The notes under the pieces: generated by a model
Told to the model about the DNA's origin: nothing
What the model saw: the letters and a program-made list of their open reading frames with translations, nothing else
Database searches by the model: none
Made by a program: the position numbers and the translations under genes
Assembly: GCA_021802505.1 (NCBI GenBank)
Contig: JAJZXE010000007.1
Location: forward strand, 1-38,857
Direction: 5' to 3'
DNA length: 38,857 bases
Source: Nanobdellota archaeon
Lineage (GTDB): Archaea > Nanobdellota > Nanobdellia > Parvarchaeales > Parvarchaeaceae
Shown here: in pieces, positions 1 through 38,857 of the stretch
Layout of the letters: each line of letters opens with the position of its first letter
Position numbering within the stretch: the stretch's first letter is position 1

Positions 1-1
1 T

Positions 2-74
2 TGCTCCTGCCGGGATTTGAACCCGGGTCTGTGACTCGAGAGGCCACTGTCCTTGGCCGCTAGACTACAGGAGC
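2..74 (-). tRNA. tRNA-Glu (anticodon CTC)
   Basis: Read on the minus strand, the 7-bp acceptor stem (GCTCCTG with CAGGAGC), the T arm (CCGGG, loop TTCAAAT, CCCGG) and an anticodon stem with loop CTCTCGA all fold, putting CTC at the anticodon. The discriminator is A and no CCA is encoded. A TATA-like AT-rich stretch lies about 30 bp upstream, at 101-110. No intron is present. Sure of the tRNA and of the anticodon. Confidence 0.95.
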
Positions 75-168
75 GGCATAAATACTATTAAGATTCGCGT
101 ATTAATAAATTATAATGCCGCTTAAGAAAAAACACCAGATATATTAGCCCGTAATAATTATAAAGTTT

Positions 169-1278
169 ATGACTCTTAGGTATCTGGCCGCTTTAAGCAC
201 CACTGTTGGAACGATAGTCGGAGGAGGCATACTCGCACTGCCGTATGCGATAGAGAGAAGCGGCTTTTTTGAGGGAATTGCTCTTCTGGTTATTCTAGGA
301 ATAGCCTCCTTGCTTCTCACAATGTACACAGGAGAACTTTCCAGCCACTTTAAGAAACTCCACCAGCTGCCGATAATAATCAGCAAATACACCGGCAAAA
401 GACTGAGAATCCTAATCCTTATATTTCAGGTTCTTACGATTTACGGTGCACAGATAGCATATCTGACAGGGATAGCACTGGTCCTGGTTTTCCTTTTTGA
501 TATCCCGTATTCAATTTCCGTTCTGATTGTTTTCTTGTTGACTCTTCCGTTGATATACAAAGGATATCAACTAGTAGAAGAGGCGGAAACCCCTATGCTG
601 TTTATAAAAATAGGTCTTATAATAGCGGCATCCCTGGCCGTTTTTGGCCTGATTCACGCTGCAAATTTATACACCTACAAAATAAGCAATTTCTTGGGGC
701 CGTTTGGCGTGATATTATTCTCACTGACGGGCTATACGGTAATACCGGAAATAAAAGAGGAATTAGGTGGCATTAAAAAACTCACGAGCATCATCATTCT
801 TTCCTATATAATATCTATGCTGCTCTATGCTTTGTTTGCATTTGCATTTGTAGGCGCGTTCGGTCCCGCAGTTTCGGCGGTCGCTACTGATGGCATACAT
901 TCCATTTACTACGAAATACTTTTTTCCATTACGACTTTATTCCTTCTGATTACTCCATATATCGCACTAAGCCTTGTTCTAACGGATTCATTTACCTATG
1001 ATTTCGGTATCTCGAGAAAAGTCAGTACGTTTTTGGCGCTCGCATTGCCGTTTGCAATAGCTTTCTTTGATTTAAACTTTGAGAACGTGCTTAACTTTAC
1101 GGGAGGCATATTTATTTCTTTGCTGGCGATAATGCTGCTGTTAGCCGTCTTTATAGAACGTAGGAGAAGAGACGTTAAAAAGATAAAATACCTTGTGCCC
1201 GGGGGCAGTTATCTGCTGGTTTTCACGTTTATTGTAATGATTCTCGGCCTGGCGTATACAGTATACTCTGTAATATGA
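169..1278 (+). CDS. Amino-acid permease, aromatic amino acid/HAAAP-like
   Basis: A 369-residue polytopic membrane protein with about 10-11 hydrophobic segments. The first segment carries the Gly-rich motif TIVGGGILALPYA, typical of the TyrP/Mtr-type transporters in the APC superfamily, where the broken first helix forms the substrate site. It probably imports an aromatic or other neutral amino acid across the cytoplasmic membrane; the substrate cannot be read from sequence. A charged RRRR patch near residue 330 precedes the last helix. The TATA-like ATATATTA at about 138-146 is centred 27 bp before the ATG, so the mRNA is probably leaderless. The stop overlaps the Pelota start by 4 nt (ATGA), so the two genes are translationally coupled. 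Confidence 0.8.
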   Translation: MTLRYLAALSTTVGTIVGGGILALPYAIERSGFFEGIALLVILGIASLLLTMYTGELSSHFKKLHQLPIIISKYTGKRLRILILIFQVLTIYGAQIAYLTGIALVLVFLFDIPYSISVLIVFLLTLPLIYKGYQLVEEAETPMLFIKIGLIIAASLAVFGLIHAANLYTYKISNFLGPFGVILFSLTGYTVIPEIKEELGGIKKLTSIIILSYIISMLLYALFAFAFVGAFGPAVSAVATDGIHSIYYEILFSITTLFLLITPYIALSLVLTDSFTYDFGISRKVSTFLALALPFAIAFFDLNFENVLNFTGGIFISLLAIMLLLAVFIERRRRDVKKIKYLVPGGSYLLVFTFIVMILGLAYTVYSVI

Positions 1279-2267
1279 AAATTGTAAAATTAAATAGAAA
1301 GAACAATGTCATAAAAGCGGTGGTAAAATCCTACAGCGATCTGGTTTTCCTACAATATATAATAGAAAAAGGAGATGAGCTTACCGCATATTCCCGGAGA
1401 AAAGTCACTGTAGGCAGGTCGCAGGAGATAAAGACCATAAGGATAGGCATAGCCGTGGAGAAAATAGAATTGATGGAGAGTTCTCTGGACATCGGCGGAA
1501 AGATAACCTATTCATCGGATGAGAAGGTTCCGCTGCATAAGTACCACACCCTGTCGATAAGGAAAGGAATGGGGTTCATCCTGCAAAAAAACCGGCTGCT
1601 TAACTTTCAGGTAAGGCTGCTTAAACAGGCGGTTGAAACCTCTCCCAAGGTATTTATCTGCGTTTATGAGGAGGGTTATGCCCTTTTCTATGTCATGCTG
1701 AACTACCGTATAAAAAAGAAGATGGAACTGAAGAAGGACGTAAGCGGGAAGAGATTCAGCAATGAAAGCAGGAAGGCTTTCTTTGTCAAATTATCGGCAA
1801 TGCTGCAGGAAGAATATAAAAAGGGATATAATGCGTTTATAGTTGCAGGCAAGGCGCTGGACAACGAGGATCTAAGAAAAACGTATCTGAAAAGCCTTAA
1901 CATCGTATACGAGACCGTTTCATACGCTGATACTGGCTTGAAGGAACTTTTATCCAGAGACAGCATAAACGAAGCACTGGGAAACGCCCGTCTGTCCATC
2001 CAAAGTCAGCTGATGAGTGAATATTTAACGGGCATATCAAAAAACGACAAAAGATACTGTTACGGGAATAAGGAGATACTTGAGCATTTGGATGAAAAAA
2101 AGCCCTTACAGGCGCTGCTGTCAAAAGAATATATACTGGATAATAAAGAAATTGTGGAAAAACTTGATAATTTTGGCTGCGAAATAGTCCTATTCGATGA
2201 AAATGATGATTCACTGAATCAATTGAATGCATTCGGCGGAATACTTGTAAAATTTGCAAGTATTTGA
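1275..2267 (+). CDS. pelA: mRNA surveillance protein Pelota (Dom34)
   Basis: At 330 residues this matches archaeal Pelota throughout: an N-terminal Sm-like domain (starting MKIVKLN, with the RKVTVGRSQEIKTIRIGIAVEKIE region typical of the family), a central RNase H-like fold and a C-terminal eRF1-like domain. In Archaea, Pelota pairs with aEF1A and ABCE1 to rescue ribosomes stalled on mRNAs. It lacks the GGQ loop of aRF1, as expected for Pelota, so it should not hydrolyse peptidyl-tRNA itself. It is slightly shorter than the usual roughly 350 residues. The ATG overlaps the upstream permease stop by 4 nt, so it is cotranscribed with a transporter that has no obvious functional link. Confidence 0.9.
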   Translation: MKIVKLNRKNNVIKAVVKSYSDLVFLQYIIEKGDELTAYSRRKVTVGRSQEIKTIRIGIAVEKIELMESSLDIGGKITYSSDEKVPLHKYHTLSIRKGMGFILQKNRLLNFQVRLLKQAVETSPKVFICVYEEGYALFYVMLNYRIKKKMELKKDVSGKRFSNESRKAFFVKLSAMLQEEYKKGYNAFIVAGKALDNEDLRKTYLKSLNIVYETVSYADTGLKELLSRDSINEALGNARLSIQSQLMSEYLTGISKNDKRYCYGNKEILEHLDEKKPLQALLSKEYILDNKEIVEKLDNFGCEIVLFDENDDSLNQLNAFGGILVKFASI

Positions 2268-2282
2268 TTACAGTGAACTCAA

Positions 2283-2318
2283 GTTACCTTTAAAAGGTAA
2301 CATATTAAGTTTAAATAT
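2283..2318 (+). promoter_or_regulatory. 19-bp perfect palindrome plus TATA box before the GtrA-type gene
   Basis: GTTACCTTTAAAAGGTAAC at 2283-2301 has 9-bp perfect arms around one central A. A TATA-like TTTAAATAT at 2310-2318 follows, centred 26 bp before the ATG at 2340, which implies a leaderless transcript. The palindrome sits where the BRE and an upstream operator would be. It could instead be a hairpin ending the pelA transcript, but no T-run follows it. Confidence 0.5.
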
Positions 2319-2339
2319 CCGCTAGTGTTTCTGTAAATA

Positions 2340-3353
2340 ATGAACAGTCCGAGCATAGCCTTTCTTCTGCCTTCGTTCATAGGTCAGAAAAGCGTTCAAA
2401 GAAGGGAGTTTCTTGATAAGCTTAATGGACTGGTGACTGAGAAAGTGCTTGTCATACTTGATTCCCAGGAAGAGGAGGAAGAAAGGTGGGGCAATCTGAT
2501 ACTGGTAAAGTTGGATCATAAAAGGCTGTTAGGAGACGGCTTCCGGTTGAGTCTATCGGCCGCCTTAAATTTCGGGGTGGAAAAGGTAGTAACCTTCGAG
2601 AATTATTCCATCGAAAACGTTTCCTGGTTCAAGAATTACCTAAACGGCGGCAATTTAATAGAGACCGGAAAAAGGAACTTCAGAGAGATGCTTGTAACGG
2701 AGATATCGAATTTACTTTCCTTTGGTAATGCTTATAACAACTTCTCGTTTAACAGGATACTGACAAAGGAAGCAGCTACCCTTTTAAGAGATACAAAATT
2801 AACCGGAAAATCATTCATGGTTGAATCAATAAACACCCTTAACGCGCACGGGATACATACCACGGAGATAATCCGCAGCGATTACGGGAAGGACAAGAAA
2901 AAGATAAACATGGCGGAGATGGCGGAATCTATAATAAAAAGCTTTAATAAAACGTCGATAAATTACAGTCTGATCTCTTCTTTTTCCTATTTAATAAATC
3001 TTTTAATGGTTTATGCGAGTCTGAGCCTGGGGTTTTTCTATCCAGTAGCAGTGCTTTTGGGCGGGGAAATAAGCGGCATATCAAATTTCATTGTCAATGA
3101 AAAGCTTAATTTCAAAAACAAGGGCTTTCTAAGCTCGGCGTACCGTTTCGGTAAATTCAATGCCTTTGTATTAGGGGTAGTGGCCTTTGATATCCTGCTG
3201 ATAAGCTTTATCTCAAGGTATCTTTTAGTGGTCGGCAAGACAGATTTTGCAGTTATATCCACTTTTTCGATAGTATTTGTCTCAGCAGTGTCCCTTTTCC
3301 TTACAAATAAAATGATATGGGGCACCGGGAATCACCAGAGGATATTCCTCTGA
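2340..3353 (+). CDS. Glycosyltransferase-like protein with C-terminal GtrA membrane domain
   Basis: A 337-residue two-part protein. Residues 1 to about 195 look like a GT-A (GT2) fold of the dolichol-phosphate sugar synthase type, and residues 210-330 form a four-helix GtrA domain with the family's NFIVNEKLNF-like signature (family NF..N+...F). The same fusion is known in archaeal dolichol-phosphate mannose synthases. The catalytic half is odd: it starts LPSFIGQK where the family has a VVIPTYNE-like strand, and I see no DXD metal-binding motif, so it may be catalytically dead or very divergent. A role in lipid-linked sugar handling for surface glycans is inferred. It stands alone behind its own palindrome-containing promoter. 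Confidence 0.65.
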   Translation: MNSPSIAFLLPSFIGQKSVQRREFLDKLNGLVTEKVLVILDSQEEEEERWGNLILVKLDHKRLLGDGFRLSLSAALNFGVEKVVTFENYSIENVSWFKNYLNGGNLIETGKRNFREMLVTEISNLLSFGNAYNNFSFNRILTKEAATLLRDTKLTGKSFMVESINTLNAHGIHTTEIIRSDYGKDKKKINMAEMAESIIKSFNKTSINYSLISSFSYLINLLMVYASLSLGFFYPVAVLLGGEISGISNFIVNEKLNFKNKGFLSSAYRFGKFNAFVLGVVAFDILLISFISRYLLVVGKTDFAVISTFSIVFVSAVSLFLTNKMIWGTGNHQRIFL

Positions 3354-3409
3354 CCGTAATCGTAGGCAGCATGGATAAACACGGTGTGTTTTATATCCTG
3401 AAAGAATTA

Positions 3410-3481
3410 TGGACCGGCCGAGATTTGAACTCGGAGCCTTCACGATGCGAACGTGACGTCATGCCGTTAGACCACCGGCCC
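3410..3481 (-). tRNA. tRNA-Ala (anticodon CGC)
   Basis: On the minus strand the acceptor stem pairs GGGCCGG with CCGGTCC, giving the G3-U70 wobble pair that is the main alanyl-tRNA synthetase identity element. The anticodon stem TCACG/CGTGA carries loop TTCGCAT, so the anticodon is CGC. The T arm is CCGAG/CTCGG. The discriminator is A, CCA is not encoded, and there is no intron. An AT-rich TATA-like stretch lies at about 3502-3512. Confidence 0.95.
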
Positions 3482-3527
3482 ATACTCTTTATAAACAGCA
3501 TTTGTTAATATTTATAATGTTTAATTT

Positions 3528-3953
3528 ATGGCAAGGAAACTGAAGGATCTTTTATTTAAAAATACTGCGTTTTATCTCCTGCTCGGTATTGTATTAGCCG
3601 TATTTATCGCGAGGGCCTACGTTTATTTCGGAGGAAACCTCGGTCTGGGTTATGACGGCATAAGTTTTCATCACATTTTTCTCGGTATAATACTTGTTAT
3701 CGTGAGCGGCTTTGTATTCTTTACCTTTAATGATAAGCTTGCGAAGAATAAAATGGTCATGAATGTTATGGCGGTTATATTCGGATTTGGGGCGGGACTT
3801 ATAACGGATGAGGCCAATTTTCTCATAAGCGTCGGTCACTACTACAATTTAAGCAATTATTATCAGCCTATCAACGGATATGTAGATACTGTCTTCATAG
3901 CTATTGTAGTCCTGCTTCTGGTTTTCTCTTTATTCAGCAGGAAATCAAAGTAA
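3528..3953 (+). CDS. Four-helix integral membrane protein of unknown function
   Basis: 141 residues with four predicted transmembrane helices (about 15-33, 47-66, 77-97 and 119-137). Between helices 1 and 2 there is an FHHIFLG motif, and after helix 3 a GFGAGLITDEANFL motif. Small archaeal membrane proteins with a HH...G and a downstream DE pair exist, which would suit metal or haem binding in the membrane, but I do not recognise a characterised family. The 3' end overlaps the convergent YbaK-type gene by 20 bp. Confidence 0.6.
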   Translation: MARKLKDLLFKNTAFYLLLGIVLAVFIARAYVYFGGNLGLGYDGISFHHIFLGIILVIVSGFVFFTFNDKLAKNKMVMNVMAVIFGFGAGLITDEANFLISVGHYYNLSNYYQPINGYVDTVFIAIVVLLLVFSLFSRKSK

Positions 3954-4395
3954 TCTCGGCCGAGAGCGCCTCTGCAAATCCCTCTGTTTTTATCTTTATA
4001 ACTGCGTTTTTAGTGCCGGCAGAAACCCATACGGATTCGTGGTCAAAAACCTCTCCGTCTATAATTATTTTGTATAAGCCGTCGTTTCTAACGGGTGCGA
4101 CTCCCCCAGGCTCAAATCCCGTTTTTTCGTCTATAAATCCAGCATCCGCCTTTTTTACGGTCTTTCCCAGAAATTCTTCCAGTTTTTCCACGTCCACTTT
4201 TTTGTCCCCCTCTAATATAACCAGCACCGCATTGCCTTCACAGTCGAATACGATAGATTTAGCGATTTCACCCATTTCACAGCCTATAACTCTAGCGGCC
4301 TCAGCAGAACTCACCGTGCTGTCTCTTGTTTCTATGAAATCCTGAAAAAGATTTTTAGCCTTAAAGAAACCCATTACTTCTTTCTTTCCTGTCAT
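3934..4395 (-). CDS. YbaK/ProX-type aminoacyl-tRNA deacylase domain protein
   Basis: 153 residues matching the YbaK/EbsC/ProXp fold. This is a stand-alone trans-editing domain that in known members hydrolyses mischarged tRNA, for example Cys-tRNA(Pro) or Ala-tRNA(Pro). Visible signatures are the helix-strand AKSIVF with the conserved Lys, the strand VLVILEGDKKVD, and the loop GFEPGGVAPV that lines the active site. Substrate specificity cannot be assigned. Its ATG directly follows the stop of the upstream deoxyribosyltransferase-like gene with no spacer, so the two are one operon. Its 3' end overlaps the convergent membrane-protein gene by 20 bp. Confidence 0.8.
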   Translation of the reverse strand: MTGKKEVMGFFKAKNLFQDFIETRDSTVSSAEAARVIGCEMGEIAKSIVFDCEGNAVLVILEGDKKVDVEKLEEFLGKTVKKADAGFIDEKTGFEPGGVAPVRNDGLYKIIIDGEVFDHESVWVSAGTKNAVIKIKTEGFAEALSAEITLISC

Positions 4396-4908
4396 CTAGT
4401 TTTTGTACCTGTCGGCGGCTTTCTTGTATACTGGTAATTCATCCACCGAGAAAAATATCCTTTTTCCGTTTTGGATCGCAATTCTCAGCTCGTTGTCTGC
4501 TCCCTTGGAAGCTCCTATACTGTGGTTGTAATACAGGATTGAATCGCACATATTCAGCCATTCTATGTCAGCCTCGGTGTAATACTTGTAGGATAAGGCT
4601 TTTTTCCCGTACAAATGCATAAAGTGCGAGAAATGCGGTATATATACCAGGTGGCCTTTTTCTATTACTCCCACCCCTATGTTGATGGCTGTGAGGGTGT
4701 TTTCATGGGCTTTTCTCGCCGCATCGTGCATACTGGCCCCATACGGAGTATACGGCCCGGCAATATACACCGTTAAACTGCGGTCTATAACATTCTGATC
4801 CTTCTTTATATTCTTTCTTTGCTTTATTATCTCTTCCAGTGTTTTCTGCGCCTCTTCATTTTTTTCATCCGATAAAAACGAAGCCAATAATTCAAGTCTG
4901 TTCTTCAT
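4396..4908 (-). CDS. Nucleoside 2-deoxyribosyltransferase-like (DUF4406-type) protein
   Basis: 170 residues. An N-terminal helical, charged segment (1-45) precedes a Rossmann-like domain beginning VYIAGPYTP, followed by GHLVYIPHFSH, the acidic ADIEWLNMCDSILYY and GADNELRIA. This order is characteristic of the nucleoside deoxyribosyltransferase/DUF4406 superfamily, whose members cleave or transfer the N-glycosidic bond of deoxynucleosides or nucleotides. The exact substrate is unknown. A TATA-like CTTAAATAG lies 26-33 bp upstream of the ATG on the minus strand, so it has its own promoter downstream of the S9 gene. The YbaK-type gene follows immediately. Confidence 0.7.
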   Translation of the reverse strand: MKNRLELLASFLSDEKNEEAQKTLEEIIKQRKNIKKDQNVIDRSLTVYIAGPYTPYGASMHDAARKAHENTLTAINIGVGVIEKGHLVYIPHFSHFMHLYGKKALSYKYYTEADIEWLNMCDSILYYNHSIGASKGADNELRIAIQNGKRIFFSVDELPVYKKAADRYKN

Positions 4909-4948
4909 AAATATGCAAAAGATAACCTATGCTATTTAAGTGTTTTTC

Positions 4949-5344
4949 TCACCTGTAACTTGTCTGTTTAAGCGCTCTCGCGGCGCTTCTGTAGGGCTTC
5001 TGCGCCTCAGTCTGCCGCTTGTCGTCTACAAGCATAGTCCTGTCATACTCTAAGAATTTTTTTCTCAGGCTCTTTTCTTTTTTTACAAGGCATTTTGCCA
5101 CCGCAGACCTTATTGTCTGCGCCCTGGCGTTGTATCCCCCGCCGTGAATCATTATATCTATGTCGTATTTCTTATAAAGATCATCGGAAAGTTCAATAGG
5201 CTCGGAAGCTATTTCTTTGAACAGTTTATCATTAAATGAATAGAGCGATTTTCCGTTCACAAATACGTTGCCGCTGCCTTCTTTTATCACCGCGTTTGCA
5301 ACCGCGGTTTTTCTCTTTGCGACAACCATCGTATTCTTTTTCAT
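4949..5344 (-). CDS. rps9: Small ribosomal subunit protein uS9
   Basis: 131 residues covering the whole uS9 protein. It starts with the VVAKRKTAVANAVI strand, has the GGGYNARAQTIRSAVAKCL core, and ends with the invariant basic tail finishing in SYR that reaches the ribosomal P site. The ATG overlaps the end of the uL13 gene by 4 nt, reproducing the L13-S9 pair conserved across domains. In many Archaea this pair is followed by RNA polymerase subunit N, which is not seen here; the next gene downstream is a nucleotide-metabolism gene. Confidence 0.95.
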   Translation of the reverse strand: MKKNTMVVAKRKTAVANAVIKEGSGNVFVNGKSLYSFNDKLFKEIASEPIELSDDLYKKYDIDIMIHGGGYNARAQTIRSAVAKCLVKKEKSLRKKFLEYDRTMLVDDKRQTEAQKPYRSAARALKQTSYR

Positions 5345-5757
5345 GCTTTGCTCCTTTCTTTAAGTATATTTGCAAGTTCTCCTATTTTAACCCTGTGTAT
5401 AGGCCGGTCTATCCTTATTTTTGCAACCTGGACCATTTCCTTCTCCTTTAGTTCATCCGGCAGACCCTCAAAGACCCTTACGTTCTTAAAGGCCTCTCTG
5501 CCGTGGTATCTCTTGTTCTTTAGCATCCCCCTGATGGCCCTTCTCACAATCCCTTTTGTATCTCTAGGGAAGAAAGGGCCTTTTGACATGGTTCCTATCC
5601 TTCTCCGTTCAAGGTATTTTTTAAGTATGCTGTTTTTGTTTCCGATTATGACTATCTCACTTGCGTTTACTATCTCTACCCTCTCGCCCTCCAATGCAGA
5701 CTTTGCTGCGAACGTCGCAAGTCTTCCAAGTACTGAATCCTTTCCGTCAATTATCAT
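5341..5757 (-). CDS. rpl13: Large ribosomal subunit protein uL13
   Basis: 138 residues with the uL13 signatures VLGRLATFAAKSALEG, the KGPFFPRDTKGIVRRAIRGML core and the basic KRYHGREAFKNVRVFEG stretch. It is the first gene of the uL13-uS9 operon. On the minus strand a TATA-like GTTTAAATTTG (about 5783-5792) stands 27-30 bp before the ATG, so a leaderless transcript is likely. Length is normal for archaeal L13. Confidence 0.95.
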   Translation of the reverse strand: MIIDGKDSVLGRLATFAAKSALEGERVEIVNASEIVIIGNKNSILKKYLERRRIGTMSKGPFFPRDTKGIVRRAIRGMLKNKRYHGREAFKNVRVFEGLPDELKEKEMVQVAKIRIDRPIHRVKIGELANILKERSKA

Positions 5758-5790
5758 ATCTTTAAATAGAATACGTGTCCAAATTTAAAC

Positions 5791-7068
5791 CTATCGTTGT
5801 GTTTGACCGTCTTTTTCGTTCAGTGCCGTTCCAACATGCATCGTCTTTTCCCAGTCCTTCCTGCCCTTTATCTCGCGGATTAGCGCCCTGGTTCCAGCGA
5901 CCCACTGCAAGGCCCAGTACAGCGGAAGAGTTCCACCAACTATAGCAGATTTGATGTAAGGGTGTTTTTCGGCCTTTTCCTTCAGTGAATCATAGTATGC
6001 TCTACCCTGTAAATAACAGTAAGCGCCTATGCATGAAAGATTAAAGTATGCAAGGTATGAAAACGAGTCCATTCCTATATTGGATGCATACATATATGCG
6101 CTTAATCCCAGTCCCGCCAGGTTTATTGTACCTATGAATGAGTTTATTCCCGAAGCGAATATTTTTATTCTTTCGCCCGCGTCCAAATCCTTCTTTTTCA
6201 TGTATTTAACCGACGTAGAAATCTTTCCCTGCGACCATCTCGTCCTCTGTTTAAACCAGCTTTTAAGGTTTTGAGGCGTTTCCTCCATCGTTATAACATC
6301 CATGTACCCTATCCTGTATTTTTTCCCATCTTTCTGCCGGTTACTATACATCCTCATGGCAAGTTCATAATCCTCTGTAAGGTTACCTTCTTCCCACCCG
6401 TTCAGTTCATTTAAAATTTCTCTTCTGAAAAAATTGGTCGTTCCGCCGAACGGAAGTATATACCCGGATTTGCTTATCCTGCTCATGTACCCGTCATACC
6501 AGCAGCGGTATTCGGCTGCGAACTGACGGTCCAGCCAGGTATTGTTCGATTCCTTTAGTCTCAATCTGCCCTGTACCGCATCATAGCCATGCTTCGAAAA
6601 GTTATAGGCTACTTTCTTGAACAGCCCCGGATCTATCGAATCCTCCGAATCAAGAACCCCAATTACGTTGCCGGTGGCTTTTTCCAGTCCGGCGTTTAAT
6701 GCCCGCGGCTTGCCTCTGTTCTTTTTTCCTTCGAGGGTAATGTGTTTTATATTGCCGTATTTTTTCGAGAGATATTCCGATATCCTGTCGGTTTTGAAAT
6801 CATCTTTTTCTGTAATCAGCAGAAGCTCAAGATTGCCATAATCCGCCTTTTCTATCCTGTTCACATTTTTTATAATTACGCTTTCTTCTTTATAGGCCGG
6901 TAAAAGCACCGATATCTTGGGTTCATCTTCTATTTTACCTTCTTCTTCCTTTTCATTTTTGCGGTACTTGATGAAGGGATACATGCTATAAATATTGCTA
7001 AACGCCCAGAAACCGTTGAAGAAGGCGAAACTTCCGCGTACATATTCAGATAAAATTTCGACAGACAT
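5791..7068 (-). CDS. Membrane GT2 glycosyltransferase, cellulose-synthase-like
   Basis: 425 residues. An N-terminal hydrophobic anchor (about 15-33) is followed by a GT-A domain with ISVLLPAYKEES, the metal-binding DSED (near residue 140), GGTTNFFRR, TEDYELAMRM and QRTRW. The last is the QXXRW motif of processive family 2 enzymes. Two or more hydrophobic segments follow (about 310-405). It should transfer sugar from a nucleotide donor on the cytoplasmic face, possibly extruding a polysaccharide; acceptor and sugar are unknown. A TATA-like ATTAAAATATAG sits about 28 bp before the start. It is a single-gene unit beside the L13 operon. Confidence 0.85.
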   Translation of the reverse strand: MSVEILSEYVRGSFAFFNGFWAFSNIYSMYPFIKYRKNEKEEEGKIEDEPKISVLLPAYKEESVIIKNVNRIEKADYGNLELLLITEKDDFKTDRISEYLSKKYGNIKHITLEGKKNRGKPRALNAGLEKATGNVIGVLDSEDSIDPGLFKKVAYNFSKHGYDAVQGRLRLKESNNTWLDRQFAAEYRCWYDGYMSRISKSGYILPFGGTTNFFRREILNELNGWEEGNLTEDYELAMRMYSNRQKDGKKYRIGYMDVITMEETPQNLKSWFKQRTRWSQGKISTSVKYMKKKDLDAGERIKIFASGINSFIGTINLAGLGLSAYMYASNIGMDSFSYLAYFNLSCIGAYCYLQGRAYYDSLKEKAEKHPYIKSAIVGGTLPLYWALQWVAGTRALIREIKGRKDWEKTMHVGTALNEKDGQTQR

Positions 7069-7111
7069 GACACATTCAATTATTTACTATATTTTAATGA
7101 TAAATTGTTAT

Positions 7112-7327
7112 TTAAATAACTATCTCATTCTTTGCTGCCCAATCAAGCAGTTTTACTATGTCTTCTACAGAATACTTTCTCACCGAATCAGGCAGCACCT
7201 TTAATATCCTGTCCAGAGGCGGGATATACGGTTTCATGGCAGGTGGGATGACGGAATATGCCTTGACCAATGAAGTCAGTATCTCTTCCGCATCCGCATT
7301 GCTTATATTCGTGCCGGCGAATCCCAT
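7112..7327 (-). CDS. Small helical protein of unknown function (71 residues)
   Basis: A 71-residue soluble protein, mostly helical, with a Pro-rich centre (VIPPAMKPYIPPLDRIL). No family recognised. The ATG begins one base after the stop of the upstream 73-residue membrane protein, which supports it as a real second gene of a two-gene unit. It could be a cytoplasmic partner of that membrane protein; nothing in the sequence decides this. Confidence 0.5.
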   Translation of the reverse strand: MGFAGTNISNADAEEILTSLVKAYSVIPPAMKPYIPPLDRILKVLPDSVRKYSVEDIVKLLDWAAKNEIVI

Positions 7328-7328
7328 C

Positions 7329-7550
7329 TTAATAATATTTAAAATATTTTCCCATCTTGGAATGAAAGCTTAAACCCATCAGTATTAGTCCTATAACTAT
7401 GAATAATATGGCGGAATACTGCTGCTGAAGAGGTATAAACGAAAAAAGCTGGCTTATGTAACCGCCTATCGTCGGTACACTTAATCCAAGAAAGGATACT
7501 CCACCAAGGAGGAATATAACCAGTCCTATAAAAAACAGTGATTTTATCAT
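7329..7550 (-). CDS. Small two-helix membrane protein
   Basis: 73 residues with two transmembrane helices (about 4-25 and 46-63) and a short basic C-terminal tail (SFHSKMGKYFKYY). No family recognised. A TATA-like GGTTAAATTAAG lies about 28-30 bp upstream of the ATG on the minus strand. It forms a tight pair with the 71-residue gene. Its promoter is back-to-back with that of the zinc-ribbon/Hsp20 gene. Confidence 0.5.
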   Translation of the reverse strand: MIKSLFFIGLVIFLLGGVSFLGLSVPTIGGYISQLFSFIPLQQQYSAILFIVIGLILMGLSFHSKMGKYFKYY

Positions 7551-7636
7551 ATATTCTATTAGATTTTTTCTTAATTTAACCTTTTCTTAAGATGCGTAGC
7601 AAGTTATATATCTAATCGGCTACAAAAGAATAGAGT

Positions 7637-8134
7637 ATGCAGAGGAAACAGTGTCAGTTTTGCGGTTTATCAGTCGAAAAGGAATGGAGCTTTTGCCCCC
7701 AGTGCGGCAGGCCCCTGCGGACACAGGGGATAAACATAAGCGGTATAAATATAGACGTCACAAAGATGATACGGGAGCTGATGCCGCAGGTTTTAAACGG
7801 CGCGATGGACGGCTCCATATTTGTCAGCAAGCAGAACGAAAGGCCGCAAAGGAAAGAAACCGGTGCAAGATCCTCTTTTCCGGCAAAAGAGGTGATAGAA
7901 CCCGAGGACCTCGTTTCAAAGCACGGTAACACGGTTATACACGCCATAAGCCTGCCGGGGGTCAAGGACAAATCAGATATAGATATAAACAAGATGGAAA
8001 ATTCCATAGAGGTGCGGGCCAAGAACGGGGACAAGCTTTATCTCAAGATCCTGAGAAGGGACAGGAAACAAAGCGTAGTTTCGGAAGAGTTTGCCAACGA
8101 GAACCTTATTCTTGTTTTAAGGAAATTAAATTAA
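7637..8134 (+). CDS. Zinc-ribbon protein with C-terminal Hsp20/alpha-crystallin-like domain
   Basis: 165 residues. The N-terminus has a rubredoxin-like zinc ribbon with Cys6-X2-Cys9 and Cys20-X2-Cys23. A linker follows, and residues of about 88-165 resemble the beta-sandwich core of small heat-shock proteins or the archaeal ArsA-associated Hsp20-like domain (HAISLPGVKDKSDIDINK, then SIEVRAKNGDKLYLKILRR). It probably binds other proteins as a chaperone or adaptor. The IXI-type C-terminal oligomerisation motif is not evident. A TATA-like GTTATATATCT at 7603-7613 stands 29 bp before the ATG. The function is inferred from fold-level resemblance only. Confidence 0.6.
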   Translation: MQRKQCQFCGLSVEKEWSFCPQCGRPLRTQGINISGINIDVTKMIRELMPQVLNGAMDGSIFVSKQNERPQRKETGARSSFPAKEVIEPEDLVSKHGNTVIHAISLPGVKDKSDIDINKMENSIEVRAKNGDKLYLKILRRDRKQSVVSEEFANENLILVLRKLN

Positions 8135-8165
8135 ATAAAAAAATATAAAATTTTATTATTCTTTT
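8135..8165. terminator. AT-rich bidirectional terminator between convergent genes
   Basis: The 38-bp gap between the convergent zinc-ribbon/Hsp20 gene and the small acidic gene contains a T-rich run on the plus strand (8150-8164) and a run of seven or more T on the minus strand (from the A-run near 8138-8146). Archaeal RNA polymerase terminates on oligo-T without needing a hairpin, so one short spacer could serve both genes. Confidence 0.45.
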
Positions 8166-8172
8166 GGTCTAT

Positions 8173-8301
8173 TCATTCGGTTTCGCTTTCGTCTGAATCA
8201 TCATCAAGGTCTTCATCTTCCAAATCTTCATCATCCATCCCGTCTAGTTCGTTTTCCTCGATGATTTCATCATCGTCTTCAACCTTATTCTTTTTGGCCA
8301 T
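8173..8301 (-). CDS. Very acidic 42-residue protein
   Basis: Reading down from ATG at 8301 gives MAKKNKVEDDDEIIEENELD and then an almost wholly Asp/Glu tail, with TGA at 8173-8175. About 60 percent of residues are acidic and there is no hydrophobic core, so it is expected to be disordered. The gene is real rather than chance: it has one of the best ribosome binding sites in the window (AGGGAGG, 6 bases before ATG) and a leader, whereas most neighbours look leaderless. It resembles the acidic tails of RNA polymerase or ribosome-associated factors only in composition; no family recognised. It is convergent with the Hsp20-like gene. Confidence 0.6.
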   Translation of the reverse strand: MAKKNKVEDDDEIIEENELDGMDDEDLEDEDLDDDSDESETE

Positions 8302-8306
8302 AACAA

Positions 8307-8342
8307 CCTCCCTAGTTTATTCAGCGCCGTTTCACAGCGCTG
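8307..8342 (-). promoter_or_regulatory. Leader hairpin and strong ribosome binding site of the acidic-protein gene
   Basis: On the minus strand the leader contains CAGCGC (8337-8342), a 9-nt loop and GCGCTG (8322-8327), a perfect 6-bp stem, followed 8 nt later by the Shine-Dalgarno AGGGAGG (8307-8313). TATA-like stretches at about 8348-8372 place transcription start upstream of the hairpin. A hairpin next to the ribosome binding site could regulate translation. Confidence 0.45.
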
Positions 8343-8475
8343 TATTGTAAGAGATATATATCCTTTATAAGTTTTTCTACGTTCTTTAAACTTGTAATAA
8401 TTTCAAGTTTTATATCTTGGAATTAAACAGCAAAAATCTGATAATTATTAATGATATGCTTTTTTTATAAAGAGT

Positions 8476-8766
8476 ATGCTCGTTAAGAATGACAAAAAGA
8501 GATTTAAAAGAGATTTCGATTCGCTTATAACCCTGGCAGGAAAAGAAAAGGAATTTTCCGACAGATACGCGTACTTGGCTTACAAACTCGTTAAAGCCAA
8601 GAAAGTAAAACTTGACAGGGGGGAAAAGTTTTTAATATGCAGGAGCTGTAATAGATTACTTATACCCGGGATAAACTGCCGGGTCAGACTGAAGCAAGGT
8701 TTTTTAACCTATAAATGCTTAAATTGTGGAAATGTTAGGAAGGTAAAATATGATAAGAGGATATGA
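8476..8766 (+). CDS. rnp4: Ribonuclease P protein component 4 (Rpp21/Rpr2)
   Basis: 96 residues: an N-terminal helical bundle (about 10-45) and a C-terminal zinc ribbon with Cys55-X2-Cys58 and Cys81-X2-Cys84, plus basic residues (NCRVRLKQG) for RNA contact. This is the archaeal homologue of Rpp21, which with Rpp29 stabilises the specificity domain of RNase P RNA during 5' maturation of tRNA. The RNA subunit is encoded in this same window at about 23.2 kb. It leads the ribosomal operon and overlaps the S19e gene by 17 nt. The ATG is 29 bp after an AT-rich TATA-like stretch. Confidence 0.85.
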   Translation: MLVKNDKKRFKRDFDSLITLAGKEKEFSDRYAYLAYKLVKAKKVKLDRGEKFLICRSCNRLLIPGINCRVRLKQGFLTYKCLNCGNVRKVKYDKRI

Positions 8767-9181
8767 TGTCGATCAGATCAAACTGGTAAATCAAGTCGCG
8801 AAGAAGCTGGAAGACGGAAAAGTGACTCCCCCTCCGGAATGGGCTATGTTCGTCAAGACCGGTGCATCAAAAGACAGGGTCCCTTCGCAGAGCAATTGGT
8901 GGTATCTGAGAGCGGCAAGCATAATAAGAAGGATGTACATTAACAAAAGACCGATAGGAGTCAACAGATTAAAAAATATCTACGGCGATAAGGAGAAAAA
9001 CCGTTACAGCGGCCAGCATTTCAGGCCTGCGGGCGGTGCCATAATAAGACATATCCTGCAGCAGCTGGAAAAGGCAGAATTGATAAAAAAAGTAAAGATA
9101 CAGAGCCATTTCGGGAGGGTATTGACTCCAAAGGGAATATCCTTTACGGATAGCGCCGCCAAGGAACTGGCTAAAAAATAA
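8750..9181 (+). CDS. rps19e: Small ribosomal subunit protein eS19
   Basis: 143 residues with the full eS19 pattern: PPEWAMFVKTGASKDRVPSQ, WWYLRAASIIRRMYI, GQHFRPAGGAIIRHILQQLEKA and GRVLTPKG. eS19 is an archaeal/eukaryotic small-subunit protein with a winged-helix-like fold. The start lies inside rnp4 (17-nt overlap), and the ATG follows an in-frame purine-rich AGGAAGG 7 bases upstream. It is followed after 2 nt by the PDCD5 gene, the order conserved in many Archaea. Confidence 0.95.
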   Translation: MIRGYDVDQIKLVNQVAKKLEDGKVTPPPEWAMFVKTGASKDRVPSQSNWWYLRAASIIRRMYINKRPIGVNRLKNIYGDKEKNRYSGQHFRPAGGAIIRHILQQLEKAELIKKVKIQSHFGRVLTPKGISFTDSAAKELAKK

Positions 9182-9183
9182 AT

Positions 9184-9471
9184 ATGGACTATTCAAATAA
9201 AAATAATTCCGATGAATTGGAGCAGAGGAAAAAGATCGAACAGCTAAGGCAGGAAGTACTCGTAAAATATCTGACCAAAGAAGCGAGGGAAAGGCTGGGC
9301 AACCTGAGGTATGCACATCCCGAACTGGCGGAAGACATAGAAAACATGCTCATGCAGTCCGCCCTGACGGGAAGGCTTAAAACGGTGATAGACGACGAAA
9401 AATTAAAGGAGCTTTTGCAGACTATTTCACAGCCGAAAAAAGAGCAGAAGATAAACTTTAAAAATAAATGA
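9184..9471 (+). CDS. PDCD5-family DNA-binding protein
   Basis: 95 residues matching the archaeal PDCD5/TFAR19 family: a charged N-terminal segment, then the conserved three-helix core with YLTKEARERLGNLRYAHPELA and ENMLMQSALTGRL, and a basic tail. Archaeal members bind DNA or act in chaperone and ribosome contexts; the exact role is unsettled. It lies 2 nt after rps19e and 1 nt before rpl39e, its usual place. Confidence 0.9.
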   Translation: MDYSNKNNSDELEQRKKIEQLRQEVLVKYLTKEARERLGNLRYAHPELAEDIENMLMQSALTGRLKTVIDDEKLKELLQTISQPKKEQKINFKNK

Positions 9472-9472
9472 T

Positions 9473-9619
9473 ATGGCAAGGAACAAATCTTCAGTTAAGA
9501 AAAGAGAATTGATACGGCACGCTAGAAAGACCAGCCGTCCACCAGTGTTCGCGCAGATACGAAAGTACGGCACAAGGAAAATGGACAGGTCAAGAATGAA
9601 TAAGAACGTGGGAAGGTAA
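9473..9619 (+). CDS. rpl39e: Large ribosomal subunit protein eL39
   Basis: A 48-residue, very basic protein starting MARNKSSVKKRELIRHARKT, with the PP(V/L)F...R..GTR.M.R..RN..R pattern of eL39, which lines the nascent-peptide exit tunnel. It fills the gap between PDCD5 and eL31 exactly, with one base on each side. The short length is normal for the family. Confidence 0.93.
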   Translation: MARNKSSVKKRELIRHARKTSRPPVFAQIRKYGTRKMDRSRMNKNVGR

Positions 9620-9620
9620 A

Positions 9621-9881
9621 ATGGCGGAACAAAGGATAATGACAGTGAATATGAGAAGAGGCATTGAAAAGGTCCCGCCTTACAAAAGAGCAGCTGCTGC
9701 AGCAAAGTATCTCAGATCGTTCATTAAGAGGCACATGAAAGCCGCCGACGTAAAACTGACACAAGAGGTCAACAATGAGATATTCAGCAGGGGCATGAAG
9801 GATCCAAGGGTAAGAATAAGAGTGATGTGTTCAAAGGATGATAAAAAGACAGTTACCGTCAATTTAATAAGACAAGAATAA
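9621..9881 (+). CDS. rpl31e: Large ribosomal subunit protein eL31
   Basis: 86 residues with RRGIEKVPPYKRAAAAAKYLRSFIKRHM and the strand region DPRVRIRVMCSKDDKKTVTVNL, as in eL31. This protein sits near the exit tunnel and helps dock SRP and chaperones. It begins one base after eL39. In most Archaea the next genes are aIF6 and LX; here prefoldin follows after 4 nt. Confidence 0.95.
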   Translation: MAEQRIMTVNMRRGIEKVPPYKRAAAAAKYLRSFIKRHMKAADVKLTQEVNNEIFSRGMKDPRVRIRVMCSKDDKKTVTVNLIRQE

Positions 9882-9885
9882 TCAA

Positions 9886-10308
9886 ATGGAAATCGATGAA
9901 GAAAAGCTGAGCAGCCAGCTGATGGAGATAGAATACATCCGCAGGGAGCTGGAAAATTATATAAATGCCTTAAACAATCTGCAGGCAACGCAGGATAACA
10001 TTGCGAGGGCATTGGACGGTCTTACTTCATTGAAAGGAAACAGCGATGTTCTCATACCTTATGCGCAGGACATATTCATAAGGGGAAGGGTGAACGAACT
10101 GGACAAGGCAATCGTAAGCATAGGCAGCAACATATTTAAGTCATTTTCATTCAAAAAATTAAAAGGAAAACTTGAAGGCGATTTCAGGGAGGTCAGCAGC
10201 AACATAAATTCCATAGCCCAGACAATACAGGCCCTGCAGGAAAGGGGAGCAAAACTTGAAGAGGATGCGAATAAACTCTACGAGAGTTATCAGAACTCTT
10301 TAAGATGA
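9886..10308 (+). CDS. pfdA: Prefoldin alpha subunit
   Basis: 140 residues with the prefoldin-alpha layout: N-terminal coiled coil (about 1-50), a central beta-hairpin part (SDVLIPYAQDIFIRGRVNELDKAIVSIGSNIF, about 53-85) and a C-terminal coiled coil. Two alpha and four beta subunits form the jellyfish-shaped chaperone that hands unfolded proteins to the thermosome. The beta subunit is not in this window. It precedes ftsY by 3 nt, the normal archaeal order. Confidence 0.88.
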   Translation: MEIDEEKLSSQLMEIEYIRRELENYINALNNLQATQDNIARALDGLTSLKGNSDVLIPYAQDIFIRGRVNELDKAIVSIGSNIFKSFSFKKLKGKLEGDFREVSSNINSIAQTIQALQERGAKLEEDANKLYESYQNSLR

Positions 10309-10311
10309 AAT

Positions 10312-11433
10312 ATGTTTGATTTTATAAAGAAAAAGATAAAGGATTCCATAGATTCTATACAGAAAAAACTTTCTAAGGAAGAGAAACAGGAAATAAGCGA
10401 AGACATAACCCGGGAAGAAAACATCATAAAAGAGGATTTGAATGAGATAAAAAAAGATATTCCAAAGGAAGAAAAAAAAGAATTGAAAGAGGAGATAAGG
10501 GAGATAAAAAAGGAAGTAGGCGAACTGGATAAAAACAACAGGATACTGGAAAAGAAAGGCGGTGGTGAAACCGCAAGAAAGGGGTTGTTTTCGCACCTGA
10601 TAACGGACAAGGACATAGATTTGATTTTCTTCGAGATAAAGTCCGCTTTAATGGAGAATAACGTAGCCTTATCGGTTTTGGATAGGATACACAGTGATCT
10701 GAGCGGAAAACTAGCTGGACAAAGCGTGTCCGCACTAAACAATAAAACAAAGATAAAAAAAGCCATAAAGGACAGCATAGCCGATGTTTTGATCGGATAC
10801 AGCGTGGAGGATTTCATCTCAAGGGTAAAAAGCAAGAAACCATTCATTATCCTTATAATCGGTGTGAACGGGGCGGGAAAAACCACAACGATAGCGAAGT
10901 TATGCCGCTTTTTCCTTGACAATGGATTAAAGCCGGTAATAGCGGCGGCGGATACCTTCCGTGCGGCTTCCATAGAGCAGCTGGAGATACACGCAAAGCG
11001 CTTGAATGTGGAGGTTATAAAGCATACCTACGGAGCGGATCCCGCCGCCGTTGCATTCGATGCGATAAAACATGCTGCTTCGGATAAGGACGATGTAGTA
11101 CTGATAGACACGGCGGGAAGAAGCGACATAAACAAGAATTTAATTGAAGAACTGAAAAAAGTAAAAAAAGTCAGCAAGCCGGATTTGACGATATTCATAG
11201 GCGATTCATTGACAGGAAACGATGTTGTAAAGCAGGCCGAGGTTTTCGATAAAGAGATAGGGATAGACATGAACATACTGTCAAAGGCGGATGTAGACAA
11301 GAAAGGGGGGGCTGTTCTTTCAATATCTTATGTTACCAAAAAACCAATATTGTTCCTTGGAACAGGACAAGACTACAAGGATCTGATTCCTTTCAACAAA
11401 GAAAAGACTGCAGAATTTATTTTAAGTGATTAA
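10312..11433 (+). CDS. ftsY: Signal recognition particle receptor FtsY
   Basis: 373 residues. A highly charged Lys/Glu-rich N-terminal region (1 to about 85) is followed by the NG GTPase domain. The P-loop GVNGAGKTTT (184-193), ADTFRAASIEQL, DTAGR and the SKAD base-specificity motif are visible; most relatives have TKAD, a mild change. Together with SRP54 it delivers ribosome-nascent chain complexes to the membrane. It is the last gene of the ribosomal/prefoldin operon, and its stop overlaps the stop of the convergent surface-protein gene by 3 nt. Confidence 0.95.
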   Translation: MFDFIKKKIKDSIDSIQKKLSKEEKQEISEDITREENIIKEDLNEIKKDIPKEEKKELKEEIREIKKEVGELDKNNRILEKKGGGETARKGLFSHLITDKDIDLIFFEIKSALMENNVALSVLDRIHSDLSGKLAGQSVSALNNKTKIKKAIKDSIADVLIGYSVEDFISRVKSKKPFIILIIGVNGAGKTTTIAKLCRFFLDNGLKPVIAAADTFRAASIEQLEIHAKRLNVEVIKHTYGADPAAVAFDAIKHAASDKDDVVLIDTAGRSDINKNLIEELKKVKKVSKPDLTIFIGDSLTGNDVVKQAEVFDKEIGIDMNILSKADVDKKGGAVLSISYVTKKPILFLGTGQDYKDLIPFNKEKTAEFILSD

Positions 11434-14381
11434 GGATACACAAAGTTTATTGACGTTAATGATGCAGTGTTCTTATTTCCACTGTAATCATAAGGGTTGC
11501 CATCGAAAGGCAGCCAGGCAACCAATGTAGAGTTGTTTACCGGCGGTGCCCCTATAAACCCGTTTGCAAGCTGTTTTACCCGGTTTAAAGTCAAAGCGCT
11601 GTTGTACATCTGTACATCTGCGACCTCTCCGTTCATCTGTCCGCTTCCGAGTATAGTAGCAGGCGTAGAATAGACAGCAGGTGTATCAAGAGTCCAGCTG
11701 CTGTTTGTACAGTGCGTATCGACGCATGACGCTATCCATGCGTTTCCCTGCGAGTTATATTTGAATATGCCGGTTATTAGCTCCCATTTATTGTACGGAA
11801 CGTACTGGTAAGGAGAACCTTGTGCCGTGGCCCCGGTCCCGCAGCTCGCATTCCATTCTAAAAGGTTTATTTGGTATCCAGTAGCATTATCAGCTTGCTG
11901 CTCTAAACCGGATGTACAGCCCTGGTTAGTCTGGAATAAATCAACACACGGGTAACCGCACGCTCCATATGAATGCTGCATATTGACCCACATTGTCAAT
12001 GTGTAAGCGTGTCCCCCGTTCCATATTGTTCCGGTGCTTGCAGTTCCGGGAACAGATATGCTGCTGGCATTTGTGAAGTTTGCAACGCTATACTGATAGT
12101 AAAATGGTGAAATTGCGGGATAATTCTGTATAGTTCCAACGCTTGTAGAAGGCATAACCCCGTTCGGAGGATATGCAGCATGGTAATAGTCTACAGTGCC
12201 GCTGGACCACAAGCCAGTGTATGAACCGCCTCCATCCTCAAAATAGTCTAGTTCCAATCTATAAACTCCGGCATTGACGCTGTTGCTTTGGTAAGTAGTG
12301 GCTCCCTCTAGATGCCATTCTGAAATTAGATTGTTTGGACTGACTACACCGCCGAGCCAGGCCGCGCCGTTGCTGCCACCGATATCGGTTCCGGAGCTTA
12401 ACGTGATACCATCATCTGATATCTCGCTAAACGTAGAAGTAGTAAATTGGGGAATATTTACCCACCCAATCGCTTTAAGCAGCCAAGAGGTTCCCGTATT
12501 GGAAACGGGGGGATTTGGGTACGCAGCGCCGCCGCTGTACCCCGCTTGATAATTTATTACAACATTGGGCTCTGTAGTGCCGTCTACGTCCTGCGATGTC
12601 CCCTGCAGAGAAGTTGTGAATGGCGTTGTGCTGGAGGCAAAATAGTCACAGCCCGACACAATTACATTGTTGCCCATTTCTGCGGTGTAAAGCTGAGTTT
12701 GGTAATTGGTGGAATCACACGTTAGTGAACTATTATAATAAATTTGATACAACAACCCTGGTGACATGACATTACCGATATTATTGTATTGGTCATAAAC
12801 TGTGGAGAGTTGGGGAGCTTCTCCTACGGTTTTTCCATTGAACAAATTAGTGTTTGGGGATGCAAATCCCATATATACATTGATGGAGGAGTTTGCAGGT
12901 ATGCTTCCGATTTTAAGCCAGTAGACGGTATTCTGCGATGAACGGTTCCCACTCTCCAGCCATGATGGTATAATCGTGCCATTTGTATAAAAGAATTCTA
13001 TATTTTGCAGGTTCGGTGATTCTAATATTCCGTATCTGCTTGAATTCACTAGCAATTCCTGCTGGAATGGGTTTGAAGTGGCAGAATTTTGATTATTTGT
13101 TATAGTAACTGGCACAATATAACCTATCTGCGGCGGCGGATTTAAAATCTGTACAGAAGGCATTACACCATTAGGAGGATAAGCACGGACACGGGCCCAA
13201 TAGAATGGTCCGATTGTTGCTTGAGACCCTTGGGTGTTCGCACCGCCGATTGGTAGTTGTGAACCGTATATATTTGTTGTTAGAGTTGATGATGAACCAT
13301 AATTAACGTAAAAAGAAGCTTTTGACGAAGAAGGCCAATATACTGAATATACATTATAGCCGGTAGCTAAAGCAGATGTGGCAGTCCACGCACTTCCTTG
13401 GTCTACCAAACCACCGGCATAATCGTTTGTCCATACACCGTTATTTATTTCAAACCAGGTCTGTATGCTAGAAGAGCTAGTTACGGCAGAACTGCTTAAA
13501 GTATATCCGAATCCCGCATTATTAGCTGAGGTTGCCAAGGGAAAGTTCCCGTAAAAATCTAAAATCTGTCCTGCGTTTAATCCATACGTGGCTGTAGTTA
13601 TAGCATAGCTTGAAAAAGGCAGACTTACTCCATTATTTATAGTATATCCGCTGCCGGTCCACCCACTTGAAAGAATTGTTCCTGCGAAGTTCCAGTAATT
13701 AAGGAAAACATTGGCGCCGTCGTCATATTCCCCGTAAGTCGGAGAAAGTGTTGGAGCTTCACCTGTAGTCTTGAGATTGAATAAATTAGTTGACTTGCCT
13801 GCGAATTTCATGTAAATAGTCATAGTCCCCTTTGCCGGAATAGACTGTATTTTTACCCACCATACAGCGTATTTTGAATTATAACTTTCCAGCCATGATG
13901 GAATGACGCTTCCATTTAGATATGTGAATTCCACGTTTTGTCCGAAAGGTGTCGTACTTAGATAATTGCTGATCGGAGATAAGGAAAGATTTATCATCTG
14001 CTGGAAGGGGTTTGGAGTAGCGAAATTTTGCGAGTTTGTTATAAGCAGAGGTATTATCTCAGCAAAGTTATTTATTACTAAACTAGCAGTGTTCACTCCT
14101 TCTTCTGTGATATTAAGATTCTGAAAAAGACTGTTATATATGTTTTGTATCGTGGAATTGAATATTGCATTTGTATAATTTGATGGGTTTATCGTCGTTA
14201 TTTTGGAAATGGTGTTTAAAAAGCTGTAATACTCCAATTTTGGCAGGTTATACGCTTGCTGCAGCGAATTTATATTCTGGTTAGTCTGTAAGTTTGCAGA
14301 TTCTATACCTATTATAGTTATAACTGCGAGTATGAGAAAAAGGGAAAAAAAGATAGTTATCATCTGCGCTTTTCTGTTCAT
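11430..14381 (-). CDS. Large surface protein with two DUF2341 modules and a C-terminal LamG-like domain
   Basis: 983 residues. A type IV pilin-like N-terminus (short basic MNRKAQ, then a hydrophobic helix at about 7-27) should anchor it. Two DUF2341 modules start near residues 125 and 440; each begins NPFQQ, passes an NGSVIPSWLES- or NGTIIPSWLES-like motif and ends in EYDDG/YDQYNN and RAYPPNGVMPSVQ segments. A concanavalin-like LamG domain follows (about 770-960, with TLTMWVNM, ending in LVAWLPFDGNPYDYSGN). The composition is rich in Ser, Thr, Asn, Tyr and Gly with many N-glycosylation sequons. An adhesive or cell-envelope role is inferred. It shares a 41-bp divergent promoter region with elp3. 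Confidence 0.8.
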   Translation of the reverse strand: MNRKAQMITIFFSLFLILAVITIIGIESANLQTNQNINSLQQAYNLPKLEYYSFLNTISKITTINPSNYTNAIFNSTIQNIYNSLFQNLNITEEGVNTASLVINNFAEIIPLLITNSQNFATPNPFQQMINLSLSPISNYLSTTPFGQNVEFTYLNGSVIPSWLESYNSKYAVWWVKIQSIPAKGTMTIYMKFAGKSTNLFNLKTTGEAPTLSPTYGEYDDGANVFLNYWNFAGTILSSGWTGSGYTINNGVSLPFSSYAITTATYGLNAGQILDFYGNFPLATSANNAGFGYTLSSSAVTSSSSIQTWFEINNGVWTNDYAGGLVDQGSAWTATSALATGYNVYSVYWPSSSKASFYVNYGSSSTLTTNIYGSQLPIGGANTQGSQATIGPFYWARVRAYPPNGVMPSVQILNPPPQIGYIVPVTITNNQNSATSNPFQQELLVNSSRYGILESPNLQNIEFFYTNGTIIPSWLESGNRSSQNTVYWLKIGSIPANSSINVYMGFASPNTNLFNGKTVGEAPQLSTVYDQYNNIGNVMSPGLLYQIYYNSSLTCDSTNYQTQLYTAEMGNNVIVSGCDYFASSTTPFTTSLQGTSQDVDGTTEPNVVINYQAGYSGGAAYPNPPVSNTGTSWLLKAIGWVNIPQFTTSTFSEISDDGITLSSGTDIGGSNGAAWLGGVVSPNNLISEWHLEGATTYQSNSVNAGVYRLELDYFEDGGGSYTGLWSSGTVDYYHAAYPPNGVMPSTSVGTIQNYPAISPFYYQYSVANFTNASSISVPGTASTGTIWNGGHAYTLTMWVNMQHSYGACGYPCVDLFQTNQGCTSGLEQQADNATGYQINLLEWNASCGTGATAQGSPYQYVPYNKWELITGIFKYNSQGNAWIASCVDTHCTNSSWTLDTPAVYSTPATILGSGQMNGEVADVQMYNSALTLNRVKQLANGFIGAPPVNNSTLVAWLPFDGNPYDYSGNKNTASLTSINFVYP

Positions 14382-14422
14382 ATACTATAATTTATATACG
14401 TGCTTTTATAAATTATAGGCAT
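14382..14422. promoter_or_regulatory. Divergent overlapping promoters for the surface protein and elp3
   Basis: Only 41 bp separate two divergent ATGs. A TATA-like ATAATTTATATA (about 14386-14398) is 31 bp before the elp3 ATG, and on the other strand ATAATTTATAAAAG (centred near 14411) is 30 bp before the surface-protein ATG. The two boxes face each other, so both polymerases cannot bind at once. Confidence 0.5.
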
Positions 14423-16000
14423 ATGGACTATTATAAAAAAGACGATAAAATGGGAGAATTTCTCCCTCTGTTCAGGGATTTAATAGAGAAAGGAAAGATA
14501 AAAAACAAAAAAGAAATGCTTTTAATAAAAAGGCAGGTATGCCATGAAATAGGCATGCGGGATATACCGAAGAATGGGGAGATATTAAGTCTTTTTTCCG
14601 CAGAGGAAAGAGAAAAATATTCCAGATTATTGGTTTCCAAGCCGATAAGGATCCTTTCAGGTGTAAACGTCGTGGCCATAATGACAAAACCTTATGACTG
14701 TCCGCACGGTACGTGTATTTTCTGTCCCGGAGGAACTAAATTTAATACGCCGCAGAGCTATACGGGATTTGAGCCGGCCGCCAGAAGGGCCTTGATGAAC
14801 CAGTATGATCCCTACAGGCAGGTTACAGCAAGGTTAAAGCATTACCTTTTTATGGGCTACAGTCCGCAGAAAATAGAGGTTATAATAATAGGAGGAACTT
14901 TTACAACCCTTCCGAAGGATTACGCAACAGAATACATTACAAATGTCTATAAGTCGATGAACGAGTTTTACGGAAATAAATACTGTGGGAATCTAGAGGA
15001 GCAGGAAAAATTCAATGAGACCGCAAAAGTGAGGTGCGTCGCCTTCGCCGCCGAAACAAAACCGGAAAGATGCAGTGATGAAGATATAGAAAGGATGTTA
15101 AGTTACGGGATTACACGAATAGAGATGGGCGTACAGAGCATTTATGACGACGTTCTTCTTAAAAACAACAGAGGGCATACAATAAACGACGTTAAGGACG
15201 CAAGCAAAAGACTGAAAAATTACGGCTATAAAGTGGACTACCACGTGATGCTTAATCTTCCCTTTTCAGACAGTGATAAAGACCGGGAAACAATAAAGCA
15301 GATATACACGAATGAGGAGTTCAAGCCCGACGCCATAAAAATATATCCGACTTTGGTTATACGCGGAACAGGCCTGTATGAGATGTGGAAACGCGGGAAT
15401 TACCATCCTTACCCTGTTGAAGAGGTGGTGGATGCAATTGCAGAAGCGGAGGTTACCGCTCCGAAATGGCTCAGGATAATGAGGATAGAAAGGGATATTC
15501 CCTCGACATTTATAGAAAACGGCATAAAAGTAACCAATCTACGGCAGCTGGTCGATGAAAGACTTAAAGAAAAGGGAAAACATGCCAGCGACATAAGGAG
15601 CCGCGAGATCGGGCATGTAACGCTTTCAAAGCCCGTAAAAATAGAGCTTAAGCGGGAGAATTACCGCTCTGCAAAAGGCGATGAAATATTCCTCAGTATT
15701 GAGGATACAAACAACAATGCAATAATCGCATTTTTAAGGTTAAGGATAGCGGATGACGGCAGGGAAGCATTTGTAAGGGAATTGCACGTATACGGAGAGC
15801 ATTTAAATATAGCTGCTAAAAGCAATTCGTCATTTCAGCACAGGGGCTTCGGTAAAACTCTGCTGACAGAGGCCGAAAGGATAGCAAGAGCAGAGTATTC
15901 AATAAATATGATAAATGTTATATCTGGAGTAGGAGTGAGAGAATACTACAGAAATTTAGGGTATACCAGGCACAAATGGTACATGTCAAAGGAGCTGTGA
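14423..16000 (+). CDS. elp3: Elp3-type tRNA uridine-34 modification enzyme (radical SAM + GNAT)
   Basis: 525 residues. The radical SAM domain carries CPHGTCIFCPGG (Cys93, Cys98, Cys101 for the 4Fe-4S cluster), GGTFTTLP, AAETKPERC and RIEMGVQS. A GNAT acetyltransferase domain follows (about 385-525) with the acetyl-CoA loop HRGFGKTLL and a final YYRNLGY. This is the archaeal stand-alone Elp3, which uses SAM radicals and acetyl-CoA to make the cm5U modification at the tRNA wobble base. Length is typical. It is followed after 1 nt by the KH protein gene. Confidence 0.95.
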   Translation: MDYYKKDDKMGEFLPLFRDLIEKGKIKNKKEMLLIKRQVCHEIGMRDIPKNGEILSLFSAEEREKYSRLLVSKPIRILSGVNVVAIMTKPYDCPHGTCIFCPGGTKFNTPQSYTGFEPAARRALMNQYDPYRQVTARLKHYLFMGYSPQKIEVIIIGGTFTTLPKDYATEYITNVYKSMNEFYGNKYCGNLEEQEKFNETAKVRCVAFAAETKPERCSDEDIERMLSYGITRIEMGVQSIYDDVLLKNNRGHTINDVKDASKRLKNYGYKVDYHVMLNLPFSDSDKDRETIKQIYTNEEFKPDAIKIYPTLVIRGTGLYEMWKRGNYHPYPVEEVVDAIAEAEVTAPKWLRIMRIERDIPSTFIENGIKVTNLRQLVDERLKEKGKHASDIRSREIGHVTLSKPVKIELKRENYRSAKGDEIFLSIEDTNNNAIIAFLRLRIADDGREAFVRELHVYGEHLNIAAKSNSSFQHRGFGKTLLTEAERIARAEYSINMINVISGVGVREYYRNLGYTRHKWYMSKEL

Positions 16001-16001
16001 T

Positions 16002-16517
16002 GTGGAAGATGAAGTATTGATGAACGGGAAAAGAGTCAGTGAGATAACAAAGCAGAGGAAACTGCTCGATAAGATAAAACAGCACGGTGTAAAAGTAGAA
16101 TTCGACGGCAACACCGCTTACATGTCGGGGGAAAGCGCCCTGGAGATCATGTCCGTAAAAAACGCGATAACCGCTTTTAACCGCGGATTTGATTCCGCGG
16201 TGTCCGCACTGCTGTTGGATGACGATTACGACCTTATTGTTGTAAGTTTAAAGGACTATACGAATTCGGAAAAAAGGGCTATGCAGCTGAAGGGCAGGGT
16301 GATAGGTACGAGGGGCATGATAAAGAGGAGGTTAATGCGGGAAACGGCCTGTTACATAAATATTTATGGGAAAACTATAAGTATTATCGGACAGATAGAC
16401 AATTTATCCATTGCACAGTCCGCAATAGAAATGATTTTAAATGGTGCAAAACATGATAATGTGTTTTCAATGATAAACAAAAGGAAAGTAGAGGTGTATC
16501 TTAATGGAAATCGCTGA
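16002..16517 (+). CDS. KH-domain RNA-processing protein (Dim2/Pno1-like)
   Basis: 171 residues with two KH-like repeats; the second shows the GxxG loop as IGTRGMIKRRLMRETACYINIYG. It matches the archaeal KH protein related to Pno1/Dim2, implicated in maturation of the 16S rRNA 3' end, which in many Archaea lies just upstream of topoisomerase VI. The start used is GTG at 16002: it follows GGAG (15991-15994) by 7 nt. The ATG at 16000 gives only six codons; an in-frame ATG at 16020 is the alternative. The 3' end overlaps top6B by 14 nt. Confidence 0.8.
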   Translation: MEDEVLMNGKRVSEITKQRKLLDKIKQHGVKVEFDGNTAYMSGESALEIMSVKNAITAFNRGFDSAVSALLLDDDYDLIVVSLKDYTNSEKRAMQLKGRVIGTRGMIKRRLMRETACYINIYGKTISIIGQIDNLSIAQSAIEMILNGAKHDNVFSMINKRKVEVYLNGNR

Positions 16518-18369
16518 GGAACTTGCAAAAGGGCAGAGGGCAATAAGTGTTACCGAGTTCTTTGAAAAGAACAGACACTTGCTAGGGTTTGACAACAAAC
16601 AGAAGGCATTGCTTACCTGCGTAAAGGAAGCAGTGGACAATTCACTGGATGCATGCGAAGAACTAGGACACATGCAGGAGAAGAACAAGGAAAAAGTCAC
16701 TCTTCCGGAAATAACGATAGAGGTAAAGGCGTTAAGCGACAATTATCAGCTGTTGGACGAAAAACAGAGCGTCGGGCAAATGATCGTTAGAAAAAATGAA
16801 TTCACAGTAATATACAAAGGGAAGAGCCAGTCGAAGCAGATCAGGGGCGGAAAGCTTTCACTGTCGTTTGATGATGTAACATTTGATATATCCGAAAACA
16901 ATGACAAACTTTCCGTTTTAATGAACGGCCAGCAGTTGAGACTGAAGAAAAACGCGCCGATATTCCTCATTAAGATAACGGACAACGGGCCCGGGATAAT
17001 TTCTTCAAAAATACCGGACATATTCGGAAGGATGCTGTACGGCAGCAAGTTCCAGTCAATGCGGCAGAGCAGGGGCCAGCAGGGTATAGGGATACATTCC
17101 GCGGTGCTTTATTCTCAGTTGACTACCGGCAAACCGGCAAAAATAATCTCAAAGGTAAAGAGCATTAAAAAAGCAAAGATGATGAAAGTACAGATAAACA
17201 TATTAAAGAATGAACCTGAAATATTGGAGGAAAGCGATGAAGATTACCCTTACGAATCAGGGACAAGCATAGAACTAGAGATAGAAGGTCTGTACTTGAG
17301 CGGCAATAAAGGATTAGACGAATACGTGAGAAGAACCTCCCTCGTTAATCCGCATGCGGCTATAATTTATATAAATCCGAACGGCGAAAAAATCACCTAT
17401 AAACGAGTGATAGACTCATTGCCAAAGGAGCCGTTATCCATAAAACCTCATCCAGAAGGGCTAGAAATAGGGATATTCATGCGCATTCTGAAGAATTCGA
17501 CGGAGAGAACGGTTTCTTCTGTCCTGGAAAACGAGCTTTCAAGGGTCAGCAGGGCCGTCGCAGAGCAGACTTTAAAGAGCGTAGGAATAGACGGAAAGAC
17601 AAAGCCGCAGGAAATCGACAGGGCACAGGCGAATTCGATACTGAAAACCTTGCAATCCCTAGATCTGATGCGCCCACAGACGGATTGTTTATCCCCCATC
17701 GGAGGAGAGGAGCTGGAAAAAAGTTTAAAGAAGGAATATTCTCCGGAGTTTGTGAAATCCGTCACGAGAAGGCCGGAAGTCTACAGGGGCATGCCTTTCC
17801 AGATAGAAGTTGCGGTGGCATACGGCGGCAGCATACAATCCGACAGGGCTATTTTAATGAGGTTTGCAAACAAGATCCCTCTGTTGTTTGATTCATCATC
17901 GTGCGCGCTGACCCAGAGTTTTTTGGGTGTGGACTATGCAAGGTACGGTTTAAAGGTCGAGAACAAAGTTCCGATAGGACCGCTGGTATTTATAATTCAC
18001 ATAGCCTCAGTCTGGGTTCCTTACACGAATGAAAGCAAGAATTCCGTTGCCAGTTATCCCGTGATAACCAAAGAGATAAAACTAGCGCTGCAGGAGCTTG
18101 TAAGGACGCTCTCTGTATTCCTGAACAGAAAGCATAAAAGCAGTCTGTTCCAGGAAAGGATAAGTCTTTTCGACAAGTACGGGATAGAACTGGCGTATTC
18201 GCTCTCAAAATTGACGGACATGGATGAAAAGAAAATAAAAGCAAAGATAGAGAGTCTTCTGGATAAAAAGAAGGAGGAGGTGAAAGCCAACGTTGAAGAA
18301 AGTCTCAGCAGAGGGGATGTCATCTCAAGCAAGATAGAATCAGATACGTCTTCCGGAGAAGAGGAGTAA
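16504..18369 (+). CDS. top6B: DNA topoisomerase VI subunit B
   Basis: 621 residues. The GHKL ATPase shows KEAVDNSLDACEE (catalytic Glu42, Mg-binding Asn46), DNGPGI and GQQGIG. A helix-2-turn-helix region and the transducer domain follow. A 40-residue acidic, Ser-rich C-terminal tail ends the protein. Binding of ATP dimerises the subunit and drives passage of one duplex through the other, relaxing and decatenating DNA. It overlaps the KH gene by 14 nt and is followed 1 nt later by top6A, so the two subunits are made from one mRNA. Confidence 0.95.
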   Translation: MEIAEELAKGQRAISVTEFFEKNRHLLGFDNKQKALLTCVKEAVDNSLDACEELGHMQEKNKEKVTLPEITIEVKALSDNYQLLDEKQSVGQMIVRKNEFTVIYKGKSQSKQIRGGKLSLSFDDVTFDISENNDKLSVLMNGQQLRLKKNAPIFLIKITDNGPGIISSKIPDIFGRMLYGSKFQSMRQSRGQQGIGIHSAVLYSQLTTGKPAKIISKVKSIKKAKMMKVQINILKNEPEILEESDEDYPYESGTSIELEIEGLYLSGNKGLDEYVRRTSLVNPHAAIIYINPNGEKITYKRVIDSLPKEPLSIKPHPEGLEIGIFMRILKNSTERTVSSVLENELSRVSRAVAEQTLKSVGIDGKTKPQEIDRAQANSILKTLQSLDLMRPQTDCLSPIGGEELEKSLKKEYSPEFVKSVTRRPEVYRGMPFQIEVAVAYGGSIQSDRAILMRFANKIPLLFDSSSCALTQSFLGVDYARYGLKVENKVPIGPLVFIIHIASVWVPYTNESKNSVASYPVITKEIKLALQELVRTLSVFLNRKHKSSLFQERISLFDKYGIELAYSLSKLTDMDEKKIKAKIESLLDKKKEEVKANVEESLSRGDVISSKIESDTSSGEEE

Positions 18370-18370
18370 T

Positions 18371-19474
18371 ATGGACAGCAAAGAAATAGAACAGTCAAGA
18401 AAGAAGAGGATCGAAGTCCTTGAGAGTTTGGGGAAGGAAGTCTACAGGCAGATTGAAAAGGGCGAGAACCCGTATCTGACTCTGCCGGTGAGAGGGCTGT
18501 CAAACGTAACGTATAACAAGGAAAGCAGGATGATCACCCTCGGAAGCGGTTTATCAAGAAGGTACTTTTTGAATGTCGGCCACGTTAGGAAGTTTATACA
18601 GACGATGGCAATGGCTGCCGTCAGCAGGGAGCTGATAAAAAACGACAAGCATACCAGCCTGAGGTCCGCGTTTTACCAGGTCAGAAGGACAATACCCGGT
18701 ACGAAGATAGACGTTGTAGACGACCAGATTGAGACAAACAAGGCAATCGAGGACCTGGAGTTGATAACCGATCTTACAAGAGAGCAGTTGCATATAAATG
18801 CAAATAAGAACGGTGCGGTCGCCGGCGAGGTTATAGTCGAAGACAGGGGAGACATAATAGACTGGTCGAAGATGGGCAGCGGAGGATGGGCCGTTCCGAG
18901 CAACGTAGAAGAATTGATATTCAAAAAAATCGACGCAAAATTCATCATCTACATGGAGAAGGCCACTATCTGGGACAGGTTAAATGAGGACAAGGCGTGG
19001 AGGAAGCTGCACTGCGTAATAATAGCAAGTCAGGGCCAGGCGACAAGGGGCATCCGTAGATTGCTGCAGAGACTTAGCAGGGAGCACAATCTTCCCGTTT
19101 ATGTACTGACAGACGGCGATATCTGGGGAGTGTACATATACTCAGCCATAAAGTTTGGTTCAATTGCGCTCGCCCACGTTTCCGATAAACTTTCATTGCC
19201 CGAGGCAAAGTTCATGGGATTGACGATGGAAGACATAGACAAATACGGGTTGAGGAGACACCTGATAAAGTTTAAGGATGTCGATATTGCAAGAATAAAG
19301 CAGATAAAGAACTACGACTGGTTTAAAAACAACAAGCAGTGGATGGAAGAACTGAGCAAGATGGAAAAGCTGGGGGCGAAGGTTGAATTGGATGCGTTTA
19401 CCGCCAAGGGTCTGTCGTTTATGACGGAAACTTACCTTCCCGAAAAATTAAAGGAAAAAGACTTTCTGGACTGA
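18371..19474 (+). CDS. top6A: DNA topoisomerase VI subunit A (Spo11 homologue)
   Basis: 367 residues. The CAP (5Y-CAP) domain has the SLRSAFYQVRRT motif, in which Tyr102 is the expected DNA-cleaving tyrosine; many archaeal enzymes have YY here, and this one has FY as in eukaryotic Spo11. The Toprim domain follows with MEKATIWDRL (acidic Glu) and LTDGDIWG (DXD, Mg binding). Together with Top6B it forms the A2B2 type IIB topoisomerase. Ribosome binding is favoured by GAGGAG directly before the start. Confidence 0.95.
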   Translation: MDSKEIEQSRKKRIEVLESLGKEVYRQIEKGENPYLTLPVRGLSNVTYNKESRMITLGSGLSRRYFLNVGHVRKFIQTMAMAAVSRELIKNDKHTSLRSAFYQVRRTIPGTKIDVVDDQIETNKAIEDLELITDLTREQLHINANKNGAVAGEVIVEDRGDIIDWSKMGSGGWAVPSNVEELIFKKIDAKFIIYMEKATIWDRLNEDKAWRKLHCVIIASQGQATRGIRRLLQRLSREHNLPVYVLTDGDIWGVYIYSAIKFGSIALAHVSDKLSLPEAKFMGLTMEDIDKYGLRRHLIKFKDVDIARIKQIKNYDWFKNNKQWMEELSKMEKLGAKVELDAFTAKGLSFMTETYLPEKLKEKDFLD

Positions 19475-19480
19475 TTTTAA

Positions 19481-19786
19481 TCATATACCCAGTTCTGCCC
19501 TTGCTTCGTCGGTCATTTTATCCTTTGTCCACGGCGGATCAAAAGTTATGTCTAGATCAACCTTCGTGGCTCCTGAAAAATCTGCGACCTTGCCTTTTAT
19601 GTCCTCTACCAGATAATCGGTTACCGGACAGAATGGAGAGGTAAGCGTCATGAGTATCCTGACTTCCGTTCCGTTTATTTCTATTTTGTATATCAACCCT
19701 AAATCGTAGATGTTTGCCGGTATCTCCGGGTCAAAGCACTGTTTTAATCCCTTTATAACATCTTCTTCCCTGACGTTTACTTCCAT
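19481..19786 (-). CDS. MIP18/DUF59 family protein, SufT-like Fe-S assembly factor
   Basis: 101 residues covering the whole DUF59 domain: CFDPEIPANIYDLGLIY, then MTLTSPFCPVTDYL with the conserved Cys, and DITFDPPWTKDKMTDEARAELGI at the C-terminus. Relatives (SufT, PaaD, CIA2) help mature iron-sulfur proteins. The stand-alone archaeal form fits SufT. Fe-S clients such as Elp3 are encoded nearby, but the link is only inference. A TATA-like AAATATTTAAATA lies at 19806-19818 on the opposite side. Confidence 0.85.
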   Translation of the reverse strand: MEVNVREEDVIKGLKQCFDPEIPANIYDLGLIYKIEINGTEVRILMTLTSPFCPVTDYLVEDIKGKVADFSGATKVDLDITFDPPWTKDKMTDEARAELGI

Positions 19787-19834
19787 CCTACTTTTTTTAT
19801 CCTTCTTATTTAAATATTTTATAACGGCGTTATA

Positions 19835-20710
19835 CTAGATAAAGCTTATCAGGAAATATAACCCTATAAAAAGGAACTGCATGGGGCCTATAGCCGCCAT
19901 AGCCGGATACGCCTTTCCTTTTTTCCCGAAAAATAATATTATTGACAGGCCGAGAACGGCTCCGATCACCGCAAAAATACCCGATGTTAGATTGTAGTGC
20001 AGGAAAAACTCGTTTGCGAGTATCGCTGGAAAGGCCATGTCTCCTCCCCCTAAAAAAACCTCCGCCTTCTTTGTTTTCCTTGCCATAAGCGATATTCCCC
20101 CGAAAGAGCTACCGGAAAAGGTTTTTGCGAGCGTTATCATGTGCTTCGTTACAAACACAGAAATGTAATCGTAGACGCTTATTATTGCTATCAATATCAA
20201 TGCCGTAGTTATGTTCAGATACAGCGATATTATGGCGGATATGGATACAAATAAAAGGATGTTAAGCACGTCCTTTCCGTATTTTCCCGCGTACCTGAAA
20301 TAATATATCGTAAACAGCACGGGCAGGACGTAAACCAGCAGGGACAACAACGCCAATTCAATGCCGGTAGAATTTACATTTCCATGCAGCGGGAAGACAT
20401 AGATGTCTAATAGCAAAAGATCGAAGAAGCCGTACATCACAAAAAGGAACAGTATCACTATGAGTATATTTATTATTCTTATTTTCTTGTATTTTACAAG
20501 AAGGAGGATGATGGCTGTGGGGATCAGCAGTCCCGCCAGTACCAGATACAAAAGGTAGTAAAACGGAGAAACAGAGGCGTAGTTAATGCCGGTCTGCGAT
20601 GAAATCGTAGAAAATAATTTTGAATTAAAACCTGCAAAAATCTCGCTGGCTATGAGCACCGCTGTAAAAATAATCAAAAGCACTACCGCCAGTTTGATGT
20701 TTGTTTTCAT
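19835..20710 (-). CDS. Presenilin/signal-peptide-peptidase-type intramembrane aspartyl protease
   Basis: 291 residues with about nine transmembrane helices. The two catalytic motifs of the A22 family are visible: YDYISVF in one helix and GGGDMAFP (GXGD) in a later one, with the active-site Asp in each. The PAL motif near the C-terminus is replaced by a GPMQF stretch, so it is a variant. Archaeal members (PSH) cleave helices within the membrane, for example signal peptide remnants. Substrates here are unknown. A TATA-like ACAATTAAAAGG is about 25 bp before the ATG, within the short gap from the upstream ATPase gene. Confidence 0.8.
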   Translation of the reverse strand: MKTNIKLAVVLLIIFTAVLIASEIFAGFNSKLFSTISSQTGINYASVSPFYYLLYLVLAGLLIPTAIILLLVKYKKIRIINILIVILFLFVMYGFFDLLLLDIYVFPLHGNVNSTGIELALLSLLVYVLPVLFTIYYFRYAGKYGKDVLNILLFVSISAIISLYLNITTALILIAIISVYDYISVFVTKHMITLAKTFSGSSFGGISLMARKTKKAEVFLGGGDMAFPAILANEFFLHYNLTSGIFAVIGAVLGLSIILFFGKKGKAYPAMAAIGPMQFLFIGLYFLISFI

Positions 20711-20750
20711 ACCTATGTTCGCCTCTTATCCTTTTAATTGTTTGCCTAAA

Positions 20751-21413
20751 TTATATTATGCTGTTTGTTTTCTGGTCATATAATGCGGAGCATATCAGCA
20801 GCGCAATCCGGGGATTACCCCTTGATTTTTTGTATATCTTCTCGTATTCCACCTGTGTAAACGGCTCGAGAGACTCTGACTTTGTGCTTCTTACGGTGTT
20901 TAACCGGTTGATTATTATCTGCTTGATATCCTCTCTGGACAGTCCATCCAGTTCGTATCTTTTGAATTTTTTGTTCTGCTTCTCTAGTTCTTTTTCTACT
21001 CCTTCTATTCGGTTTTCAACAAGTATTATCGCGGCTTTCTGTCCGAGATTATACAGCAGATCTATAACGCGCTGCTGGTTAAAGTTATCCAGCATTTCTA
21101 TGTTGTTAAAGTCGTCCAGCACTACTACGAGTCTTTTGGAGGTGTTTATGTTTATATTTCGTATCTTATTATAAACCGCCGGAGTGAACTCCTCCTTGAT
21201 GATTTCTACATTGCTTGATTTTTTTAGTTCTTTTTCTATGGTTCCCAAAAGAGTGCTTTTTCCCGTTCCGGGTGCACCCTTGATCACTACTATGCCGCCA
21301 TACCCTATTGCCTCGTTTATAAGTATAAGAACCTCGATGCGTTCGTTTACTCTGTCTACCACCACATCATCGTTTGAGTACGTTATGCTTATAAAAGGGT
21401 TGGAGCCTGCCAT
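20751..21413 (-). CDS. Small AAA+ ATPase, Cdc6/Orc1-like core
   Basis: About 220 residues. It has Walker A GAPGTGKST and Walker B RLVVVLDDFNN, a sensor-like AAIILVENR strand, and a C-terminal region with SREDIKQIIINRLNTVR and KKSRGNPRIALLICSAL resembling the lid of ORC/STAND-type ATPases. No winged-helix is present, so it is shorter than true Cdc6/Orc1. The start at 21413 (MAGSNPF) was chosen because a TATA box (CTATAAATAG, 21442-21451) lies between it and the longer alternative starts at 21476/21485. Role unknown; possibly a regulatory or chaperone-type ATPase. Confidence 0.7.
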   Translation of the reverse strand: MAGSNPFISITYSNDDVVVDRVNERIEVLILINEAIGYGGIVVIKGAPGTGKSTLLGTIEKELKKSSNVEIIKEEFTPAVYNKIRNININTSKRLVVVLDDFNNIEMLDNFNQQRVIDLLYNLGQKAAIILVENRIEGVEKELEKQNKKFKRYELDGLSREDIKQIIINRLNTVRSTKSESLEPFTQVEYEKIYKKSRGNPRIALLICSALYDQKTNSII

Positions 21414-21441
21414 GAACAATAAAAAGATATGATAAAGTATA

Positions 21442-21451
21442 CTATTTATAG
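21442..21451 (-). promoter_or_regulatory. TATA box of the AAA+ ATPase gene
   Basis: CTATAAATAG on the minus strand is centred 33 bp before the ATG at 21413, so transcription should start within about 7 nt of that ATG. It rules out the upstream in-frame ATGs. Confidence 0.55.
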
Positions 21452-21498
21452 TTTTAGAATCAAATGATTTAAACATAAAATGCATTACCTTTAATGCA

Positions 21499-21572
21499 GC
21501 CCTCGTAGTTTAGCTTGGACAGAATACCGGTTTCCTAAACCGGGCACCCAGGTTCAAATCCTGGCGAGGGCA
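21499..21572 (+). tRNA. tRNA-Arg (anticodon CCT)
   Basis: The acceptor stem GCCCTCG pairs with CGAGGGC, the anticodon stem CCGGT/ACCGG encloses loop TTCCTAA with anticodon CCT, and the T arm CCAGG/CCTGG carries TTCAAAT. The discriminator is A, CCA is not encoded and no intron is seen. A TATA-like GATTTAAAC at 21466-21474 is 29 bp upstream. It is divergent from the AAA+ ATPase gene. Confidence 0.95.
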
Positions 21573-21625
21573 ACTTATATAAACTCTTTTATTAATGGGG
21601 GTTGTAATTAAATCAGGGCTAATCT

Positions 21626-22078
21626 ATGCTGGACAGCGTTTTGACAAAAGATCATGAAAGGATAGATAAATATCTCGGTGAATTCCTGCTTTCCCTTTCG
21701 TCTAAGCCTGATTTTAAAAAATTAGAAGTCATAATTTCCTCGCTTAGGAATCACATGTTTTGGGAGGAGGAGCATCTTTTTCCGGAGGTATTTGAAGACA
21801 ACAAATTGAGGATACAGGGGTTGGAAGCGGAGCACGGGGCCATAACAAAGCTTTTACTCGAAATAAAAAGACTGATAGCCGTTAACGATACTGGGGGGGC
21901 GAAGAAAAAAACCGAAGCTGTAATCCGCGTCCTGAAAGGGCACAACGACGCGGAAGAGGGTTATATCTACCTTGAACTGGATAAACTCAAAGACGAGCGG
22001 CAATCGGCACTTCTTGCCAAGGAATTAGAGCATGCTTCCGCACCTTCGGACTGGGTGTGCAAGGTATTAAGAGGATAA
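21626..22078 (+). CDS. Hemerythrin HHE-domain protein
   Basis: 150 residues forming one four-helix HHE domain. Metal ligands are visible in order: DHERI near the start, HMFWEEEHLFPE, EHGAI and GHNDAEEGYIY. Relatives bind a di-iron centre and sense or buffer oxygen, NO or iron. The tail (AKELEHASAPSDWVC) ends with a Cys. It stands alone after tRNA-Arg. A role in oxygen or metal stress is inferred from the family. Confidence 0.85.
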   Translation: MLDSVLTKDHERIDKYLGEFLLSLSSKPDFKKLEVIISSLRNHMFWEEEHLFPEVFEDNKLRIQGLEAEHGAITKLLLEIKRLIAVNDTGGAKKKTEAVIRVLKGHNDAEEGYIYLELDKLKDERQSALLAKELEHASAPSDWVCKVLRG

Positions 22079-22124
22079 CTTTCCGGCAAAAGTATTTATA
22101 ACTGTTTCATTCTCAGTTCTATTT

Positions 22125-22856
22125 ATGATGCGGGATGAGAAAAGATCTATGCTTGATGATCTACTTGATAAAAGGTATATAACGACCTCTGACAGTGAAA
22201 TATTGAATGTTCTGATGGAGAATGAAGACCTAAAGATTTTGCAGTCCAAAGACACGTTTAATTGGTATGAAAACACGGGAAAAACGGAGCATATTCTTTC
22301 AATGAAGACAAGTAAAAACCTGACTTATTTTGATGAACGCCTGGATCTTTTTCTGGTAGACAGAGAAAAACTCAAGGAAACGGGCAACTCGTACGCAGTA
22401 TCCGCAGGTTTAGTCATGCTGCCTTTCTCGAAAAAGAATTCGATACCCGATTTAAACGGATTAAATCTGTCCGTGGTTGAGGACAACGGTGAAATCGATC
22501 TTAAGGGTTACTCGCTTATAAAATCCGAACGCTATCTCGAATACCCGAATTCAAGTGAAGAACGGGGGAATCTTAACAAGACTGTTCTTGCTAGATTATT
22601 CAACAAAAAAGAAAATAAAGGCAGGACCATAGTGTATAGACGGACTATCTATGGAAATAAAATAGCGGGTTCAAGGATATACTCGCTTGAAAATGGCGCA
22701 TTAAAAATTTTGGATAAGGCCAAAAACCAAAGGTTAATGGATTTTATGGGCGCAATAGACTACTGGCACGACAATAAATTAAAGGAAGGCGGTGCAAAAT
22801 TAGAAAAATTCGGTACGGGTTTAAATGTTCCTTCTTACATGTCCCTGTACTATTAA
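22125..22856 (+). CDS. Protein of unknown function (243 residues)
   Basis: A soluble, highly charged protein; no family recognised. The N-terminal 35 residues are helical and acidic (LDDLLDKRYITTSDSEILNV). The rest looks alpha/beta with strands such as YAVSAGLVMLPF and RTIVYRRTIYGNKIAGSRIYSL. No catalytic signature, signal peptide or membrane segment is seen. A TATA-like GTATTTATAAC at 22091-22100 is about 29 bp before the ATG, consistent with leaderless transcription. The 3' end overlaps the convergent SWIM gene by 4 nt. Confidence 0.6.
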   Translation: MMRDEKRSMLDDLLDKRYITTSDSEILNVLMENEDLKILQSKDTFNWYENTGKTEHILSMKTSKNLTYFDERLDLFLVDREKLKETGNSYAVSAGLVMLPFSKKNSIPDLNGLNLSVVEDNGEIDLKGYSLIKSERYLEYPNSSEERGNLNKTVLARLFNKKENKGRTIVYRRTIYGNKIAGSRIYSLENGALKILDKAKNQRLMDFMGAIDYWHDNKLKEGGAKLEKFGTGLNVPSYMSLYY

Positions 22857-23140
22857 TCAATCTTCAAATTGCCGTTTTTCAAGGCAATATTGACGGCTAT
22901 TATGTGCGAGCATAATTTGTCCTGCAGAGTGTACCACTTGCAGTCGCACTGCCACCTTTTACTGTCGGGTTTTTCATCAAAGTACATTACATTATGGAGT
23001 TCATTGTCGCCCTGCACCAGAAAGGAAAGATGTTTCTGCGTTTTATAGTCAAGCTTAACAGAGCCTGAAAGTCTTATTCCCTTTATGTAAAGCTTTCCGT
23101 CTTTTTTCAAATCGCCGTCATCCAGCAGTACAAGCTTCAT
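22853..23140 (-). CDS. SWIM zinc-finger protein
   Basis: 95 residues. The C-terminal half has the SWIM pattern Cys-X-Cys-X9-Cys-X-His (CDCKWYTLQDKLCSH), which binds zinc and is used for DNA or protein contact. The N-terminal part is a small beta-rich segment with LSFLVQGDNELHNVMYFD. Stand-alone short SWIM proteins occur in Archaea, including as partners of recombination proteins, but nothing here shows the partner. It is convergent with the 243-residue gene and divergent from the RNase P RNA gene. Confidence 0.75.
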   Translation of the reverse strand: MKLVLLDDGDLKKDGKLYIKGIRLSGSVKLDYKTQKHLSFLVQGDNELHNVMYFDEKPDSKRWQCDCKWYTLQDKLCSHIIAVNIALKNGNLKID

Positions 23141-23175
23141 AACAAATTATTAAAAGCAGATTGCTATATATAATA

Positions 23176-23455
23176 GCGGTATTGTATACAACAGACCATC
23201 AAAGGAGGAAGTCCGTTCACCTTTAAAACTGAAGTGCAGTAATGCATCGCTGTAAAAGGCGGGCAACTGAGCAGAAACGATACCCGTTTCCAGCGCCGAA
23301 AGATGATGCGCAGGCTGATTGCTGGGAAAGGGATGAAACGGCAGTCCTTCAGGGTGCAAACCGGTATTCCGGCGCTTAGTCGAATGTTGTTGCAACTCAC
23401 AAAGAAGCCTTGAAATAGGTGGAGAGTTGACAAAAAACGGGCTATTCAATACCGC
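23176..23455 (+). ncRNA. rnpB: RNase P RNA
   Basis: No ORF explains this stretch. It has the conserved blocks of RNase P RNA in order: GGAGGAAGTCC (23204-23214; family GAGGAAAGTCC), GCAACTGAGCAGAAAC (CR II/III), GGTGCAAACC (CR IV), AGTCGAATGTTGTTGC (family AGATGAATGACTGCC) and ACAAAAAACGGGCTA (family ACAGAACCCGGCTTA). The ends pair perfectly as helix P1: GCGGTATTG (23176-23184) with CAATACCGC (23447-23455), which fixes the gene borders and a length of about 280 nt. A TATA-like TTATTAAAAG near 23148-23157 is at the right distance. The RNA is the catalytic subunit that trims tRNA 5' leaders; the protein subunit Rnp4 is encoded at 8.5 kb. A second copy of its last 85 bp lies at 24250-24334. Confidence 0.88.
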
Positions 23456-23470
23456 AATCCAATTAAATTC

Positions 23471-23506
23471 AAAAAGTTTACAATTAAAACAACTGGCAAA
23501 CTTTTT
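23471..23506. promoter_or_regulatory. Inverted repeat and TATA region before mntA
   Basis: AAAAAGTTT (23471-23479) and AAACTTTTT (23498-23506) are perfect 9-bp inverted arms 18 nt apart. The second arm runs into a TATA-like CTTTTTATCT centred 28 bp before the ATG at 23532. It may be an autoregulatory operator, or the T-run may end the rnpB transcript. Confidence 0.4.
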
Positions 23507-23531
23507 ATCTGTTCAATATCATGTAAATAAT

Positions 23532-23843
23532 ATGGAAGAGACTGAATCTCAATTACCGCCAAGAATAAATGAAATAGCCGCAAAGATAACACCAATACTC
23601 AAAAAATACGGGGTTGTGAGCGCAGCAATATTTGGATCGTTTGCGAGAGGAGAGGAAAAAGAAAATAGTGACTTGGATATACTTGTTGCATTCAAGGACG
23701 GAAAAACCCCAGGAATAAACTATGTGCATATGTGGCTGGAGTTGAAAGAGGCTACGGGAAGAGAAGTAGACCTGGTTTCTTATAATTTTATACACCCCTT
23801 ATTGAAAAAGTACATTCTATCCGAACAGATAAAGATATTATGA
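23532..23843 (+). CDS. mntA: MntA-type minimal nucleotidyltransferase antitoxin
   Basis: 103 residues. The nucleotidyltransferase signature GSX10DXD is exact: Gly35-Ser36, ten residues, then Asp47-Leu-Asp49; a third acidic residue is in REVDLVSY. In the characterised MntA-HepT pair, this enzyme adds AMP units to a tyrosine of the HEPN toxin and so silences it. The start at 23532 was preferred over an upstream ATG at 23427, which lies inside the RNase P RNA gene. It overlaps hepT by 4 nt. The whole pair is inserted between two copies of the RNase P RNA 3' end. Confidence 0.85.
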   Translation: MEETESQLPPRINEIAAKITPILKKYGVVSAAIFGSFARGEEKENSDLDILVAFKDGKTPGINYVHMWLELKEATGREVDLVSYNFIHPLLKKYILSEQIKIL

Positions 23844-24181
23844 GAGAACAAGAAGTTTATATATCAGAGATATATAATGCCTTAAAAAGGGCATCGGATC
23901 AGCTTAAAAATGTTTCATTGGACGCATTTATGGATTCTAGAGATAAACAGGATATAGTCATACGCAATTTGGAGATAGCTGGAGAAGCCGTAAACCAGCT
24001 TCTGAATCATTTTCCCGACATGAAAGCAAACTCAAAAATAAATTGGTCGGATCTTATAGCTCTTAGAAACATCATAGCGCATCAATATTTTAGAATTGAT
24101 TATGAGGTAATATACAAGATAGTAGTAGAAACTCTGCCTTCATTAATACCAGAGATCAAAAAACTGCTTCCGAAGACTTAA
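23840..24181 (+). CDS. hepT: HepT-type HEPN ribonuclease toxin (DUF86)
   Basis: 113 residues, all helical. It carries the canonical HEPN toxin motif RX4HXY as RNIIAHQY (Arg76, His81, Tyr83): Arg and His are the RNase active site, and Tyr is the residue that MntA AMPylates in studied systems. The ATG overlaps mntA by 4 nt, as usual for the pair. It is therefore expected to be an active, regulated toxin; the RNA target is unknown. The following 68 bp hold nothing recognisable before the duplicated RNase P RNA 3' end. Confidence 0.87.
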   Translation: MREQEVYISEIYNALKRASDQLKNVSLDAFMDSRDKQDIVIRNLEIAGEAVNQLLNHFPDMKANSKINWSDLIALRNIIAHQYFRIDYEVIYKIVVETLPSLIPEIKKLLPKT

Positions 24182-24249
24182 GCCGTTATTTGACCGTTGT
24201 CTGATTATGTAAGTTTTAATGTATTCCATTTATCTGATAACTATTCAGT

Positions 24250-24334
24250 GCTTGGTCGAATGTTGTTGCGCTTTACTTAGAGACTTTGAAATAAGCGGAG
24301 AGTTGACAAAAAACGGGCTATTCAATACCGCAAT
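24250..24334 (+). repeat. Second copy of the RNase P RNA 3' end
   Basis: These 85 bp align without gaps to 23374-23458 of the RNase P RNA gene. The first 20 bp differ at one site (TTAGTC/TTGGTC), the middle of about 16 bp has diverged, and the last 38 bp, from GGAGAGTTGAC to the end of P1, are identical. There is no 5' part of the gene before it, so it cannot make RNase P RNA. In the diverged middle it can still form its own hairpin (CGCTT with AAGCG). Together with the intact copy it brackets the mntA-hepT pair as a direct repeat. Confidence 0.9.
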
Positions 24335-24364
24335 TTATTTAAGCAGAGAGGTAATAGAATAAAA

Positions 24365-25825
24365 ATGCCAGAGGAAGACAAATCAAATAATGCGGGAAAA
24401 ACGGACAACCCTATTCAGACCGGTAGCAGTGACAGCTCTGTTAACAATGTCACCGGTAATCAACAGAACCAGGATGATAAACCGGTTCAGGCTCCTACCA
24501 ATGCGGATTCATCGATTAATAAGCAGGAAAATAGCGAAAAAGGCGATGAACTTGAAAAACTTAGGAAAGAGAATGAGAGGTTGAAAGAAATCCAGCGCCT
24601 GAGGGAAGAGAATCAAAGATTATCCACAGCAAATGCTTCTCCCGAAGTCAAAGGCAGCAATAAAAGCAAAAATAATATGTTCATTCCTATCGGAGTAGGC
24701 GTGTTTGCGGTAGTGATCGTTTTGGTCGTTCTTATATTCGGCTTTCATATACTTTCTTCATCTTCCGTTTCATCGCTGAAACCTACCGTTAATGCAAATG
24801 CATCGGGAGCATTTTTCTTGGGTCCAGACGGCGAGTCCTTAGGACCTACATATATAAACGGTTTATCAAATTTGGGCAGTCAGTTGGCGCTTGTTGGTGC
24901 ACAGCAGGCTTCAGGCAGGTTTTTATATGAAAAACCAACTACGACAAGTCAGGGACCATCGCCAGGATATTACGTTTTAGTTTATGGCAATGGCAGCGGT
25001 CAAAATTATGACATAGTTCCAATATCCGTTCCATCAAATTTCTCAAATTATTCAATAAGCCAGGGTGGGAAACCAGCATTTGTCTACATCGGAGCACAGG
25101 GCTGCCCGTTCTGTGCTGGACAGAGATGGGTAATTGCAGTAACATTATCTAGATTCGGTAATTTTACAAAGTTATTTTATGACAGATCCGCTACAAACGA
25201 CGGAAATATTCCTACACTGATGTTTAATTTCTCCCAGTCTTTATTTAAAGAAGCAACTTCCCAGGCAGCTATAGACTCCGGTCAGGCGCCTTACGGTGAC
25301 GGTAACCCTACACCATTTGTAACCGGGTCGTATTACACCTCAAAATATATAAATTTTGAACCTTTTGATGAGCTTGGCACTTCTTTTTTGGTAAATGCTT
25401 CCGGGATAGGGCAATTAAATCCTACTGTTTATTCCAATGTATATGAAAAAGGTATGTATGGTTTTAATGCCACTTCTGCAGGGGTGAGTGCAGCGCACGG
25501 ATTTGGAATAACCAATTTCTTTGTTGGCGGCGTGCCCTTCTTCGACATAAATAATCAATACGTGTTTGATGGAGCGACTCTCAACGCAGGAACATATATC
25601 TCTTCCAGCGGCTTAAATCCCGCTTATAGCACGCACGCGGATATACTTAATTCTATAGAGAATCCGACTCCAGGATCATTGGGCCAGACAATTTTGGGTG
25701 CAGCAAATATACTCACTGCACAGATATGCAGCGTAATAAATAACACCGCTCCCGTTTGTAGTTTATCCTACATATCTGAATTGGAAGGCAAGATAAACGC
25801 GTTTAATTATTCGGGTGAATACTAG
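24365..25825 (+). CDS. Membrane-anchored extracytoplasmic thioredoxin-like protein (DUF929-like)
   Basis: 486 residues. A hydrophilic Asn/Gln/Glu-rich N-terminal region with a short coiled coil (about 58-90) precedes one transmembrane helix (about 104-128). The large outer domain has PAFVYIGAQGCPFCAGQRW, a CPFC redox pair in a thioredoxin-like strand-helix, and two further Cys near the C-terminus (AQICSVINNTAPVCSL). This matches the DUF929 family known from Sulfolobales and other acidophilic Archaea. It may handle disulfides in surface proteins. It starts 30 bp after the duplicated RNase P RNA 3' end, whose insertion may have changed its promoter. Confidence 0.75.
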   Translation: MPEEDKSNNAGKTDNPIQTGSSDSSVNNVTGNQQNQDDKPVQAPTNADSSINKQENSEKGDELEKLRKENERLKEIQRLREENQRLSTANASPEVKGSNKSKNNMFIPIGVGVFAVVIVLVVLIFGFHILSSSSVSSLKPTVNANASGAFFLGPDGESLGPTYINGLSNLGSQLALVGAQQASGRFLYEKPTTTSQGPSPGYYVLVYGNGSGQNYDIVPISVPSNFSNYSISQGGKPAFVYIGAQGCPFCAGQRWVIAVTLSRFGNFTKLFYDRSATNDGNIPTLMFNFSQSLFKEATSQAAIDSGQAPYGDGNPTPFVTGSYYTSKYINFEPFDELGTSFLVNASGIGQLNPTVYSNVYEKGMYGFNATSAGVSAAHGFGITNFFVGGVPFFDINNQYVFDGATLNAGTYISSSGLNPAYSTHADILNSIENPTPGSLGQTILGAANILTAQICSVINNTAPVCSLSYISELEGKINAFNYSGEY

Positions 25826-25885
25826 AAGGCTGTAATTTTTATAAGACAGTAAGATTATTTAAGTAACGGATTTATTCATTATGTT

Positions 25886-26761
25886 ATGGATAATAGCACC
25901 ATAAAACAAGTTGCACAGAACATATTGGATACCTCTTACAAGTTATATTCCGATGTTTCTCTTATAAACAGCTCTTTGTTTCGCGCAGCTTCTACCATGG
26001 GTGTCGAACTTCCGGAAATACCGCAGATAAGTCTTGCCGCAACGAAGGAAAAAATAACAAGTGAGACATTGAAGCAGGCAAGCAGTGCCATGGAGAAGCT
26101 TTCTGAAGGAAAGAAAGTGCCATTATTCGGCGTGTCAAAGAAACGCGGAACGCAGGAATCGGAGGAGGAAAAACAGGCTATTCTACAGCCGGTTATTGAT
26201 ATCAAAGAAAAAGATAAAAATAAGGTGGAAAATGAACAGAAAATAAACAAAATGGCAAATGAGCTTGTCAAGGGCCCTAACTACAAGCCTGGCAATATAG
26301 AAGTAGAAGAAAAGCCGATGGTTGCACAGCCTGCAAAAAAGCAGGAAACAAAGATTTCACTCCAGGAAAGAGAGACAGAACTTAATAAATTGCAGGTTGG
26401 AAAACCGACTAATATTAAAGTCGAAGAAAAAACAGAAACTGAGAACATCTCTCCGTTTGAAGCGGTTTCGCTTGAAAAGCAGGCTAATCCCCAGTCAGAG
26501 CTGCAAAAGAAAATATTTGAAACAACGAATTTCGGGAAGTTAAACGGCGGCAAGACTGAGGAAGTGGATGAGATATTAAACAATCCACTTAGCAGACTGC
26601 TTACATTGGTAAAGGAAAAGCATTCTGTCACCTCCTCGCAGGCTGCACAAGCTTTAAATGTTAGCAAAGAGTTGGTTGATAAGTGGGCCAAGATACTCAG
26701 CCAGAATTCTCTTATAAGGATTAGGTATCAGCTCATGGGAGATACGATATTCGAGGCATAA
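25886..26761 (+). CDS. Winged-helix-ended protein preceding a KaiC-like ATPase
   Basis: 291 residues. The N-terminal 75 residues are helical, the middle (about 80-225) is Lys/Glu-rich and probably disordered, and the last 60 residues look like a winged-helix domain (LVKEKHSVTSSQAAQALNVSKELVDKWAKILSQNSLIRIRYQ). No named family. The ATG of the KaiC-like gene follows its stop with no spacer, so the two probably act together, with this protein as a DNA- or protein-binding adaptor for the ATPase. That role is inference. Confidence 0.6.
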   Translation: MDNSTIKQVAQNILDTSYKLYSDVSLINSSLFRAASTMGVELPEIPQISLAATKEKITSETLKQASSAMEKLSEGKKVPLFGVSKKRGTQESEEEKQAILQPVIDIKEKDKNKVENEQKINKMANELVKGPNYKPGNIEVEEKPMVAQPAKKQETKISLQERETELNKLQVGKPTNIKVEEKTETENISPFEAVSLEKQANPQSELQKKIFETTNFGKLNGGKTEEVDEILNNPLSRLLTLVKEKHSVTSSQAAQALNVSKELVDKWAKILSQNSLIRIRYQLMGDTIFEA

Positions 26762-27472
26762 ATGGAAAATACAAATACAGCAAAGGTTGAAAGGGAATCA
26801 AGCGGTATACCAGGTTTGGATGAAGCTCTTAAGGGAGGTTTTCCAAAAAACAGTGTAGTATTCCTGACGGGAACACCGGGGGCGGGTAAGACCACTTTCT
26901 CTATGCAGTTTCTGGCGGACGGCGCAAAAAAAGGCGAAAAGGGGCTTTACTTCACGCTGGAAGAAAGCACGGATGATCTGATTTCACAGTATGTATTGTT
27001 TGATCCAAAGTTTAAGGAGTATGTGGACAATGGCACGATAAAGATAGTAACGATTCCGCTTGTAGACTATGACTCATTGAAGGAGGTGGTGTCCTCCGAA
27101 TTGGATGCAATGGGCGCACAGCGCCTGGTGATAGATTCCATAACCTACCTGCAGATGTTCTTTTCGGATATAATGTCAATCAGGAAGGCTGTTATAGAAC
27201 TTTCTACCATAATAAAGGCAAGGCAGTGCACTGCCATCTTTATAGGGGAGATGCCCTACGGTGAAAACAAGCTGTCATCTTTTGGAGTGGAGGAATTTGC
27301 ATCAGACGGCGTCGTTGCGCTTTACATGGTAGAAAGACAGGGGACATTCATAAGAGCTTTACGGATAATAAAAATGCGGTCGACAGACCATCTTACAAAG
27401 TTTATCCCTCTGGATATAAAAGACAAGGGAATAATCGTTTATCCTTCCGCAGAGCTCTTTGCGGACATATAA
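26762..27472 (+). CDS. KaiC/RadA-like single-domain ATPase
   Basis: 236 residues with one RecA-type core: SGIPGLDEALKGGFPKNSVVFLTGTPGAGKTTF (Walker A GTPGAGKTT), LYFTLEES and the Walker B strand RLVVDSIT-like LVIDSIT. Archaeal single-domain KaiC homologues act in signalling, motility assembly (FlaH/ArlH) or as RadA paralogues in recombination. It lacks the DNA-binding HhH domain of RadA. The operon is unusual: an adaptor upstream and the replication clamp loader genes one base downstream, which suggests a DNA-related rather than motility-related role. Confidence 0.8.
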   Translation: MENTNTAKVERESSGIPGLDEALKGGFPKNSVVFLTGTPGAGKTTFSMQFLADGAKKGEKGLYFTLEESTDDLISQYVLFDPKFKEYVDNGTIKIVTIPLVDYDSLKEVVSSELDAMGAQRLVIDSITYLQMFFSDIMSIRKAVIELSTIIKARQCTAIFIGEMPYGENKLSSFGVEEFASDGVVALYMVERQGTFIRALRIIKMRSTDHLTKFIPLDIKDKGIIVYPSAELFADI

Positions 27473-27473
27473 T

Positions 27474-28418
27474 ATGGCGCTCTGGATAGAAAAATACAGG
27501 CCGCAGTCCTTTGATGAAATAATTGGGCAGAAGGAAATCATAGAAAAATTGAAGGCGATGGCCGAAAAGAAGGAAATCCAGCACATGATTCTTTCCGGTC
27601 CACCGGGAGTCGGAAAAACAACCTCTGCAGTCGTTCTAGCGAAAGAAGTATTCGGTTCAACGACATGGAACCAGAATTTCATAGAATTGAACGCTTCGGA
27701 TGACAGAAAACTCAGCGTCATACAGGGAAAGGTGAAGGAGTTTGCAAGGACAAAACCGATAGATGCGCCTTTCAAGATAATACTTTTTGATGAGGCGGAT
27801 TCCCTTACCCAGGAAGCGCAGCAGGCCCTGAGAAGAATGATGGAGGAATACAGTGCAACCTGCAGATTTATATTCAGCGTTAATTACCAAAGCAACATAA
27901 TAGAGCCACTGCAGTCCAGGTGCGCGATCCTGAGATTCCAGCCGCTTTCAAAGTCGGATGTCCACAAGTTTATAGAGAGAATAGCGGGAAGCGAGAAATT
28001 AGAGGTTGACAGCGAGGCTATGGATGCACTGGACTATGTTTCAAGGGGGGATTTAAGAACGCTTGTAAATCTCCTGCAGTCCCTTTCAAATGTTTCTAAG
28101 AAAATCGATGCAAAAGCGGTTTTACAAAGCAGCGGTTTAATGGACATATCAAAAACTATAGAGGGTTTAAAAACCGCGTTATCCGGCGATTTTAAGAGAT
28201 CAAGGGAGCTGTTCTCTGAGATAATAGACAGCGGAATAAACATGAAAGAGCTGCTTATCTCCATATTTAATGTAATATCCACCACCGATATAGTAAACGA
28301 AAAGGTGAAAAATTACGTATTTGAGAAACTGGCGGAAACGGATTACAGGATAGTAGAAGGCGCCACGCCCTTTATACAGTTTCAGGCTTTCCTCGCGTTT
28401 CTGTCGAGCCTGAAGTGA
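27474..28418 (+). CDS. rfcS: Replication factor C small subunit
   Basis: 314 residues from MALWIEKYRPQSF, the standard RFC opening. The longer frame start at 27459 lies inside the KaiC-like gene and was rejected. The AAA+ motifs are Walker A GPPGVGKTTSAV, Walker B LFDEAD, sensor 1 FSVNYQSNI and the SRC motif PLQSRCAILRF that marks clamp-loader subunits. With the large subunit it opens the PCNA ring and loads it onto primed DNA. It begins one base after the KaiC-like stop, and rfcL follows after 3 nt. Confidence 0.95.
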   Translation: MALWIEKYRPQSFDEIIGQKEIIEKLKAMAEKKEIQHMILSGPPGVGKTTSAVVLAKEVFGSTTWNQNFIELNASDDRKLSVIQGKVKEFARTKPIDAPFKIILFDEADSLTQEAQQALRRMMEEYSATCRFIFSVNYQSNIIEPLQSRCAILRFQPLSKSDVHKFIERIAGSEKLEVDSEAMDALDYVSRGDLRTLVNLLQSLSNVSKKIDAKAVLQSSGLMDISKTIEGLKTALSGDFKRSRELFSEIIDSGINMKELLISIFNVISTTDIVNEKVKNYVFEKLAETDYRIVEGATPFIQFQAFLAFLSSLK

Positions 28419-28421
28419 ATT

Positions 28422-29399
28422 ATGCTTTCCGTATACAAGCCGGAAATGAGGATGTTCATGGAAAATTATTCCAACAGTATATCCTCCAAGGCGCTGTCAT
28501 TGGTTAAACGCGGTAAATCAAGGCTTATATTCAACGGTCCTGCAGGAACCGGTAAAAATTTCCTGGCGGAGGCAATAGCTAATGAGATGGGGGCGAGTTT
28601 CGAGATAATAAACCTGTATGAACTGACGGATGAAACACAGAGTGTTTCTTCGCTCATATTGGAAAGCATAAAGAAATCCGCCGTTTCAAAGTCGCTTTTT
28701 CAGTCAAACAGAAAAGTCATCTATATCGAGGACATGGAGAAGCTGCTGTCCGTAGATCCGTCCATAGCGCAGAAGATAAATTCCGTTGCAACTGATACCA
28801 TACTCATCTTTGAATCGGAGACAGGGGATATATTCCGCGGCAAATACAAAAAGTATCTTGCGGGATACGAGATAATAAGATTTTACAAGCTTAATAACAG
28901 AGCATTGAAGACTGTTGCCATGAAACTTGTGATATACAACAAGCTTCACCTGGATGATAAACTTGTGGACCGGATAGTGGGCGGCGCAAAAGGCAATATC
29001 TCCAGCATTATAACCGATTTAAATACGCTGGTCATAACTAATTCCACTGACATCAGTGTTTTCAGGAATTCCGACGATTCCATATTTGAGAAGATAAACG
29101 CCGTTTTCTCCGGCAGGGTCGAAAAGATTGACATATACTTTGCATCGGATATGGAAGCGAAGAACTTTGCAATCTGGTTGGCGGATAAGGCCCCGCAGGT
29201 TTTGAGAGGGCAGGATCTCTATCATTTTTTCGAATCCCTGTCCGCAGCAGACATAGTGCTTAACAAGATAAAGAAGCAGAACTGGAACCTGCTTAAATAC
29301 GTAAGAAACATAATGGCGTACAGCTGCTATGCTTTTAGGGTCACAATGCCAAAAGTGGATTTTTATGCCCCCAGATGGGACTTATATTATTCTAATTGA
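28422..29399 (+). CDS. rfcL: Replication factor C large subunit, C-terminus altered by a frameshift at a duplication border
   Basis: 325 residues, short for RfcL, which usually exceeds 400. Walker A is GPAGTGKNFLAEAIAN and Walker B IYIEDME; the lid and collar follow. Position directly after rfcS supports the assignment. The last part is anomalous: from 29293 on, the sequence is duplicated at 30691-30796, and this copy has five C (29368-29372) where the other has four. The extra C shifts the frame and ends the protein as APRWDLYYSN; without it the frame would read APDGTYIILIEDKV and stop at about 29411. The downstream copy reads APDGTYIIPIDHK. Either the C-terminus was lost in the insertion of the adjacent MNT-HEPN cassette, or the extra C is a sequencing error. 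Confidence 0.8.
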   Translation: MLSVYKPEMRMFMENYSNSISSKALSLVKRGKSRLIFNGPAGTGKNFLAEAIANEMGASFEIINLYELTDETQSVSSLILESIKKSAVSKSLFQSNRKVIYIEDMEKLLSVDPSIAQKINSVATDTILIFESETGDIFRGKYKKYLAGYEIIRFYKLNNRALKTVAMKLVIYNKLHLDDKLVDRIVGGAKGNISSIITDLNTLVITNSTDISVFRNSDDSIFEKINAVFSGRVEKIDIYFASDMEAKNFAIWLADKAPQVLRGQDLYHFFESLSAADIVLNKIKKQNWNLLKYVRNIMAYSCYAFRVTMPKVDFYAPRWDLYYSN

Positions 29400-29477
29400 G
29401 GATAAGGTGTGAAAAACGCGTTCTCGAGTTTGTTTTTATAAACGTGTGAGCTGAATCTCTGACCGATACTGTCTTTA

Positions 29478-29525
29478 TGGTAATGAATTACCAAGAATTA
29501 TAGTATTGTTGGTAATAGCTACCAA
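29478..29525. promoter_or_regulatory. Two TGGTA/TACCA palindromes upstream of the second MNT gene
   Basis: TGGTAATGAATTACCA (29478-29493) is a perfect 16-bp palindrome apart from its two-base centre. TTGGTAATAGCTACCAA (29509-29525) repeats the same half-site with a 5-nt spacer. They start 31 bp apart, about three helical turns. The same TTACCA/TGGTAA half-sites form the operator at the start of the third MNT gene (31008-31027). Confidence 0.5.
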
Positions 29526-29559
29526 AAAGTATTAATCCCACAGTCACACTGAATAAAAG

Positions 29560-29610
29560 TATTTAAGTGAATAGTACATAAATGTTACATATGTAACATA
29601 AATGTTACAT
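29560..29610 (+). promoter_or_regulatory. Promoter with 18-bp palindrome and 20-bp-spaced direct repeats before the second MNT gene
   Basis: A TATA-like TATTTAAG at 29560-29567 puts transcription start near 29589. Over it lies the perfect palindrome ATGTTACATATGTAACAT (29582-29599). The 15-mer ACATAAATGTTACAT occurs at 29576-29590 and again at 29596-29610, exactly 20 bp apart, so a repressor would meet the same face of the helix. This is a strong candidate for toxin-antitoxin autoregulation. Confidence 0.6.
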
Positions 29611-29616
29611 AATGAT

Positions 29617-30180
29617 ATGACACTTGAATTAGAATTTATGTTTTTAGATAGGATAATAAACAAGCCAGTCCACGTAAGGGAGTTGGCAAGAGAACTGAAG
29701 CTAAATCCTATGATTGTGGCGAGAAAACTAAGTCTCTTGATGTCAAAGAATGTAATAGATTTTAATAAGGAAGGCAGGAACAAGACCTTTTTCCTAAAGA
29801 ATTCATTCGAGGCTAAGAACTGGATCATGATGATGGAGTTATACAAACTTAATGAACTTGCAAGAAAATATCCAGACATAAGGCGAATAGCCAGCAGTGT
29901 GCGTGACATCAAAAATATAGCATTCGCATTACTATTCGGCTCCTACGCCAAACAGAGTGCCGATGAACGCAGCGATATAGATTTATTTATCGAACCGTTT
30001 ACCAAAGACGCAAAAAGTTTAAAGCAGTTAAAATCAGAGCTAGAAGCAATATCATCAAAATTGAGCATAAAGATAGGATTTTATGATGAAGACAACCTAT
30101 TGATAAAAGAAATAGATAAAAATCATGTTGTCTTAAAAGGACTTGAGGAATACTATGCAAAAAGAAAACTCTTTGGTTAA
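29617..30180 (+). CDS. MNT nucleotidyltransferase with N-terminal winged helix (second pair)
   Basis: 187 residues from the ATG at 29617; an upstream ATG at 29602 lies inside the operator repeat. Residues of about 5-60 form a winged helix (VHVRELARELKLNPMIVARKLSLL), and the nucleotidyltransferase core has GSX10DXD (GSYAKQSADERSDID). The winged helix probably binds the palindromes just upstream, making this both antitoxin and repressor. The stop overlaps the HEPN gene by 26 nt. Its closest relative in the window is the MNT of the fourth pair (33189-33743), which has the same domain order. The pair lies between two copies of the rfcL 3' end. Confidence 0.82.
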   Translation: MTLELEFMFLDRIINKPVHVRELARELKLNPMIVARKLSLLMSKNVIDFNKEGRNKTFFLKNSFEAKNWIMMMELYKLNELARKYPDIRRIASSVRDIKNIAFALLFGSYAKQSADERSDIDLFIEPFTKDAKSLKQLKSELEAISSKLSIKIGFYDEDNLLIKEIDKNHVVLKGLEEYYAKRKLFG

Positions 30181-30631
30181 GGCTTATAAAAGCGGAAGAT
30201 TAAAATTGATTGAACCAAACGTTAACCTGATGAGTTCTTACAGAAGGAAAGCCGACGATTATCTGAAATCCGCGAGACTTCTCATGGATAATGACAAACT
30301 AGAGGAGGCAGTTTCTATATTGTATTATAGCATGTATTATGCGGCGTTGTCGTTGTTATTTAGAATTGGTATAAAAAGCGAGAGTCATTTTGCTTCGATA
30401 ATGATACTTAAAGAGGTATTTGGACTAGAGACGGAGCTTATTCTCCATGCCAAGAAAGAACGTATAGAGAAACAATATTACGTCGACTTTGAAATAAGTA
30501 AGGGGGAGGTTCTCGAACTGCTTAGATCTGCAGAAAGTTTTAACTCAAAATTATTAGAATTTACTGAGATGCTAAATGAAGAAAACATAAAACGTTTTAG
30601 ACATAAGTTCATAGACCTTATTGGATCATGA
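30155..30631 (+). CDS. HEPN-domain protein (second pair), lacking the usual catalytic His
   Basis: 158 residues from the ATG at 30155; this start gives the same 26-nt overlap with the MNT gene as in the fourth pair, and matches that protein's N-terminus. The HEPN helices show DYLKSARLLMDN and the paired-tyrosine helix ILYYSMYYAALSLLF. Where HepT toxins have RX4HXY, this has RIEKQYY, that is RX4Y with no His. It could be a non-nuclease HEPN or act on RNA differently. The stop overlaps an ATG that opens a 12-codon frame (MNLTPEQALLIK), perhaps a broken third gene. The rfcL 3' copy begins 59 bp downstream. Confidence 0.75.
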   Translation: MQKENSLVKAYKSGRLKLIEPNVNLMSSYRRKADDYLKSARLLMDNDKLEEAVSILYYSMYYAALSLLFRIGIKSESHFASIMILKEVFGLETELILHAKKERIEKQYYVDFEISKGEVLELLRSAESFNSKLLEFTEMLNEENIKRFRHKFIDLIGS

Positions 30632-30690
30632 ATCTAACGCCGGAACAGGCTTTGTTAATAAAGTAGAGTAGATTGCCGATACAGCCAATT

Positions 30691-30796
30691 TTAAATACGT
30701 AAGAAACATAATGGCGTACAGCTGCTATGCTTTTAGGGTCACAATGCCAAAAGTGGATTTTTATGCCCCAGATGGGACTTATATTATTCCAATTGA
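30691..30796 (+). repeat. Second copy of the rfcL 3' end
   Basis: 106 bp matching 29293-29399 at the end of rfcL, with only two differences: four C instead of five (30766-30769) and C instead of T at 30790. The boundaries are sharp: the bases before (T at 30690 against C at 29292) and after differ. In this copy the reading frame is intact (YAPDGTYIIPIDHK) but there is no start or catalytic part, so it is a displaced fragment. It continues without gap into a LamG-type 3' fragment. Confidence 0.92.
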
Positions 30797-30934
30797 CCAT
30801 AAGAACCCCATTAATTTATTGGTAGGAATATCAGATCTATTTAAATATAACTCAAAAACCAAGGCAATAAAGGCGATTTTAACGGCAGCAGCAATAATGG
30901 CGTAGCTATGAATGTGAACTGGGTCTTGCCCTAA
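30797..30934 (+). pseudogene. Remnant of the C-terminus of a LamG/DUF2341-type surface protein (left fragment)
   Basis: The frame ending at TAA 30932-30934 reads GSSNNGVAMNVNWVLP and, one frameshift upstream, a stretch with LVGISDLFKYN. It matches the fragment at 32181-32317 (NSNNGVATNVAWV) and resembles the end of the 983-residue surface protein (LVAWLPFDGN...YSGN). The DNA of the two fragments agrees at 39 of 52 positions over 30883-30934, with several differences at third codon positions, so they diverged as coding sequence. No start or N-terminal part is present. Confidence 0.6.
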
Positions 30935-30991
30935 ATTTTAGAACTCTTAAAGAACTGCGTCTAAGTTATGCTAAAAACGCAGAACGCAAGT

Positions 30992-31027
30992 CTTATATAC
31001 TATAAAATTACCATATTATTATGGTAA
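30992..31027 (+). promoter_or_regulatory. Promoter and operator over the start of the third MNT gene
   Basis: A TATA-like CTTATATAC (30992-31000) is centred 25 bp before the ATG at 31021, so the mRNA is probably leaderless. The palindrome TTACCATATTATTATGGTAA (31008-31027, 8-bp arms, 4-nt spacer) covers transcription start and the ATG itself; a further TACCAT half-site follows. Binding there would block transcription. Confidence 0.6.
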
Positions 31028-31602
31028 ATATACCATTAAAGATACGTGTTCTCATGTTTTTGATAGAGCAGCGTGATGAAAAAACAAACATAGCCATAAT
31101 ATCAAATCATCTCGGAATAAATTATAAGAACGTTTATAGCGTGGTAAAAAAGCTGGCTGCGGATGGCATTATCTCGCTGGAGAAATTTGGGAGAACCAAC
31201 ATCTGCACTTTGGTTAACAGGAACAACCCCCTTATTTTTTGGGCGGAATATGTGCGCAGAGAGAGACTGTTGAAAGATAGGGGGTTTAAAGTCATATATG
31301 ACACACTTAATCTCCTTAGGTTCCCTTTTGAATGTTTGATATTTGGCTCGTATGCTAAAAACAGCGTAACCAGGGCTTCGGATATAGATTTAATGGTAAT
31401 CGCAGATCAAGACAGGGAAAAATTGATACGGCGCGCATTATCTGTCATCCCATTAGACATACACCTCACCTTTCTTACGGAAGAAGAATTTTTAACGATG
31501 GCCGGCTCAAATACTTTTAACGTTGTTTCAGAGGCTTTAAAGAAAAATATAATCTTAATAGGGATAGAAGACCATTACCGAAGGTTGGAATATGCTGGAT
31601 AA
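31021..31602 (+). CDS. MNT nucleotidyltransferase with N-terminal winged helix (third pair)
   Basis: 193 residues. The N-terminal winged helix (IAIISNHLGINYKNVYSVVKKLAADGIISLEKFGR, about 23-58) precedes a nucleotidyltransferase core with Gly109-Ser110, ten residues and Asp121-Ile-Asp123. It is expected to neutralise the HEPN partner and to repress the operon through the palindrome over its own start. The stop overlaps the HEPN gene by 11 nt. It is more distant from the second and fourth MNTs than those are from each other. Flanked left and right by LamG-type 3' fragments. Confidence 0.82.
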   Translation: MVNIPLKIRVLMFLIEQRDEKTNIAIISNHLGINYKNVYSVVKKLAADGIISLEKFGRTNICTLVNRNNPLIFWAEYVRRERLLKDRGFKVIYDTLNLLRFPFECLIFGSYAKNSVTRASDIDLMVIADQDREKLIRRALSVIPLDIHLTFLTEEEFLTMAGSNTFNVVSEALKKNIILIGIEDHYRRLEYAG

Positions 31603-32125
31603 AGAAAGGATAGCGAGCGCAGAAAAGAATGTTAAAGCGTATCTGTATGAAGGTTTGTTGAAAAGAACAAAAGAGGTCGATGACAGGATATTAAACACCT
31701 TCAAGAAGAATGCGGACGAGAGTCTGAACGTGGCAAATTTCATATTTGAAGAGAACCTGTCATCCCTGTGGGTCATCGTATGCTCATATTATTCAATGTA
31801 TTATATCGCCAACGCGGTCTTGTACAGTCTCGGATACAAAGTAGGTCATAGAATTTCACACAAGGTAACCGCAGACACTTTAATTATATTTGTTAGAGGC
31901 AAACTTAAAGCGAGTATACTGGAGGAATTCGATGAAGCCCAAACCGAAGCCCTCGAACTCTCGAATATAAAAGCGGATGAGTTGGTTGAGAGCTTTGATT
32001 TTGAGCGGGTCAAGAGGTCAAAGTTTCAGTATGAGATGACAGAAGAAATAAAACGCTCCAAAGCACAGACTTCTTTAGACCGCGCCAAGGCATTTATATT
32101 TGAAATGAAAAAGCTTTTGCTTTAA
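31592..32125 (+). CDS. HEPN-domain protein (third pair)
   Basis: 177 residues, all helical, with the HEPN paired-tyrosine helix VIVCSYYSMYYIANAVLY (about 61-78). Again no RX4HXY is present; the aligned site reads RSKFQYE (Arg142, Tyr147), RX4Y. An HRISH sequence at about 87-91 might supply His but is at a different place. It overlaps the MNT gene by 11 nt, so it is its translational partner. After its stop come 55 bp without recognisable content and then a LamG-type pseudogene fragment. Confidence 0.75.
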   Translation: MLDKERIASAEKNVKAYLYEGLLKRTKEVDDRILNTFKKNADESLNVANFIFEENLSSLWVIVCSYYSMYYIANAVLYSLGYKVGHRISHKVTADTLIIFVRGKLKASILEEFDEAQTEALELSNIKADELVESFDFERVKRSKFQYEMTEEIKRSKAQTSLDRAKAFIFEMKKLLL

Positions 32126-32180
32126 AATTCAGCGAAAACACGATAATTACCAGCATAAAATCTGTTTAGAATGCAGATGA

Positions 32181-32317
32181 CCTATTTTTTCGGAAGGTTT
32201 TAACGGTGCACTAATAGTCGATGCAGATTTAGTAGCATAGTGGCCATGGACGGCAATACAAACGATTACTTCGGCAACAGCAACAACGGCGTAGCCACAA
32301 ATGTAGCATGGGTCTAG
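32181..32317 (+). pseudogene. Remnant of the C-terminus of a LamG-type surface protein (right fragment)
   Basis: The frame from 32181 reads PIFSEGFNGALIVDADLVA, hits TAG at 32238 where relatives have Tyr, and continues after a frameshift as MDGNTNDYFGNSNNGVATNV to TAG at 32315-32317. Put together this is the LVAYWPMDGN...GNSNNG motif that ends LamG-type proteins. A nonsense codon plus a frameshift and lack of any N-terminal part show decay. It pairs with the left fragment at 30797-30934 around the third MNT-HEPN cassette. Confidence 0.65.
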
Positions 32318-32397
32318 TCTTAAGAAGAGTAGCAGCTGTACTTTTGGCTATTATTCAGATTTCTTATAAAAATTATTGGTATAGCATATGTTATTGA

Positions 32398-32546
32398 GAC
32401 TTCCAGAGGGATATAGATGGATGCTGGATGAGGGCGTCTTTTTATCTCAGGAGAATACCTCACTCCAAGATGAAAATCAAATTCAGGTCTACGAGTCATG
32501 GTCCTGAGAAGCAGGAAGCCCCATGCGGAAGCTTGGGGTAGTTCAC
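32398..32546 (+). pseudogene. Possible TnpB 3' end with omega-RNA-like hairpin
   Basis: The frame 32398-32541 ends STSHGPEKQEAPCGSLG then TAG. C-termini with (K)QEAP just before the stop, with an overlapping GC-rich hairpin, are typical of IS200/IS605 TnpB. The hairpin is CCCCA (32519-32523) with TGGGG (32534-32538), followed by TAGTTCAC ending at 32546, which resembles the right end and RNA scaffold end of such elements. No RuvC part of TnpB and no TnpA are present. If correct, the next about 20 bases (from 32547) would be the last guide. Assignment is from remembered family features, not a search. Confidence 0.45.
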
Positions 32547-32552
32547 TCAATG

Positions 32553-32712
32553 TTATACGGCTGCACTATGCCAAGTCGACATCTCTTCCTCAAATAGTAT
32601 AATTTTATCGTCATCTGCAGCATCTTCGAGGCCTTCGTCTAAAAAGAGGCGCCAAAGCAGGCCAGCCTGGTGAGCTTCTAATACAAATGAGGTTATGCGA
32701 CTAGCGATTTTC
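32553..32712 (-). pseudogene. Unidentified open 3' fragment after the fourth HEPN gene
   Basis: On the minus strand, in a frame other than that of the HEPN gene, about 53 codons stay open to TAA at 32553-32555 and read as a plausible protein end (FVLEAHQAGLLWRLF, then an acidic stretch DAADDDKIILFEEEM). No start codon, ribosome binding site or promoter belongs to it. It may be another orphaned gene 3' end; I do not recognise the family. Confidence 0.25.
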
Positions 32713-33214
32713 AAGAAATACGTTGTCTGAGGATCTTTTTTAATTTTTCTCTAAGCATCGCTATTTCATTTAGAGAAACCTTTTCGACTATAATCCTGAT
32801 TTGTATCCTAAATTCTTCCGCCTTTTTGATCATGGTTTCTGTATCGTCTTTGATAGTTCCAAACTCATTTTGTGTAATGATATAATACTGCTTGTCGATT
32901 CTCTGCTTCTTTGCGAATGATATCGCATCAAATAAATCCTTCCTTTCAAACAATTTTTCCAGCAGCAAGATTGAGCCGGAATGGTTCTCGCATTTCACAC
33001 CGATTTTAAAGAGTAGGGCAGTGAGAGAATCGTACATGGCATAGTAGGACATAGCGATCGAGTTTTCGTGTAAATCATGTCTAAGGAGCAATTTAGCGGC
33101 TTTCAAGCAGTTTTCCGATTTTTCCAGATATGACCTGCAGATCTCATCAGAAGGCTCGACGAGCCGCAGCTCCCGTTTCGCGCCAAGTTTAATCAAAAAA
33201 TTTGATTCTCTCAT
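32711..33214 (-). CDS. HEPN-domain protein (fourth pair)
   Basis: 167 residues, a clear paralogue of the second-pair HEPN (LRLVEPSDEICRSYLEKSENCLKAAKLLL, and the helix IAMSYYAMYDSLTALLFKIGVK). The motif site reads RIDKQYY (Arg105, Tyr110), once more RX4Y with no His. It overlaps the MNT gene by 26 nt. It lies on the opposite strand from the other three pairs. Function as toxin is inferred from pairing only. Confidence 0.75.
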   Translation of the reverse strand: MRESNFLIKLGAKRELRLVEPSDEICRSYLEKSENCLKAAKLLLRHDLHENSIAMSYYAMYDSLTALLFKIGVKCENHSGSILLLEKLFERKDLFDAISFAKKQRIDKQYYIITQNEFGTIKDDTETMIKKAEEFRIQIRIIVEKVSLNEIAMLREKLKKILRQRIS

Positions 33215-33743
33215 AAAACTCTTCTACTCCTCTTATTATAACATGATTCTTTATTATTTCTCTCGCAAGCATCGAGGACGTGTCAAATTTCCCGATCTTT
33301 GCGCTTATTTTTGTGTGAAGAGAGTCTATTGATTCCTTCACCTTAGAATCGTTTGTTTCTGCATAGATATCGATATCACTTTCTTTGCCTGCCTCAAATT
33401 TTGAATAGCTTCCAAAAAGCAGGACCAGTTTCTCGTCCGTTTTATTGATCACGTCGTTTAAAATCACACCCAATTCAGGGTATTTTTTTAATAATTTTAA
33501 AAGTTTGTACATCTCCGCGCTATAGATATAGGCTCTTGATTCCATCGTTTTTTTAAGGAAGAAGTCCTTGTTCTTTCCGTTCTTTTTGTAATCCACAGCG
33601 TTCTTCTTTATTAGTCCGTTTAACCTTCTCATAATTGTCGCATGCGGTATCAGTAGCTTGCGGCTGATGCTCCTTAAGTGGTCTTCTCCTCTAAGCAGAA
33701 GCAGTATAATTTCTAGTTCTACATTGTCTCCATTATAAGCCAT
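33189..33743 (-). CDS. MNT nucleotidyltransferase with N-terminal winged helix (fourth pair)
   Basis: 184 residues from MAYNGDNVELEIIL. The start at 33743 was chosen over 33752 because the TATA-like stretch (33763-33771) is 24 bp from it and only 15 bp from the other. Winged helix (HLRSISRKLLIPHATIMRRLNGLIKK), then GSX10DXD as GSYSKFEAGKESDID, then a C-terminal segment shared with the second MNT (KNHVIIRGVEEFYERIKFF). The CCATATGG palindrome at the start (33740-33747) may be its operator. It is the regulator and antitoxin candidate of the fourth pair. Confidence 0.82.
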   Translation of the reverse strand: MAYNGDNVELEIILLLLRGEDHLRSISRKLLIPHATIMRRLNGLIKKNAVDYKKNGKNKDFFLKKTMESRAYIYSAEMYKLLKLLKKYPELGVILNDVINKTDEKLVLLFGSYSKFEAGKESDIDIYAETNDSKVKESIDSLHTKISAKIGKFDTSSMLAREIIKNHVIIRGVEEFYERIKFFD

Positions 33744-33837
33744 ATGGTTCATATACGGTACATTAATATAAGGCTTTCCCTCAGCCTATTTAAGCCGTCT
33801 CAATACGTACAATACAGTCCACATAAAATAGACGAGG

Positions 33838-33897
33838 CAGATAAAAGGCAAAACCATCAAGTTCGTTCCGCTGTGGAAATGGCTCTCCAAGGTTTAA
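33838..33897 (+). pseudogene. Orphan 3' end of an AAA/DUF4143 ATPase gene
   Basis: The frame ending at TAA 33895-33897 reads IKGKTIKFVPLWKWLSKV. The intact ATPase gene downstream ends IKGKKIKFTPLWKWLLNTK, so 13 of the first 15 residues agree. A stop codon lies three codons upstream, so nothing else of the gene remains. The surrounding 33753-34053 holds no other gene I can see. Confidence 0.7.
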
Positions 33898-34053
33898 GTT
33901 TAATCTCTTAATCTCGGCTTGCCGGGCATTTTCGCGGTCTATTTATTTTATTCTCGGATGTATAAATGATATATCAGACCTAACTTTACAGAATAGTCTG
34001 CTTTAATAGAGCAAACATTTAAATAATCTAATACTGCCAAAGAAAACCATAAA

Positions 34054-34086
34054 CTTATGCATTTATAGTGCATAAGATTTAAATAT
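34054..34086 (+). promoter_or_regulatory. Inverted-repeat operator and TATA box of the ATPase gene
   Basis: CTTATGCA (34054-34061) and TGCATAAG (34069-34076) are perfect 8-bp arms with a 7-nt loop. They abut a TATA-like TTTAAATATA (34078-34087), centred about 25 bp before the ATG at 34107. The repeat covers the BRE position, so a bound protein would exclude TFB. Confidence 0.55.
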
Positions 34087-34106
34087 ACTCAATGCGTTAC
34101 AAAAAT

Positions 34107-35384
34107 ATGACTTCAGTAAGCGAAATAGCACAAATAGCAAGGAGCCAGGAAAGCGATATGAAAGGGAGATTAGCTAGGGGCTTCATACCGCGCGAATTAA
34201 GGTTAGACAAAAAAGACATTAAATTTGATGTAGCTAGTATAATTACTGGGCCGAGAAGAAGTGGTAAGTCCACGTTCGCTTTCGCTTTTTTACAAGACCA
34301 AGATTTTGGGTATATAAATTTTGATGATGAAAGGCTATCTGAAATAACCCTTAAGGATCTAGACAAAGTTTTGGAGGCGATATATTATCTTAAGGGGAAT
34401 GTTACCCTTTTGCTTTTCGACGAGATACAGAATATAAAAGGATGGGAACTATTCATATCCAGGTTAGTAATATCCAAAAAAGTGGTTTTGACAGGCAGTA
34501 ATTCATCGCTTCTAAGCAAGGAACTAGCGACTCATCTGACAGGCAGACACAAGGAGTATGAGCTACTGCCGTTTAGTTTTAGGGAATTTTTGGAGTACAA
34601 AAACGTTCATCAAAATTCAAAGGGAGTATACACGACCGAAGAAAAGGCACAGATGATAAAATTGTTGGGAGCTTATCTTGAAAACGGTGGTTTCCCCATA
34701 GTTTTAGACGGTGATCCCGACAGAATATTGGTGCTCTATAGGGACATAGTCGAACGAGATATAATACAAAGATACAAGATACGACAAAGTGCAAAATTTA
34801 AGCAGTTCGTTAAGTACTTGATTAGCAATTCTTCTTCGGAGATAAGCTACAACAAGTTGAAGAATATTTTTAGCATAGGCAGTTTTCACACCGTCCAAAA
34901 TTGGATAAACTTTATAGAGAATAGTTATCTCACCATAATACTGGATAGATTCTCGTTTAAGCTAAAAGAGGCTATACTCGCTCCCAAAAAAATTTATACC
35001 GTAGACACGGGGTTCATAACACAGGTTACCGGTTCACCTCAGATAAGCAGACTTATTGAAAACATAGTTTTGGTTGAACTGATCAGAAGGAAAAGCTATT
35101 TCAACAATTCGATGGAGATAAATTACTGGAAAAATGAACAGCAGGCAGAAGTGGATTTTGTTATTAGAAACGGCAAGTCCGTAACAAGTCTAATCCAGGT
35201 CTCATATATAAATGATAAAAAGGAAATAAAAGAACGGGAGACAAAAAACCTGCTCCTCGCCTCCAAAGAACTTCACTGCAATGACCTTTTGATAATAACC
35301 TGGGACTACGAAGCCGAGGAGAAGATCAAGGGCAAGAAGATAAAGTTCACCCCTTTGTGGAAATGGCTTCTTAACACAAAGTAA
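34107..35384 (+). CDS. AAA_14/DUF4143 ATPase with PD-(D/E)XK-like C-terminal domain
   Basis: 425 residues from the ATG at 34107. The in-frame ATG at 34092 is only about 10 bp from the TATA box, so the second start fits leaderless transcription better. Walker A is GPRRSGKSTFAFAF, Walker B LLLFDEIQN and sensor 1 VVLTGSNSSLL; RHKEYELLPFSFREFL is the typical next motif. The C-terminal DUF4143 part has EVDFVIRNG...LIQVSY, the EXD...QXS arrangement of PD-(D/E)XK nucleases. Such ATPases are abundant in accessory regions of Archaea and their role is unclear. An older copy of its 3' end lies just upstream. Confidence 0.85.
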   Translation: MTSVSEIAQIARSQESDMKGRLARGFIPRELRLDKKDIKFDVASIITGPRRSGKSTFAFAFLQDQDFGYINFDDERLSEITLKDLDKVLEAIYYLKGNVTLLLFDEIQNIKGWELFISRLVISKKVVLTGSNSSLLSKELATHLTGRHKEYELLPFSFREFLEYKNVHQNSKGVYTTEEKAQMIKLLGAYLENGGFPIVLDGDPDRILVLYRDIVERDIIQRYKIRQSAKFKQFVKYLISNSSSEISYNKLKNIFSIGSFHTVQNWINFIENSYLTIILDRFSFKLKEAILAPKKIYTVDTGFITQVTGSPQISRLIENIVLVELIRRKSYFNNSMEINYWKNEQQAEVDFVIRNGKSVTSLIQVSYINDKKEIKERETKNLLLASKELHCNDLLIITWDYEAEEKIKGKKIKFTPLWKWLLNTK

Positions 35385-35453
35385 ACTCTCCTGTTAAATC
35401 AATCCGGCAAATCCGCAGGCAAAACATTTAAATAAAAAAAACAAAGTATCCAT

Positions 35454-37016
35454 ATGTTTAATAGCCGTAAAGACAATAACAGAGAGAAATCATCGAGTGG
35501 TAGTTCCCACACATATTCGTACGCGCCCCCCCACTTTTTACATACTAAACTAAACCAAAATAAAAGATCACAGTCCGCTCTCGAATACATGATGACCTAT
35601 GGTTGGGCTATCCTGATCATAGTCATCGTAGCAGTAATCCTTTACAGTATGGGTATATTCAACCCATCTTCAGCAGTGACAACAACAAGCAGCGGTTTCT
35701 CTCCTTTTGCCATCAGTTCGGTAATCTGCAGTCCTGCAGGTTTGACAGTAGCAATAACAGCGGGTGGTCTTCCAAACAATGCAGCTTCAGCTCAAATAAC
35801 AGCGGTTTACTTCTCTTCAACCACGGGAACAACAGCTTCAACCGGTAAATTATACAGTATAACTCCAGTGACATTAGCTTCAGGTTCTTCAACTACTTTC
35901 GTAGTACCGACAGTAGCATGTACCTCAGCAGGAACAGCATTTTCTTTGTCAACAAAGCTGCAGTACAGCTATTCATCCCCGGCAGGAAACGTAGTTACAA
36001 ATGCCACAGGAACGATAGCAGGAACTTCATCTGCATTAAAAATAACAGCATATGTCCCATTAACTATAAGTTCTTCTGCAGCAACACCACAGACTTGGCA
36101 GCAACTGGTTGTTGTAAATATGAGCAATTATAAGAGTTACGCTTCTTCAACATTGGATAACCTAGAATTCACCTATCCAAACGGCAGCATAATACCTTCC
36201 TGGAGAGAGAATGGAACGAGCAACACCCAAGTAGCGGCTTATTTCTTGAAATTAGGCAGTTTTACATCGACAACAGTCCATATGGACTTTTTTCCTATAT
36301 CAGATAACGTTTTGAATACTGTAAACACTGGAGAAGCTCCTCAACTTACATGTAGTAATCCCTTAAACACAGCTTCGTGTAATACCTATGCAGAGTACGA
36401 TAATGGCAATTACGTTTTTAATTATTACCAAAATTTTAAAGGAACTACTTATCCGGCGGGATGGACTACTAATAATTTTGATACTACAAAATATGTTGAG
36501 ATACACAATGGTTTTACAATTGAATTTAGTCCAGTGGGCGTGGAATTTTATTATAACAGAGAAAATTTTTCTTTACCTGCGATACTAGATTGGCAGGGTA
36601 GTTATATCCCAAATCCTCCTCGTTATTGTGGTTGGACGATTCTTGGTTGGTATAATTTCAGTAGTGGTGATTCCGCTGGATGGGCGCAATGGATAAATTC
36701 TCCAACTTCTTGGGTACATTATCAGTATGGAAATATCAGTCAAGCGGCACAAAATTTTTACAATAGTACGGGAATAATAGGAAATCAAGAAGTTTTTTCC
36801 CTTACTAACGCAGGTACAAGTATGGGTTATTTACTTAATTACACTCTTCAGTCCTATGCAAATCCTGAGAATACTCCGTTGCAAACAGTGCTTTTTAGAA
36901 ATGGGGCAGGTTGTGGTCCTACCAGCGGAAGCGAAGTCAATGTAACATGGCTAGATGTAAGAGCATACCCTCCTTCAAGTGGTAGGCCTTCCGTTTCATT
37001 TGGTAGTGTTTCTTAG
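35454..37016 (+). CDS. Class III signal-peptide surface protein with DUF2341 module
   Basis: 520 residues. A hydrophilic N-terminal stretch of about 41 residues (Ser/Asn/His-rich) precedes RSQSALEYMMTYGWAILIIV, the class III (pilin/archaellin-like) signal and membrane helix. A Ser/Thr/Ala-rich beta region follows (about 70-200), then a DUF2341 module (about 205-330) with NGSIIPSWRENG and EYDNGNYVFNYYQNF, and an end with LDVRAYPPSSGRPSVSF. The long pre-signal extension is unusual, but the TATA-like ATTTAAATAAAA (about 35425-35435) sits at the right distance for this ATG. It has no LamG domain, unlike the 983-residue protein. Confidence 0.8.
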   Translation: MFNSRKDNNREKSSSGSSHTYSYAPPHFLHTKLNQNKRSQSALEYMMTYGWAILIIVIVAVILYSMGIFNPSSAVTTTSSGFSPFAISSVICSPAGLTVAITAGGLPNNAASAQITAVYFSSTTGTTASTGKLYSITPVTLASGSSTTFVVPTVACTSAGTAFSLSTKLQYSYSSPAGNVVTNATGTIAGTSSALKITAYVPLTISSSAATPQTWQQLVVVNMSNYKSYASSTLDNLEFTYPNGSIIPSWRENGTSNTQVAAYFLKLGSFTSTTVHMDFFPISDNVLNTVNTGEAPQLTCSNPLNTASCNTYAEYDNGNYVFNYYQNFKGTTYPAGWTTNNFDTTKYVEIHNGFTIEFSPVGVEFYYNRENFSLPAILDWQGSYIPNPPRYCGWTILGWYNFSSGDSAGWAQWINSPTSWVHYQYGNISQAAQNFYNSTGIIGNQEVFSLTNAGTSMGYLLNYTLQSYANPENTPLQTVLFRNGAGCGPTSGSEVNVTWLDVRAYPPSSGRPSVSFGSVS

Positions 37017-37108
37017 GTTTTAATTCTTTATATTAGTTTTACAGCAAAGTCTGCGATTCTTATGATTGTAAACTTACCTAAATATAGTTAATGTGTATCT
37101 AACGTATT

Positions 37109-37897
37109 TTAATTTTTTATTATCCCGCTCAGTTTTATATCAAAGCAGCGTCTTTCCAGGTACGGTGCGACTTCCCCCGCAGGGTGTTCCCTTATCGTCA
37201 CTTTTTTGAAATGATTTTTGCAGTCTTCCATTATTTTTTTCTTCAGGTCTTTGCTGTCTTTGTCTTTCACAAATGAATACAGGTGTATGACGGCCTTTTG
37301 ATTGCACTTTTCCAGCGCAGTACCCAGAAATTTGTATGCATAAAGCGGAAAATTCATTATAATCCTGTCGAATTTTTCATCCAGTTTTTTTACGATTTTT
37401 TTCGAATCACCGCGGTAATACTCTATGTTTGATATCTTATTCAGTGCGATGTTTTTCTCCAGCAGGGATATCGCGTGTTTGTTTATGTCTACCGCGGTCA
37501 CCTTGGCGGCTTTTTTTGCTATGGGTACTGCAAATGGGCCGACGCCGCAGAACATGTCCAGGACGTTTTCCTTTGCCTTAACTTCTTTTACGACCCTCAG
37601 TCTTTCATTTGCCATCCTTGGGGAAAAAAACACTTTTTTGACGTCTACATAAAAAGAAAATCCGTTTTCTTTGTATATTGTCAGGCTGTCCTTTCCTACG
37701 AGCGGCTTCAGCTCCGGTACTCTTTCCTCCCCGTGGATCATTCCCGTCTTTTCAAATATTACCTTTACGTTTTTGTTGTTTTGCAGCAGCTTTTTGACGG
37801 CGTTTATCTTCTCTTTTTTTGCAAGCTTCCCGTCGAATTTCACTATGGCTATTCCGCCTATTATGTCAAATCCCTTGTTTAGTCTTCCTTTTTCCAT
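37109..37897 (-). CDS. trm5: tRNA (guanine-37-N1) methyltransferase Trm5
   Basis: 262 residues from MEKGRLNKGFD. It starts directly at the Trm5b-type D2 domain (FDIIGGIAIVKFDGKL, then the HGEERVPELKPLVG substrate region), followed by the SAM-binding Rossmann core (VLDMFCGVGPFAVPIAK, VTAVDINKHA) and the MNFPLYAYKFL catalytic motif, the family's N(L/F)P. Trm5 makes m1G37 in tRNAs that read CNN codons and prevents frameshifting. The longer start at 37978 would add 27 aromatic-rich residues that are better explained by the overlapping small membrane protein; AGAGGA lies just before the chosen ATG. Confidence 0.88.
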   Translation of the reverse strand: MEKGRLNKGFDIIGGIAIVKFDGKLAKKEKINAVKKLLQNNKNVKVIFEKTGMIHGEERVPELKPLVGKDSLTIYKENGFSFYVDVKKVFFSPRMANERLRVVKEVKAKENVLDMFCGVGPFAVPIAKKAAKVTAVDINKHAISLLEKNIALNKISNIEYYRGDSKKIVKKLDEKFDRIIMNFPLYAYKFLGTALEKCNQKAVIHLYSFVKDKDSKDLKKKIMEDCKNHFKKVTIREHPAGEVAPYLERRCFDIKLSGIIKN

Positions 37898-38030
37898 GTT
37901 TTCCTCTGAATAAACCAAAGAACGGTAAAAATAAAAACAGTATGAATACAAAGATATGAAATACAAATATAAGAACAAAGCTTATCGCGAGCGTGATGGC
38001 AGTGAACAACAGCATGTAATTGCCTTTCAT
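37866..38030 (-). CDS. 54-residue membrane protein between leuS and trm5
   Basis: Starting with MKGNYMLLFTAITLAISFVL, this frame encodes one long or two short hydrophobic segments (to residue 42) and a basic tail RGKHGKRKTKQGI. The ATG overlaps the leuS stop as ATGA, so it can be read by coupling, and its 3' part overlaps the trm5 start by 32 nt in another frame. No family recognised. Tight coupling on both sides supports a real gene. Confidence 0.55.
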   Translation of the reverse strand: MKGNYMLLFTAITLAISFVLIFVFHIFVFILFLFLPFFGLFRGKHGKRKTKQGI

Positions 38031-38857
38031 TTTATTATCAGCATCGGTTTTCCGGGAACGGCTTTATCCTCTCTGCTTTCTTCTATTTTGACCTTGGCGT
38101 TGAAAATCTTCTCCAGATTAGGGGCAACCTCAGTGAAAACCTTGATCTCTTTCTCCATGTCAAGTTTCTTATTAGGTAGTTTTTTCGGATTTTTAAGGAG
38201 TCTGTTTATAAATTCGCCGTTCGGCAGGTGCTTTCTTATCTCTTTTACATCTCTCGTTGTGTGGGTAATCTCTTCTACCCTGTTGTATACCTCAAATTTC
38301 TCCTTTCCTGCTACCCCTATAATTATTTCGGAGGGCTTTTTGTTTATTATTTTTATCAGGTTGTTTATGTCGTCCACGGTCTGTTTTAGCACCTCGAACT
38401 CGTTTTCAACGACCTCGTTTCTGTATTCCTCTATGATTTCAGGCCAGCTCCTGTAACTTTCCAGGAGTTTACCGTTGTTTACTGCGCCGTTGATCTCCTC
38501 GGTCACAAACGGAAACAGCGGATGGTTCAGCTTTGCGAATACGGTCAGTGCATACTTTAATGTTTCTTTGTTGCCGCCTCCGTAATTTATGTAATCTTTT
38601 ATGGCTTCTACGAATTCAAAGAAGGAATAATTCAGGGAGTTTTTGTATTTCATCAGATTATACTCGCTGCCGCTGTTCTGTATCAGGTGATTTATCCTTG
38701 ACTGAAGGAACTCGTCGACCAATTTCCTGTCTCCGGAGAAACTGTCCAGTATCTCCGTCACATCAAGTATAAACTCGATCTTCTGCTTGAAGCCGTTTAT
38801 ATTGTCTATATTCCAATCAGCATCGTCCATCCCGTTCGATGCCGAAGCTATCAGCCT
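38027..38857 (-). CDS. leuS: Leucyl-tRNA synthetase, C-terminal part (runs off the window)
   Basis: The frame is open to the window edge; the first part of the gene lies beyond 38857. It reads RLIASASNGMDDADWN, as at the end of the catalytic core of archaeal LeuRS, then the anticodon-binding helix bundle (LMKYKNSLNYSFFEFVEAIKD, HPLFPFVTEEIN, SWPE) and the archaeal LeuRS C-terminal extension, ending AVPGKPMLIIK. LeuRS charges tRNA-Leu. ValRS and IleRS were considered, but the MDDADW and C-terminal pattern fits LeuRS best. Confidence 0.85.
   Translation of the reverse strand, partial: RLIASASNGMDDADWNIDNINGFKQKIEFILDVTEILDSFSGDRKLVDEFLQSRINHLIQNSGSEYNLMKYKNSLNYSFFEFVEAIKDYINYGGGNKETLKYALTVFAKLNHPLFPFVTEEINGAVNNGKLLESYRSWPEIIEEYRNEVVENEFEVLKQTVDDINNLIKIINKKPSEIIIGVAGKEKFEVYNRVEEITHTTRDVKEIRKHLPNGEFINRLLKNPKKLPNKKLDMEKEIKVFTEVAPNLEKIFNAKVKIEESREDKAVPGKPMLIIK

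Follow-up and report, generated by a model that had tools for sequence, protein, structure and literature searches.

Some MNT-HEPN operons are inserted next to host genes together with a duplication of 50-115 bp of the gene end, the same sites are empty in relatives, and many unrelated gene ends serve as targets. The operon behind rfcL and two others from the same region illustrate this: in the window, i.e. the whole stretch of 38,857 nucleotides that was analysed, three out of four MNT-HEPN operons are bracketed by duplicated ends, namely those of rfcL, rnpB and a pilin gene. The reading we consider probable, from sequence comparison, is that these operons are type VII-like passenger cassettes at gene ends which lack a recombinase of their own and would be moved by homologous recombination of the host.

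The rfcL locus

The gene rfcL (replication factor C large subunit, 28422-29399, plus strand) is intact. It carries an AAA domain and encodes 325 amino acids with a C-terminus ending in FYAPRWDLYYSN directly before the stop, and the relatives have the same conserved ending. Its last 107 bp with the stop codon (29293-29399) form copy 1 of a direct repeat; copy 2 (30691-30796, plus strand, 106 bp) is a frameshifted remnant of the same 3′ end. The preliminary description of a cassette bracketed by a duplicated rfcL 3′ end is therefore confirmed, with copy 1 being the true RfcL end, and alignment bears out the reported differences: copy 2 has one C fewer (CCCC instead of CCCCC) and a single T/C substitution. 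The stretch 29293-29371 equals 30691-30769 in 79 of 79 positions, which is the longest exact repeat within the window and puts a chance origin out of the question. Weaker identity extends to 29406 and 30803 (114 bp, 96%).

Between the copies there is one operon, as had been noted before, with three dyads upstream. The MNT (nucleotidyltransferase) antitoxin-like gene (29602-30180, plus strand) combines an N-terminal HTH-like region (HVO_A0114-like, 1e-4) with a Polbeta part (PF18765, 6e-12) and the motif GSYAKQSADERSDID. The adjacent HEPN toxin-like gene (30155-30631, plus strand, start codon uncertain) matches PF05168 (1.4e-8) and weakly the PDB entry 2hsb; on reading the sequence no clear Rx4-6H motif is seen in it. 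The arrangement of MNT and HEPN or HepT genes side by side in one operon follows from the Pfam domains. The putative promoter/operator region (29479-29601, plus strand) contains dyads at 29479, 29509 and 29582, the last being a perfect 18-bp palindrome, ATGTTACATATGTAACAT, for which, as for the other two, a regulatory role is predicted. A search of IMG/VR gave no viral carrier of this MNT.

Comparison of the rfcL loci of relatives revealed cassette-free alleles, in which a pilin gene or the next conserved gene directly follows rfcL, and no tandem rfcL ends without a cassette were found among them. A search for a close donor of the rfcL end gave none. With 98% identity between the two copies and no donor at hand, rfcL alone cannot separate a duplication of the recipient's own end from an imported one.

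A displaced rfcL 3′ end of about 90 bp is located upstream of an AAA ATPase ORF in G009 (contig C52, L044 5785-5880). It is 85% identical to the end of G009's own rfcL, which sits on a different contig, and thus appears to be a gene end that moved along with different cargo.

Further operons in the window

The earlier assumption that the rnpB case parallels rfcL held: an MNT-HepT operon (23534-24181, plus strand) is bracketed by two 93-bp copies of the rnpB 3′ end (23374-23466 and 24250-24342, both plus strand). The MNT begins at about 23534 (PF18765, 1.1e-16) and is followed by HepT at 23840-24181 (PF01934, 1.6e-22); the sequence reads RNIIAH for the HepT Rx4-6H motif and GSFARG..SDLD for the MNT motif GSxxRx..SDxD. 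The rnpB copies are only 84% alike, so this is not a near-identical recent duplication. Near identity had been taken as a sign of a recent event, which is reasonable for rfcL but does not hold for rnpB: there copy 1 has 99% identity to another species, and copy 2 lacks this likeness.

The third cassette consists of an MNT gene found by domain search (31021-31602, plus strand) and a HEPN gene (31592-32125, plus strand) whose Pfam match is sub-threshold (21.1 bits, cut-off 22). Local alignment places a repeat of about 72 bp on its left (30863-30934, GNKGDFNGSSNNGVAMNVNWV) and right (32252-32323), both on the plus strand, with a score of 45; the highest score among 1983 random pairs is 29. Both flanks are fragments of a pilin 3′ end, identified by the pilins which follow rfcL in relatives and have the C-termini GNANDYSGNNNNGVATAVNWVSP.

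The fourth operon (32711-33752, minus strand) is 39% / 34% identical to the second, at rfcL, and alignment of its flanks detected no repeat. After it come genes for an AAA ATPase (34092-35384) and for a pilin of class III type (35454-37016).

Gene-end duplications across the genus

To place these cases we aligned the flanks of 75 HEPN genes and of 570 control positions (cut-off score of at least 45) from 28 genomes of the genus. All are metagenome assemblies and incomplete except for G015, which is 100% complete; the genome of the window (G000) is a 763-kb assembly with 84% completeness. Flanking repeats occur at 11 out of 75 HEPN genes compared to 2 out of 570 control positions (P=1.7e-9), and the enrichment persists if three doubtful cases are removed (P=9e-7). 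The cassette within duplicated gene ends is a pattern and not a single case. About 85% of the MNT-HEPN genes in the 28 genomes have no flanking repeat detectable by this alignment, which could reflect decay of repeats or other routes.

The targets are diverse. A tRNA is associated with a repeat of 56 bp, and in G023 a 50-bp repeat derives from the 3′ end of a gene encoding 261 amino acids. In G015 a 110-bp repeat made of the 23S rRNA 3′ end and 56 bp downstream (L149 3318-3427 / 5089-5197) surrounds a VapC gene and an MNT-HepT operon. The rnpB end is used again in a second species, G019, with a 54-bp repeat and the cargo in opposite orientation. Stop-codon, intergenic and promoter sites are also found. 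The repeats vary in length, and the targets are unrelated and share no common end sequence.

Some candidates were set aside. The orthologous HepT cassettes of G026, G003 and G010 have AT-rich, promoter-like flank repeats and were not counted as firm, and the G004 case, which is part of a tandem array of pilin and ATPase genes, could be explained by paralogy.

That array (G004 contig C3, L132) holds tandem AAA ATPase 3′-end fragments and pilin genes with the MNT-HEPN operon between them, and a similar duplication of an ATPase end surrounds a pilin and an ATPase gene on contig C8 of the window genome (L226 14690-18602). On contig C21 of G015 (L111 2615-5583) a 24-42-bp motif (AAAGAGTTAAAAGTTAAATCTGA) occurs four times and alternates with successive cargo genes, among them acetyltransferases and a HEPN gene, which resembles a cassette array.

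Occupied and empty alleles

The most direct comparison is provided by G023 and G027, which are near-clonal (99.4% identity; 99.2-99.8% over about 80 kb). G027 has one copy of the 50-bp gene end, and G023 has two around its MNT-HEPN operon. Copy 1 of G023 equals G027 in nucleotides 1-23 and shows four differences in nucleotides 24-50, while copy 2 differs from G027 only at nucleotide 9. Within the last 126 bp before the cassette there are 6 mismatches, whereas the background rate of 0.37% predicts 0.5 (P about 1e-5); the gene end adjoining the cassette thus differs in type from the resident one. This mosaic fits the entry of DNA with its own gene end, or an exchange with a donor allele that held a cassette. 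It fits equally well the reverse course, in which a crossover between the repeats removed the operon from G027. As other relatives are more compact at this site, the empty state is probably ancestral.

A second hint towards donor DNA arises from rnpB. Copy 1 of the window is 99.2% identical to the rnpB end of G020, and copy 2 is nearest to that of G009 (91%). Window and G020 are about 98-100% identical in two tracts, at about 23341-23533 and from 24322 to about 24790, as opposed to about 60-90% outside both. The left tract ends at the MNT start codon (about 23533). The cargo itself differs: the window has MNT-HepT, and G020 has a 200-aa ORF and a gene (L040 2695-3552) that we take to be cupredoxin-like from our own reading of its sequence, a label with no database match behind it; the shared leader stops exactly at the start codon of that gene. 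In nine other relatives the site is empty, and the downstream gene begins about 20 bp past the repeat end. UBA446, an independent assembly, has the same left junction. We regard this as direct evidence at the sequence level for gene-end tracts that bring varying cargo from species to species, apparently by homologous exchange. In both cases, G023 and rnpB, the sequence at the gene end is of donor type as judged from these comparisons. The earlier idea that incoming DNA with a gene 3′ end plus cassette undergoes homologous recombination is supported in this respect, the mechanism as such being our interpretation.

Competing explanations

A rather unlikely alternative is that each operon was inserted with a strict target duplication, in which 50-115 bp of the recipient itself were copied by a staggered break with fill-in or by template switching, so that differences between the copies would be later decay. 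The variable duplication length and the unrelated targets with no common end sequence agree with this, there is an exact precedent in restriction-modification (RM) systems, and the rfcL copies are as expected, nearly identical, the non-coding one being damaged. In G023, however, it is the coding copy, and not the spare one, that holds the four differences from the empty site. At rnpB, moreover, the copies point to two sources, with copy 1 99% like G020 and copy 2 nearest to G009. An artefact, by which assembly of strain variants or of an extrachromosomal copy created the repeats, is barely credible. The comparisons were made on assembled metagenome contigs, and a contig of G003 does end inside the rfcL end; yet copy 2 at rfcL is set apart by a frameshift and by its flanks, several independent MAGs show the same architecture, UBA446 reproduces the rnpB left junction in an independent assembly, and the G023/G027 pair is clean.

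As attachment sites, gene 3′ ends, tRNA, rnpB and 23S rRNA would be typical or plausible, and the crossover in G023 falls within an identical core of 14 bp. The cassettes might therefore be stripped-down integrative elements with the repeats as attL and attR, served in trans by a tyrosine recombinase, and such enzymes (PF00589) are present in 7 out of 28 genomes. G027 even has two, so that a trans-acting integrase may apply to the G023/G027 pair. We nevertheless consider this quite improbable in general. PF00589 has no match in the other 21 genomes, among them the window genome, G019, G023 and also G015, with its several cassette cases and full completeness, and a serine recombinase (PF00239) was found in none of the 28. 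The preliminary suggestion of a movement in trans is thus left with no candidate enzyme in the window genome. The cassettes of about 1 kb contain no integrase remnant, the unrelated sites would require different integrases, and intergenic and promoter targets occur as well. Inverted repeats of at least 40 bp are absent from the window.

Proposed mechanism

In the favoured reading, transfer by host recombination, an occupied site consists of the gene with its end copy, the operon with its own putative promoter, and the second end copy. The host gene stays whole, because the long duplication is placed within its own length of the gene end. Entry and movement would be due to RadA-type homologous recombination of the host on gene-end homology, either by a single crossover of DNA with a gene end and cassette, or by replacement of the resident allele with a donor allele that already holds a cassette. 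A crossover between the repeats would excise the cassette again, and addiction to the putative toxin might select against cassette loss. The preference for gene ends could be a matter of survivorship, as insertions that damage an essential gene would be lost.

A wider and more tentative proposal is that such recombinase-free gene-end cassettes exist throughout the genus, as accessory or addiction operons with a conserved gene-end copy that could pass from one species to another through homologous recombination of the host and create hot spots of cargo exchange. At the rnpB end the cargo is MNT-HepT, another MNT-HEPN operon, or the cupredoxin-like gene.

Comparison with known systems

Archaeal integrative elements at tRNA or other gene 3′ ends keep the gene end whole and have direct repeats at both ends. 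The cassettes share both features. They differ in three points: the element, and in most cases the genome too, has no integrase; the unit is one operon of about 1 kb; and the targets vary by unit. With archaeal integron gene cassettes (PMC9668308) they have in common small promoter/ORF units stacked in arrays, e.g. on contig 21 of G015; in contrast to those, G015 has no tyrosine recombinase match and the repeats look like gene ends.

MNT-HEPN operons are known as type VII toxin-antitoxin modules (PMC7641770, PMC11586414). The cassettes resemble them in mobility, in domains and in the order of genes in the operon; Pfam identifies the rnpB cassette as MNT-HepT, and its toxicity, as that of the others, is a prediction. 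Recent insertions or deletions of HEPN-MNT genes were noted in PMC2701414, and the searched passages of that paper contain no duplicated gene ends at their borders.

The closest likeness is to RM systems. The preliminary description knew of no mobile unit that behaves in this way without its own recombinase; RM systems without a linked mobile element had however been reported to insert with long and variable target duplications of about 100 bp (passages of PMC3874152 and PMC3031569; also PMC1643837). In these passages "insertion with long target duplication" is credited to Nobusato et al. 2000 and Furuta et al. 2010. Both are two-gene addiction modules with no recombinase of their own and a long, variable direct target duplication of about 100 bp, recognized by comparing close genomes. 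Here too, repeats of tens to more than 100 bp stand on both sides, empty relatives have a single target copy (G027; rnpB, rfcL), and neither a dedicated recombinase in the window genome (PF00589/PF00239) nor inverted repeats of the length searched for in the window accompany them. By analogy the archaeal cassettes appear to work like the RM case. They differ from it in carrying MNT-HEPN, in residing in small archaea, and in targets that are often the ends of essential or RNA genes. Their repeat copies can further differ in species origin, which argues for homologous exchange.

A little-explained mode of mobility, reported mainly for bacterial RM systems, is thus extended to toxin-antitoxin modules in reduced DPANN archaea, which are tiny, acid-loving and mostly without site-specific recombinases. 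This helps to explain the abundance and patchiness of MNT-HEPN in archaea, and also why cassettes are found beside essential genes, as the gene remains complete thanks to the duplicated end. With occupied and empty alleles 0.6% apart, the mechanism is open to a direct test.
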